This document shows, piece by piece, positions 1-49,597 of a stretch of DNA of 49,597 nucleotides. The stretch is from an uncultured Phycisphaera sp. (GTDB taxonomy: Bacteria; Planctomycetota; Phycisphaerae; Phycisphaerales; SM1A02). Made by a program: the position numbers and the translations under genes. Positions within the stretch are counted from its first letter, which is position 1. The number at the start of each line of letters is the position of its first letter. The DNA lies in NCBI GenBank assembly GCA_937919685.1, contig CALFOM010000170.1:1-49597 (forward strand), given 5' to 3'. Below the pieces are notes generated by a model. That model saw only the letters and a list, made by a program, of their open reading frames with translations, ran no database searches and was not told the origin of the DNA.

Positions 1-428
1 GACTTGAAGGACTTGACCGTTCCGTCGGGCGTTCTGGTTCCTTCGGGATAGATCAGCACGCAGCGGCCCGCCTGCAATTCGGAGATCGCCGCCCTCATCA
101 CCGCCTTGTCCGCACCTCCGCCGGAGACCGGGAGCGCGCCGAGCGAGTGGATGAGCCAACCGAACGGCCCTTTGAAAAGCGTCTCGCGGGCGAAAGGGCG
201 GAACGGGCGGTCGTTGATCAATGCTCCGTTGATCGTTGGATCGACGAAGGACTGATGATTCGAGAGATAGAGCAACGGCCCCTCGCGGGGAATGCGATCG
301 CGTCCCGTCACTCGAAGCCCGAAGGCCAACCGAAGGAACACCTCGGTCATCGACTGGCAGATGTCCCACCAAAGCGTGGCGATCGCCGGTCTTCCCGGAG
401 CACGTCTCTGAAACTGAAACCGCCTCAT
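1..428 (-). CDS. plsC: 1-acyl-sn-glycerol-3-phosphate acyltransferase (PlsC family), 3' part outside window
   Basis: Membrane-associated acyltransferase that adds the second acyl chain to lysophosphatidic acid in phospholipid synthesis. The N-terminal 142 residues are visible. They contain the acyltransferase motif NHQSFVD (H-x4-D, about residues 64-70), a phosphate-binding region with RETLFKGPFGW, and the YPEGTRT block near the cut end that matches the family's FPEGTRS. The ATG at 428 overlaps the stop of the upstream cytidylate kinase gene (ATGA), so the two are translationally coupled. The pairing of cmk with plsC is seen in many bacteria. The C-terminus runs off the left edge, so the full length cannot be judged. 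Family assignment is firm; acyl-donor preference is unknown. Confidence 0.9.
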   Translation of the reverse strand, partial: MRRFQFQRRAPGRPAIATLWWDICQSMTEVFLRLAFGLRVTGRDRIPREGPLLYLSNHQSFVDPTINGALINDRPFRPFARETLFKGPFGWLIHSLGALPVSGGGADKAVMRAAISELQAGRCVLIYPEGTRTPDGTVKSFK

Positions 429-1207
429 GCTTCGCCGCCTGCGCTGCGATCCGCCTCCACGTTCTGCACGATCTGCACGATCTGCACGATCTCCACAATG
501 CGTCCGACGACTTCGACGAGTTGCAGGTGGTCAGTATCGATCACGATCGCCCCTTCTGGGCGGACCAAAGGCCCGTCCGCACGACCCGCGTCGAGTCGGT
601 CTCGAGCATCGATGCCGCGAAGAACTGATTCCAAATCGACATCCCGGCCTTTGGCGCGAAGTTGTTCGACGCGGCGGGTGGCGCGGACCTGACCCGATGC
701 CGTCAGGAAGAACCTGGCATCTGCATCTGGAAAGACGACGGATCCCTGATCTCGACCTTCGGTCACCAACTTGGAATGCGAAGACGCGACGGCACGCTGA
801 ACCGCCACGAGCCGATCCCGAACTTCAGGATGGGCCGCCACGATGGAGACGATCGACTCGACCTGGTTTCCCCGAATCTCCTCGCCCGGATCACTTCCAT
901 CGAGCAGGACGTTCGCGGACTCGGCGTCGAAATCCATCTCGATGCGATGGGTGCCGAGCGCTTCGGCGATTCTCCGACCGTCGGTCGGGTCGATCCCCAG
1001 ACGAAGCGTGAGCAGCGCGGCGGCCCGATACATAGAACCTGTATCAAGAACCGTGAGACCGAGTCTGGCCGCGACCTGGCGGGCCACGCTTGATTTCCCG
1101 GTACCCGCAGGCCCGTCGATCGTCACGATCAACCGCCCCGAGAGCACTCCATCCGGCTCTTGAAAGGACTCGACGGGATCGTCTGATGGAACCGACATGG
1201 CTTTCAT
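425..1207 (-). CDS. cmk: Cytidylate kinase
   Basis: Phosphorylates CMP and dCMP with ATP in pyrimidine salvage. The 260-residue protein has the P-loop DGPAGTGKSS (about 31-40), the substrate-binding LDTGSMYRA, and the EGRDQGSVVFPDA block, where most relatives read GRDIGTVVFP. The DARFFLTA and R-rich lid segments follow. The ATG at 1207 overlaps the stop of the upstream TIM-barrel gene (ATGA); a second ATG lies three codons in (1198). The C-terminal tail is unusual: it ends in a repetitive Val-Gln-Ile run encoded by a 9-bp tandem DNA repeat. The downstream acyltransferase gene is again coupled by a 4-bp overlap. The tail is the only part not explained by the kinase fold. Confidence 0.93.
   Translation of the reverse strand: MKAMSVPSDDPVESFQEPDGVLSGRLIVTIDGPAGTGKSSVARQVAARLGLTVLDTGSMYRAAALLTLRLGIDPTDGRRIAEALGTHRIEMDFDAESANVLLDGSDPGEEIRGNQVESIVSIVAAHPEVRDRLVAVQRAVASSHSKLVTEGRDQGSVVFPDADARFFLTASGQVRATRRVEQLRAKGRDVDLESVLRGIDARDRLDAGRADGPLVRPEGAIVIDTDHLQLVEVVGRIVEIVQIVQIVQNVEADRSAGGEA
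464..490. repeat. Three perfect copies of a 9-bp repeat inside cmk
   Basis: The unit ctgcacgat occurs three times head to tail, followed by a degenerate fourth copy (ctccacaat, 491-499). On the coding strand it encodes repeated Ile-Val-Gln triplets in the C-terminal tail of cytidylate kinase. Gain or loss of a unit would keep the reading frame. Confidence 0.9.
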
Positions 1208-2028
1208 TCGCCCTCCGCGTGGTTTTCCAACCCTTTCTCCAACATCTCGCGGGCCTCGACAATCGCCTTTGCCGCGTGCTTGCCGCCTGCATGATCGAGG
1301 GATATCGCGTGTTGATACCCCACGGCGAGAACCGCTTTGAGCCCTTCGACGAGATCGTACGGCGACTTGTCCTTCGGCCCGGTCGCCGGCTTCCCACCGA
1401 GTTTCCCACCGCCAACTGTCGCGAGGATGGTCCCGGCATACGGCGCCAACCGACGGAGATTTCCGGTGAAGTCACCTGAGTCGTGGGCGATGCGGAAGTC
1501 TGGCAGTGATCCGATGCGGAACCCACCGATCTTCTTGATGAGTTCGGTGAGTCGATCCGGCTCTTCGGTGATCCCCGGTCGCGACTGCATGAGCAGGTTG
1601 ACCTCTTGCCGATCGATCCGTTTCATGATCTCCCGAAGGGTGGTCGCGGCAAGATCGAATCGATCCTCCTTGTCGGCCCCACTACAGGCGATCCCGAGGT
1701 TCGCACAACCCAGCATGTTCGCCGCTCGAGCGAGCCGGCCGATGCGTTCGGAAGCTGCTGCCCGGACTTCCGGGTCGGCATTTCCCAGATCGAACGGCGT
1801 TTCCTCGTAGAGGAGCAGGGTCGGACAGCGGGCCCGGTCGGCTTCATTCCGAATCCGCTCAAGCGAGGTCGCATCACGACCCGCGAGCAGGGATGCAGGA
1901 ATCGAGAGCCCACGGACGCCGAGTTCACCGACCGCAAAGGCGGGCATGTCGACCAGGTCGAGCGAGTCTTCGGACGACTCCAGCCGTCCTCGAAAAGCGG
2001 CCGCGGAGACCGTCACAAGCAGTTGCAT
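1204..2028 (-). CDS. Sugar phosphate isomerase/epimerase-like TIM-barrel protein
   Basis: A 274-residue protein resembling the xylose-isomerase-like/AP-endonuclease-2 TIM-barrel superfamily. This rests on the alternating strand-helix pattern, an early EDSLDLVDMPAF strand, a central GCANLGIACSG strand and a C-terminal HAISLDHAGGK segment. I cannot assign a substrate. An in-frame open stretch reaches 2196, but its first residues are low-complexity Pro/Arg/Ser. The ATG at 2028 gives a proper first strand (MQLLVTVSAAAF) and has a GGAGG 17 nt upstream, which is somewhat far. The gene leads a coupled chain with cmk and the acyltransferase. The superfamily call is moderate; any specific enzyme name would be a guess. 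Confidence 0.6.
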   Translation of the reverse strand: MQLLVTVSAAAFRGRLESSEDSLDLVDMPAFAVGELGVRGLSIPASLLAGRDATSLERIRNEADRARCPTLLLYEETPFDLGNADPEVRAAASERIGRLARAANMLGCANLGIACSGADKEDRFDLAATTLREIMKRIDRQEVNLLMQSRPGITEEPDRLTELIKKIGGFRIGSLPDFRIAHDSGDFTGNLRRLAPYAGTILATVGGGKLGGKPATGPKDKSPYDLVEGLKAVLAVGYQHAISLDHAGGKHAAKAIVEAREMLEKGLENHAEGE

Positions 2029-2528
2029 TTGAGCCAAGAACCGAACCTCCAATGGACGTTCCGGGACGAAGAGGATCCCAGAGTGTACCGAAGCGGCCAT
2101 CTTGGCCCGCAGGCGAGGCAAAGGAGATCGAGACCGGGATGACGGAGGCGATGTGCCGAGCCCTCGGGGAACGGCGGGCCCCGGTCGAGATGGCACAAAA
2201 AGAAAGTGCCGGCCATGACGGCTGGCACTTTCCAGAGGGGAGAAAGATACAAGAAGGAAGTTGGTCTCCGGCTGTTGAATCCGGAAGAGCCCAAGAGAAC
2301 CTCACCAACGGTTCGCCCGTTGAGAATGGTCTGTTCCGGACAGAAATCATGATTGGGGCATGAACCTACCGGTCCCCTAAGGGGGGCTTTTTCGAGAAAA
2401 CCCGTTCGAGCACCACTCGGCCTGAGATCGGTATGATCCGCGGTCGGCTGGGAAGTCCCCTGAGCGGTGCCGCCCACTTCCTCAACGGCCCCTTCTAGTT
2501 TCAACCCCCAGAGCCCGGATCCACTCCC
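2029..2528. other. 500-bp divergent intergenic region between the TIM-barrel gene and gcvH
   Basis: This region must carry the promoters of both flanking operons. It contains a minus-strand terminator-like hairpin at 2203-2231 and a short CCCC-TAA-GGGG element followed by GGCTTTTT on the plus strand (2374-2392). Both lie between the likely promoters and the genes. I see no protein gene with convincing composition, and I looked for a glycine riboswitch ahead of gcvH without recognising one. Confidence 0.5.
2203..2231 (-). terminator. Rho-independent terminator-like hairpin on the minus strand
   Basis: The arms aaagtgccggc and gctggcacttt pair over 11 bp with one mismatch around a 7-nt loop. 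On the minus strand the hairpin is followed by CTTTTTG. No annotated minus-strand gene lies upstream (to its right), so it either ends a short unannotated RNA or acts as an attenuator in the leader of the TIM-barrel-cmk-plsC operon. Confidence 0.5.
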
Positions 2529-2906
2529 ATGTCCAGCCCCGCAGATCGACGCTACTCCGAATCCCACGAATGGTTCCTCGTCGAAGGCGATCTGGTCACG
2601 ATCGGGATCACGACCCATGCCACGGATGCCCTCACCGACATCACCTATGTCGAGATGAAATCCGCCGGCGCGACGCTCGCTGCCGGCGACTCGGCCGGCG
2701 AAGTGGAATCCGTGAAGACCACCAGTGACATCTATACCGCGGTCGCCGGCGAAGTTGCCGAAGCCAACACTGCCGTGGTGGATGATCCCTCCCTGGTGAA
2801 CAGCGACCCCTTCGGTGAAGGCTGGCTGGTCCGGATCAAGACCGCGGATACCACTCCCCTCGAAAGCCTGATGGATGCGGCGGCGTACGACCAGATGAAC
2901 GGCTGA
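2529..2906 (+). CDS. gcvH: Glycine cleavage system H protein
   Basis: Lipoyl carrier that shuttles the methylamine group between the P, T and L proteins of the glycine cleavage complex. The 125 residues are the usual length. The start has YSESHEWF, and the lipoylation site is Lys63 in GEVESVKTTSDIY. The C-terminal PFGEGWLVRIK matches the family. The P and T genes are not nearby in this window. The start at 2529 is chosen because the protein begins exactly where the family does, although no strong Shine-Dalgarno precedes it. The gene is 80 bp upstream of an ABC transporter operon with no obvious functional link. Confidence 0.95.
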   Translation: MSSPADRRYSESHEWFLVEGDLVTIGITTHATDALTDITYVEMKSAGATLAAGDSAGEVESVKTTSDIYTAVAGEVAEANTAVVDDPSLVNSDPFGEGWLVRIKTADTTPLESLMDAAAYDQMNG

Positions 2907-2986
2907 TCGGAGCCGGGTCGTTCCGCATCTGCCGCGATGGCGACCGGAATCGCATCCGGATCGAGCGTTCGACGAAGAGAACATCC

Positions 2987-3760
2987 GTGACCCAATCCGC
3001 CACCATGAAGACGACCTCGGAATTCAGCGGGATCGAGATCCGTGGACTCCGCAAGTCGTTCGTGTTGGGTGAACGCCGGGTAGAAGCGGTTCGCGGGATC
3101 GATCTCGACCTTCACGAACCAGGCCTCTGCGCCATCATGGGTCCGAGCGGAAGCGGCAAGTCGACCCTCCTTCATCTCTTAGGCGGTCTGGATCGCCCGG
3201 ACGAAGGCACGATTCAGGTGGGAGATTGCCGAATCGATGCGATGAACGAAAAGGACCTGACGGTGTTCCGAAGACGCGGACTCGGCATCGTCTTCCAGCA
3301 ATTCAATCTGCTTGCTTCGATGACCGCATTGCAAAACGTCGCGCTCCCCGGAGTCCTCGACGGTCGAAGTCCCCGGGAAATCGACGACCGGGCCCGTTCG
3401 CTCCTTGAGGAACTCGGACTCGGTGATCGAATGAACCACCGACCTGACGCCCTCTCCGGGGGCGAGCAACAACGAGTGGCGATCGCGAGAGCGTTGCTCT
3501 TCGCGCCGCCGGTCCTCCTCGCAGATGAACCGACCGGCGCCCTGGACAGCACGGCGAGTGATCGCCTCTGGCGACTGCTCGACGAACTTGGCACATCTCG
3601 GCGCGTCCTGATCGTGATGGTCACCCATGAGCCTGCCGCGGCGACCCACTGCCGTCGGGTCATCGTTCTGCAGGACGGAAGAGTCGCCGACGACTTCCAG
3701 ACGGAAGGAATGGATGAAGCCGAGCTGGCACATCGCGCAACACGTCCTGTTCGGGCATAA
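2987..3760 (+). CDS. ABC transporter ATP-binding protein, LolD/MacB type
   Basis: The 257-residue nucleotide-binding subunit has Walker A GPSGSGKST (about 52-60), Q-loop FQQFNLL, signature LSGGEQQRVAIARAL, Walker B VLLADEPTGALDS and a switch histidine in VMVTHEP. The pattern belongs to the LolD/MacB/FtsE branch, whose members drive mechanotransmission rather than classical import. The GTG at 2987 is taken as start; an ATG at 3005 is possible but has no ribosome-binding site. The 3' end overlaps the permease gene by 47 bp, so the two form one unit. The substrate (lipoprotein, peptide or other) cannot be read from the sequence. Confidence 0.9.
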   Translation: MTQSATMKTTSEFSGIEIRGLRKSFVLGERRVEAVRGIDLDLHEPGLCAIMGPSGSGKSTLLHLLGGLDRPDEGTIQVGDCRIDAMNEKDLTVFRRRGLGIVFQQFNLLASMTALQNVALPGVLDGRSPREIDDRARSLLEELGLGDRMNHRPDALSGGEQQRVAIARALLFAPPVLLADEPTGALDSTASDRLWRLLDELGTSRRVLIVMVTHEPAAATHCRRVIVLQDGRVADDFQTEGMDEAELAHRATRPVRA

Positions 3761-6320
3761 GGTCCGAACCGCACTGCTGGTGGTCGCGGTCGCCTTGGCA
3801 TCCGCGCTGGTGGCAGCGGTCGCCACCGGCATGCGCACGGTGCAGGCGAGCATCGAACATCGGATCTCCAGAGCGATCGGTGCGGTGGACGCTCGCGTGG
3901 TGCACCAGTATGGCTCGCCCTTCGACGCAAGTCTCGTGGAAACAGTGCGGACGTGGCCCGAGGTCGCGGAAGCCGCCGCCAGAATCGAAGGCGGTCTCAC
4001 GCTCGCCCGGATCGACGATCGCCGCGACGAAGACGGACGTCGACTTCGATTGACCGTCCAAGCCCGGGGAATCGACGTCGACGGAAACGACGCGTTCGAC
4101 CAGTACGATCTCCTCGAAGGCCGCTTCCCCAGCGACCCCTCAGAGATCCTGCTCGATCCACTGACCGCAAGAAAGCTCCAGTGCGGAACCGGCGACGTGA
4201 TCCGCGTCGAACGCTTTGGACCCACGATCGACCTCACGGTGGTCGGGATCAGGGATCGTCCCGAACTCGGCGCCCTTCAGAAGCCGCGGGTTCAGGTCGA
4301 TCGTTCGGTGATTGAAGAGGCGACCGGACGACGCGGCGAGGCTGCGGTGATCTCGATCGTGCTGACGAAAGGTACCGACGTCCTCGCATGGGTCGAACAG
4401 TTCAAGGATCGAATCGAAGACCCACTCCGTCTGGAATCGGCCGAACGAGCTCGAGCCGGCTACGACCGACAGGTTCGGGCGAGCCGCGTGGGCTTCCGAA
4501 CCGGAACCATCGTTGCCTTCCTCGCGTGTGCATTCATCGTCGCGATCGGAATGACCACCGCGATCGGCGAGCAGATTCGACAACTGGCCATGCTTCGGTG
4601 CATCGGTGCGAGCCGATCGCAACTCGCCGGATCCCAGGCCTTCGTCGGACTGGTCATCGGAGGCGGGGGTGGAATCATCGGCCCGCCCTTGGGCATCGGG
4701 CTCGCCGCGATCCTGGCGTGGTGGTTCAGCCCCCTGCTCCCCGGCGGACTCGCCATTCCGTCCGAAGGCATCTGGCTTGCGTTCTTCGGGGCCACCGGCG
4801 CCGGAATCCTGGGCGCCGCGTGGCCGGCGTGGCGGGCTGCGTCAACCAGTCCGCTCGAGGCATTGGCCAATCGAGCCCGTCCCATTCGTACCTTCGCAAT
4901 CGTCGCCTGCGGGGGCACCGGCCTGGCATTGATCGGCTTCCAGCTCAGCCTCCTTGCCGTTCCGGATCCCGACCTACGGTTCACGCTCTACGCGTTCCTC
5001 GGGCTTCCGGTCCTTCACCTCGGGTACTTCCTGTTAGCCGTTCCGGTGTTCGTGATCATCGCCCGCCTTCTCGGCCCGGGCCTGGCCGCGCTCTGGCGAC
5101 TTCCTCGACCCCTGGTGACCGGCAATCTTCGAAGTGGCTCGTTCCGGCTTGGATTGACCTCCGGCGCGCTGATGGTCGGACTCTCGGTGCTCGTCTCCAC
5201 TTGGAGTAACGGACTCGCGATCGTCAACGATTTTCGCGAGCGGGTCCGATTCGCCGACGCATTCGTCATGAAGACCGGGGGCATCGGCAGCGTCGAGCAA
5301 GACCTGATCAGCAAGATGCCGGGAGTCGCCTTTGCCAGCCCCATCGGCTATCTCCCCCTTCGAGTCGCGGTCGATCAGCGACTGGGAACCGGCGACCTGT
5401 CATCACCCAACGTGGTGTGCGTCGGATTCAATCCACGCGAGTTCCTGTCCCTGAACCGACTCGACTGGATCCAAGGTGATCCGCGCACCGCCATTCCACA
5501 GCTCGAAGCGGGTGATTCGGTACTGGTCGCCAAGGAATTCCTGATCGCTCGCGGCCTCGGCGTCGGTGACTCAATTTCCCTCGGTGCGGAGGGAGATGAG
5601 AGCACGTTCAAGATCGTAGGCGTGGTCGGGGCGGCCGGCCTGGACATGGCCACCGGCATCTTCGGGGTTCGAAACGTCTACATGGAACACGCCATCAGCT
5701 GCGTCTTCATGGACTTCGACACGGTCGCCGAGAAATACGGAACCCGCGAGGCCTTCATCATGCAGATTGATCTCGATCTCCCCGCCGACCCCGCCGCCGC
5801 AGATGCGGCGGAAGAACTGCTCGCCGAGGAACTCCGCGACAAGATCCCGGGCGCCGTCTTCGCCAGTGGTCGCAACATCAAGCTGCTCGTCGAGGACATC
5901 GGCGGTCGGATCCTAACCGTGACGGCCTCCGTCGCGATCGCGGCCCTTCTTCTCGCCTGCCTCGGCGTTGGCAACGTGGTTGCGGCGGGAATCACCGCCA
6001 GAGGCTTCGAGTTCGGAGTGATCCGGTCGGTGGGTGGCGGTCCGAACGTCGCTCCACGGCTGGTTCTGGCGGAAATCACCGCGGCGGCACTGGCCGCGAT
6101 CGTGGTCGGCATCGCACTCGGCGTCCACCTTGCCTGGATGGGAGTCGGGCTTTATCACGATCTGGCAGGGCTCCAACTGGCCCTGGCGATTCCAGTGTTG
6201 CCGACGCTCATCGGGAGCTTCGCCGTCCTAATGGCGGCGCTGCTCGCGTCGATCCCCGCCAGCATGTCCTTGCGACGACGATCCCCGCGGGCGCTTCTCG
6301 CCAGCGGCCGCGGCGGCTGA
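3714..6320 (+). CDS. ABC transporter permease with two FtsX/MacB modules
   Basis: This 868-residue membrane protein has one transmembrane helix near residues 12-32 and a periplasmic MacB-like region. A first FtsX domain follows, with helices from about 265 to 390 and the cytoplasmic signature EQIRQLAMLRCIGASRSQ. Two further helices come next, then a second helix plus periplasmic region (FADAFVMKTGGIG onwards). A second FtsX domain closes the protein, with GFEFGVIRSVGG before its last helices. Ten predicted segments fit the tandem permeases that work as one polypeptide with a LolD-type ATPase, supplied by the overlapping upstream gene. The ATG at 3714 is preceded by ACGGAAGGAA. Lipoprotein or lipid handling in the envelope is likely but inferred. 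Confidence 0.88.
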   Translation: MKPSWHIAQHVLFGHKVRTALLVVAVALASALVAAVATGMRTVQASIEHRISRAIGAVDARVVHQYGSPFDASLVETVRTWPEVAEAAARIEGGLTLARIDDRRDEDGRRLRLTVQARGIDVDGNDAFDQYDLLEGRFPSDPSEILLDPLTARKLQCGTGDVIRVERFGPTIDLTVVGIRDRPELGALQKPRVQVDRSVIEEATGRRGEAAVISIVLTKGTDVLAWVEQFKDRIEDPLRLESAERARAGYDRQVRASRVGFRTGTIVAFLACAFIVAIGMTTAIGEQIRQLAMLRCIGASRSQLAGSQAFVGLVIGGGGGIIGPPLGIGLAAILAWWFSPLLPGGLAIPSEGIWLAFFGATGAGILGAAWPAWRAASTSPLEALANRARPIRTFAIVACGGTGLALIGFQLSLLAVPDPDLRFTLYAFLGLPVLHLGYFLLAVPVFVIIARLLGPGLAALWRLPRPLVTGNLRSGSFRLGLTSGALMVGLSVLVSTWSNGLAIVNDFRERVRFADAFVMKTGGIGSVEQDLISKMPGVAFASPIGYLPLRVAVDQRLGTGDLSSPNVVCVGFNPREFLSLNRLDWIQGDPRTAIPQLEAGDSVLVAKEFLIARGLGVGDSISLGAEGDESTFKIVGVVGAAGLDMATGIFGVRNVYMEHAISCVFMDFDTVAEKYGTREAFIMQIDLDLPADPAAADAAEELLAEELRDKIPGAVFASGRNIKLLVEDIGGRILTVTASVAIAALLLACLGVGNVVAAGITARGFEFGVIRSVGGGPNVAPRLVLAEITAAALAAIVVGIALGVHLAWMGVGLYHDLAGLQLALAIPVLPTLIGSFAVLMAALLASIPASMSLRRRSPRALLASGRGG

Positions 6321-6391
6321 ACCACCGTCCGCAGCGGTCGACTCTCTCCGGATACCACCGACCCTAGGACACCATGAACCCGTCGAGGGTC

Positions 6392-6397
6392 TAGCAT
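6392..6397 (+). promoter_or_regulatory. Predicted -10 element for a leaderless uvrB transcript
   Basis: TAGCAT ends 7 nt before the GTG at 6405. No clear TTGACA-like -35 lies 17 bp upstream. The spacing would put the transcription start at or next to the start codon, and the same arrangement recurs elsewhere in this window. Confidence 0.5.
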
Positions 6398-6404
6398 GCG
6401 AGCC

Positions 6405-8537
6405 GTGTCCAATCCCTTCCGAATCGAAAGTGAGTTCTCCCCGACCGGCGATCAGCCGGTGGCGATCGAACAACTCGTGGCCGGAATCGAATCCGGTCGT
6501 CGGAAACAAGTGCTGCTCGGCGCGACCGGTACCGGAAAAACCTTCACGATGGCCAACGTCATCGAGCGCATCGGTCGACCCACGCTCGTGGTGAGCCACA
6601 ACAAGACGCTGGCCGCCCAACTGTTCGAGGAACTCCGCGAGCTCTTCCCCGACAACGCGGTCTCCTACTTCGTCTCCTACTACGACTACTACCAGCCGGA
6701 GGCGTACATTCCGGCCCGAGACATCTACATCGAAAAGGACGCGGCCCGCAACGACGATCTCGATCGCCTGCGGCTCGCCGCGACGAGCAGCCTGCTCAGC
6801 CGACGCGATGTGATCATCGTTGCAAGCGTGTCCTGCCTATACGGCCTCGGCTCACCCAGCGAGTACGCGAAGAAGATTGTCATGGTCGAGAAAGGACGCT
6901 CCCTCGACCGACGGAAGTTCCTGCTCGCCCTTTCGGACATGCAATACGTGCGGAACGAGGTAGATCCGGTCCGAGGGCAGTACCGAGTCAAAGGCGACTG
7001 CATCGAGGTTTATCCCGCGTACGAGGAATTCGGGATCCGCATCGATCTCTTCGGCGAGGATGTCGATTCACTCCAGCTCTTCGATCCCCTCACCGGCGAG
7101 CAGTTGGCGGAGGAGGATCGTGTCTTCGTATTCCCTGCGGTGCACTACGTCATGCCCGAGGACCACAAGGCGGCGGCCCTCGCCTCGATCCGCGAGGAAC
7201 TCACCGAACGGGTCGAATCGCTCAAGGGAGAGGGCAAGCTTCTGGAGGCACAGCGTCTTCTGGGCCGGACGCGATATGACCTCGAGATGATCGAGGAGGT
7301 CGGCTACTGCTCGGGGGTCGAGAACTACGCCCGTCACTTCGACGGCCGCCTGCCCGGCGTCCGTTCGTTCTGCCTGCTCGACTACTTCCGCCACGGATTC
7401 GCCGGTTCCACGATCGGCGAGGGTGGCGATGACACCGAGGACTGGTTGGTACTTATTGATGAAAGCCATGTGACGCTCCCGCAGATCCGCGGCATGTACT
7501 TCGGTGACCGAGCCAGAAAACAGACCTTGGTGGACCACGGGTTCCGGCTTCCGAGCGCCATGGACAACCGACCCCTCAAGTTCGAGGAGTTCGAGGAACT
7601 CGCGCCGCAGACGGTTTATGTCTCTGCCACGCCCAGCGAATTCGAACTGAAGGAGACCGAAGGCGTGGTCGTGGAGCAGGTGATCCGCCCCACCGGACTC
7701 GTCGATCCGCCAATCGAGATCCGTCCCGCGCGGGGCCAGGTCCAGGACCTGCTCGAACTCTGCCGGGTCCGAGCCGAGCGGAAGGAGCGGGTCCTCGTGA
7801 CCGCGTTGACCAAGCGGCTCTGCGAGGAACTGACCGACTGGCTCGATCGACAGGGGGTCCGCGTCCGCTATCTGCACTCGGAGATCGACACCCTGGAACG
7901 ACTGGAGATCCTCGCGGAACTTCGGGAGGGCACCTTTGACGTGCTGGTCGGCGTAAACCTCCTTCGCGAAGGGCTCGACCTCCCCGAGGTGTCGTTGGTC
8001 TGCATTCTCGACGCTGACAAGCAGGGGTTTCTGCGTTCGACTTCGAGCCTGATCCAGACCATGGGTCGCGCTGCTCGAAACGCAAATTCGGAGGCGATCA
8101 TGTTCGCCGACACCGTCACACCGCAGATGCGGGATGCCATCGACGAGGTGGACCGACGCCGGGAGAAGCAACTCGCTCACAACAAAGAGCATGGGATCAC
8201 GCCGGTCACAATCCAGAAGGCCATTCGCCGAGGCCTGGAACGTGAGCTCGCCGCCGCGCGGACGGCACGAAAGGCGGTTGGGGATGCCTCGGAAGAGACC
8301 TACGGTCGAGATGAACTCGTCTCGATCTTGGAAGCGGCGATGTTGGAAGCCGCGGAGAAACTGGAGTTCGAAAAGGCCGCCGATCTGCGAGATCGGGTGG
8401 ATCGGCTCAAGGCGCTACCAGAGGGAGGCGAACTCAGCCTCGAAGAAGCAGGAGCGCCTCGATCGGCGGCGGGCAAGGCCGGCTCCAACGCGGGCAAGAC
8501 CCGGGGCCGGCAGAGTCGGAACAAGAAGTCGAAGTAA
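6405..8537 (+). CDS. uvrB: Excinuclease ABC subunit B
   Basis: Helicase-like damage-verifying subunit of nucleotide excision repair; it is loaded by UvrA and recruits UvrC. The protein has 710 residues with Walker A GATGTGKT (about 39-46), the beta-hairpin region VSYYDYYQPEAYIP, the DESH Walker B, helicase motif VI within QTMGRAARN, and a C-terminal UVR coiled coil (KLEFEKAADLRDRVDRLK) for UvrC contact. A Ser/Lys/Arg-rich tail follows. The GTG at 6405 is preferred over the ATG at 6396: it gives the family N-terminus SNPFRIESEFSPTGDQP, and the ATG overlaps the apparent -10 hexamer. uvrA follows after a 480-bp gap. Confidence 0.96.
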   Translation: MSNPFRIESEFSPTGDQPVAIEQLVAGIESGRRKQVLLGATGTGKTFTMANVIERIGRPTLVVSHNKTLAAQLFEELRELFPDNAVSYFVSYYDYYQPEAYIPARDIYIEKDAARNDDLDRLRLAATSSLLSRRDVIIVASVSCLYGLGSPSEYAKKIVMVEKGRSLDRRKFLLALSDMQYVRNEVDPVRGQYRVKGDCIEVYPAYEEFGIRIDLFGEDVDSLQLFDPLTGEQLAEEDRVFVFPAVHYVMPEDHKAAALASIREELTERVESLKGEGKLLEAQRLLGRTRYDLEMIEEVGYCSGVENYARHFDGRLPGVRSFCLLDYFRHGFAGSTIGEGGDDTEDWLVLIDESHVTLPQIRGMYFGDRARKQTLVDHGFRLPSAMDNRPLKFEEFEELAPQTVYVSATPSEFELKETEGVVVEQVIRPTGLVDPPIEIRPARGQVQDLLELCRVRAERKERVLVTALTKRLCEELTDWLDRQGVRVRYLHSEIDTLERLEILAELREGTFDVLVGVNLLREGLDLPEVSLVCILDADKQGFLRSTSSLIQTMGRAARNANSEAIMFADTVTPQMRDAIDEVDRRREKQLAHNKEHGITPVTIQKAIRRGLERELAAARTARKAVGDASEETYGRDELVSILEAAMLEAAEKLEFEKAADLRDRVDRLKALPEGGELSLEEAGAPRSAAGKAGSNAGKTRGRQSRNKKSK

Positions 8538-9021
8538 AACTCCCGTCGACCCGGTTTAAAGAGACGGATCTCCCAAAAAATAAGAAACGCCGCGGTCTTG
8601 GCGGCATCGGAAGGCTTCGGGCTGGAATGTGCGGTCAGTTTCGAGAGGCTCGAGGCGTCACGGCCGTACCTCGAAGTCGAAGTCCTGAAGAGGCCTTCTT
8701 GAGGACCCGTAGGGAGTCGACCCGAATCCAGGTCTTCTCCGACGAGACCTTCGACGTCGTCGTACCGCGTAACTTCGGATTTGTCACCAATCGGGCCATG
8801 CAAGCAATCTCCGGGAAACTTTTGTTCCACCCCCGTCAAGCCTGTCGTGATCTACTATTCGTCTATTTCTAACGTTTGTGCCTCTTGATTTCCATATTTC
8901 TGCAATCTTCATCAATACCCGCGTCGAAGATGGCTCGACTTTCGAAATCTGAGAGGTTTCCGGACCGAGGACCCCACTCCCCACGGAGCCGTTGCCCGGC
9001 ACCCGTACACTCCTGAGCGCC
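8538..9021. other. 480-bp gap between uvrB and uvrA; possible minus-strand small RNA
   Basis: No reading frame here has protein-like composition on either strand. The stretch 8840-8900 is AT-richer than its surroundings. A good minus-strand terminator sits at 8575-8607, with nothing annotated that it would terminate. A transcript starting somewhere around 8800-8900 on the minus strand and ending near 8575 would explain it. I tried tmRNA, RNase P RNA, SRP RNA and tRNA signatures and recognised none. A TACACT hexamer at 9006-9011 may serve as the uvrA -10. Confidence 0.4.
8575..8607 (-). terminator. Rho-independent terminator on the minus strand
   Basis: Read on the minus strand, ATGCCGC pairs with GCGGCGT around a 7-nt loop, giving 7 bp with one wobble. 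It is followed by TTCTTATTTTTT. The plus strand has no T-run after the hairpin, so it would not serve uvrB. Confidence 0.6.
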
Positions 9022-12000
9022 ATGCCAGTTCCAACATCCCCACCCTCCGGCTTCATTCAGATTCGCGGCGCCCGAGAGCACAATCTCAAGAACCTCGATC
9101 TCCGAATTCCTCGGGATCAGTTGGTGGTGATGACCGGAGTCTCCGGTTCAGGGAAGAGTTCCCTCGCCTTCGACACGATCTTTGCGGAAGGCCAGCGGAA
9201 GTATATGGAGTCGCTCTCCGCATACGCGAGGCAGTTTCTCGATCAGATGAGGAAACCCGACCTGGAGTCGATCGACGGCCTTCCCCCCACCATCGCGATC
9301 CAACAACGTGGTGGCGGACACACCCCTCGATCGACGGTTGCCACCACCACCGAAATCTACGACTACCTTCGATTGCTCTATGCCCGTGCCGGTCGACCGA
9401 CCTGCTGGCATCGAAATGACGACAAGACAGTCTGTGGTCAGGCGATCACCGCGACGAGCCCGAGCCAGATCGTGGAGATGCTGCTGGATCGATGGACAGG
9501 CTCGCGAGCGATGATCTGCGGCTCAGTAATCCGGGGGCGAAAGGGCTTTCATCGCGAGATTGCCGAAGGGCTCCAGAAGCAGGGATTCGTTCGAGCCAGG
9601 GTCAACGGCGAGATCGTCGACCTCCGAGAGGTGCTCAAGGAGGAAGGCGAGAACCCCCTCGGCCTGGCCCGATACGAGATGCACGACATCGAGGCCGTGG
9701 TGGATCGCGTCAAGATCGAACCGGAAGGACGTCAGCGGCTCGCCGAGAGCGTCGAGGCGTCCTTCAAGATCGGTTCGGGCGCTCTGCTCATGCTCGTCGA
9801 ATCCGAAGGCGGGTGGTCCGAGCATCGGTTCAGCGAGCATTTCGCCTGCTCCGACCATCCCGACTGCTCGATCGAGGAACTCGCCCCTCGGCTCTTCTCC
9901 TTCAACTCACCCCACGGAGCATGCCCCGCCTGTGCGGGCTTGGGAACGGTCAACGAATTCGACCAAGAACTCGTGGTGCCGGACCGGACCCGGTCGCTCA
10001 AGGAAGGGGCCATCGAGCCCTGGCGGAAGAACGGCCGCCGGATGAACATCTATTACGGACGACTGATTCGGAAATTCGTCGAGGCCTTCGACGTGGATCC
10101 GAAGGCTGCCGTCTCCACCATGCCGAAGAAGGTCTTCCACCAGTTCCTTCACGGTGTCTCCGACGAGGACGCCAAGGCCGTCGGATTCGCCTTCGAGGGC
10201 GTGCTCCCCAACCTGCGGCGGCGATACGAGACCAGCGAAAGTCAGTTCGTTCGAGAGCGGATGCACGGCTACATGACCGCTTCCAAGTGCCCGGACTGCG
10301 GGGGCGGTCGCCTCCAACCCGCGGCCCGAGGCGTCAAGATCGATGGCGCCAGGGAGACGCTCGACATCACGGAGGTGACCAACCTCACGATCGAACGGGC
10401 GCTCGAATTCTTCGATGATCTCAAGCTCAACGCCGAGGGCGAAGCGATCGCGACGCCGATTCTCCGCGAGGTCCGGTCCCGACTGGGCTTCCTTCGATCG
10501 GTCGGCCTTGATTATCTCACGCTCGATCGAGGGAGTGGAACCCTCTCCGGCGGCGAGGCGCAGCGAATCCGCCTTGCCACGCAGGTCGGATCCGGACTGG
10601 TCGGCGTCTGCTACGTGCTTGACGAGCCGACCATCGGCCTGCACCAGAGAGACAACGATCGGCTTATCGCGACGCTTCGCCATCTCACCAACATCGGCAA
10701 CACCGTGCTTGTGGTCGAACACGACGAAGATGTGATTCGGCAGGCCGATCACGTCATCGACATCGGCCCCGGCCCGGGTCAGCACGGCGGCCGAGTGGTC
10801 GCACAGGGAACGCCGGCGGAAGTCGAAGCCACCGAAGACTCGCTTACCGGCATGTACCTCTCAGGCCGAAGACGCATCGAGGTACCCGCGACTCGACGCC
10901 CGCTTGATCCGAAGAACTCGGTGATCATCAAGGGCGCCGCGGCGAATAATCTCAAGGCGGTCGACGCGACCATTCCCCTCGGCGGGATCATCTGTGTGAC
11001 TGGCGTCTCGGGGAGTGGAAAGAGCTCGCTGGTCAACGAGGTCCTGCTCAAAGCCGCCCTTCGGACGGTGGTCGGTACCAAGGTCGTGCCCGGCCCGCAC
11101 CAGAGAATCAACGGACTCCAGCGAATCGATCGCGTGGTCGACGTCGATCAATCGCCGATTGGTCGGACCCCCCGCTCAAATCCTGCGACGTACACCGGCA
11201 TCTTCGACCAGATCCGCAAGCTCTTCTGCATGACCACCGAAGCGAAGATCCGTGGCTACCAGCCAGGACGATTCAGTTTCAACGTCAAGGGCGGTCGTTG
11301 CGAAGCCTGCCAGGGACAGGGAGTCCGCAGGATCGAAATGCACTTCCTTCCCGATGTCTTTGTGGAATGCGAGACTTGCAAGGGCCGCCGGTACAACCGC
11401 GAGACGCTCGAGGTGCGGTATCGCGGACGCAACATCGCCGACGTGCTCGATCTCACCGTCGAAGAGGCGGTCGATTTCTTCGAGGCCCATCCGAAGATCC
11501 ACCGAATGCTCACCTGCGTCCACGACGTCGGCCTCGACTACATGCAACTCGGACAGGCGAGCACGACTCTCTCCGGCGGCGAGGCACAACGCGTCAAACT
11601 CGCCAGCGAACTCGGCAGCCGTCCGACCGGACATACCCTCTACATCCTCGATGAACCGACCACTGGGCTCCACTTCGACGACATCCGGAAGCTGTTGACC
11701 GTGCTTCAGCGACTCGCCGACGCAGGAAACTCGCTTGTGATCATCGAACACAACCTCGAAGTGATCAAGTGCAGCGACTGGATCATCGATCTCGGACCCG
11801 AGGGTGGCGACCGCGGGGGCGAGATCATCGCCACCGGAACACCCGAAGAAGTCGCCATGAACGATGCGAGCCATACCGGCCGCTGGCTCCGAACCGTCCT
11901 GAAGCACTCAGCGCCGCCAAACCGACCGAAACGAAGACTTCGCACCGAAAAATCCTCGACGACCGCCGACTCCACGGAACGACCGGTGCCTCCCGACGGC

Positions 12001-12204
12001 AAGACCCGCAAGAAGACCTCGGCTGCGAAAACCCCGGCGAAGAAAGAGGCCTCAACCGCGAAGAAACCCGCGAAGAAAACCAGCAAGAAGGTCGAGAAGA
12101 AACCGGCGAAGAAACCCGTGGAGAAGATCACCAAAAAGATCGCGAAGACCTCGTCCAAGAAGTCGACGCCCGCTCGAGCGACCTCGGAATCCGTCGGACG
12201 ATGA
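9022..12204 (+). CDS. uvrA: Excinuclease ABC subunit A with a lysine/alanine-rich C-terminal tail
   Basis: DNA-damage sensor ATPase of nucleotide excision repair, 1060 residues. It has two ABC modules: Walker A GVSGSGKSS near 39 and again near 665, with signatures LSGGEAQRIRLA and LSGGEAQRVKLA. Zinc-binding cysteines include HGACPACAGLG/CPDCGGG and CEACQGQG/CETCKGR. The early CWHRNDDKTVCG segment is divergent from the usual C-x2-C. Beyond the normal end, about 100 extra residues are rich in Lys, Ala, Pro and Thr (AKKPAKK-type repeats), resembling histone H1 or AlgP tails and probably binding DNA non-specifically. The ATG at 9022 begins the conserved protein; an upstream TTG (8992) is less likely. 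The stop overlaps the next start (ATGA). Confidence 0.96.
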   Translation: MPVPTSPPSGFIQIRGAREHNLKNLDLRIPRDQLVVMTGVSGSGKSSLAFDTIFAEGQRKYMESLSAYARQFLDQMRKPDLESIDGLPPTIAIQQRGGGHTPRSTVATTTEIYDYLRLLYARAGRPTCWHRNDDKTVCGQAITATSPSQIVEMLLDRWTGSRAMICGSVIRGRKGFHREIAEGLQKQGFVRARVNGEIVDLREVLKEEGENPLGLARYEMHDIEAVVDRVKIEPEGRQRLAESVEASFKIGSGALLMLVESEGGWSEHRFSEHFACSDHPDCSIEELAPRLFSFNSPHGACPACAGLGTVNEFDQELVVPDRTRSLKEGAIEPWRKNGRRMNIYYGRLIRKFVEAFDVDPKAAVSTMPKKVFHQFLHGVSDEDAKAVGFAFEGVLPNLRRRYETSESQFVRERMHGYMTASKCPDCGGGRLQPAARGVKIDGARETLDITEVTNLTIERALEFFDDLKLNAEGEAIATPILREVRSRLGFLRSVGLDYLTLDRGSGTLSGGEAQRIRLATQVGSGLVGVCYVLDEPTIGLHQRDNDRLIATLRHLTNIGNTVLVVEHDEDVIRQADHVIDIGPGPGQHGGRVVAQGTPAEVEATEDSLTGMYLSGRRRIEVPATRRPLDPKNSVIIKGAAANNLKAVDATIPLGGIICVTGVSGSGKSSLVNEVLLKAALRTVVGTKVVPGPHQRINGLQRIDRVVDVDQSPIGRTPRSNPATYTGIFDQIRKLFCMTTEAKIRGYQPGRFSFNVKGGRCEACQGQGVRRIEMHFLPDVFVECETCKGRRYNRETLEVRYRGRNIADVLDLTVEEAVDFFEAHPKIHRMLTCVHDVGLDYMQLGQASTTLSGGEAQRVKLASELGSRPTGHTLYILDEPTTGLHFDDIRKLLTVLQRLADAGNSLVIIEHNLEVIKCSDWIIDLGPEGGDRGGEIIATGTPEEVAMNDASHTGRWLRTVLKHSAPPNRPKRRLRTEKSSTTADSTERPVPPDGKTRKKTSAAKTPAKKEASTAKKPAKKTSKKVEKKPAKKPVEKITKKIAKTSSKKSTPARATSESVGR

Positions 12205-13778
12205 GGCGAGCGGCCTCCGTCGCCGGCGTGCTGGTCGCGGGGATCGCCATTGCCCTCGTGTGGCGATCCACCCTCGCTGCCCGCGACCGGGAGAACGCGC
12301 TCATCGCCGCGATCGCTTCCGATGATGCCTCCGCCCGACTCGCCGCATGGCCTTCGATCTCCGCCCAAAGTGACCCCGCTCTTCGACGCCGGATCGAGTT
12401 TGCGTTCCGCGTCGCGACGTCCGAGGCGCGGGCCGATGCTGCCCGCGCATTCCTCGAACGCGACTGGCGACCGACCGACACGGTCGCGGCGGTCGCCTTC
12501 GCCCTCGCCGCCGCGAGTCAGAATGATCCGGAGCCGACGTTGGTCTGGTTCACCGAAGCCTGGCGGCGACACCCCGCCGCACTCTCCAACTGGAGCCCGG
12601 CGTTGATCGCCGTGATGCGGCATGACCACCGCGACCAGGATCCGCAGACCGATCGACTGCTGGACCAGATTCTCGCCGCCGACCAGGTCTCGTGGCTACA
12701 GGCTGTCGAGCAATGGCGATCGACGCGAGCGGATGAGCTCCCTCAGTCAGCGATCGAATCGATCGATCTCGCGCTCGGGGTGAGGGGTCGGTCGCCGAAA
12801 TCGATTGAAAGCGAGACGACCGCGATGCAGATGATTCTGGCCGGCGATCTCGACCAGAGTGACGCGGCCGATCGCTCGCCGAGCTGGTTTCTCGCTGCTC
12901 GAACCGGGGTTCACCTCGCGTCCACCCTCGAGCAGAGGGCCGCCAACGGAGAAGGCGCTGCCCGCATCGCGATCGCCCTCCAGGATGACCTCAGGACCCG
13001 CCAGATCAACCGACGTGTCTTGGCCGACACCGAACTCGATCTCGACCGTCGCATCATCGCGGCCGGTCGACTGCTCGAACTTGATCCGCCCGACGATGCG
13101 ACCCTGCTCAATCTCTTGGCCGATGGACCCGCGAACGCCGATGGCGCGGTGCATGGTCTCGCACTCATCGCGAATCGTGGCTTGTCGGACACCGCGCGTC
13201 GGCGCCTGGTGAATCGCTGGTTGTCCATTGAAAACCCAAATCAACGTCGAGGGGCCATCCTGATCGCCACGCTCGATGCCCTTGAGCCCGAAGTCGATAT
13301 TGACCAAGAGACGCTGGCGTCCATCCGACGATCCGCGACGCTCGACGAGCCAGACGTCGACGTTCGAAGGACCGCTCGATTGGCGCTTCGGGCGCTTGGT
13401 CACTGGCCCCTCGTGGATGTCGACCCGTCAGCCTACGCCTCGCGGACCTGCCGCCTCTCGGATGGACGGCTCGATCCGGACGCCGTCCTGCTCGGACTTC
13501 TCGCCGGAGATCCGGCGGCCGCACGGCATCTGGCCTCGCAACCGGACCTTCCGGACGACGTGTCCAAAGATGCGAACCGGCGGCGGTGGGCCTCGGAGAT
13601 CGCCTGGCGAGTCGCCATCACGAGATCTCTCCGCCCGAGCTGGTTCAAAGTGACCGGCGAACCAATTCCCGGGGACGTGGCCACGCTCCGGCGGTGGATC
13701 GACCTACTGGAGGCATGTCGCCGCACCGACCCGTCGTTTGCGGGCACCTTCGAATCCGGTGAAGATGGCCCCCCATGA
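12201..13778 (+). CDS. Membrane-anchored protein of unknown function
   Basis: A 525-residue protein I do not recognise. An N-terminal hydrophobic segment (about residues 4-21, AASVAGVLVAGIAIALVW) after two arginines looks like a signal anchor; the rest is soluble and probably outside the membrane. The body is helical and rich in Ala, Arg, Asp and Leu, with a tetratricopeptide- or HEAT-like rhythm (for example ARAFLERDW and ALIANRGLSDTARRRLVNRWL) but no clear catalytic motif. The ATG overlaps the uvrA stop and its own stop overlaps the thioesterase start, so it is translated in a coupled chain. Codon use matches its neighbours. A repair role is not supported by anything in the protein itself. 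Confidence 0.75.
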   Translation: MRRAASVAGVLVAGIAIALVWRSTLAARDRENALIAAIASDDASARLAAWPSISAQSDPALRRRIEFAFRVATSEARADAARAFLERDWRPTDTVAAVAFALAAASQNDPEPTLVWFTEAWRRHPAALSNWSPALIAVMRHDHRDQDPQTDRLLDQILAADQVSWLQAVEQWRSTRADELPQSAIESIDLALGVRGRSPKSIESETTAMQMILAGDLDQSDAADRSPSWFLAARTGVHLASTLEQRAANGEGAARIAIALQDDLRTRQINRRVLADTELDLDRRIIAAGRLLELDPPDDATLLNLLADGPANADGAVHGLALIANRGLSDTARRRLVNRWLSIENPNQRRGAILIATLDALEPEVDIDQETLASIRRSATLDEPDVDVRRTARLALRALGHWPLVDVDPSAYASRTCRLSDGRLDPDAVLLGLLAGDPAAARHLASQPDLPDDVSKDANRRRWASEIAWRVAITRSLRPSWFKVTGEPIPGDVATLRRWIDLLEACRRTDPSFAGTFESGEDGPP

Positions 13779-14182
13779 ACCATCCCGACCCCGACGGATT
13801 TCGCACCGCCCTGCGGTCTTTGATGATGCCCGCGGACACCAATCATCAGGGAACGATCTTTGGAGGCGTGATCCTCAGCAGCATCGACCAGGCGGGCTAT
13901 CTCGAAGCCAGGCGTCATGGCCTTCATCGATGGGTCACCGCCTCGATGGATGGCGTGCAGTTCCTCGCCCCGGTCTTCACCGGTGACGTCGTCTCCTTCC
14001 AGACCCGGACCGTGGGCACCGGAACCTCATCGGTGTCGGTCGAAGTCCTCGTCGAAGCGGAACGATTCGCCACTGGCGATCTGGTGAAGGTCACGGAAGC
14101 CTGCCTGACCATGGTGTCCGTGAACGCCGCCGGCAGGGCCATTCCGTTTGACGCGCCACCCACGCAGGGAGACTCGAATTGA
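13775..14182 (+). CDS. Acyl-CoA thioesterase, hotdog fold (YciA-like)
   Basis: Predicted to hydrolyse acyl-CoA thioesters. The 135 residues carry the hallmark ADTNHQGTIFGGVILSSIDQAG, with the Asn, the GxIFGG loop and the helix aspartate typical of YciA/BACH hotdog thioesterases. A second strand region has FLAPVFTGDVVSF, where relatives read F..P...GD. One domain of about 135 residues is the bacterial norm; such proteins assemble as hexamers. The ATG at 13775 overlaps the previous stop and the gene ends in a TTGA overlap with the next. Chain-length preference cannot be told. Confidence 0.87.
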   Translation: MNHPDPDGFRTALRSLMMPADTNHQGTIFGGVILSSIDQAGYLEARRHGLHRWVTASMDGVQFLAPVFTGDVVSFQTRTVGTGTSSVSVEVLVEAERFATGDLVKVTEACLTMVSVNAAGRAIPFDAPPTQGDSN

Positions 14183-14820
14183 GCAGGGTCGGTCTTCGCC
14201 GACTCGGGTGCCTGATCTCGGGAGGTGGCCGCACAGTGCTCAATCTGCACGCGGCGATCGAACGTGGCGAGGTTCCGGCATCGATCGAAGTGGTCGTGGC
14301 TCATCGAGAGGACGTCGCGGGGGTCGCTCGCTGCCGCGATGCCGGACTCCAGGTCGAAGTCGTTCCAGTGTCGCCGGATACGACGACCTCCGAACGAGTC
14401 GACCAGATTCTCGAACGTGCCGGGGTCGAACTGGTGTGCCTCTGCGGCTATCTACGACACTTCCGAGTCGCTCCTCGATGGAGCGATCGGGTGGTGAACA
14501 TCCACCCCTCGCTCCTTCCAAAGCACGGTGGCCCGGGCATGTACGGCGATCGCGTTCACGCCGCCGTACTGGCACAGGGCGATACCGAGAGCGGCTGCAC
14601 CGTGCATGCCGTGGATGAAATCTACGATCATGGCGCCATGATTCTGCAGCGGCGTTGCGGCGTCGAACCCGACGACACGACCGCGAGCCTCGCCGCTCGA
14701 GTCTTCGCAGCGGAGTGTCAAGCGATGCCCGAGGCCATTCGAGCGCTCGCGGAGGGTCGGATCAGAATTGCCGACGGGCGGGTACTGACCGAGCATGGCT
14801 CGACGACGACGGATTCTTGA
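14179..14820 (+). CDS. purN: Phosphoribosylglycinamide formyltransferase (PurN-like)
   Basis: Transfers a formyl group from 10-formyl-tetrahydrofolate to glycinamide ribonucleotide in purine synthesis. The 213 residues have the substrate-binding ISGGGRTVLNL (relatives: ISGxGSNLQ), VCLCGYLRHF, the catalytic NIHPSLLP with Asn and His, and the distal VDEIYDHGAMILQ containing the third catalytic residue, an aspartate. The start is a TTG at 14179 overlapping the thioesterase stop, in keeping with the preceding ATGA couplings; there is no better ATG. The phosphate-binding loop is unusual (GGGRTV), so a related formyltransferase is possible. Confidence 0.85.
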   Translation: MSRVGLRRLGCLISGGGRTVLNLHAAIERGEVPASIEVVVAHREDVAGVARCRDAGLQVEVVPVSPDTTTSERVDQILERAGVELVCLCGYLRHFRVAPRWSDRVVNIHPSLLPKHGGPGMYGDRVHAAVLAQGDTESGCTVHAVDEIYDHGAMILQRRCGVEPDDTTASLAARVFAAECQAMPEAIRALAEGRIRIADGRVLTEHGSTTTDS

Positions 14821-14944
14821 TGGAACCGAAGGCGACCTCTGCCGGATACCGACTCATGATGCCTCCCACCGTCGAAAAATCGAAGTCGAAATCTCGATTT
14901 CGTCCGGAGCAGGAGACGGTGGCGGTGAATGGTCACTTCCGTGC

Positions 14945-14950
14945 TAGCAT
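14945..14950 (+). promoter_or_regulatory. Predicted -10 element before the metallopeptidase gene
   Basis: TAGCAT lies 7 nt upstream of the ATG at 14958 and is identical to the hexamer before uvrB. No Shine-Dalgarno sequence could fit in the interval, so a leaderless mRNA is predicted. Confidence 0.5.
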
Positions 14951-14957
14951 CGAACCA

Positions 14958-16466
14958 ATGCCGCTTCCGCCCTTTCCACATGCCGCCAACGCTCGACTCG
15001 ATCGATCGACCCTCCGTCGGTGGCTCATGCTGTCGCTGCTGGTGCTGGCCACCGGATTGGGCGGCCGCCCTGCCTCGGCGTTCCAGAGCGACGACGATGC
15101 CGCCGCCCTCGAACGACGGATCGTCCGCACCTTCGGAAGCGGGAATCATGAAGAGGCCCTCGAACTCGTCTCGCTGTACCTGCAGAACTGGCCCGGGACG
15201 CCTCACATGCTCTACAACCGAGCGTGCGGGCTCGCGCTCCTCGGACGTCGGGAGGCATCCGCCGCGGCACTGCTCGAGGCGGTCGAGCATGGATTTCGAG
15301 ACTTTGCCGCCATGCGACGAGACCCCGATCTCGCATCGATGAGAAACCACGAGACGTTCACGTCGATTCTCGAAGCGAACCGCCGGATCGATCGCGGCAC
15401 CGCCAATCGTCAGTTCGAAGCCTGGCAGCGCCGGTACGGCGACGACTACCACTACGAGACCGATACCCAACACCGCCTCCATTTTGCGACCGGCCTCGAT
15501 GCGAAGGCGCATGCCGACATGAAGCAGATCATCGGTCGCCAGGCGGACCAGTTGACCAAGACCCTCTTCAAGTCACCCCCGCTCGACTGGTGCTTCGTCG
15601 TGGTTCCTTCGAAAAACCATGTCAAGGAGGTGTTCCAACGCGTCCTTGATGTTGCAGATCCGGCACGAACGCCAGGCGTCTACCTCCATGGCACGCGATT
15701 GCTGGTCACGCGGGACATCGGCGAGAGTCTGCGTCACGAGTTCGCACACCGAATGCACTGGGCCGACATGGACCTCCGTGGCCAACGCCACCCGATGTGG
15801 GTGCAGGAAGGGCTCGCGAGCCTCTACGAGGAATACGTCTGGAACGATGACGGGACGATCAAATTCGTCCCGAACATGCGACACAACATCGCGAGACGAC
15901 AGGTCCAGGCAGGCATCGCCCTCTCGTGGGACAAGCTCTTCCAACTAGAACCCGATCAATTTCTCGCTGGAAACGCTCGGTTCTACCCGCAAGTGCGATC
16001 GATGTTCGAGTTTCTCGCGGCGCTCGGGCTCCTCGAGGAGTGGTATGAGGCCTATGTGGCGACGTTCGATCAGGATCCAGGAGGCGGGAAGGCCTTCGAA
16101 CAGGTCTTCGGACTGCCGGTCGATCAAGTGAACCAACGGTGGAAATCTTGGGTGCTCGATCGAGGATCGATCGATGACCGCGTGGATTACGGCGATGCCT
16201 CGATCGGAATCAGCGGCATCGAAGCGGGAGACGGTGTGCAGGTCGAGCAGATAATCGGCCGTAACGCCCGACGAGCGGGGTTGCGCCGCGGTGACGTGAT
16301 CACCCAAGTCGACGAGAAGCCGGTCCGGGCCCTGGGGGAACTCATGCTGGCCATCGCTGGCCGGAAGATTGGTGAGACAGTCCAACTGGAGATCCGGCGT
16401 CGTGATCAACGCCTGGTGATCGCGGTACGGCTTGAAGCACTTCGCGGAACCGTGAATGAACGCTGA
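14958..16466 (+). CDS. Secreted zinc metallopeptidase-like protein with C-terminal PDZ domain
   Basis: The 502-residue protein begins with a long signal peptide: positive n-region, hydrophobic LMLSLLVLATGLGG, cleavage near ASA at 41. A TPR-like helical region (about 50-145) follows. The catalytic domain carries HEFAH (260-264), with Glu284 in WVQEGLASLYEEY as the probable third zinc ligand, the gluzincin pattern of the MA-like peptidase group (DUF1570-type). The last 90 residues form a PDZ domain with AGLRRGDVITQVDEKPV. It should act in the periplasm or outside the cell; its substrate is unknown. The in-frame open region extends back to 14655 but overlaps purN, and the ATG at 14958 fits both the signal peptide and the upstream -10 hexamer. 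Confidence 0.83.
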   Translation: MPLPPFPHAANARLDRSTLRRWLMLSLLVLATGLGGRPASAFQSDDDAAALERRIVRTFGSGNHEEALELVSLYLQNWPGTPHMLYNRACGLALLGRREASAAALLEAVEHGFRDFAAMRRDPDLASMRNHETFTSILEANRRIDRGTANRQFEAWQRRYGDDYHYETDTQHRLHFATGLDAKAHADMKQIIGRQADQLTKTLFKSPPLDWCFVVVPSKNHVKEVFQRVLDVADPARTPGVYLHGTRLLVTRDIGESLRHEFAHRMHWADMDLRGQRHPMWVQEGLASLYEEYVWNDDGTIKFVPNMRHNIARRQVQAGIALSWDKLFQLEPDQFLAGNARFYPQVRSMFEFLAALGLLEEWYEAYVATFDQDPGGGKAFEQVFGLPVDQVNQRWKSWVLDRGSIDDRVDYGDASIGISGIEAGDGVQVEQIIGRNARRAGLRRGDVITQVDEKPVRALGELMLAIAGRKIGETVQLEIRRRDQRLVIAVRLEALRGTVNER

Positions 16467-16529
16467 TTGCCTTTCAAACGGATTCCACGCCGCACCGATG
16501 AAGGTTTAGAATGAGTTAGACCAGCACCC

Positions 16530-17441
16530 ATGGCCGACAACAAACCCAGAACATTCGCCGCCGACTTCAAACGCTTCTTCGGAAGAGGTCTAGGCGTCCT
16601 TCTGCCTTCAGTGCTCACCCTGTGGATCTTGGTGAAGGCCTACCAGTTCGTCGATTCCGCGATCGCCCAGCCGATCAATGCGGGCATTCGAGCCGGCGTC
16701 GCCGAAGGAGCGGAACACTGGCCCCTGCTGGGACGTGAGTTCCTCCCCACCGAGGCGCAGATCGACGCCGAAGTCGCTCAACAACGAGCCAGCAAGACGG
16801 GATCGGACGACCGCATCGTCGTCCAGCGCGAACTCACCCGGACCGAAGTGTCCGAGTGGTGGAATCGTCACGCGCTGGGTCTCGACTGGATCGGCATCCT
16901 CGTGGCGGTGTTGAGCGTGTACTTTGCTGGACGACTCCTCGGCGGCTTCCTCGGCCGGCGGGTTCAGAGACAGTTCGAACGGGTGATCACCAGCGTTCCG
17001 ATCTTCAAACAGATCTATCCGTACGTGAAGCAAGTGGTCGACTTCCTCTTCTCCGACGACAAGCCGATCAAGTTCAATCGGGTCGTTGTGGTCGAGTATC
17101 CAAGAAGGGGAATCTGGGCCGTCGGGCTTGTCACCGGAGGAACGATGCGAAGCATCGAGCACGAATCCGGAGATGCGTTGACCATTTTCATCCCGAGTTC
17201 ACCCACACCCTTCACTGGATACACCATCACGGTTCCCCGAGACGAGGTCCATGAACTGCCGATCTCGATCGATGAGGCCCTCCGCTTCACGATCTCCGGC
17301 GGCGTCTTGGTCCCCCCGCATGAAGCCCTCCCAGACCGGGATCCGAAAGGTATCTCGCTCGAAAGTGACGAGGGCCGTATTCTTCAGCAACCAGAAACCC
17401 CGGACGGCCATTCGGATCCAGAAGAAACCAAGGAGTCCTGA
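16530..17441 (+). CDS. DUF502 family membrane protein
   Basis: A 303-residue inner-membrane protein with two transmembrane segments (about 18-40, GLGVLLPSVLTLWILVKAYQF, and 115-136, IGILVAVLSVYFAGRLLGGFLG). A soluble domain follows, with the family signatures TSVPIFKQIYPYVKQVVDFLF, a tyrosine-proline strand (VEYPRRGIWAVGLVTGG) and VFIPSSPTPFTGY-like FIPSSPTPFTG. The acidic C-terminal tail is not conserved. Molecular function is unknown for the family. A TAGAAT at 16507-16512 could be the -10, giving a very short leader. The gene ends 2 bp before hpf, so the two are almost certainly co-transcribed. Confidence 0.85.
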   Translation: MADNKPRTFAADFKRFFGRGLGVLLPSVLTLWILVKAYQFVDSAIAQPINAGIRAGVAEGAEHWPLLGREFLPTEAQIDAEVAQQRASKTGSDDRIVVQRELTRTEVSEWWNRHALGLDWIGILVAVLSVYFAGRLLGGFLGRRVQRQFERVITSVPIFKQIYPYVKQVVDFLFSDDKPIKFNRVVVVEYPRRGIWAVGLVTGGTMRSIEHESGDALTIFIPSSPTPFTGYTITVPRDEVHELPISIDEALRFTISGGVLVPPHEALPDRDPKGISLESDEGRILQQPETPDGHSDPEETKES

Positions 17442-17443
17442 CC

Positions 17444-17737
17444 ATGCAGATCATCGTGACCGGGCGGCACGTGGCACTTACCCCGCCGATCGAACAATAC
17501 GCCATCAAGAGATGCGATCACCTCGAGAAATTCCGAGACCACGTCCAAGCGATCGAGCTCGTTCTCGACAAGGTGCATCTGGACTTTGAAGTCGAGGCCA
17601 AGGTCGATGTGCCCCATCACCCGACGATCATCGGAAAGTCCTCAAACACAGACCTCTACGCAGGAATCGACCAGGCCGTGGACAAAGTCGTCAGACAACT
17701 CCACGACTGGAAAGAAAAGATCCAGAGTCACAAGTAG
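17444..17737 (+). CDS. hpf: Ribosome hibernation promoting factor, short form
   Basis: Binds the 30S decoding region and stabilises inactive 70S or 100S ribosomes in slow growth. The 97 residues are the short form: the beta-alpha-beta-beta-beta-alpha core begins MQIIVTGRHVALTPPIEQY and ends with the helix DLYAGIDQAVDKVVRQLHDWKEK, with no C-terminal dimerisation domain. A clear AAGGAG lies 8 nt before the ATG. Downstream genes encode PTS phosphocarriers, the same neighbourhood (hpf-ptsN-HPr) known from proteobacterial rpoN operons, but here without rpoN. Confidence 0.9.
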   Translation: MQIIVTGRHVALTPPIEQYAIKRCDHLEKFRDHVQAIELVLDKVHLDFEVEAKVDVPHHPTIIGKSSNTDLYAGIDQAVDKVVRQLHDWKEKIQSHK

Positions 17738-17760
17738 TCCTTTAAGCCCCGGAACCAGAC

Positions 17761-18237
17761 ATGAAGCTTCGCGAAATCGTGGTCGAAAAGGCCATCATCA
17801 CTTCCCTCGAATCCTCCAAACGCGACGAGGTCCTCGGGGAACTCCTCGATGCGCTCGTCGCATCCGACGCCATCGCTGCGGATCAACGAGATACCTATCT
17901 CAAGGAGGCACTCAAGCGGGAACGGAAGGGCTCGACCGGATTCGGCCATGGTGTCGCCGTCCCCCACGTCAAGGCGGCGGGCCTCGAGCGACTCACGGTC
18001 GCCATCGGCATCAGCGAGGCGGGCGTCGACTTCAACGCGCTCGACAAGCAGCCTGTCCACTCGATCTTCCTCCTCATCAGCCCCGAAGAACGACCCGAAG
18101 AGCACATCGACGCCATGGAGGCGATCTTCGGAAATCTCAGCAAGGACCAGTTTCGACGCTTCCTTCGCCAGGCCGGGGACGTCGAGGAGATCATCACCCT
18201 TCTGGAGGAAGCGGACGCCGGTCAGTCCGTCGGTTGA
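17761..18237 (+). CDS. ptsN: PTS system EIIA component, PtsN-like (nitrogen/fructose type)
   Basis: A 158-residue phosphocarrier of the EIIA-fructose/Ntr fold. The active-site histidine is His69 in GFGHGVAVPHVKA, and the C-terminal ISPEERPEEHIDAMEAI segment is characteristic. No EIIB or EIIC sugar permease occurs in the window, so a regulatory role rather than sugar transport is likely. It sits 23 bp after hpf and 21 bp before ptsH, whose product would be its phosphate donor. Confidence 0.9.
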   Translation: MKLREIVVEKAIITSLESSKRDEVLGELLDALVASDAIAADQRDTYLKEALKRERKGSTGFGHGVAVPHVKAAGLERLTVAIGISEAGVDFNALDKQPVHSIFLLISPEERPEEHIDAMEAIFGNLSKDQFRRFLRQAGDVEEIITLLEEADAGQSVG

Positions 18238-18258
18238 CCTGAGTCCGAACCCAATCCG

Positions 18259-18534
18259 ATGCCTAGCCGGAAGGTGACCATCTCGAACCGCCTCGGGCTT
18301 CACGCCCGACCCGCCATGCTCCTCGCAGAGTGTGCGGGGACGTTCACATCGTCGATCGGCGTCCGACGGATGGATGCCAAGGACACCGTCGATGGGAAGT
18401 CGATCATGCAGTTGCTGATGCTCGCGGGAACCGCCGGCACGGTGCTTGAGATCACCGCGGAAGGCGACGATGCCGCGGCTGCCCTGGCATCGATTGCGGA
18501 GCTCTTCGAGCGAGGATTTGAAGACGACGAGTGA
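18259..18534 (+). CDS. ptsH: Phosphocarrier protein HPr
   Basis: A 91-residue HPr with the phosphoryl-accepting His15 in NRLGLHARPA and a conserved regulatory serine, Ser48, in DGKSIMQLLML, the site used by HPr kinase in bacteria that have one. It passes phosphate from enzyme I to EIIA proteins such as the upstream PtsN. Enzyme I and HPr kinase genes are not in the window. It is the last gene of the operon: the stop at 18532-18534 is 3 bp from the end of convergent gpsA, leaving no room for a terminator between them. Confidence 0.93.
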   Translation: MPSRKVTISNRLGLHARPAMLLAECAGTFTSSIGVRRMDAKDTVDGKSIMQLLMLAGTAGTVLEITAEGDDAAAALASIAELFERGFEDDE

Positions 18535-18537
18535 TGC

Positions 18538-19545
18538 TCAGACCTCGCGAAGCCCTTCGGCGGACGAGGGTCTGGCCATCAGTTGCTTGATCGCCAAACG
18601 AGGATCCAGATCGTCGAAGAGGATCCGACCAACCATCTCGGTGATCGGCATTTCAAGCCCCAATTCGGCTGCAGCGCGTCGAACGCTCTCGACGGTCGGT
18701 ACCCCTTCAACAACGCAATGCTGTTCCTCGAGATAATCAGCGAGCGTCGCACCGCGAGCGATCGCCTCGCCGCATGACCGATTCCGCCCCTCTGGACTGA
18801 AACAGGTGGTGGCAAGGTCACCGACTCCGGCGACCCCGAAAAAAGTATCGGATCGAGCGCCGAGGGCCAGACCGAATCGAGTCATCTCGACGAGCCCCCG
18901 CGCGAGCAAGGCACTCTTGGCGTTTGATCCGAGTTCGAGGCCGTCGCAAAATCCGGCGGCCAGCGCAATCACGTTCTTGACCGCACCCGCGAGTTCCACG
19001 CCAACGAGGTCATCGCTCTCGTAGATTCGAAGCCACCCCGTGCCGAATGCCTGATGCGTTCGGGCCGTCGCCTCGCTCGATGGCGATGCCGCCACCATCA
19101 ACGCCGGGAGTCTTCGGATCAACTCGGCGGCGATGGTCGGTCCACTGAGCGCACAGATCCGAGGATCGTCGAGCGATGCGGCGAGAATCTCGCTTGGACG
19201 AGCTCCGCTCCCGATCTCGAGCCCCTTGGCCGTGGATACCACCAAAGCGCCGGCCGGTACGCAGGAGGCGATCCGGCCCCAGACGGATCGCATGAATTGC
19301 GTGGGGATCGCATTGACCAGTACTGTCCCCTCTGCGAACGCCGAAGGATCAAATTCCAGTTCGATGGGTTCGGGAATCGGCCACCCCGGAAGCCGTGGGC
19401 TCTCGCGGGTTCTCCGAAGTTCGCTCACCGAGGACTCGAACGGGCCCCAGACCTGAACCCGGCCAGCTCCGGCTTCGACCGCGGCTGCCGCCATCGCCAG
19501 GCCCATCTGACCGTCCCCTGCGATGACGACATGCTCGTTCTTCAT
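18538..19545 (-). CDS. gpsA: Glycerol-3-phosphate dehydrogenase (NAD(P)+)
   Basis: Reduces dihydroxyacetone phosphate to sn-glycerol-3-phosphate for phospholipid synthesis. The 335 residues have an N-terminal Rossmann motif GDGQMG (usually GAGSWG), STAKGLE, the LSGPTIAAEL block, the catalytic-lysine region GVELAGAVKNVIALAAG and GVAGVGDLATTC with the substrate-binding Asn/Arg in EGRN. The altered nucleotide-binding loop keeps the glycines needed for the turn. The ATG at 19545 lies 7 nt after a TAGACT hexamer with no Shine-Dalgarno sequence. The gene converges on ptsH with a 3-bp gap. Confidence 0.93.
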   Translation of the reverse strand: MKNEHVVIAGDGQMGLAMAAAAVEAGAGRVQVWGPFESSVSELRRTRESPRLPGWPIPEPIELEFDPSAFAEGTVLVNAIPTQFMRSVWGRIASCVPAGALVVSTAKGLEIGSGARPSEILAASLDDPRICALSGPTIAAELIRRLPALMVAASPSSEATARTHQAFGTGWLRIYESDDLVGVELAGAVKNVIALAAGFCDGLELGSNAKSALLARGLVEMTRFGLALGARSDTFFGVAGVGDLATTCFSPEGRNRSCGEAIARGATLADYLEEQHCVVEGVPTVESVRRAAAELGLEMPITEMVGRILFDDLDPRLAIKQLMARPSSAEGLREV

Positions 19546-19552
19546 AATCCGA

Positions 19553-19558
19553 AGTCTA
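19553..19558 (-). promoter_or_regulatory. Predicted -10 element for leaderless gpsA
   Basis: On the minus strand TAGACT is followed by 7 nt (tcggatt) and the gpsA ATG. No ribosome-binding site is possible if transcription starts at the normal distance. Confidence 0.5.
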
Positions 19559-19745
19559 CGACAGGAGGTTTACGGAGGCTCGCCAACGACCACGAGTCTG
19601 GGTGAACCGAATCGGTATCTCGAACGTAGGGGAGAACCCGGATACACTGTTCACGCGTTTCAATAGGCTCTCTAACCGTTTGTCGGTCCATTTCAACCTG
19701 TCTATCTGCGACGCCGATCCGCCTTCCATGGCCCCGGAGATTCGA

Positions 19746-21779
19746 ATGAGCCAGATGACCGCGCCAACGCCGGCCCTCTCCCCCCAAACTCAGAACGAAG
19801 CCAGTGATCTCGGCGGACGTCGGCTTGAACGCCAGCTCTTCGTCGCCCTCCTCGGCGGCACCCTGTTGCTGGTCAGTGCCGTGGCACATCTCTTGGGCGC
19901 CAGCTCGGCCGTCGCTGACATCCCGGCCGCGATCGGGGCCATCTTGCTTCTGATCCCGCTGCTCAAGGGAGCCATTCGGGAAATGAAACGCGGCGAGCCT
20001 TCAAGTGACGCCTTGGCGACCCTCGCAGTCATCGCCGCGATCGCCGTCAACGATCTCCGGACCGCCGGCTTTCTCGCGCTCTTCCTATGGCTTTCCAAGC
20101 TCGTTCTAAGCCGGACCGCGTGGGGTGCCCAGCGGGCGATCCGCGAACTCGTCGAACTCACGCCGGATGCCGCTCGACGGCTCGACGAGAACGGCGTCGA
20201 ATCCGAAGTCAAACTCGCCGACCTCAAGGTCGGGGACATCGTCCGAATCCGTCCCGGCGAGAATCTCCCGGTCGACGGCTGCGTGGTGACCGGCTCGAGC
20301 TCGATCAATCAGGCATCACTCACCGGCGAAGCGGTTCCGATCGAAGCGATGCCGGGAATCGACGTCTATGCCGGCACCACCAACCTCACCGGACAGATCG
20401 ACGTCACGGTGACCGCGGTCGCCGATCAAACCACGATCGGCAAGGTCGAGTCCCTGATCCGTGAGGCGGAGAGCGCGCGGAGCGATCGCCAGGACATCAT
20501 TGAACGGCTGGCCGGGTTCTACGTGCCGGTCGTCATCATGGTCTCGGCACTGGTCTGGTTCTTCACGGTTCGAAGTCCGGATCGCGATGAAGCAGCAATC
20601 CGCGCTATCACCGTGCTGGTGGTGACCTGTCCGGGCGCCCTGCTCATTGCCTATCCGACCGCGATGGTCGCCGCCTTCGCCAGTGCGGCGAGGCTCGGCA
20701 TCATGATCAAGCAGACTCGAACCCTCGAGAACGCCGCCGTCGTGGACACCGTGGTGATGGACAAGACCGGAACCCTGACCACCGGTCAATTCGCGGTCAG
20801 TCGTCTCGCCCCGGTAGAAGGCGTCGATGGTGCGACGCTCCTCCAGGCCGCGGCGGATGCCGAACAGAGTTCGAACCACCCGCTCGCACGCTCCATCCTC
20901 GACACCGCGAAGAAAGCGAAGATCACCGCCGCACCGATCACCGATTACATCGAAGTGCACGGGCGCGGCGTTCGCGCCACACGCGAAGACGGTGTGATCT
21001 CGGCCGGCCGAGGCGCCTGGCTTCGTGAACTCTCGCCGGGCATCGCGGATCAGGTCACGGAAGTCGAAGAGAAAATCGCCGGAATGTCCAGCGTTCATGT
21101 GATGCTGGGCGACCGATATCTCGGAGCCGTCGGTCTCGAGGACAAACTTCGTCGCAATGCCAGCGAAGTCGTCCAACATCTCCGCAGACTGGGCGTCCGC
21201 CGGATCTGCATCTTCACCGGCGACCGATTGGACGTCGCAAAGCGAGTCGGCCAGTCGGTGGGTGTCGACTCCGTCGAGGCGGAATGCCTCCCGGAAGAGA
21301 AGCACGCCGAACTGAAGAACCTCATCGCCAACGGCCATCGAACCCTGGTGGTCGGTGACGGCATCAACGATGGACCGATCCTCGCCACGGCCGATGTTGG
21401 CGTCGCGATGGGCCTCTCCGGCTCTGATATCGCAACCAACTCAGCCGGCGTGGCACTGATGCATGATGACCTCCGACATGTCCCATTCCTGCTGGAGATC
21501 GCTCGTCGGACCAAGGGCATCATCACGCAGAACATCGCCGTGAGCCTTCTACTGGCGGTGGTCGGACTCGCCCTCGCGGCGACCGGCAACATCAACATCT
21601 GGCTGACCCCCTTCTATCAGGCGGTTGCCTACCTCTTCGTGATTCTGAACAGTCTGCGACTCGTCCGGTTCGGCGAGGACTTCGCCGAAGATGCTCAGGC
21701 CCGTCGTGATCTTGAGGCGGAACGGGAACGACTGAAGAGCCGAAGCCGTGACGCCTCCGTTCGACTCGCCCGGAGCTGA
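19746..21779 (+). CDS. Heavy-metal-type (P1B) P-type ATPase with a CPG transmembrane motif
   Basis: An ATP-driven cation pump of 677 residues. It has the actuator motif LTGEAVP (192-198), phosphorylated Asp339 in DKTGTLTT, the P1B-specific histidine-proline pair in SSNHPLA (378-379), and hinge GDGINDGP. About eight membrane helices are seen and there is no N-terminal heavy-metal-binding domain. The ion-binding helix reads TCPGALL (295-297 CPG) where copper, zinc and cadmium pumps have CPC and cobalt/iron pumps have SPC, so the cation cannot be named. The ATG at 19746 has GGAG 6 nt upstream; an in-frame ATG at 19728 and a GTG at 19602 are less convincing. Confidence 0.88.
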   Translation: MSQMTAPTPALSPQTQNEASDLGGRRLERQLFVALLGGTLLLVSAVAHLLGASSAVADIPAAIGAILLLIPLLKGAIREMKRGEPSSDALATLAVIAAIAVNDLRTAGFLALFLWLSKLVLSRTAWGAQRAIRELVELTPDAARRLDENGVESEVKLADLKVGDIVRIRPGENLPVDGCVVTGSSSINQASLTGEAVPIEAMPGIDVYAGTTNLTGQIDVTVTAVADQTTIGKVESLIREAESARSDRQDIIERLAGFYVPVVIMVSALVWFFTVRSPDRDEAAIRAITVLVVTCPGALLIAYPTAMVAAFASAARLGIMIKQTRTLENAAVVDTVVMDKTGTLTTGQFAVSRLAPVEGVDGATLLQAAADAEQSSNHPLARSILDTAKKAKITAAPITDYIEVHGRGVRATREDGVISAGRGAWLRELSPGIADQVTEVEEKIAGMSSVHVMLGDRYLGAVGLEDKLRRNASEVVQHLRRLGVRRICIFTGDRLDVAKRVGQSVGVDSVEAECLPEEKHAELKNLIANGHRTLVVGDGINDGPILATADVGVAMGLSGSDIATNSAGVALMHDDLRHVPFLLEIARRTKGIITQNIAVSLLLAVVGLALAATGNINIWLTPFYQAVAYLFVILNSLRLVRFGEDFAEDAQARRDLEAERERLKSRSRDASVRLARS

Positions 21780-21892
21780 CTCGCCCAAGATCAACGGCCC
21801 GGCGGTCCACTTGATCGGTGAAATCGGATACCACGGGTTCCGAACAAGGTTCGGTCGTTCGCTCCGGCTGTCCCCTTTGGAACCACACTCTG

Positions 21893-22183
21893 ATGAACCT
21901 TCTCCTGCTCGCTCAAGTCGCTCAAGACGCCCCTGAACCCGGTGGAACATGGGCAGCGCTCGTCGAGTCGGACAGCATGGTGGTCCTGATCGTCTTCACC
22001 GCCGGTGCGATCATCACGGTGACCGCCATCTTGGCGGGCATCGCCAAGCAAATCCTCGTCGGCCGGACCCAGGAACGAACCCGCCAAGAAGTTGCGGCCT
22101 ACGTGGCGGAAGGCTCAATGACCGCCGACGAAGGCGAACGACTTCTCAACGCCGGGACAAAGAACCACCCCGATTCCAAGTGA
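21893..22183 (+). CDS. Small single-span membrane protein
   Basis: A 96-residue protein with one strong transmembrane segment (about 29-51, MVVLIVFTAGAIITVTAILAGIAK). It ends in a basic helix and a short helical hairpin, RQEVAAYVAEGSMTADEGERLL, a SHOCT-like pattern often found at the ends of small membrane or stress proteins. The ATG at 21893 begins directly before a hydrophobic MNLLLL stretch; an in-frame start at 21818 adds residues that do not look coding. Function unknown. It lies between the metal ATPase and the glycosyltransferase on the same strand. Confidence 0.65.
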   Translation: MNLLLLAQVAQDAPEPGGTWAALVESDSMVVLIVFTAGAIITVTAILAGIAKQILVGRTQERTRQEVAAYVAEGSMTADEGERLLNAGTKNHPDSK

Positions 22184-22212
22184 CCCGGGGAGGTCTGATC
22201 CGGGCTTTGAGT

Positions 22213-22218
22213 TAGGCT
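22213..22218 (+). promoter_or_regulatory. Predicted -10 element for a leaderless glycosyltransferase transcript
   Basis: TAGGCT lies 7 nt before the ATG at 22226. The same hexamer precedes the ArgE-like gene on the other strand. Confidence 0.5.
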
Positions 22219-22225
22219 CTCCGGC

Positions 22226-23941
22226 ATGCTCGATGTGCCCGGCCGAGAACCGACGAACAACTCCCTCAAATCGCTTCGCCGACACCGGGAAAAACTTGCT
22301 CGCCAGCTTGATGCCCTTGTTCAAGATGCCGCTTGGGTCTTCGAGCCATTCTTCGATCCGCCGCTACCCCAGCCGTTAGCTCTCCCCAGATCGGGGCCGC
22401 GCCCGTACGCGATCTTCGTGCTCGGCTGCGGGACGGGGCAGGTCATCGAACTGGTCCGTCAGAGCATGGCGAACGAGAAGATGAAGACGATCGTCGTGGT
22501 CGTAGAGCCGGATCTCGCCAGACTTCGCCGCTCCTTCCAGATGCACGACTGGTCGAATGCGATCATCGATCCGAACGTCCGCTTCGCGGTAGGCGAAGAC
22601 CTCGACTTGGCAGTTCGCGAGGCCGTTCCGGATGCGATCGACCCGGTCCGGAACATCGCCCTCGGGGTGGCGATCCTCCCCGGTGAGCACTCTCCCCGTT
22701 TTATGGCGATCCGTGAACGAATTCAGAATCTCGGTATCGCCGCCGACCTCGCATTTCAAGAAGCGGTGGCGGCGAATGCAAAGACTCGGCAACGTGCCCC
22801 TGGTCAACCGCGACTCGCCCCCGGACCGCTTCGAATCGGAAGCGTCGTCGATGCGAATTCCACGGCACTCCGTCATCTGGCGAAAGCGATCGGGCACGCT
22901 GCGAAAAGCGCGGGACATGACCCACGGATCAGAATCTCGGACCAGCAGCGAGATCCTTTCGTGGAGGCGGATGATGCCCGATACGTGCTCGATGCAGATC
23001 CGGACATGTTTCTCAGCTTCCTCCGGCCCGGTTCGATGCTCTGCCCCTGGCGAACGGACTTTCCTTCGATCGTGCTGGTCAGTTCAAGTCCGCGGCTGAT
23101 TCCCATTCAGACGTTTCCCTGGAGCGATCGCGAATTGGTGATCGTCGCGGGCGAGCATTTCGCCGGCCCCTTCCGGGATCTCGGCATCGAGCCGTTGATC
23201 CGCCGACTGGCGACTGAAGTTCCGGACATCGCCGCTCTAGAGCGTGAAGCCGCGGCACCCTGTGACGTCTGCATCGTCGGGAATCTTCCGAGAATCCACC
23301 TCGATTCGCGCCTGCCCGAAAGCGTCGAGCGTCGCATCGGCGAACTCGCGGACCGCTGGGTCGCCCGACCCGAGCAAGTCGTCGAGGATCTCCTTGGAGA
23401 AGCTGGCCTTTCCTGCTCCTCAGAGTTCCCCCTCGATCTCATCCTTGCGTACGAGGCAACTCGGCGACGACGAATCGCGGCGGCAATTCACCTCGCAGAT
23501 TGCGGTTTCAATGTCCGCGTTCACGGCGACGCGCAATGGAAAACCCCTCTCGCCAGAACCGCCGCCGCCAAGTGCTGGCACGGCTGGGTGGAATCGGGAA
23601 ATCGGCAATCGGCGGCATTCCGCGCCGCTTCAGTCTCCTTGAACGTCGGATCCTTCGCCGCTCCCGACATGCTCAACATGCGGGCCTTCGACATCCCCGC
23701 GGCGGGCGGCGTCTTAATCTCCGATGACGAACCCGCGCTGCACACCGCCTTCGAGGTCGGAACCGAGGCGCTCGCGTTCAAAGGGATCGAGGAACTACCG
23801 GCACTTGTCTCTGGCATCCTCGCGGATCCCGGCCGCCGAGCATCGATCGCGGCAGCAGGCAGAGCCCGGGTGGAACGCGATCACTCTTGGAACGTCTGGT
23901 GGACATGGGCCGAGGCCCGTCTTCGCGAACGCTTCGGCTGA
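22226..23941 (+). CDS. Two-domain glycosyltransferase: Maf/DUF115-like N-terminus and CgeB-like C-terminus
   Basis: A 571-residue protein. The N-terminal part has a Rossmann-like region PYAIFVLGCGTGQVIELV (about 59-76) followed by a VVVEPDL strand. This recalls the DUF115/MptE-like domain of motility-accessory (flagellin glycosylation) proteins. The C-terminal third contains LNVGSFAAPDMLNMRAFDIPAAGGVLI (from about residue 474), the conserved core of CgeB-type GT-B enzymes, with the Arg/Glu-like donor site and a final RVERDHSWNVWWTW helix. I infer protein or polysaccharide glycosylation in the cytoplasm. No flagellar or sialic-acid genes are nearby to confirm a flagellin target. The start follows a -10 hexamer by 7 nt. 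Confidence 0.72.
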   Translation: MLDVPGREPTNNSLKSLRRHREKLARQLDALVQDAAWVFEPFFDPPLPQPLALPRSGPRPYAIFVLGCGTGQVIELVRQSMANEKMKTIVVVVEPDLARLRRSFQMHDWSNAIIDPNVRFAVGEDLDLAVREAVPDAIDPVRNIALGVAILPGEHSPRFMAIRERIQNLGIAADLAFQEAVAANAKTRQRAPGQPRLAPGPLRIGSVVDANSTALRHLAKAIGHAAKSAGHDPRIRISDQQRDPFVEADDARYVLDADPDMFLSFLRPGSMLCPWRTDFPSIVLVSSSPRLIPIQTFPWSDRELVIVAGEHFAGPFRDLGIEPLIRRLATEVPDIAALEREAAAPCDVCIVGNLPRIHLDSRLPESVERRIGELADRWVARPEQVVEDLLGEAGLSCSSEFPLDLILAYEATRRRRIAAAIHLADCGFNVRVHGDAQWKTPLARTAAAKCWHGWVESGNRQSAAFRAASVSLNVGSFAAPDMLNMRAFDIPAAGGVLISDDEPALHTAFEVGTEALAFKGIEELPALVSGILADPGRRASIAAAGRARVERDHSWNVWWTWAEARLRERFG

Positions 23942-23972
23942 TCCGGAAACTTGTTCGAACCCACCATGTACT

Positions 23973-24021
23973 GACCAGTGATGGACCAGTGATGGGCCAG
24001 TGATGGGCCAGTGATGGACCA
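23973..24021. repeat. 11-bp tandem repeat, four and a half copies
   Basis: Units of the form g(a/g)ccagtgatg run head to tail at 23973, 23984, 23995 and 24006, followed by gacca. The position differing between A and G alternates in pairs. They lie in the 150 bp between two convergent genes. Confidence 0.92.
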
Positions 24022-24065
24022 CAAGAAGACGCCGACGCGTCCAGACGTTGTCATTTGATCGCTGC

Positions 24066-24097
24066 GATCAGGCGATCAGGCGATCAGGCGATCAGGC
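24066..24097. repeat. 8-bp tandem repeat, four perfect copies
   Basis: The unit gatcaggc repeats at 24066, 24074, 24082 and 24090. The fbaB stop codon (24092-24094 on the minus strand) lies inside the last unit. Each unit read on the minus strand holds TGA, but frames shift because 8 is not a multiple of 3. Confidence 0.95.
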
Positions 24098-25153
24098 AAT
24101 AGTGACTGAATCGTCCAGGTAGACGTTCTGGATCTCGTTCAACAACTCGATGCCCTCGGCCATCGGCCGTTGGAACGCCTTGCGGCCCGAGATCATGCCC
24201 ATGCCGCCCGCCCGCTTGTTGATGACCGCGGTCCGAACCGCCTGTCCGAAGTCATTGTCACCGCTGCCACCACCGGAATTGATGAGCCCGGCACGGCCGC
24301 AATAACAGTTGAGCACCTGGTATCTCGTCAGATCGATGGGGTGATCCGAACAGAGATCGGTGTAGATCCGCTTATCGAACTTCCCATAGCTCGAATCGCC
24401 CATGTTGAGCATCTCGTAGCCGCCATTGAGTTCGGGTTGCTTCTGCTTGATGATGTCGGCCTCAATCGTGACGCCGAGATGATTGGCCTGGCCCGTGAGG
24501 TCGGAAGAGACGTGATAGTCCTTGCCGTCCTTATTGAACGCGTCGTTTCGGAGGTAACACCAGAGAATCGTCGCCATTCCGAGTTCGTGCGCCCGATGAA
24601 AGGCCTCGGCGACTTCGATGATCTGTCGATCCGAGTCATCCGAACCGAAGTAGATCGTCGCGCCGACCGCCGCCGCGCCGAGATCCCACGCTTCGTCGAC
24701 CGAGCCGAACATGATCTGGCTGAAGTGATTCGGGAACGTCAGCAGTTCGTTGTGGTTCAATTTCACGATGAAGGGAATCCGATGAGCGTACTTTCGGCTC
24801 ACACTTCCCAACACTCCGAAGGTCGTCGCGACGGCGTTGCATCCGCCTTCGATTGCGAGTTCGACGATCTTCTCGCCATCGAAGTAGATCGGGTTCTTCG
24901 CAAAGCTCGCGCCCGCGGCATGTTCGATCCCCTGATCGACCGGGAGAATCGAGACATATCCCGTGCCCCCGAGCCGACCGTGGTCGTAGATCGACTGGAT
25001 GTTCTTGAGCACCTGAGGACTACGATCGGTCTGCATCCAGACCCGTTCGACGAAGTCTGGACCTGGAAGATGGAGAAGATCGCTGGAGACCTTGGCGGTG
25101 TGATTGAGCAGACTGTCTGCTTCGCTGCCGAGTCGTTCGGGGATGGATGGCAT
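24092..25153 (-). CDS. fbaB: Fructose-bisphosphate aldolase class I (FbaB/DhnA type)
   Basis: Cleaves fructose-1,6-bisphosphate in glycolysis, or condenses the trioses in gluconeogenesis, through a Schiff base. The 353 residues follow E. coli FbaB from end to end: [59 protein letters not shown] with the probable catalytic lysine at 236, [12 protein letters not shown], and [15 protein letters not shown]. This class is unrelated to the zinc class II enzymes. A TATGAT hexamer at 25223-25228 (minus) is a candidate -10, giving a leader of about 60 nt. The stop codon is embedded in a tandem repeat. Confidence 0.96.
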
Positions 25154-25222
25154 CTTCGGAGTGCTTTCGAAAACTGAGGTTGAAATCGGGCCTCACTGGG
25201 AACTGGCCCCGTCGGAACGGCC

Positions 25223-25228
25223 ATCATA
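25223..25228 (-). promoter_or_regulatory. Candidate -10 element for fbaB
   Basis: TATGAT on the minus strand, 69 nt before the fbaB ATG. No convincing -35 was found. Unlike several other genes here it would give a normal untranslated leader. Confidence 0.35.
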
Positions 25229-25348
25229 GGAAAGTCCTCGAGCTTCGATCGAGATCATCCGTGAATCAGGGATTCAGTTCCCGCCAACCAAGTACTTGAT
25301 GGCTAAATTCGCCAACCGAACCTGATTCCTTCGTACAATCCCCGTCCC

Positions 25349-26416
25349 ATGATCCCGAATCTGCTGATCCTCCTCCTCTCCCTCGGCACCCTGATCCTGG
25401 GCGCCGAACTGCTCGTCCGAGGGGCCAGCCGGCTGGCGACCCGCTTCAACGTCTCCCCATTCGTGGTCGGCGTCACCGTGGTGGGATTCGGAACCAGTGC
25501 TCCGGAACTCGCGGCATCGCTGGCCGCAGCCACATCGGGCCACGGCGGGATGGCGGTTGGGAACGTCATCGGCTCCAACATCATGAACATCGCGTTGGTT
25601 TTCGGTGTCACAGCGTTGATTACGCCGATCCTGGTGAAAAAACGGGTGATCTGGCGCGAGACCATCTTCACCATCATGGTCTCCTTCCTTCCACTGCTCG
25701 CACTTGCCAACGGAGGCGTCCTCGGCCGTGGGCTCGGCATCCTGTTCGTCCTAGGCCTGATCGGATTTCTCTGGTGGTCCTTTGCAAACAGCCGGTCAGA
25801 CGACGGATTGCCCATCGAGATGGAGACCAAAGAGGCAACCTCGTCCCCAAGAGGCTCGCGACCCGTCTTCGTTCAACTGGCCTTGATGGTCGCCGGTCTC
25901 GCCCTTCTCGTCGCCGGCGCCGATCGTCTCGTCTCGTCCGCGACCGAGGTCGCCCGATCCCTCGGCATCTCCGAGGTCGTGATCGGGCTCACCATCGTCG
26001 CGGGCGGCACCAGCGCCCCTGAACTCGCCACGAGTCTGATTGCCGTGCTCCGCGGCAAGAGAGACCTCGCCGTCGGAAACATCCTCGGATCCTGCGTCTT
26101 CAACATCCTCGGGATTCTTGGCATCACGGCGATCGTTGTCCCGATCCGGATCCCCGAAGAAGTGTTCCTGTTCGACCTCCCGGTGATGATCGGAGTATCG
26201 ATCGCGTGTTTCCCGATTCTCCTCTCCGGCCACCGCATCAATCGCTTCGAAGGCGGCCTCCTCCTGACGGTATTTGTGATCTACACGGTGTTGCTCTTCG
26301 CCGGCTGGCCCTTCCCCGCCGATCGGGGAACCGCGATGGATTCACCCGCGTCCGCAGTCGATCCCGATCAGGAACGAGTCGTCGACGGCGAGATCTGGTC
26401 CCGCACCCACTCGTAG
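25349..26416 (+). CDS. Calcium/sodium antiporter, CaCA family (YrbG-like)
   Basis: A 355-residue membrane exchanger with about ten helices arranged as two inverted halves. Each half has a diagnostic alpha-repeat: GFGTSAPELAASL with GNVIGSNIMNI (about 46-81), and GGTSAPELATSL with GNILGSCVFNI in the second half. The glutamates in these repeats are the cation ligands. A hydrophilic loop of about 35 residues joins the halves, and the C-terminal 40 residues are polar. TACAAT at 25334-25339 lies 9 nt before the ATG. The 3' end overlaps the convergent epimerase gene by 49 bp, so the polar tail is encoded opposite the epimerase C-terminus. Confidence 0.92.
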   Translation: MIPNLLILLLSLGTLILGAELLVRGASRLATRFNVSPFVVGVTVVGFGTSAPELAASLAAATSGHGGMAVGNVIGSNIMNIALVFGVTALITPILVKKRVIWRETIFTIMVSFLPLLALANGGVLGRGLGILFVLGLIGFLWWSFANSRSDDGLPIEMETKEATSSPRGSRPVFVQLALMVAGLALLVAGADRLVSSATEVARSLGISEVVIGLTIVAGGTSAPELATSLIAVLRGKRDLAVGNILGSCVFNILGILGITAIVVPIRIPEEVFLFDLPVMIGVSIACFPILLSGHRINRFEGGLLLTVFVIYTVLLFAGWPFPADRGTAMDSPASAVDPDQERVVDGEIWSRTHS

Positions 26417-27321
26417 GTCCGCCTGATCCCATCGGCGATCCCCACCGACGGCTCCCATCCAAGCGCCGCTTCCGCCCCATCGTGATCGAGTTGGTGTTGT
26501 GCGGCGGCCGTACCGATGTCGGAAACATATCGACGGTGGAAGCGGACGCCGGCGATTTTCTCGATGAGATCCACGAGACCGTTGATCGATGTGACTTCAC
26601 GACTGCTGATCATCACTGGATCCGGGCTTTCGAGCCGCATCGCACGTTCGATTCCCTCGGCCGCGTCGGTGATGAAGGTGAAGGCACGGCGCTGGGTTCC
26701 GTCTCCCCAGATCTCGATCTCGTGATCACCGCGTTGGATGGCTTCGATCGCCTTGCGGCACATGGCCGTGGTCACGCCTTCGGCAACGCCGCCGATTCCC
26801 CGTCCCGGACCGTACACATGATTGAGTCGGGCAATCCTCGTCTCGATCCGGTCGGCTTCTCCCATCGCGTGCCAGAGCTGCTCCGAGAAGAGTTTCTCCG
26901 TCATGTAACCGTTATCAACCGGAGCGAAGCTCGAATTTCCGGAGGCTTGATCGCCGCACATGTCCTGCACTCCGAGCAGGGCCGATCCCGCGAACAACAC
27001 CCGGCGTACGCCGACTTCGCTTGCGGCGAGCACGATCTGCGTCGAATGGACGACGTTGAGCAGTCCGATCAGGCGATCCCTCTGGAATGCCGCGCCGCCC
27101 GTGGCTGCGGCCAGGTGATACACCTCGTCCGCGCCCTGGCAGACACGCCGGCACGCCTCGGGGTCGAAGAGATCCGCGATCATATGCTCCACCCCCTCCT
27201 GCTTGATCGCCAGCGGGGGTGGGCTTCGATATGTCGCACGAACTTCGTGTCCGTTCTCAAGAAGTCGAGCCACGAGATGACGTCCGATGAATCCCGCGGC
27301 GCCAGTGACTGTGATCTTCAT
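26368..27321 (-). CDS. NAD-dependent epimerase/dehydratase (extended SDR)
   Basis: A 317-residue nucleotide-sugar-modifying enzyme. The NAD-binding TGAAGFIGRH is at the N-terminus, the catalytic tyrosine and lysine are in DNGYMTEKLF (near 139-143), and substrate-domain motifs RLNHVYGPGRG and RAFTFITDAAEGI are present. The pattern recalls GDP-mannose 3,5-epimerase and other NDP-sugar epimerases, but the exact substrate is open. The ATG at 27321 has GAGGAG 8 nt upstream, so this is a Shine-Dalgarno-led gene. A glycosyltransferase-like gene lies upstream on the same strand, which suggests a surface-sugar role. Confidence 0.87.
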   Translation of the reverse strand: MKITVTGAAGFIGRHLVARLLENGHEVRATYRSPPPLAIKQEGVEHMIADLFDPEACRRVCQGADEVYHLAAATGGAAFQRDRLIGLLNVVHSTQIVLAASEVGVRRVLFAGSALLGVQDMCGDQASGNSSFAPVDNGYMTEKLFSEQLWHAMGEADRIETRIARLNHVYGPGRGIGGVAEGVTTAMCRKAIEAIQRGDHEIEIWGDGTQRRAFTFITDAAEGIERAMRLESPDPVMISSREVTSINGLVDLIEKIAGVRFHRRYVSDIGTAAAQHQLDHDGAEAALGWEPSVGIADGIRRTYEWVRDQISPSTTRS

Positions 27322-27447
27322 GAATGAGCTCCTCGAGGACGGTCCCTCGACTTTGTGACAGGGCGAAGGTCTCCAAACACTCGCCGCTTCCCGGAATCTG
27401 GCTACACGGCCGGACGACGCGATCCGCCGAACACCGATCATCGCACC

Positions 27448-28092
27448 TTATCCAATCGAGTTCCCGGTACGAAGACGGCGCGGAAGATCCGCCGGCGTGA
27501 ATCGTCGTCGTCCCGCGAGCGCGTCCACCGCCCCCGTGAATCCGCCAAAACAACTCGCCGCGTCGATCCGTTCGACATGCGAAACATCGAACGCTCGCAG
27601 GATTCCGCGAGCGACCGAACGCGGATTTGCCGAATCCACCCGTTCGCCGCCGGCCCCACGGGTGATCCAGGCTGGCGAGACGTTGATGGCCGAGACAATC
27701 GTCGGTCGCCCGAAGTGCATCGCGACGTCGACGGTCGAACTCATTCCCTCCACCCGATCCCGCACGGCCCAGACGACGGCCGCCGCCTCGATCATCCCGA
27801 GGTCGGACTGCGAGAGTGGCCTCGCGAGGCGGAACAGACCGTCCTTCTCCTCGATCACGGCCTCGGAGGGATCGTCCTGTATTTCACCTCCGAGTACCGC
27901 GAGCATCGCGTCCGGCGAGGCCCGTCGAACCTCGGACCTTGCGTCTAGGAGGACATTTCTCCCTTTGGCGTCACCAGGTCCAATCGCACCGACGACCACG
28001 AGCATCGGTCCCTCCGTCGGAAGTCCCAGCGTCCGACGGGCCACTGGGTTCGACTCGTACCCTTCGGTGTTGAGGGTTCCGATCGGGAGCAT
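27448..28092 (-). CDS. Glycosyltransferase-like protein, C-terminal (GT-B) half only
   Basis: A 214-residue protein resembling the nucleotide-sugar-binding half of group 1 (GT4) glycosyltransferases. An opening strand-loop VVVGAIGPGDAKGRNVLLDA is followed by a repeat-like helix, then EGMSSTVDVAMHFGRPTIVSAIN and ERVDSANPRSVARGIL, where full enzymes place their E-x7-E and C-terminal helix. The acceptor-binding N-terminal half is absent and the usual catalytic glutamates are not clear. It may be a truncated relic, a regulatory paralogue or a partner subunit. The ATG at 28092 lies 6 bp after the mnmA stop, so it is co-transcribed with mnmA. Confidence 0.55.
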   Translation of the reverse strand: MLPIGTLNTEGYESNPVARRTLGLPTEGPMLVVVGAIGPGDAKGRNVLLDARSEVRRASPDAMLAVLGGEIQDDPSEAVIEEKDGLFRLARPLSQSDLGMIEAAAVVWAVRDRVEGMSSTVDVAMHFGRPTIVSAINVSPAWITRGAGGERVDSANPRSVARGILRAFDVSHVERIDAASCFGGFTGAVDALAGRRRFTPADLPRRLRTGNSIG

Positions 28093-28098
28093 GCGAGG

Positions 28099-29232
28099 TC
28101 AAGTGATCGCCGCGTCGATCCAACCACCACCCAGCACCACGTCACCGTCGTAACAGACCACGGCCTGTCCTGGCGCCACGGCAAACTGCGGTTCGGCAAA
28201 ACGAACCTCGAGACGGTCTTCGCCGACCATCTCTGCCGTGGCAGGAACCGGGGCCGCGTTGTATCGAATCCGGACCGTGCAGGGTCGCGAGGTCATTGGC
28301 GGATCGACTAGCCAGTTGGTCTGGCTCGCCAGGCAGCCATTTGACTGAAGATCCTCGCGCTCGCCCACGGTGATGGTGTTCGCGATCGGATCCTTCGCGA
28401 CGACGTAGATGGGATGTCCGAGGGCCATGCCAATCTTTCGCCGTTGGCCGATCGTGAAGTTCTGATGCCCCGGATGCTCGCCGATGTCCTTCCCGGACCG
28501 ATCGAGAATCGCGCCGGGTTTCACGCCGGTCGATGACTTGCGTGCGACCAGCCCGGCGTAGTCGTCGTTCGGAACGAAACAGATCTCCTGGGAGTCTGGC
28601 TTGTCGAACACCGGAAGATCGAATTCCTCCGCCAGTTCGCGAACCTTGGACTTCGGCAGGCCACCGACCGGAAGCAACATCTCGCCCAGACGATCCGCGG
28701 GCGTGCCGAAGAGCACATACGACTGATCCTTCCCATGGTCGACGCCTCTGAGCAGACGACGCCCCCCCGTCTCGGGATCGTGATCGACTCGCGCGTAGTG
28801 CCCGCTGGCAACGTACTTCGCGCCGACCTGTTGGGCGTACTCGTGAAGCCGGCCAAACTTCAACCAGTCGTTGCAACGCACGCAGGGATTCGGCGTCCGC
28901 CCCGCGTCGTACTCGGCGACGAAGTGATCGATGATCCGGCCGAACTCTTTCTTGAAGTTGACCACGTAGAACGGAACGTCGAGTTTCGCCGCGACCAACC
29001 GGGCGTCCTCGGCGTCTCCGACCGAGCAGCAGCCCTGTTTCCCGATCCGGACCTTCGCGGTGTCACAGGCGTCCCCGGGGATCAACTCTTCAAGCGAATC
29101 CCCCGGAGAGCCGAGCCGCATGAAGACCCCGATCACCTCATGACCAGCCTGACGCAGGAGCGCCGCGGCGACGGAGGAATCGACGCCGCCGCTCATGGCG
29201 ACTAGGACCTTGCTCGGCTCGGATGGAAGCAT
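28099..29232 (-). CDS. mnmA: tRNA 2-thiouridylase MnmA
   Basis: ATP-dependent enzyme that thiolates U34 of tRNAs for Lys, Glu and Gln. The 377 residues carry the PP-loop SGGVDSS (14-20), catalytic Cys117 with Cys120 in NPCVRCN, and the persulfide-forming Cys218 in DSQEICFV. The FTIGQRRKIG block and the C-terminal beta-barrel are present. An inserted segment around residues 44-72 holds three further cysteines (56, 68, 69), a variation seen in some non-proteobacterial MnmA proteins; a bound metal there is possible but unproven. The ATG at 29232 follows a TACGAT hexamer by 6 nt with no Shine-Dalgarno sequence. Confidence 0.94.
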   Translation of the reverse strand: MLPSEPSKVLVAMSGGVDSSVAAALLRQAGHEVIGVFMRLGSPGDSLEELIPGDACDTAKVRIGKQGCCSVGDAEDARLVAAKLDVPFYVVNFKKEFGRIIDHFVAEYDAGRTPNPCVRCNDWLKFGRLHEYAQQVGAKYVASGHYARVDHDPETGGRRLLRGVDHGKDQSYVLFGTPADRLGEMLLPVGGLPKSKVRELAEEFDLPVFDKPDSQEICFVPNDDYAGLVARKSSTGVKPGAILDRSGKDIGEHPGHQNFTIGQRRKIGMALGHPIYVVAKDPIANTITVGEREDLQSNGCLASQTNWLVDPPMTSRPCTVRIRYNAAPVPATAEMVGEDRLEVRFAEPQFAVAPGQAVVCYDGDVVLGGGWIDAAIT

Positions 29233-29238
29233 GTGTTC

Positions 29239-29244
29239 ATCGTA
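29239..29244 (-). promoter_or_regulatory. Predicted -10 element for leaderless mnmA
   Basis: TACGAT on the minus strand ends 6 nt before the mnmA ATG. Confidence 0.45.
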
Positions 29245-29381
29245 GAGGAGACGGCCTGATCATCAATGAACCATGTCCGAAAACGCGTCCACGGCTGATC
29301 CGGCACAATGAGTGTCCGGATCGATCGCTGGTCGATCAATCCACCGAATTCCCCCTTTCCTTTCTGTCTGGAGTACCTCGC

Positions 29382-29924
29382 ATGCATCAGGACCTCTGGG
29401 CCCCCTGGCGAATGGCCTATCTTCGCGAGCTCGAACGCCGCAGTGCGGAGATCCCGAAGGGTGAACCGGTGCTGGCCGACTTCATCACCCACGCCTGGGA
29501 GAACCCCGACCTTGATGAGGACTCGCTGGTCATCCACCGATCGGCGGAGGGGATTTTGATGTTGAATCGTTTTCCCTACGCCAACGGTCACCTCCTCGCC
29601 GCGCTTGGGGTCGCGAAACCTCGACTTCTCGACCACACCCACGACGAACGAGCCGCCTTCTGGAAACTCGTCGATCACGGGGTTGATCTGGTCGAACGTG
29701 TCTTCCGGCCCCACGGAGTCAATATGGGCGTGAACCAGGGCGATGCCGCAGGTGCCGGACTTCCGCAACATCTTCATGCCCATGTGGTCCCCAGATGGTC
29801 GGGAGACGTGAACTTCATGTCCGCCGTCGCAGGGGTCCGAGTGGTCCCGGAGTCACTTGAAGCCGTTGCCAGTCGTTTCCGGGAAGCGAACCGATCGGCC
29901 CAAGGACCGGGCAGAGAGGCCTGA
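29382..29924 (+). CDS. HIT family hydrolase (diadenosine polyphosphate type)
   Basis: A 180-residue nucleotide hydrolase or transferase with the histidine triad HLHAHVV (130-136) in GLPQHLHAHVVPRW; the central histidine attacks the alpha-phosphate. The upstream LNRFPYANGHLL and NMGVNQGDAAGAG blocks match the Ap4A-phosphorylase-like HIT group of about 160-180 residues. The N-terminal DLWAPWR is typical of this group. The ATG at 29382 has GGAG 9 nt upstream; the frame is open to 29223 but the extra residues are arginine-rich and look non-coding. It diverges from mnmA. Confidence 0.92.
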   Translation: MHQDLWAPWRMAYLRELERRSAEIPKGEPVLADFITHAWENPDLDEDSLVIHRSAEGILMLNRFPYANGHLLAALGVAKPRLLDHTHDERAAFWKLVDHGVDLVERVFRPHGVNMGVNQGDAAGAGLPQHLHAHVVPRWSGDVNFMSAVAGVRVVPESLEAVASRFREANRSAQGPGREA

Positions 29925-30281
29925 TTTCTGGATGCCGGAGCGACCCCCGGCGGGTCCGCCGCCGATCACTCGGCAGGTCGGGCGAACCCGACTGGACAGG
30001 ATCTTATAGCTCAAACCCCGCGTTTAAGGTGGGTTCGCCGCTCATCGATCCCGACCTTCCACTCCGAATCCACCCTCGAAGGATTGGATTCGTGAGGCTT
30101 GATCATCGTCGCAAGACGCACGACCCCGTGGGGTTCGCAATGGTTCGAGACACAAAGTTCCAGCACGGCCCGACGGGGGTCGCCCGGCATCCAGTCTCAA
30201 CTCTACCCCCGGTTCGGTTCCGGGGAAGGAAAACAGAGGAAACCGGACAAGGACCTGCTGCGGATGGCTCTTCCGGATCGT

Positions 30282-30310
30282 TTGACACCCTGCCTCGCTG
30301 CTGTCAGTAT
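30282..30310 (+). promoter_or_regulatory. Sigma-70-type promoter of the small lipoprotein gene
   Basis: Perfect -35 TTGACA (30282-30287), 17-bp spacer, -10 CAGTAT (30305-30310). This is the best consensus promoter in the window. Predicted start near 30317 gives a leader of about 50 nt. Confidence 0.7.
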
Positions 30311-30321
30311 TGACGCTTCAA

Positions 30322-30338
30322 GGACCGGATTCCGGTCC
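30322..30338 (+). promoter_or_regulatory. Leader hairpin GGACCGG-att-CCGGTCC
   Basis: A perfect 7-bp stem with a 3-nt loop lies about 5 nt after the predicted transcription start, ahead of a GAGGA ribosome-binding site at 30352-30356. It could stabilise the 5' end of the message. Confidence 0.5.
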
Positions 30339-30365
30339 CCAACGGATTCCCGAGGACCTATAGAC

Positions 30366-30665
30366 ATGATCACCCGAGCCGCATTTCGTTCCAGTTGCCT
30401 GATCGTCGCCATCGGCGCCACCGCCGGGATGAACGGCTGTTCCAACCCCAACGATGTCAGCTTCAACGCCATCAAGGGCGATCTGACGCCGCACATCATG
30501 GGCCTCTCCGAACGAGACGTCGACATCGAGCTCAACATGGCCGTGATCGGTAATCAGAATCTTCGGATGTTCTGGGGCGATCTTGGTCGTGTCTGGTTCT
30601 TCGACCGCCCAAGCCGTCTGAGCCCGTACGACATCATCTCGACGGGCGGCCAGCCCAGCCAGTGA
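30366..30665 (+). CDS. Small secreted (probable lipo-)protein of unknown function
   Basis: A 99-residue protein beginning MITRAAFRSS and a hydrophobic CLIVAIGATAGMNGC stretch. Cys25 is a plausible lipidated residue, although the lipobox (MNGC) is imperfect. The mature 75 residues contain ERDVDIELNMAVIGNQNLRMFWGDLGRVWFFDRPSRLSPYDI; I do not recognise the family. It has a near-consensus promoter, a leader hairpin, a GAGGA site 9 nt before the ATG and a strong terminator downstream, so it is probably a highly expressed single-gene unit in the cell envelope. Confidence 0.8.
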   Translation: MITRAAFRSSCLIVAIGATAGMNGCSNPNDVSFNAIKGDLTPHIMGLSERDVDIELNMAVIGNQNLRMFWGDLGRVWFFDRPSRLSPYDIISTGGQPSQ

Positions 30666-30711
30666 TCGAGTCCGCAATCTGATGGCGTGATCCGTCCTGC
30701 CAAAGAACTTC

Positions 30712-30741
30712 ACACGGGGTCCCGCATTCGGGGCCCCGTGT
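30712..30741 (+). terminator. Long GC-rich terminator hairpin after the lipoprotein gene
   Basis: ACACGGGG-T-CCCG pairs with CGGG-G-CCCCGTGT around a catt loop: 13 bp with one wobble, followed by TCCATTTCTCC. It ends the lipoprotein unit before the MFS gene. Confidence 0.8.
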
Positions 30742-30786
30742 TCCATTTCTCCGACTCCTGGCCTGACCTCCAACCAACCCTCTACT

Positions 30787-32166
30787 GTGCCCCTCCACCA
30801 ACTCGCCACCCTTCCGATCCGGTTCCTTGCCGCTTTCGTGTCGAGTTTTCATCCACACGCCCTTCCACCGATGCTGCGACGGAGTTACGGGCGAGAGCTG
30901 GCGGCGTGGACGTTCCTTCCGCTCATGCTCGCCGGCATTCAGAGCGGGACGATGGGCGTGGTACTCAAGAAAACCTTCGTCGGACTTCCCGACCTTCCAG
31001 AGCAGACCCTCGACATCGCGGTCGCCGCGATCGCCGCAGCCACCGCGATTGGGAACCTCACCAGTGGCGTCTGGGCGACGATCGCCAACGGGCGACGAAA
31101 AGTCGCGTTCCTTTCAGGACTGATGCTCGCCACGAGCGGCTGCGTGGCGATGATGGCCTTCATTCCGAGGACCGCCCTCGGCGCCTGGAGCCTGGTGGGA
31201 CTCGTCATCCTCGGATGGGTCTTCTGGAGTGCCGTCGTCACGATCCGGACGTCCGTCTGGAGGGCAAACTATCCGGATGCGGACCGAACGAAGATCACCG
31301 GCCGAATCGCGACGGTGCAGGTCCTCGTGATGGCGGCCAGCGGCGTGGTCATCGGATGGAGTCTCGACCGCTCCGTCGACTCGATCCGATATCTGTTCCC
31401 GATCGTCGCGGCCTTCGGCGTGCTTGGCGCGATCATCTACGGCGGCGTCCGGCTTCGAGGCCAGAACCGACTCGCTCGGGCTGAACGCCAGGGACACCAC
31501 TCGGAGCGCCCTTCGCTCAATCCGCTGGCGGTGCTCCGTGTCCTGAAGGAAGACCGACGCTACGCAGGCTACATGGCCTGCATGATGATCTTCGGCACCG
31601 GCAATCTAATGATCTCGCCGACGCTGGTCATCATTCTCGAGGTTGAATTCACCGCGAGCTACCAGACCGCCATTCTGGTGACCACCGTCGTACCACTGAT
31701 CATCATGCCTTTCGCCATTCCAATCTGGGCGAGACTTCTCGACGGGATGCACGTCATCTCGTTTCGCGCGATCCACTCGTGGTCCTTCGTTCTGGCCAGC
31801 CTGCTCTTCCTGATCGCGGTGGAGTTCCATCTGATGCCCTTGTTATTCATCGCGTCGGCGATGCTGGGAATCGGCTTCGGCGGAGGCATGCTCGCCTGGA
31901 ATCTCGGACACCAACACTTCTCGCCGCCGCATCGGGACAGTCAATACATGAGCGTTCATGTGATCCTCACCGGACTGCGCGGACTCTTCGCCCCGTTCTT
32001 GGGTGTTGCGATCTTCACCGCCTTCGCGGCGAAGGGTCATCCGGGCCTGATCTATGCGGTGACGCTCGGTCTCAATATCGCCGGCGCGCTCGGATTTCTT
32101 CTGCTTCGGTCTCGACAGAACGCATCCACCAAAGCGGATCAGCCCAAGAAACGCCCGACCACGTAG
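30787..32166 (+). CDS. Major facilitator superfamily transporter
   Basis: A 459-residue permease with about twelve hydrophobic segments in two six-helix halves, separated by a basic cytoplasmic loop (RLRGQNRLARAERQGHHSERPS). The expected basic loop between helices 2 and 3 reads ANGRRKVAFLSG. The substrate is unknown. GTG at 30787 is taken as the start; ATG at 30871 (MLRRSYGRELAAW) is a realistic alternative that starts just before the first helix. The last 28 bp overlap the convergent Nramp-like gene, and no terminator separates the two. Confidence 0.85.
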   Translation: MPLHQLATLPIRFLAAFVSSFHPHALPPMLRRSYGRELAAWTFLPLMLAGIQSGTMGVVLKKTFVGLPDLPEQTLDIAVAAIAAATAIGNLTSGVWATIANGRRKVAFLSGLMLATSGCVAMMAFIPRTALGAWSLVGLVILGWVFWSAVVTIRTSVWRANYPDADRTKITGRIATVQVLVMAASGVVIGWSLDRSVDSIRYLFPIVAAFGVLGAIIYGGVRLRGQNRLARAERQGHHSERPSLNPLAVLRVLKEDRRYAGYMACMMIFGTGNLMISPTLVIILEVEFTASYQTAILVTTVVPLIIMPFAIPIWARLLDGMHVISFRAIHSWSFVLASLLFLIAVEFHLMPLLFIASAMLGIGFGGGMLAWNLGHQHFSPPHRDSQYMSVHVILTGLRGLFAPFLGVAIFTAFAAKGHPGLIYAVTLGLNIAGALGFLLLRSRQNASTKADQPKKRPTT

Positions 32167-33506
32167 ACCCCCGCGAACCCACCAAAGACCACGATGCCGA
32201 TCCACGACCAGACCCACCAGAGCCGGGTCGGTCGATCCTCGATCGAGATCTCGGTGGAAAAGACGCAGCGGTGGTTGAAGAACGCCAGCAACGGCGCCGC
32301 AATGAATGAAGTGATGGTGACGAAATCCACGAGTCCGGTGAAGGTGATCCCGTTCTTGCGGGCAAGACCGAACCAGAGAATCAGAATCGCACCGACCGAG
32401 CCGATCGCGAAGACCGCTCCGTAGACCTTGCGACTTCCCGTCTCCGCATTCGATTCGGCGATTGACGCTGCTTGAGATGTCACCGCGAATGACCGAGGCG
32501 TACCGACCAACCGGAACTGCCGAACCAGCGCCGCCACGGTCCGAGGAAATCCGTCGGCGACGGTCACCGTGGTCGAGAGCATGGCAAGAAATGCGACGGA
32601 GGCGATCAGCGGCTGTGACCAAGAGCCCAGGTTCGCCGTGTAGAGTTCGATCACTTGACCGCAGAACGCGACGGAGGAGGCCTCGAACTCGACGCCGGCG
32701 CCGTGCATTACGGCGGCGCCGAGCAGGACGAAAAGCACCGCCAGCAGAAGAGTCGCGAGGAATCCCGCGTCGAAATCACCGAGCACCGCCTGCCGGTTCA
32801 TCCGTCGGCCCCGGGCGCGGGCCAGCGTCCACAAGGAGCTCCAGACCGCGATGTCGATCGGAGCCGGCATCCAGCCCACCATCGCGGCAAGCATGTTGCG
32901 GTCGGGACCGGTCGAGAATGGTGGCAGGATTGTGATGTCATCGGCGGACATGTTTCTGATCGCCAAGGCCGTCGCAAGGATGGTGCCAATCACCAGCAGG
33001 GGCATGACCACCTTCATCAGACCTTCGAGCAATCGGTAGCCACCCGAGCCGATGAGGATCGCCGTCAAGACGAGGAGCAACGCCGACATTGCCGCCGCCT
33101 GTTCCGCTCCTGCCTCGAAGCCCAACGCCAACAGGCCACCGCCGATCGACGGCACGAGATTGAGCAGGAGCCCCGCAGTGACCACGGTCACCGCGGCGAG
33201 GGTGGTGAACAGGATCGCGAAGGTCAGGAGGGCAAAAGTGACCAGAACCCAGATTCCTTGACGGCGATATCCCGCCAACAGGGAATCGCCGGTCATGGCC
33301 GCGTAGAGCGGACCAAACCGAAATGCGGGGAACTTGATCAGACAACTCACCACCACAATGAGCACGGCTGCAGTGCCCATTTCGGCACCTCCACGCGTGC
33401 TTTGCACCACGTGGGAGACTCCTACGGCGGCGCCGGCGAAGATCAGACCGGGCCCAAGGGCCTTCCAACGCGACGTGAATCTGGATTGCGGATCTTCGAA
33501 AGTCAT
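32139..33506 (-). CDS. Divergent Nramp-like transporter
   Basis: A 455-residue membrane protein with about eleven helices and the LeuT-like layout of Nramp metal transporters. The start ALGPGLIFAGAAVG matches the family, but the canonical metal-binding DPGN of helix 1 is replaced by GVSHVVQSTRGGA (His32, Gln35). Helix 6 reads AAMVGWMPAPIDIAVW, keeping the methionine-proline and losing the usual histidine. Manganese or iron transport therefore cannot be assumed; another ion is likely. The ATG at 33506 has TAAGAT 10 nt upstream and shares its upstream region with rpsA. The 3' end overlaps the MFS gene by 28 bp. Confidence 0.78.
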   Translation of the reverse strand: MTFEDPQSRFTSRWKALGPGLIFAGAAVGVSHVVQSTRGGAEMGTAAVLIVVVSCLIKFPAFRFGPLYAAMTGDSLLAGYRRQGIWVLVTFALLTFAILFTTLAAVTVVTAGLLLNLVPSIGGGLLALGFEAGAEQAAAMSALLLVLTAILIGSGGYRLLEGLMKVVMPLLVIGTILATALAIRNMSADDITILPPFSTGPDRNMLAAMVGWMPAPIDIAVWSSLWTLARARGRRMNRQAVLGDFDAGFLATLLLAVLFVLLGAAVMHGAGVEFEASSVAFCGQVIELYTANLGSWSQPLIASVAFLAMLSTTVTVADGFPRTVAALVRQFRLVGTPRSFAVTSQAASIAESNAETGSRKVYGAVFAIGSVGAILILWFGLARKNGITFTGLVDFVTITSFIAAPLLAFFNHRCVFSTEISIEDRPTRLWWVWSWIGIVVFGGFAGVYVVGRFLG

Positions 33507-33538
33507 GGCTATGGAGATCTTATCGAGAGGAAGGCGGC

Positions 33539-33567
33539 TTTTCTCAGGAGCCGGGAGACCGTATACT
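33539..33567 (+). promoter_or_regulatory. Predicted rpsA promoter
   Basis: TTTTCT (33539-33544), a 17-bp spacer and TATACT (33562-33567). The implied leader to the ATG at 33709 is about 135 nt, long enough for autoregulation, although an in-frame GTG at 33577 lies only 9 nt after the -10. Confidence 0.5.
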
Positions 33568-33708
33568 TCCCGCTTCGTGCTCTCGGGCGGGACCCGAGAC
33601 AACGAGCGGATCGAGTCGACGATCGTCGACACCGCACTCGCACCAGTCCCCGGCCTGATTCGTCCGTCGGTATTCGGCGACGCGAGATCGAGGCCACCCC
33701 ACCACATC

Positions 33709-35475
33709 ATGGTCGACTACAACCTAATCGAAGACCTCGGAGTCGAAGATCTCGAGGCTGAAACGCTGCTTCGCGCCGCTTTCGGAGACGACGTCGCCGA
33801 AGGCGACATGGACTCGCTCCTCGGCGAAGACATGGATAGTTTCTCCGCTGGCACCATTCTCGCCGGAAAGGTCGTCGGCTTCGCCGGTGACTTCGTCGTG
33901 ATCGACGTCGGTCTCAAGAGCGAAGGCCTCGTCCCCAAGACCGAATTCGACGACGGCGCCGTCGACCTCCAACCCGGAGACGACGTCGAGGTTCTGCTTG
34001 AGAACACCGAAGACGAAAGCGGCTCGGTCGTGCTCTCGAAGCGAAAAGCCGATCGCATCCGCGGATGGGAACAGGTTCTCCGAACCCGATCCGAAGGCGA
34101 TATTGTCGAAGGCAAGTGCATGCGGAAGATCAAGGGCGGTCTGCTGATCGACATCGGCGTCCCCGTCTTCCTTCCTGCCAGCCAGGTGGACATCCGACGT
34201 CCCAGCGACATCGGCGAGTTCATCGGCCGCAACGTTCGTGCCGTCATCCTCAAGATCGACGAGGAACGCCGGAACATCGTCATCAGCCGTCGCAAGCTGG
34301 TCGAAGAGGAGCGGGAGGACGCCAAGCGCACCCTGCTCAGCTCCATCAACGAGAGCGACGTGGTCCGCGGAACCGTCACCAACATCGCAGAGTTCGGTGC
34401 CTTCATCGACCTCGGCGGCATCGACGGTCTTCTCCATATCACCGACATGAGTTGGGGCCGGGTCAACCATCCTTCCGAGGTCGTTCGCATCGGGCAGGAA
34501 ATTGAAGTCAAGATCCTCAACATCGATCGTGAAAAGGAAAAGATCGCCCTCGGACTCAAGCAGCTTGAAGCCTCTCCCTGGGAAGAGATCGAGCAGAAAT
34601 ACCCGGTCGGCTGCCGCGTAAAGGGAACCGTGGTCAACTTGATGACCTACGGCGCCTTCGTTCGGATCGAAGAAGGCATCGAAGGCCTCGTTCACATCTC
34701 CGAGATGTCCTGGACCCGTCGGATCAACCATCCGAGCGAATGCGTGCAGGTGGGAGACGAAGCCGACGTCGTGGTTCTCGACATCGACAAGGAAAAGCTC
34801 GAGATCTCGCTCGGCATGAAGCAGACCGAGGTCAACCCATGGGAACTCGTCGCCGAGAAGTACCCCTCGGGAACGATCATCGAAGGCAAGGTCCGAAACC
34901 TCGCCAACTACGGCGCGTTCATCGAGATCGAGCCGGGCATCGACGGACTTCTCCATGTCAGCGATATCTCATGGACCAAGAAGGTCGCGCACCCGAACGA
35001 AATCTTCCAGAAGGGCGAGGTCGTCAAGTGCGTGGTCATCGAGGTCGACCAGGAGAAGCAGCGAGTCGGTCTCGGTCTGAAGCAGTTGAGCGAAGATCCT
35101 TGGATCGAAGCGATTCCGACTGCGTACCGACCGGGCATGATCGTCAAGGGAACCGTCACGAAGATCACCAACTTTGGCGTCTTCGTCGAGCTTGAAGAGA
35201 ATCTTGAAGGCCTGCTCCATATCTCGGAACTCTCCGACCAGAAGGTCGAGAATCCGCAGGACGTGGTGAAGGTCGACGACGAGGTCGATGTGAAGATCCT
35301 CCGGGTCGACATCGACGATCGCAAGATCGGCCTGAGTCTCAAGCGAGCCCAGTGGGGTGCCAACGACGCCACGGACTACACCGAGGACATCAACTCGGAC
35401 GTTGAGAATCTCGCTCCCAAGCGAGGCGGTATGGACAGCCACGGTGCGATGGGTACGGACAAGATCGAATTCTGA
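33709..35475 (+). CDS. rpsA: 30S ribosomal protein S1
   Basis: RNA-binding ribosomal protein that draws mRNA to the 30S subunit. The 588 residues contain six S1 domains, each with the repeat pattern G-x-V-x2-I/L-x2-F/YGAFV followed by GLLHISEMSW and a DxEKxxIxLGLKQ turn. The four C-terminal domains are the most alike. The N-terminal 45 residues are acidic (DLEAETLLRAAFGDDVAEGD). ATG at 33709 gives a normal S1 N-terminus; the frame is open upstream past a GTG at 33577, which would add 44 residues. In many bacteria rpsA adjoins cmk; here it is 32 kb away. A perfect 14-bp hairpin follows the gene. Confidence 0.95.
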   Translation: MVDYNLIEDLGVEDLEAETLLRAAFGDDVAEGDMDSLLGEDMDSFSAGTILAGKVVGFAGDFVVIDVGLKSEGLVPKTEFDDGAVDLQPGDDVEVLLENTEDESGSVVLSKRKADRIRGWEQVLRTRSEGDIVEGKCMRKIKGGLLIDIGVPVFLPASQVDIRRPSDIGEFIGRNVRAVILKIDEERRNIVISRRKLVEEEREDAKRTLLSSINESDVVRGTVTNIAEFGAFIDLGGIDGLLHITDMSWGRVNHPSEVVRIGQEIEVKILNIDREKEKIALGLKQLEASPWEEIEQKYPVGCRVKGTVVNLMTYGAFVRIEEGIEGLVHISEMSWTRRINHPSECVQVGDEADVVVLDIDKEKLEISLGMKQTEVNPWELVAEKYPSGTIIEGKVRNLANYGAFIEIEPGIDGLLHVSDISWTKKVAHPNEIFQKGEVVKCVVIEVDQEKQRVGLGLKQLSEDPWIEAIPTAYRPGMIVKGTVTKITNFGVFVELEENLEGLLHISELSDQKVENPQDVVKVDDEVDVKILRVDIDDRKIGLSLKRAQWGANDATDYTEDINSDVENLAPKRGGMDSHGAMGTDKIEF

Positions 35476-35514
35476 TCAAACTCCGCCTTTCGATCGTGTC
35501 AAGAATGCAGTAAC

Positions 35515-35546
35515 ACACGGGCCCGTCCAGCAGGACGGGCCCGTGT
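35515..35546 (+). terminator. rpsA terminator, 14-bp perfect hairpin
   Basis: ACACGGGCCCGTCC pairs exactly with GGACGGGCCCGTGT around an agca loop. The following TGCGTTG is poor in T, so either the stem strength suffices or a factor assists. The stem-top sequence resembles the other plus-strand terminator at 30712. Confidence 0.8.
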
Positions 35547-35625
35547 TGCGTTGAAGACCCGGACTACCCTCTGACCTGAAAAGGGTGCCGATCAACCCGC
35601 AAGAGAGATTTTTCTGGTCTGCTTC

Positions 35626-35712
35626 TCAGCACATCGCCATGAAGGTGAGGCCGGTGAGCAGGATGAGTCGGCGACGATGGTCCGAAAATTGAAACAGCTG
35701 GACTGCAAGCAT
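35626..35712 (-). CDS. Possible 28-residue membrane peptide
   Basis: A short minus-strand frame encodes MLAVQLFQFSDHRRRLILLTGLTFMAMC. Basic residues sit in the middle, followed by a hydrophobic C-terminal half. GGAG lies 8 nt before the ATG and a possible TTGCCT-N16-CAGAAT promoter lies further upstream. The surrounding DNA is AT-richer than the window and no known gene covers it. Short frames with a Shine-Dalgarno sequence do occur by chance, so this is a candidate only. Confidence 0.3.
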   Translation of the reverse strand: MLAVQLFQFSDHRRRLILLTGLTFMAMC

Positions 35713-35820
35713 GGGGTATTCTCCGATCTTTGGTTTTTGGACACTCGATTCTGCCCCACGTCTGAAGTCAGGCAAGGGCAGAGGCCATTCCCTCCTGTTT
35801 TCAAAGTCGATCGCGACCGC

Positions 35821-37602
35821 ATGACCCGACCCCCCCTTCATTTCAAGCTCTTTACGGCGATTCCCGGAATTGCACACTTTCGTTCTCGGACGCTTCGATT
35901 CCCGAGATTTGCCTGCACCGTGCTTCTCCTCATGCTGAAGATGGCGAATCTCACCTCCGCGGCTCCACCGACACTCGATCAGGGAATCAACGCCTGGTTA
36001 CAGGCGCGGGCCTGGCTGGACGAAGGCGACCTTCCGACCGAGACGGACACACAGGCCGAGGTCGCGATCGAAGCCCTCGATGCGGTCGGCGTGCTGCTGA
36101 GAATGGACGGCCGCGTCATCGGCCGAGGCTTCGATCCATCGGGCGATTCCCTCGCGCTCCGCCGCGCGATGGGCCGCGCCCTCGCTCAGGCGTCGGGAGA
36201 TCGGGCACTCCGGAGTCTCCCCCCTTCGCTTCAAGTCGAGCTCGTCAGCCGGCTCACCCTGGAAATCGAACTTGCGGGGAGCACCGAGCCGTTGCTGGGC
36301 AGCACGCTCGCCGCCGCCACTGGTCGCCTCCGCCCCGGCATCGATGGAATCGCGATCCGGCGAGGAACGATGATCGCGCGGAGTCTCCCGGGCCGGGAAT
36401 TGGCAACCGGCACCGCGGGTGCCTTGACGTCGATTATCTTCCGCCTGCTCGACGAGGTCGGTCTGCCGCCACGAGATCTTCCGGAACTCCGCCGACTCGA
36501 CAAGGTTTCGCTGCACCGATTCGAGACACTCCGACTCGGACAGTCAACCCTCGCGGATCTGCCTCGCGAACTCTCGCGAAGCGGCCCCATCGTGACACGG
36601 TCAACCTTGGACGATGGAGTCGTCATTGATCTCCGAGGGCGACTCGCCGAGAATCTCATCTCACATCGACCTCCCCCGTCTCCCGACGTCTCCGAACGCC
36701 CATCCCTCTTGGGTGGTTTCGATCCGATCGCGAATCAACATTCGCCATTCGAGGCGGGGATTCCGGATCGCCTTCTTGTCGCCTGGTCCCTTGCGATGAA
36801 CTCGGGCCTTGACCGCCGCAGGAACGCCGCCGATTCCGCGCAGGCCGAGGGGCGAGCGGTCGCCACCGCGATTCTCGATGAGCTCCCCGCAGCGGCAACG
36901 GATGACGCGGTGACCGTCGATCTCGGACTGCTGACGGCTTCGGCGCTCCAGGATCGCGACCGTATGGAGAAATTCCTAAAGTCGGCATCCAGTACCGCGA
37001 CGGTCGGCGACTCGGTCGGAAGTGCGAGAAGAGCCGCCGCACTCGGCAGTCTTCCCGTCGACATGCTCGACGAGGAGACCTTCCAAAACCATCTCGACGA
37101 GGCGTGGCGAGCCAACCCGTCCATCGAGCAATTGATTGCCGCATTCGAATGGCTCTCCCTCGCCGAATTCGCTCGATATCAGCGGACTGGCGAACCATCG
37201 GTGCGGATCACGGCGCTGCGGGCCGCGCGGGATGCTCTGCTTCTCCGGCAGATCGAAGATCCCCGGAGTGACCTCGACGGCGGCCTTCCGCTGCGGTCGG
37301 GTACGCGAACTGTGGTGGACGCTCGAACCCTCCGTCCCGCATTCGGAATCGCCACGCTCGCACGAATCCCCGAAGCCGACGAGGCTGGACGATTTCGAGC
37401 GGTCGAAGGACTCGAAGGTTTTCTCCGGTTCATCAGACAGCTGATGCTCTCCGAGTCGGACGCCCGATTCCTCCCGGGCTGGCGACAAGCGGCGGATGGT
37501 CTTCGGACCTCTCCCTGGGAGTCACAACAGTCCGTGGCCGCAGACGCCACCGCCCTGCTGTTTCTGTGCCAGTTGCGATCCATTCCGATCGACGAACCCT
37601 GA
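35821..37602 (+). CDS. Secreted protein of unknown function
   Basis: A 593-residue protein with a signal-like N-terminus: basic residues, then FACTVLLLMLKMANLTSA and a cleavage-like site near residue 48. The mature part is Ala/Leu/Arg-rich and helical, with no motif I recognise. A phrase such as DLGLLTASALQDRDRMEKFLKSASS suggests repeat-type helices. The frame is open back to 35677, but that 5' extension is AT-rich and differs in composition. The ATG at 35821 has no Shine-Dalgarno sequence; a start inside the hydrophobic stretch is also possible. It sits between rpsA and another secreted unknown on the same strand. Confidence 0.68.
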   Translation: MTRPPLHFKLFTAIPGIAHFRSRTLRFPRFACTVLLLMLKMANLTSAAPPTLDQGINAWLQARAWLDEGDLPTETDTQAEVAIEALDAVGVLLRMDGRVIGRGFDPSGDSLALRRAMGRALAQASGDRALRSLPPSLQVELVSRLTLEIELAGSTEPLLGSTLAAATGRLRPGIDGIAIRRGTMIARSLPGRELATGTAGALTSIIFRLLDEVGLPPRDLPELRRLDKVSLHRFETLRLGQSTLADLPRELSRSGPIVTRSTLDDGVVIDLRGRLAENLISHRPPPSPDVSERPSLLGGFDPIANQHSPFEAGIPDRLLVAWSLAMNSGLDRRRNAADSAQAEGRAVATAILDELPAAATDDAVTVDLGLLTASALQDRDRMEKFLKSASSTATVGDSVGSARRAAALGSLPVDMLDEETFQNHLDEAWRANPSIEQLIAAFEWLSLAEFARYQRTGEPSVRITALRAARDALLLRQIEDPRSDLDGGLPLRSGTRTVVDARTLRPAFGIATLARIPEADEAGRFRAVEGLEGFLRFIRQLMLSESDARFLPGWRQAADGLRTSPWESQQSVAADATALLFLCQLRSIPIDEP

Positions 37603-37704
37603 ATCAGGGGGCGTGACCACGTCTCCGCGAGCCTTGCAACCCCCGGGAACGCCCCAAGACGTCTGAATTTACGGTTACTACGCAGATTCCGAGGATCCGA
37701 ACCG

Positions 37705-37710
37705 TATACT
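37705..37710 (+). promoter_or_regulatory. Predicted -10 element TATACT
   Basis: TATACT ends 6 nt before an ATG at 37717 that opens a 16-codon frame, itself followed by the STN-like protein gene. Confidence 0.5.
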
Positions 37711-37716
37711 TTTCGG

Positions 37717-37767
37717 ATGCACCCTTGGTCATCCTGTCGATCTCACAATCGTGCCATGTGGATTTGA
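37717..37767 (+). CDS. Possible 16-codon leader peptide
   Basis: A frame of 16 codons (MHPWSSCRSHNRAMWI) starts 6 nt after a TATACT -10 hexamer, consistent with leaderless initiation. It ends 6 nt before the first possible ATG (37774) of the secreted STN-like protein, in the same frame. It could couple or regulate translation of that gene, or be chance. Confidence 0.25.
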   Translation: MHPWSSCRSHNRAMWI

Positions 37768-37836
37768 CGCCCGATGAGCAAGAACCCGCTTCATCCAATT
37801 CTGGACGAGGCACGAACGCCGATGGAGATCCGACAG

Positions 37837-38886
37837 ATGCAAACAAGACCGATTCGATTCACACTCGCCGCGGTGATCGCCGCGACGGTCGCTCCGGCCT
37901 GGATGAGCCAAGATGCGTCCGCGCAGAATCTCTCCGAACGCATCCGTGAAGTCGCCAGGCAACGCGACGCCGCGTCGGCTCGAGACACCAGTCAGGCGGC
38001 GCTCCTCGGCACCCTTCTTTACAGCGATCTCAGCGTCGACTTCGACGAAACGCCGGCCCGAGAGGCCTTTGACTACATCAAGCAGTTGATGGGCGTCGAT
38101 CTTGTCGTTCGATACAGCGATGATCGCAGCGGAATCGGGATCGATCCTGAGACACCGATCACGTTGAAGGCGACCGGAAAGCCGGCCCTCACCATCGTCG
38201 AGATGATGCTCGATCAGTGCGGCGATCTTGATCCCTGCACCTGGCAACTTCGCAAGGGGTTCATCGAGATCGGCACCAAGGAACGCCTCTCCGTTCCGGC
38301 AGCTCGCCAACTCCGCATGTATCCGATTCGTGATCTCCTCTTCGAAGTTCCGTACTTCGACAATGCACCCGAGTTCGATCTCAGCAGTTCGCTCTCCTCG
38401 GGTGGCGGTGGTGGTGGCCAAGGCGGCGGTGGCCAGGGCGGCGGCGGCGGCGGTGGATTCGGCGGCGGCGGAACCGGCGGCGGCGGATCTGGTGGCGGCG
38501 GCGGCGGCAGTGGCGGCGGTGGCGGTGGCGGTGGCGGTGCCCCCTTCGGTAATCCCGAAGGCGAACCGGATCGACTCTCCGAGGATGAAAAAGTCCAGGA
38601 GATCGTCGACATCATCTTGGAGACCATCGAGCCTGACGCCTGGCGGCAGAACGGTGGCGACGCCGCTTCGATCCGATATTACGAAGGCGTCCTGATCATC
38701 CGCGCTCCTGACTACATCCAGCGGCAGATCGGCGGATATCCATTCGCGCCGAGACGTCAGATCGCTCCGGCTCGCACGCGAAATGGTCGATACGTGACTT
38801 TCACGGCACCAATCTCGATCATCGAGAATGTGAAGTTCACAGGCACCACGGTGACCGGCAGCGCCGGCAGCACCGGCAACCCCTGA
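37837..38886 (+). CDS. Secreted protein with an STN-like domain and a poly-glycine linker
   Basis: A 349-residue protein with signal peptide RPIRFTLAAVIAATVAPAW, cleaved near ASA at 29. Residues 63-150 resemble the STN (secretin/TonB N-terminal) or related secretin short domain: SVDFDETPAREAFDYIKQLMGVDLVV and then ALTIVEMMLDQ with the closing GFIEIGTKERL. Residues 189-234 are almost all glycine with scattered Gln, Ser, Thr and Phe. The last 110 residues form a second small domain (EKVQEIVDIILETIEPDAW, EGVLIIRAPDYIQRQIGG), again secretin-N0/N1-like. ATG at 37837 has GGAG 9 nt upstream; ATGs at 37822 and 37774 are alternatives. It probably acts in the periplasm; no secretin barrel is present. 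Confidence 0.72.
   Translation: MQTRPIRFTLAAVIAATVAPAWMSQDASAQNLSERIREVARQRDAASARDTSQAALLGTLLYSDLSVDFDETPAREAFDYIKQLMGVDLVVRYSDDRSGIGIDPETPITLKATGKPALTIVEMMLDQCGDLDPCTWQLRKGFIEIGTKERLSVPAARQLRMYPIRDLLFEVPYFDNAPEFDLSSSLSSGGGGGGQGGGGQGGGGGGGFGGGGTGGGGSGGGGGGSGGGGGGGGGAPFGNPEGEPDRLSEDEKVQEIVDIILETIEPDAWRQNGGDAASIRYYEGVLIIRAPDYIQRQIGGYPFAPRRQIAPARTRNGRYVTFTAPISIIENVKFTGTTVTGSAGSTGNP
38401..38540 (+). repeat. GGC/GGT-rich low-complexity tract
   Basis: About 140 bp of glycine codons, mostly GGC with interspersed GGT, encode the linker of the STN-like protein. The opposite strand reads as a long proline run, which produces a spurious minus-strand frame. Confidence 0.9.
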
Positions 38887-39526
38887 GGGTCACTTCAGTG
38901 AATCCAACTTCGATTGCAGCGACCATTGTCGCTGCAGTCATCGCATGGTCATCGCATGATCATCGCTCCCGGCCTCCTCATCGGCGACCCACCTCAGCCG
39001 GTCGAAGAGGGTCGCGCGACCGGCTCGATCTGAATCGTCGGCGCCAACAGCCCATCGCCCACCGGGGGCCCGACAGGGCGGAAACCGATGCGAAGTGCGT
39101 GGCCGTCTCGGGTTCCTTCCCCTCGCTCTTGAGACGAGATTGCTCCCCTTGCCCTCGATAGGCCTTCGCCGAAACGTTGAAAATGAACTTGAATCCATCA
39201 CTTCCCACGACTCACTCGAGATGCGGCGATCCCCACCGCAATCTCGCGCTCGGTACGAGATGCGATCGCAGCGGAAGCGTTCGAGCTTCTGCGCGATTCC
39301 TCCAGCGGCATTCCGGAGGGGCCGATTCCGATCGACGTGCTTTTGGGGGCGATGGGCGATGATTCGGCGGAAGTCGAAGGCCATCGTGATCCGGGCGACG
39401 GCGTTCGTGCTGACGGGAAGCGAACGATTCCCCACGCCAGTCGCCCCACCAGCGGTGCGGCTCGATACGACCAACCCTTCCGAGTGACCTCCCCGACTTC
39501 CCGGGTGGGGTATCTTTTAAGGGAAC
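38887..39526. other. 640-bp region without a convincing gene
   Basis: All six frames are either short or Arg/Pro/Ser-rich like shadow frames. The most protein-like stretch is plus-strand, about 39215-39420 (reads RDAIAAEAFELLRDSSSGIPEG and onward), but it has no start codon before 39337. Its upstream continuation (NVENELESITSHDSLE) lies in another frame, so a frameshifted remnant is possible. A GTG-started minus-strand frame of 76 codons (38978-39208) is also plausible in composition. I cannot choose between these and plain intergenic DNA. Confidence 0.35.
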
Positions 39527-41230
39527 GTGACCCTCTCCAGCGAACAGACCCGAGCCCGATGGCGTGACCCACTGGTGATCACGGGTTGCATCGTCGGATT
39601 GACGATCCTCCTTCTCGCTCTTCTGATCCCCTGGGAGTCAAAGCTGGTCTGGTTCACGAACCCGATCAGATTCGAGCGGGTGGGCGAGATTCCCGCCGAG
39701 ACCATCGCAGGGGTGACCTTGCTCTCGTACGTCGCGCCCCTGGCGGCCCTTGCCTGGTTCTCCGCTCCCTGGGTCCTGCGGCGACTCGAGCGTTCGCCAT
39801 CCATCCGAACTCCCCTCGGTGCCCTTCCCGCTCCCAGCGGGGGGATCCGCCTCGCCATTCTCGCCATCACAGTCATCGCCATCCTTCCGCGAGCGATGCG
39901 GATGGGCGAGAGCCTTTGGTACGACGAGATCGCCGCCATGCTCTCGTTTTCCATCCACGGACCCGGACCCGCCCTCGGAAATTACTACGCACTGAGCAAT
40001 CACGTCCTGCATTCGGCCCTCGCCAGCATGATGATCGAGGCCAACGGCGGCGCCGACGAGTTCATCCTCCGAACCCCGGCCCTGCTGGGAGGCGTCGCGT
40101 GCGTTCCCGCGATGTTCATGCTCGCACGGACGGTCGATGGTGATCGTTTCGGGCTGCTTGCCGCGGCCGTGATCGCGTTGATGCCCGTGGCGGTACTCGA
40201 AAGCGCCAACGCCCGCGGCTACTCGATGATGATGCTTTTTACGATTCTCGCGACCTGGCAGGTGCTGCGAATTGCCGACGGACGTCGGTCGAGCCCACTC
40301 TGGTACGCGCTATTCGTGACACTTGGATGCTGGTCGCACCTCGCCTTCGCCTTCGTTCCTCTCGGCCATGCGATCCTCGCCCTTGCGTGGCTCGCTCGAA
40401 AGCATCGCAGAGCCGCCGGACTGCGCCTGACAATTGCGATCATCCTCGGCGGACTCTCGACCTTGCTGGTGATCAGCCCGATTCTTCCGGATCTGATCGG
40501 CCTTCGCCAGGAGTTCGCTGCTTCGGACGGAAACGAGCCTTCGCTCTTTGGCGTGGAGGGTCTCCAGACGATTCTCCAACTCGGAGGATCATGGTTCTGG
40601 TGGGCGTCGATTCCGGGCCTCGCCCTGGCAGCCGTCGGGGTCACCGAATCGAGCCGTTGGCCGCGACTTCGGATTGCAACCATCGCAGCCGCCGCGGGTC
40701 TCATCGTGGCATTCACACTGCTCTTCGCCGGCGATGGTTGGGTCTACGCGAGGTTTCTGCTCTTTCTTGTTCCGGTCGCGACATTGCTCATCGCGGCGGG
40801 CATCAGAGGGCTCGCGTACCTCCCGAACCGCCCCGAGTTTGCGATCATCGCGGCCACGCTGCTCGGAGGGTGCTGGCTGACCGAACTGGCGACCCGCACT
40901 CAACGCCAGCCCATTCGCGATGGTGTCGAACATCTGATCGCCACCACGCCACCGGGAACTTCGGTCTGGTCGATCGGACTTGGTGATGATGTCGCAGACT
41001 ACTACGCGTCAGGTCGCGACCTCACCCTTCGCTCGGTCTCAGGGCTCGGGGTCAGGCTTGATGCTGAATCTCTTCGCCAGGGTCCGGACCACATCATCAT
41101 GCTCTACCCGGATCTCGTGATCCCGAAGGTTCGAGATCTTCTCTCGAACGCCGGATTCAAGGAGGACGCCCGTTTTCCGGGCTGGTTGGACTGGGGTAAG
41201 GGCGACGTCGTCATCCTCGATCGGGAGTAG
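39527..41230 (+). CDS. GT-C type membrane glycosyltransferase (ArnT/PMT-like)
   Basis: A 567-residue polytopic membrane protein with about eleven helices. After the second helix region, the first extracytoplasmic loop holds RMGESLWYDEI. The ..WYDE motif is the conserved acidic site of GT-C enzymes using polyprenyl-phosphate sugars (PMT_2/GT39 group). A C-terminal soluble domain (about 490-567) follows the last helix. It would transfer a sugar outside the inner membrane; the acceptor is unknown. The start is a GTG at 39527 with AAGGGA just upstream and TATCTT (39510-39515) as a possible -10. Confidence 0.8.
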   Translation: MTLSSEQTRARWRDPLVITGCIVGLTILLLALLIPWESKLVWFTNPIRFERVGEIPAETIAGVTLLSYVAPLAALAWFSAPWVLRRLERSPSIRTPLGALPAPSGGIRLAILAITVIAILPRAMRMGESLWYDEIAAMLSFSIHGPGPALGNYYALSNHVLHSALASMMIEANGGADEFILRTPALLGGVACVPAMFMLARTVDGDRFGLLAAAVIALMPVAVLESANARGYSMMMLFTILATWQVLRIADGRRSSPLWYALFVTLGCWSHLAFAFVPLGHAILALAWLARKHRRAAGLRLTIAIILGGLSTLLVISPILPDLIGLRQEFAASDGNEPSLFGVEGLQTILQLGGSWFWWASIPGLALAAVGVTESSRWPRLRIATIAAAAGLIVAFTLLFAGDGWVYARFLLFLVPVATLLIAAGIRGLAYLPNRPEFAIIAATLLGGCWLTELATRTQRQPIRDGVEHLIATTPPGTSVWSIGLGDDVADYYASGRDLTLRSVSGLGVRLDAESLRQGPDHIIMLYPDLVIPKVRDLLSNAGFKEDARFPGWLDWGKGDVVILDRE

Positions 41231-41256
41231 GCGGAGACGAGTGCGGGCTCATGGGA

Positions 41257-42585
41257 TTAGTCGTGACGAAGCGCTTCAATCGGATCCTTCCGACTTGCGA
41301 CAATCGCTGGGTAGATACCAAAGACCAGCCCGACGCCGGCCGCCACCACGAAGCTGGCGATGATCGACCAGTTCGTGATGATCGGCTCGAGCTTGAACTC
41401 GCCTTCGACGACTCCTTCGAAGAGCGGGAGCGAGAGCATCCACGGAACCACCGAGCCAAGCCCGATCGAGATGCCGACGCCGAAGAAGATCCCGAGGATT
41501 CCCCCGAAAGCCGAGATCGATCCGGTTTCGACGAGGAACTGCGCGATGATGTGTTGCCGAGTGGCGCCGAGAGCACGTCGAACACCGATCTCGCGAGTTC
41601 GTTCGACGACCGAAGCGAGCATGATGTTCATGATGCCGATCCCACCGACCAAGAGACTGATTGCCGCGATCGAAACGAGCATGATGTTCCAGATAAGCAT
41701 CGTCCGCTTCGCATTCTGCAGGAGTTCCCAAGGAACGATCACCTGGACATCACGAAAGTCCGGATGTCCGATCTCGAGAATCCTCGTGGCACGATTGGCG
41801 AGATCGATCACCGAATCGGTGTCGGTCGCCTGCAGATAGATCTCGTTGATCTCGACCTGTTCCCCACTGAACGAACCACTCTGGCGACGGACCACGATGT
41901 CGCCGAAACTTCGCTCGGATGCGGTGATCGGAATGTGCACGTCTTTGTTGAGATCGCGGCCCACCAGCGCCACACCGGCTCCACCCGCCAGTCCGACCGG
42001 TTCGAGCACCCCAATGACCTGAAACACCTGATTGTCGATCCGAAGGTCCTTGCCGACCGGATCCTCGAGGCGATAGAAGGAATCGGCGATTTCTGAACCG
42101 ATGATCGCGACCGGCGCCGAATTCTCGATGTCCTCGGCGACGAGATACCGCCCGCCTTCGCGAACCCGGAGATTCGCCGCTTCGGCCAAGGACGGTTCGG
42201 TTCCGAAGACCTGACTGACCGTCCGTTCGTTGCGACGACGAATCTCCGATCCGGAGGCCTTCAACGGCACCATCATCTTGGCGTCACCGAGGTACCTTCG
42301 AAGCCTCCGAAGATCCTGACGCTTCAGCCCGTACTCGACCACGAAGGTCGTACTGGTACTTGCCGACTGGGTCGAGGGCGGCTTCTGACTTCGAATGATG
42401 ATGTTGGTCGCACCCAAGGCTGTGATCTGCCGGAGCGTCGATTGCTTATTGCCCTCACCGATCGCCACGACCACGATCACCGCCGCGACGCCGAGAATGA
42501 TCCCCAGGCTGGTCAGGGTCGACCGGAGTTTGTGCAGGCCGAGGTTCTTGATGCCCAGCCGGATGATCTCGAAGATGAAGGCCAT
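41257..42585 (-). CDS. MacB-like ABC transporter permease
   Basis: A 442-residue permease. An N-terminal helix (about 24-44) follows LGIKNLGLHKLRSTLTSLGIILG, the typical MacB opening. A periplasmic MacB core domain of about 230 residues comes next, then three helices with the FtsX signature VVERTREIGVRRALGATRQHI. This single-module arrangement matches MacB-type efflux or YknZ-like permeases that need a separate ATPase. None is adjacent: the only ABC ATPase in the window is 38 kb away and is overlapped by its own permease. The C-terminal ASRKDPIEALRHD is the family's usual end. Confidence 0.9.
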   Translation of the reverse strand: MAFIFEIIRLGIKNLGLHKLRSTLTSLGIILGVAAVIVVVAIGEGNKQSTLRQITALGATNIIIRSQKPPSTQSASTSTTFVVEYGLKRQDLRRLRRYLGDAKMMVPLKASGSEIRRRNERTVSQVFGTEPSLAEAANLRVREGGRYLVAEDIENSAPVAIIGSEIADSFYRLEDPVGKDLRIDNQVFQVIGVLEPVGLAGGAGVALVGRDLNKDVHIPITASERSFGDIVVRRQSGSFSGEQVEINEIYLQATDTDSVIDLANRATRILEIGHPDFRDVQVIVPWELLQNAKRTMLIWNIMLVSIAAISLLVGGIGIMNIMLASVVERTREIGVRRALGATRQHIIAQFLVETGSISAFGGILGIFFGVGISIGLGSVVPWMLSLPLFEGVVEGEFKLEPIITNWSIIASFVVAAGVGLVFGIYPAIVASRKDPIEALRHD

Positions 42586-42775
42586 GGTGGAGGTGGAACC
42601 GTGTCGATGCGGGAATTCGGTGCTTCAGGGAGCGTCGCCGACGGATGGGGGGCGAGCGTGATTCCCGCGACGCCCGAGGAGAGGCATGGTACGACGAGCC
42701 GAACCGGTGAGTCTGCGTCGGGTTTCGATGACCACCCTTTTGAGATTCGACCGGATACCCTGCCACCGGAGGCGC

Positions 42776-43063
42776 ATGTTCGAACTCATCGATGAAATCG
42801 AGGACTCCACGGGATGCATCTGGACGATCCAAGCCCTGGATTCCGAGGGTGGCCTTCGGAAGACCCGCATCCGGCTGGGGTGGGCCGACTACGGCGTCTG
42901 GAGCCCGGATGGAGGGATCTCACCCGAACGAGTCGCCGAAGCCGTGGTGTCGTTTGCCCTGCGGCACGCGGAGTTCAGCCCGCTTCCGGAATTGCTCGAT
43001 GCCGCCATGGCACGGCGGCGAGTTCCCGATGCGGATGCCGAGATCGGTCGCCTGATCCGCTGA
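42776..43063 (+). CDS. Small protein of unknown function
   Basis: A 95-residue soluble protein (MFELIDEIEDSTGCIW...) with the pattern of a small beta-alpha domain; the second half, SPERVAEAVVSFALRHAEFSPLPELLDAA, is helical. I recognise no family. GGAGG directly precedes the ATG with a spacer of only 3 nt; an ATG 48 nt upstream (42728) in frame is possible. It lies between divergent and convergent genes on the opposite strand, alone in its transcription unit. Confidence 0.6.
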   Translation: MFELIDEIEDSTGCIWTIQALDSEGGLRKTRIRLGWADYGVWSPDGGISPERVAEAVVSFALRHAEFSPLPELLDAAMARRRVPDADAEIGRLIR

Positions 43064-43088
43064 ATTTTGATCTTGCTCCCGCTCGCAC

Positions 43089-44627
43089 TCAATCGAGAAG
43101 CGACTGGAGCTCCTGTTCCCGGTAGGTGAGCGGCACCTCGACGCTGAAGGTCGAACCAGATCCGATCTGGCTGGACAAGGCGACCCGTGCACCCAACAAC
43201 TCCGCGAGATCACGGCAGATGGAAAGTCCCAGCCCGGTTCCGCCGTGGGATCTGGTGTGCGACGCATCAGCCTGTCGGAACTTCTCGAAGATCGTCTCCT
43301 GCAGATCGAGCGGGATGCCCGGGCCATGGTCCGTGACCCGGAAGCGAACGCCGTTGAACCCGTCGGAACGAACAAAGCTCTCGGCGCCCAAAATGACCAC
43401 CGAGTCTTCGGGCGAGAATTTCACGGCATTCGAGATGAAGTTGAAGAGAATCTGCTGAAGCTTCCCCGCATCGGTCTCCAGTTGCGGGAGACCGCTGGAA
43501 GACGCAAGTTCGATGGTGATGCGTTTCGCTTCAGCCTGCGGTCGCATGATCGCCGCAAGCCCCTCCATCAGTTCTCCCACGTCGACGGGATCGATCGACA
43601 ATTCGACCCGACCCGCCTCGATCTTCGCCATCTCCAGCAGTTCCGAGATCATTTCCAGTAGCCGACCCCCGCTGATGATGATGTTGGAGAGATATCGACG
43701 ACGCTTCGGATCGGGCGTGGCTTCACGCTCCGCGAGCTCCTCAAGGAGTTCGGCGAATCCGATGATGGAATTCAACGGCGTCTTGAGTTCGTGACTGACG
43801 TTGGCCAGAAACTCACTCTTGAGCCGGTTGGATTCAAAGAGGCCGATGTTCGCCTCGGACAATTCCGTCACCTTGAAGTCGAGTGATTCGTTCATGCTGC
43901 GCAGGCGTGCGGCAGTGCGCGAGGTCTCATCGAGCATCCGATTGAACGAGTCTGCGAGTTGTTCGAAGTCGTCGCCAGTGCGGATTTCCGCCCGGACCGA
44001 GAAGTCGCCCTGTTCGACACGGTCGGCGGTCTCTCGAAGCCGTCGCACCGGTTTGAGGATGACCCGATTCAGGATGAACCAGAAGAGGAGAATCGACAAG
44101 CCCACCGCGGCGATCCCCACCGCGACCAGATAGATCCGGGTCGAGAGCAACTGCCCCGCAGCCAGTCGACTCGGCCGCTCGATCAGGAGCAGCCCGCCCA
44201 GCGAGGCCGGCGGTCGTGCCGCCCCTGGATCGACGTCGCTGGCAATTGCGACCCGCCGCCAGTGATCCCCCCGAAGACCTCGCGCGTACCGATACAAGAT
44301 CTCGTTCCCAACCTCGACTTCCTGAAAGACCTCCTCGAGTTCGACGGTTGCTTCCATTCGCCGACGGGCATCGGCTGCAAAGGGATTGGTGGCCGGGTCG
44401 ATTCTGGTGATCGGTACGAGTTCGATCGGGAGTGGACCGTTGGGGATCAGCGGGGTCGGAGACTCAAGCCAGGTATCCGCCAGCTGCCGCGAGACCTCCA
44501 ACTGACTTTGGAAGACCAGTTGCTCCGATCTGATCCAAGGCAGGGCCAGCGTTCCGGCCACGATCGCGAGCAACGCGATGCCGAAGAGGAACTGAACCTT
44601 GTTGGCGAGGGAGAGTCCGGAGGTCAT
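43089..44627 (-). CDS. Membrane sensor histidine kinase
   Basis: A 512-residue two-component kinase. It has a first helix (about 11-30), a periplasmic sensor of about 130 residues, a second helix (about 166-186), a HAMP domain starting ILKPVRRLRETADRVEQGDF and a short coiled coil. The H-box NVSHELKTPL carries phospho-accepting His279. The catalytic domain has the N-box FNFISNAVKFSP, G1 DHGPGIP and G2 GGTGLGLSI. No response regulator gene lies next to it, so its partner is elsewhere. The ATG at 44627 gives a natural first helix; further upstream codons overlap the divergent gene. A TATCCT 12 nt upstream may be the -10. Confidence 0.93.
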   Translation of the reverse strand: MTSGLSLANKVQFLFGIALLAIVAGTLALPWIRSEQLVFQSQLEVSRQLADTWLESPTPLIPNGPLPIELVPITRIDPATNPFAADARRRMEATVELEEVFQEVEVGNEILYRYARGLRGDHWRRVAIASDVDPGAARPPASLGGLLLIERPSRLAAGQLLSTRIYLVAVGIAAVGLSILLFWFILNRVILKPVRRLRETADRVEQGDFSVRAEIRTGDDFEQLADSFNRMLDETSRTAARLRSMNESLDFKVTELSEANIGLFESNRLKSEFLANVSHELKTPLNSIIGFAELLEELAEREATPDPKRRRYLSNIIISGGRLLEMISELLEMAKIEAGRVELSIDPVDVGELMEGLAAIMRPQAEAKRITIELASSSGLPQLETDAGKLQQILFNFISNAVKFSPEDSVVILGAESFVRSDGFNGVRFRVTDHGPGIPLDLQETIFEKFRQADASHTRSHGGTGLGLSICRDLAELLGARVALSSQIGSGSTFSVEVPLTYREQELQSLLD

Positions 44628-44638
44628 GGCTTCGCGAG

Positions 44639-44644
44639 TAGGAT
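44639..44644 (+). promoter_or_regulatory. Predicted -10 element in a compact divergent promoter
   Basis: TAGGAT ends 8 nt before the ATG at 44653. Read on the other strand the same bases supply TATCCT ahead of the histidine kinase. Only 25 bp separate the two start codons, so both promoters must overlap the opposite gene. Confidence 0.45.
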
Positions 44645-44652
44645 ACGACTCT

Positions 44653-45057
44653 ATGCATCGACCCGGCGCCGATCCCGAAGCAATCATCCCCTCGGACATC
44701 CTCTGCGATTTCTGCACTCGATCCTGGAGTGACGATATTCCGCTCGTAGAGGGGCATCAGGGCTCTTGTATCTGTGGAAACTGCCTGGCGATCGCCTGGC
44801 GAGCGGTCATCGATGCCGGAATCGACGACGCACCACCGCAGACGCCCGAAGAGGACATCACCTCGGGGCCGAGTTGGATATGCGCCCTCTGCCTTGAGCC
44901 TCGCCGCGACCCGGCGTTTCAAAGCCCGGTGCGGGAGGAGGCCTTCGTCTGCCGCCGCTGCATCAGGCTCGCCGGCCGAGCCCTCGACGGCGACCCCGAT
45001 CACGACTGGACGAAGCCGTCGAGTGGTGCCGTCTCAGACCGGGAACCGGACGACTGA
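44653..45057 (+). CDS. Small protein with two zinc-ribbon-like cysteine clusters
   Basis: A 134-residue acidic protein with two similar halves. The first has CDFC (18-21) and CICGNC (39-44); the second has CALC (77-80) and CRRC (100-103). Each half places two CxxC-type pairs about 20 residues apart, as in ClpX-type or treble-clef zinc fingers, and each second pair opens a helix (LAIAWRAV, IRLAGRAL). Zinc binding is inferred. The start at 44653 fits the leaderless pattern. It is 34 bp upstream of the nitrilase fusion gene. Confidence 0.68.
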   Translation: MHRPGADPEAIIPSDILCDFCTRSWSDDIPLVEGHQGSCICGNCLAIAWRAVIDAGIDDAPPQTPEEDITSGPSWICALCLEPRRDPAFQSPVREEAFVCRRCIRLAGRALDGDPDHDWTKPSSGAVSDREPDD

Positions 45058-45091
45058 CGGCCTCGATCTCGCGAATCCAATCAGAACCACC

Positions 45092-46504
45092 ATGCGTCTC
45101 GCCGCCATCCAACTTCGTTCCGCACTGCTCGATCGCGACGAGACCTCGAAGCGGGTCGTTCGGCACATCCATGCCGCCGCGGAAGCCGGCGCGGAACTCG
45201 TGGTCTTTCCCGAGGCCTGTCTTCCCGGATATCCGGTCTGGCTCGCCCGAACCCATGGCGCCGCGTTCGACGATCCACGACAGAAGGCGATCCACGCTCG
45301 GTACGTCGAATCCTCCGTCATGCCATCCCACGGCCATCTGGAACCGATCTGCGCGGCGGCGGCGGTCTGCAACCTCGAAGTCGTGATCGGCGCCGTCGAA
45401 CGTGCGGTTGACCGAGGCGGTCATACCCTTTATTGCTCAGCGATGTGGATCGATGCCAACGGCCATCTCGTCAACAATCATCGCAAGCTCGTTCCCACCT
45501 ACGAGGAACGACTCTGCTGGGGCGCCGGTGACGGGGCGGGACTTCGCACCCGACGTGTCGGCGGCATGAACGTTGGCGTGCTGAACTGCTGGGAGAATTG
45601 GATGCCGCTGGCCCGAACCGCCCTCCAGAGTGACGGCATGGACGTGCACTTGCTGCTCTGGCCTGGCTCGAAGGCGCTCACTCGCGAACTGACCCGCGTC
45701 GTGGCTCGGGAAGGCCGGTGCTACGCCGTCAGCGTCGGCGGCGTCCTTGCGCCAAAGGACCTCCCCGCGGACCTTCCGGAATTGGCGGAACTCCGGGCAT
45801 CGACCGAGCCGTATTTCCTCGAAGGCGGTTCGGGTGTGGCGGGGCCGGATGGCGTCTGGATGGTCGATCCGGATGATCTGGCCTCGGGCGAGGAGACCAT
45901 GCTGGTCGTGGATCTCGATCCTTCGAAGATTCGTGAAGAACGCCAGAACTTCGATCCCGTTGGTCACTACGCCCGCCCAGACGTTTTCGAACTCGCGGTC
46001 GACCGCCGAAGACAGGTCGTCGCCGCGTTCATCGACGATGCCGCGCCGATTGTCTCTCCGAACGGGGCTCCCTCCATCGACGGACTCGATCACCTCGTCC
46101 TGACGGTTCGCGATCCGGATCACGCGGTGCGCTTCTACCGCCGTGTCCTTGGATTCGAAGAGTTCCGGGTTGGTGACGAACATCGCGGCCTCCGATTCGG
46201 AGGCCAGGAAATCGTGCTTCGAACGGAGGATGACAGTTCGGACGTCCAGAGCAGCCGTGCCACCTGGGGATGTTCCGACCTTTGTCTGATCTCACGAACC
46301 CCGGTCGAAACGTGGCTCGTTCACCTGAAACGTTACGGTATCCAAATCGTGCAGGGGCCCGTCGACCGAACGGGCGCCACCGGCCCGATTCGGTCGGTTC
46401 ACTTCCGAGATCCCGACGGAAACCTGATCGAGATCGCCAATCGTCGGCCAACCCGACCCCTTGATGCTCCCCCTCCGCCAGGCTACGACCTGATGGATTC
46501 TTGA
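45092..46504 (+). CDS. Nitrilase fused to a C-terminal glyoxalase/VOC domain
   Basis: A 470-residue bifunctional-looking enzyme. Residues 1-305 are a nitrilase-superfamily hydrolase with the Glu41-Lys132-Cys166 triad (FPEACLPGYP, HRKLVPTYEE, NCWENWMPLAR). The GHYARPDVFEL end is typical of true nitrilases, which turn nitriles into acids. Residues 330-452 are a vicinal-oxygen-chelate domain: GLDHLVLTVRDPDHAVRFYRRVLGF, with His334, and SVHFRDPDGNLIEI with Glu447 as probable metal ligands. The junction is in one frame with no stop, so it is a genuine single gene. ATG at 45092 matches the nitrilase N-terminus. I know no standard enzyme with this fusion. Confidence 0.88.
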   Translation: MRLAAIQLRSALLDRDETSKRVVRHIHAAAEAGAELVVFPEACLPGYPVWLARTHGAAFDDPRQKAIHARYVESSVMPSHGHLEPICAAAAVCNLEVVIGAVERAVDRGGHTLYCSAMWIDANGHLVNNHRKLVPTYEERLCWGAGDGAGLRTRRVGGMNVGVLNCWENWMPLARTALQSDGMDVHLLLWPGSKALTRELTRVVAREGRCYAVSVGGVLAPKDLPADLPELAELRASTEPYFLEGGSGVAGPDGVWMVDPDDLASGEETMLVVDLDPSKIREERQNFDPVGHYARPDVFELAVDRRRQVVAAFIDDAAPIVSPNGAPSIDGLDHLVLTVRDPDHAVRFYRRVLGFEEFRVGDEHRGLRFGGQEIVLRTEDDSSDVQSSRATWGCSDLCLISRTPVETWLVHLKRYGIQIVQGPVDRTGATGPIRSVHFRDPDGNLIEIANRRPTRPLDAPPPPGYDLMDS

Positions 46505-46532
46505 ATCACTCCAATTGAAACGGATTTTTCCA

Positions 46533-46706
46533 ATGATCGAACGCAGATCCCTCGCCGTGCTCCGAGCCGAACGACGCCAAGGTAAGACCAAGAAGATGGC
46601 CATCGTCGCCATCGCCTTGATGCTGCTCGCCCTGATCGGGTACGTCATGACTAACGACGAGTCCACGGTTCCCGGCGAAGGCGGCGAAGAGATGGTCGGG
46701 GAATGA
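46533..46706 (+). CDS. Small single-span membrane protein
   Basis: A 57-residue protein with a basic N-terminal half (RRSLAVLRAERRQGKTKK), one hydrophobic span (about 22-43, MAIVAIALMLLALIGYVM) and an acidic C-terminal tail. Topology should be N-in. No family recognised. ATG at 46533 has only weak purines upstream; it begins 29 bp after the nitrilase fusion gene and is probably co-transcribed. It ends 25 bp from convergent argE. Confidence 0.55.
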   Translation: MIERRSLAVLRAERRQGKTKKMAIVAIALMLLALIGYVMTNDESTVPGEGGEEMVGE

Positions 46707-46730
46707 TCCCGATCAGGCAAGATTTCGCGA

Positions 46731-47921
46731 TCAGCGAATGAGCCGTCGAAGCAGGCCTGGCGTTCGAGCAAACTCATCGAGTGGTATCCACTCGTTGGGC
46801 TTGTGCGCCACACCAATGTCGCCTGGCCCAAAGACCACCGACTGGCACCCGAGCCCGGCGAGCCGCCCGGCATCGGTGCCGAAGTTCGCGCCATGCGAGC
46901 CATGGTCGTCGACCAGATTTCCGACTTCAGCGAGAAAGTCAGACGTCGCATCGATCGCGTAACTCGGCGTGTTGTTGAGGTCGATGATCAGACACTCGTC
47001 CTCGGCTGCGGTTGGAAGCGGACTGTTGAGATCCCCGGACATCATGGTCACGCCGATTCCCCGCCCCTCGATTGCCGATCGGAGTCGAGGGAGAAACTCG
47101 GTAGCCGACTGACCCGGCAGGAGTCGCACCCCGACTCGGATGATGCACGAATCGGGCGTGACGTTGATCGCCGATCCGCCATCGATTCCCGCCACCGTCA
47201 GAACCGGAAACGGTGTCTCGGGGAAGAGTTCGCTGGCGTCCAGTCGTTGCTCGACCATGGTCTGTCGCAGATCGCGCAGTCCCTCAAGCACTGGCATGGC
47301 CCGCTCGATCGCATTCACGCCGCGGGCGGGAAATCCGGTGTGACCACCGCGGCCACCCACCACGATCGATATTCCGAGATGCCCTTTGTGTCCGCGAATC
47401 GGCCGAAGCGAGGTCGGTTCTCCGACGATGGTCCGACGGGGCAAGGGACCGCCCGCCCACTGCGTCGCGAACTGCCCAGCGCCCACCGTGCCGATCTCCT
47501 CGTTGCAGGTCAACAGCAGCCCGAACGGCGCTTCGAGCGAGCCGGCATTCGCCGCCTCGCGGAGCAAGTTGATCGCAATGGCGTCGAACCCCTTCATGTC
47601 GCAGGCCCCGCGGCCGATCGCGCGGTCACCCTCGACGCGGAGCACGAACGGATCCGCGGTCCACTCCGGTTCGGTGGCCGGAACCACATCGACGTGGCCG
47701 CAGAGGAGTAGGCCCTCGCCGTCACCGTTGGACGGCGGCCCGGTCTCGAACCAGAGATTTTCCTGTTCACCGCCACAGTCGAATCGCTCGACTCGGATCT
47801 TCGAATGGTCGAGATAGTCGCAGACGAAGTCGCCCAGCGGTCGGGTCGGACGTTTCGTAGCGCTGGTGGTATCGAAGGAGACCAGCCGGGCGAGGAGATC
47901 GAGGTCGCTGAGAACGGTCAT
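46731..47921 (-). CDS. argE: Acetylornithine deacetylase-like M20 peptidase
   Basis: A 396-residue zinc amidohydrolase of the ArgE/DapE group. It removes the acetyl group from N-acetylornithine, or deacylates a related substrate. Metal and catalytic residues are visible: GHVDVVP (His76, Asp78), GACDMKG (Asp108), CNEEIG (Glu141, Glu142), VGEPTSL, and the C-terminal histidine in AHKPNEW. A dimerisation domain (GGHTGFPARGVNAI) sits in the middle. The 396-residue length and the opening DLLARLVSFDTTS fit ArgE better than DapE, but substrate remains inferred; no other arginine genes are nearby. The ATG lies 6 nt after TAGGCT. Confidence 0.85.
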   Translation of the reverse strand: MTVLSDLDLLARLVSFDTTSATKRPTRPLGDFVCDYLDHSKIRVERFDCGGEQENLWFETGPPSNGDGEGLLLCGHVDVVPATEPEWTADPFVLRVEGDRAIGRGACDMKGFDAIAINLLREAANAGSLEAPFGLLLTCNEEIGTVGAGQFATQWAGGPLPRRTIVGEPTSLRPIRGHKGHLGISIVVGGRGGHTGFPARGVNAIERAMPVLEGLRDLRQTMVEQRLDASELFPETPFPVLTVAGIDGGSAINVTPDSCIIRVGVRLLPGQSATEFLPRLRSAIEGRGIGVTMMSGDLNSPLPTAAEDECLIIDLNNTPSYAIDATSDFLAEVGNLVDDHGSHGANFGTDAGRLAGLGCQSVVFGPGDIGVAHKPNEWIPLDEFARTPGLLRRLIR

Positions 47922-47927
47922 GACACC

Positions 47928-47933
47928 AGCCTA
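47928..47933 (-). promoter_or_regulatory. Predicted -10 element for leaderless argE
   Basis: TAGGCT on the minus strand, then 6 nt, then the ATG. Identical hexamer to that at 22213-22218. Confidence 0.5.
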
Positions 47934-47967
47934 GCGATCAATCGACATCGAAGCCCCGAAGAGGAAC

Positions 47968-48621
47968 TCATCGCTTCCGCAGGGTCATGGAATGGAAGGG
48001 GCGGCCCTCCCGTTTGAACTTCCGCTCAAAGTTCGTGCCAACGACCTCGCCGTCACCGGCCGATTCAGGCGACTCGAATTCGCCTCGCTCGAAGAGATCC
48101 TGATGACGATCCGCGTGATTCTCGTACCAGGCCCAGAGATCGTCATGGTCGGTGACCAGCCGGAGTTCCCCCTTCGCCACGATCACTCGATGGAACGCCC
48201 GCATCGTCGCGTCCTGCACGACTCGTCGCTTGTGATGCCTCGCCTTGGGCCAAGGGTCACTGAAATAGAGATGAACCACATCGCAGATCTGGTCCGGAAG
48301 CCGATGACTGACGATCTCGGAGGCGTCGTCGTGAAGCACCCGGACGTTTTTCATCGCATGACGTCGAATTCGATCCGCGGCGTACCGAAAAAACTCCCCC
48401 GCCCACTCAATGCCGAGATGATTGATCTCCGGTTGCAGGACTGACTGCTGCACGAGGAAAGTCCCCTTGCCGGAGCCGATCTCGAGCTCGAAGCGGCGAG
48501 CAGGCGCTTCGAACAGCGTCCGAGGATCCCACGGTCCTGCCTCGAACGGAGGCAGATCACTCCGATCAAGTCCGTATCCATCGAAATCCAGTTCTCGACC
48601 ACGGCTGAGACCGAACGACAT
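47968..48621 (-). CDS. trmB: tRNA (guanine-N7-)-methyltransferase
   Basis: Methylates G46 in the tRNA variable loop using S-adenosylmethionine. The 217 residues show the SAM-binding ELEIGSGKGTFLV (45-57), LGIEWAGEF, the tRNA-contact VHLYFSDPWPKARHHKRR and the C-terminal TNFERKFKREGRP, all hallmarks of TrmB. GGAG lies 7 nt upstream of the ATG, so it is led by a Shine-Dalgarno sequence and probably translated from a transcript begun upstream, in or before the hydrolase gene. Confidence 0.95.
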   Translation of the reverse strand: MSFGLSRGRELDFDGYGLDRSDLPPFEAGPWDPRTLFEAPARRFELEIGSGKGTFLVQQSVLQPEINHLGIEWAGEFFRYAADRIRRHAMKNVRVLHDDASEIVSHRLPDQICDVVHLYFSDPWPKARHHKRRVVQDATMRAFHRVIVAKGELRLVTDHDDLWAWYENHADRHQDLFERGEFESPESAGDGEVVGTNFERKFKREGRPFHSMTLRKR

Positions 48622-48656
48622 GATTCACTCCTTGAAGATTCGCCACTTCACGAATC

Positions 48657-49597
48657 CTATCTCTTGACGTCCGCCGGAACCTGCAGAATGAAGTCGGCGA
48701 TGCGATCCATCGGTCCTTCATCCATCGTGATTTCGATGACCGCATACTCATCGATCGAGCCGGTCTTCGCGGGTTGAAAGAGATGATTGAGTCCCTCGAA
48801 CCGCGCGATCTCGACCCGCCCGCCGCCCGCCTTGACCGCCGCCTCGATGGCAGGAAGATTCTGCTCGTGCCAAACCTGAACATCTAAGGTTCCGTTGAGG
48901 GCGAGAATCGGAACCTTGATCCGTTCGAATGCCCGTGACGGATTGAATCGGATGAACTCGAGCATCCATGGCGACGTCAACTGCTCGAAGGACTGCTGCT
49001 CCAGTTGGCGGATCGTCTGGTCATCGAGCGAGATTCCATTGAGTTCGAACTGGGCTTCCTGAAGCGCCCGAATTCGGCTCATCACCTGGGCTTCGTCGAT
49101 GGGTGCTGATCTGACCGACTCGATGAGTCGCGCCTGACGCTCCAGTACCGCCACCATTTCGGCCTCTCCGATGCCGGCAGCGAGCATGATCCGCTTCATC
49201 TGTTCTTTCAGAAGTTCGCCGCCGTCGACACCGGTTCCCGCGATCGAAACCACGAATGCCGGCGCGGCGTCGAGATAGCTCGGAGCCATTCCCGCGCCGA
49301 CCACCGCCGCAACGATGCCACCTTCACTGTGTCCCGCGACGCCGCAACGACTCGAGTCGATGCCGGACTGCGTTTTCATGAAGGCGAGCGCTGCAGCGGC
49401 ATCATCGGCAAAGTCCATCGTGGTCGCGGTCGAGAAATCACCGCTGCTCGCCGCCACCCCTCGGTCGTCATAGCGAAGCGTCGCGACGCCCCGGCGGGCC
49501 AGCCAATCCGCAAGCACCAGAAACGGCTTATGACCCATGAGCTCCTCGTCACGGTTCTGAGGGCCGCTCCCGGTCGCGAGCACCGTCGCAGGTGCTA
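48657..49597 (-). CDS. Alpha/beta hydrolase, 5' end outside window
   Basis: A serine hydrolase cut at its N-terminus; 312 residues are visible, entering as APATVLATGSGPQNRDEE. Relatives of this type have an oxyanion region reading LISGSGPQDRDE, then GHKPFLVLADWLARRGVATLRYDDRGVG-like sequence. The nucleophile elbow is GHSEGG. A lid of about 80 helical residues (EQMKRIMLAAGIGEAEMVAVLERQ) precedes the C-terminal core with ILALNGTLDVQV, supplying the acid, and GLNHLFQ, supplying the catalytic histidine. The pattern is that of dienelactone-hydrolase-like secreted esterases; a signal peptide would lie in the missing part. Substrate unknown. Confidence 0.85.
   Translation of the reverse strand, partial: APATVLATGSGPQNRDEELMGHKPFLVLADWLARRGVATLRYDDRGVAASSGDFSTATTMDFADDAAAALAFMKTQSGIDSSRCGVAGHSEGGIVAAVVGAGMAPSYLDAAPAFVVSIAGTGVDGGELLKEQMKRIMLAAGIGEAEMVAVLERQARLIESVRSAPIDEAQVMSRIRALQEAQFELNGISLDDQTIRQLEQQSFEQLTSPWMLEFIRFNPSRAFERIKVPILALNGTLDVQVWHEQNLPAIEAAVKAGGGRVEIARFEGLNHLFQPAKTGSIDEYAVIEITMDEGPMDRIADFILQVPADVKR

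Follow-up and report, generated by a model that had tools for sequence, protein, structure and literature searches.

The nearest solved relatives of the protein described here are nitrilases that assemble into filaments. The NIT4 study (PMC6637149) names a CEEK tetrad for this enzyme and describes its filament core as packed by the C-terminal tail; filament geometry and this tail both affect the specificity and stability of nitrilases. The filament nitrilases 8uxu, 6zby, 6i00 (NIT4) and 3wuy (Nit6803) share the fold of our protein over about residues 1-298 with detectable sequence similarity, but none of them has a VOC domain, whereas our protein carries one of 122 residues after the tail. Standalone C-N hydrolases from Planctomycetota, Bacteroidota, Pseudomonadota and other phyla (among them L008, L095 and L101) are 42-55% identical to it over about residues 1-316, and unlike the fusion they also lack the VOC domain. 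On the VOC side, STM3117 (3hnq), human GLOD5 (3zw5) and a Vibrio integron cassette protein (3ey7) occur as free proteins of one domain each and carry N-L-H on strand 4, in contrast to the [VE]-L-R of the fused copies. A C-N hydrolase is likewise joined to another domain in NitFhit (1ems, which appeared among our fold matches) and in the fusions with NAD synthetase and Lnt; we take these to differ in partner and in superfamily branch and to stem from separate fusion events.

Sequence comparison indicates that a small group of uncultured Phycisphaerae encodes a VOC-tailed nitrilase, whose junction is genuine and maintained by selection. A natural nitrilase with a whole extra domain on its tail offers a ready test of redirecting assembly through a fused module, and the fused lineage also provides a VOC domain with a changed conserved motif. 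The original prediction had called the architecture not a textbook one, and indeed no description of it was found in the open-licence literature, although a database architecture entry or a report elsewhere may exist.

The fused gene and its distribution

The gene lies in the window, the whole 49,597-nucleotide stretch of DNA from an uncultured Phycisphaera sp. that was analysed (Table 1). Its frame is uninterrupted from end to end, as had been claimed, and the numbering given earlier for Glu41, Lys132, Cys166, His334 and Glu447 was correct, with GHYARPD located at residue 291. When the 470-aa protein was searched with Pfam, CN_hydrolase was placed at residues 2-284 (122.1 bits against a cut-off of 23.2) and Glyoxalase at residues 331-448 (50.4 bits against 20.6). 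Both domains are well over their curated cut-offs, in agreement with the claim that a complete nitrilase is joined to a VOC domain. The AlphaFold model of the whole protein had a mean pLDDT of 80. Most of the nitrilase part exceeded 90, but values fell below 50 for much of the linker and for the beginning of the VOC domain, so that the interface has no reliable model; ten-residue blocks of the remaining VOC domain ranged from 44 to 77. Read by eye, the strand and helix order of the modelled VOC domain appears to follow two beta-alpha-beta-beta-beta units.

Table 1. Features of the nitrilase-VOC locus, in window coordinates.
Feature	Position	Strand	Basis and remarks
Upstream zinc-ribbon gene (zf-C4_ClpX), start uncertain	44668..45057	+	Pfam match; 34 bp before the fusion
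Nitrilase-VOC fusion gene	45092..46504	+	Single open frame, 470 aa plus stop, ATG start
Nitrilase domain, residues 1-308	45092..46015	+	PF00795 E 3.3e-35; 8uxu E 4.3e-40; Glu41, Lys132, Glu139, Cys166
Linker, residues 309-328	46016..46075	+	pLDDT <50 at 315-328; faster evolving
VOC (glyoxalase-fold) domain, STM3117/GLOD5 type, residues 329-450	46076..46441	+	PF00903 E 3.6e-13; 3hnq E 2.6e-31
Strand-4 motif E-I-V-L-R, residues 373-377	46208..46222	+	Alignment; K-I-N-L-H in most free relatives aligned
Downstream small protein	46515..46706	+	Hydrophobic middle stretch as judged by eye; conserved neighbour without a Pfam match

The fusion was searched for in 61 genomes, comprising the window's own genome and those of its genus (8 genomes), family and order. 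The fusion or pieces of it were present in 7 of the 61, every one inside the genus. Five genus genomes, the window's included, encode the full-length fusion, 470 aa each and alignable without gaps. In G001 the nitrilase frame crosses the junction and stays open as far as the contig goes, up to residue 343, with most of the remainder on a second contig; hence the junction is read through in six of the eight. From G002 only the two ends of the fusion were recovered, on two contigs, and the junction and the strand-4 motif fall outside the sequence covered. Both the fusion and the zinc-ribbon gene went undetected in G005, but as this genome is 88% complete their absence is uncertain.

GTDB was scanned with fused and standalone sequences aligned together as the query, and the best 80 of 589 relatives were inspected. 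Three of these 80 were fusions (L092, L093 and L094) and the other 77 included no further one. L092 and L094 repeat the genus genomes G006 and G004, respectively. L093, from the Phycisphaerae isolate Plancto1, is new: its fusion of 473 aa is 66% identical, lies at the same locus and has a VOC domain scoring 45.6 bits with Pfam Glyoxalase. In two evenly drawn and overlapping genome samples, with up to 4 or 5 candidates scored per genome, the fusion was detected in 1 of 392 genomes of the phylum (the window's own) and in 2 of 298 of the class (the window's own and G006). The fusion was thus found in the genus and in L093, and no further one in the 392 sampled phylum genomes; additional fusions may exist outside the matches scored.

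The window's assembly is fragmented (254 contigs), and an assembly error or a frameshift could in principle have fused two genes. Such an artefact is hardly conceivable, as the identical junction recurs without a frameshift in six genus genomes and in L093; the original prediction had named a frameshift or stop at this very place as the observation that would speak against a fusion. The gap-free 470-aa copies in the genus and the 66%-identical copy of L093 at the same locus led us to reject this explanation. A complete nitrilase and a VOC domain are genuinely fused in this gene, and the fusion is conserved.

In a tree of 106 nitrilase rows built by a quick method, the six fused rows formed one clade with an SH-aLRT of 100; L146 (no readable frame), L031-L038, and L092 and L094 (duplicates of L003 and L005) were left out. 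The best explanation is that the nitrilase gained the VOC domain once in this sampling, at the point where its C-terminal tail ends. By the Nei-Gojobori method over ten genus pairs, dN/dS of the VOC domain (0.034-0.106) was similar to that of the nitrilase (0.040-0.110), and the linker gave 0.151-0.467; these ratios are rough because dS was often high. As the VOC domain is under purifying selection like that on the nitrilase, it is in use.

Mobile elements were searched as well. Plasmids gave 800 matching records, and exactly one of them covers at least 80% of the query. This record (H83, 83% coverage, among the 60 rows listed) was rejected as a fusion, since its 27.6%-identity nitrilase alignment extends into an annotated radical SAM gene. 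Viral contigs searched for the VOC domain gave 8 pattern matches, none of them a relative.

The nitrilase half and its standalone relatives

Glu41, Lys132, Glu139 and Cys166 were invariant across 37 aligned proteins. The filament nitrilase 8uxu was both the nearest solved protein by sequence and the top match when the whole model was submitted to a fold search (Z 36.5, rmsd 2.7, 282 aligned). The best fold matches were nitrilases and cyanide dihydratases or hydratases, with rows spanning residues 1-301 only. The fold of this half matches that of filament formers. We place it in the true (spiral-type) nitrilase class of the CN hydrolase superfamily, and it would use its cysteine to hydrolyse a nitrile or related C-N compound, which is its putative activity. 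An amidase or another C-N hydrolase, with the VOC domain helping to recognise an unusual substrate, is a very improbable alternative. The one annotated record inspected from the nearest group (H1; group identity about 50%) does carry a generic annotation, and the NCBIfam Nit6803 model (TIGR04048) scored 167.4 bits, below its cut-off of 502.6. However, the best solved relatives by both sequence and fold are the nitrilases and cyanide dihydratases or hydratases named above.

The standalone C-N hydrolase group is the likely parent of the fusion's nitrilase. Its members end at about residues 307-331 in fusion numbering and the VOC domain begins at 329; the fusion retains the tail stretch of the standalone relatives and adds the VOC domain after it. 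In all 76 rows read, out of the 77 GTDB standalone rows, the frame ended within 15 residues beyond the match.

The surroundings of the standalone genes were then compared. An STM3117-type VOC gene (E 0.05 or better) lay beside the standalone nitrilase in none of 88 loci, a set that includes some duplicates and whose flanks reach up to about 6 kb, less at contig ends. A gene pair of the Rosetta-stone kind was therefore rejected. When the neighbourhoods of the 77 GTDB standalone loci were clustered, every family other than the nitrilase (65 loci in one cluster) was confined to at most 11 loci, and no pathway hint was seen. The phylum listing, with 4 candidates scored per genome, was inspected by eye; among the matches listed, 11 genomes had a free STM3117-type VOC; a nitrilase of at least 44% identity was found in one of them and a distant one (33-37%) in four.

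Two minor observations were made on these relatives. The L095-L171 nitrilase group (about 42-53% identity) is spread over Bacteroidota, Pseudomonadota, Chloroflexota, Gemmatimonadota, Actinomycetota and others, and some of its Bacteroidota members lie near genes that by eye resemble mevalonate-pathway enzymes and a UbiA-type prenyltransferase. In genome G244, an STM3117-type VOC (L078, 46% identity) ends a 460-codon open frame, in which the part directly before the VOC seems to be of low complexity by eye; a fusion is not assumed there.

The VOC domain and its putative role

The closest solved relatives of the VOC domain are the STM3117/GLOD5-type structures 3hnq, 3huh, 3zw5, 3ey7 and 3ey8 (E values from 2.6e-31 to 6.6e-25 for 3hnq, 3zw5 and 3ey7), followed by FosB at 1.7e-4. 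Modelled alone, the domain had a pLDDT of 59 and its fold matches, mostly glyoxalase-fold entries plus unrelated ones, were all at Z below 6. Because this model is poor, the VOC assignment rests on sequence. According to a review (PMC7397319), STM3117 has a Co2+-stimulated glyoxalase-type activity that is hard to reconcile with itaconate degradation data. The function of STM3117 itself is disputed.

N-L-H was present on strand 4 in all 14 free STM3117/GLOD5-type domains (11/11 planctomycete and 3/3 solved), a subgroup mark seen in the free members aligned here and not a published definition. L087-L089 were not counted among the 14, being VOCs of lower relatedness (33-35% identity) whose strand 4 reads differently. 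Each of the seven fused domains covering residues 375-377 had [VE]-L-R and none had N-L-H; Val-Leu-Arg is the usual form, the G001 piece included, and Glu-Leu-Arg occurs in L093. Meanwhile, His334, Asp396 and Glu447 are conserved in the six full fused VOC domains aligned, down to 66% identity, and the RDP[DE]GNLIE stretch is kept. Residues 334, 375, 396 and 447 presumably correspond to the four positions that supply metal ligands in glyoxalase I, an assignment made by internal-repeat reasoning rather than by superposition. The putative metal site of the fused domain thus seems altered, yet possible. His334 and Glu447, which the original prediction regarded as plausible metal ligands, are conserved, but the strand-4 Asn/His pair of the free relatives has become Val-or-Glu/Arg.

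VOC folds commonly pair with themselves. We tentatively prefer, as a reading with something short of an even chance, that the VOC domain acts on assembly and not as a second metal-dependent step. In a known nitrilase filament the core is packed by this tail, and a VOC domain located there would drive assembly in place of open-ended filament growth. A ligand bound by it would tune the nitrilase, with no second metal-dependent catalysis by the VOC domain. One VOC domain per subunit should be incompatible with an unchanged filament core. From this position on the tail, we infer that its role is probably accessory, namely to set assembly and to bind a ligand. The missing VOC gene at the standalone loci and the patchy co-occurrence in the phylum also make such a role preferable to a second catalytic step. 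The earlier alternative that the VOC domain serves as a binding module fits better than two consecutive steps on one substrate.

It should be pointed out that the surviving His334, Asp396 and Glu447, together with Glu375 in L093, mean that a metal site could exist, and the purifying selection on the VOC domain fits a second enzyme equally well. A bifunctional enzyme, in which the nitrilase yields an acid (or amide) and the VOC domain then converts it in a metal-dependent manner, is accordingly possible, though rather unlikely. Strong selection on the VOC domain, the retained polar residues, the activity reported for Salmonella STM3117 and the few phylum genomes holding both a free VOC and a nitrilase are in its favour, but the fused copies have lost N-L-H and an STM3117-type VOC was absent from all 88 standalone loci. 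The consecutive-step proposal, the main idea of the original prediction, is thus weakly supported.

The preferred reading, assembly plus ligand binding, has two narrower neighbours. In the first, the VOC domain is a dimerisation module with no pocket function. This is unlikely: its location on the tail and the common dimerisation of VOC folds agree with a pure assembly handle, but the polar residues 334, 396 and 447 stay unchanged down to 66% identity. In the second, which we regard as distinctly doubtful, the Arg-motif VOC would bind a ligand, either a small carboxylate or one derived from a nitrile, and VOC dimers on the tail would switch the nitrilase between assembly states. If true, regulation of this nitrilase would lie with a fused sensor domain.

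Gene neighbourhood

The gene order at the locus is a divergent histidine kinase, the zinc-ribbon gene, the fusion, the small protein and an M20-type peptidase on the opposite strand. The genus genomes keep this five-gene order, G001 and G002 in pieces, and so does L093. The zinc-ribbon gene, which may be co-expressed with the fusion according to the original prediction, adjoins it in the seven genus genomes possessing it and in L093. However, the zinc-ribbon gene is widespread, being present in 50 of the 61 genomes, 43 of these outside the genus, and in the 13 outside-genus loci checked no nitrilase match lay within 1.5 kb of it. The adjacency therefore says little about the function of the fusion. 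Where distances to a standalone nitrilase were taken, they were about 15 kb in G042 and 667 kb in G046.

In G035 (L068), the small gene follows the zinc-ribbon gene at ~140 bp with nothing between them, and the fusion is missing. Hence the fusion occupies an older arrangement, through gain here or loss there.

By eye, the zinc-ribbon protein has two Cys clusters, the first of which is the zf-C4_ClpX match. In 9 of the 13 outside-genus loci a gene related to the histidine kinase of the window adjoins the zinc-ribbon gene, and it is divergent in 7; the two genes possibly form a conserved pair.
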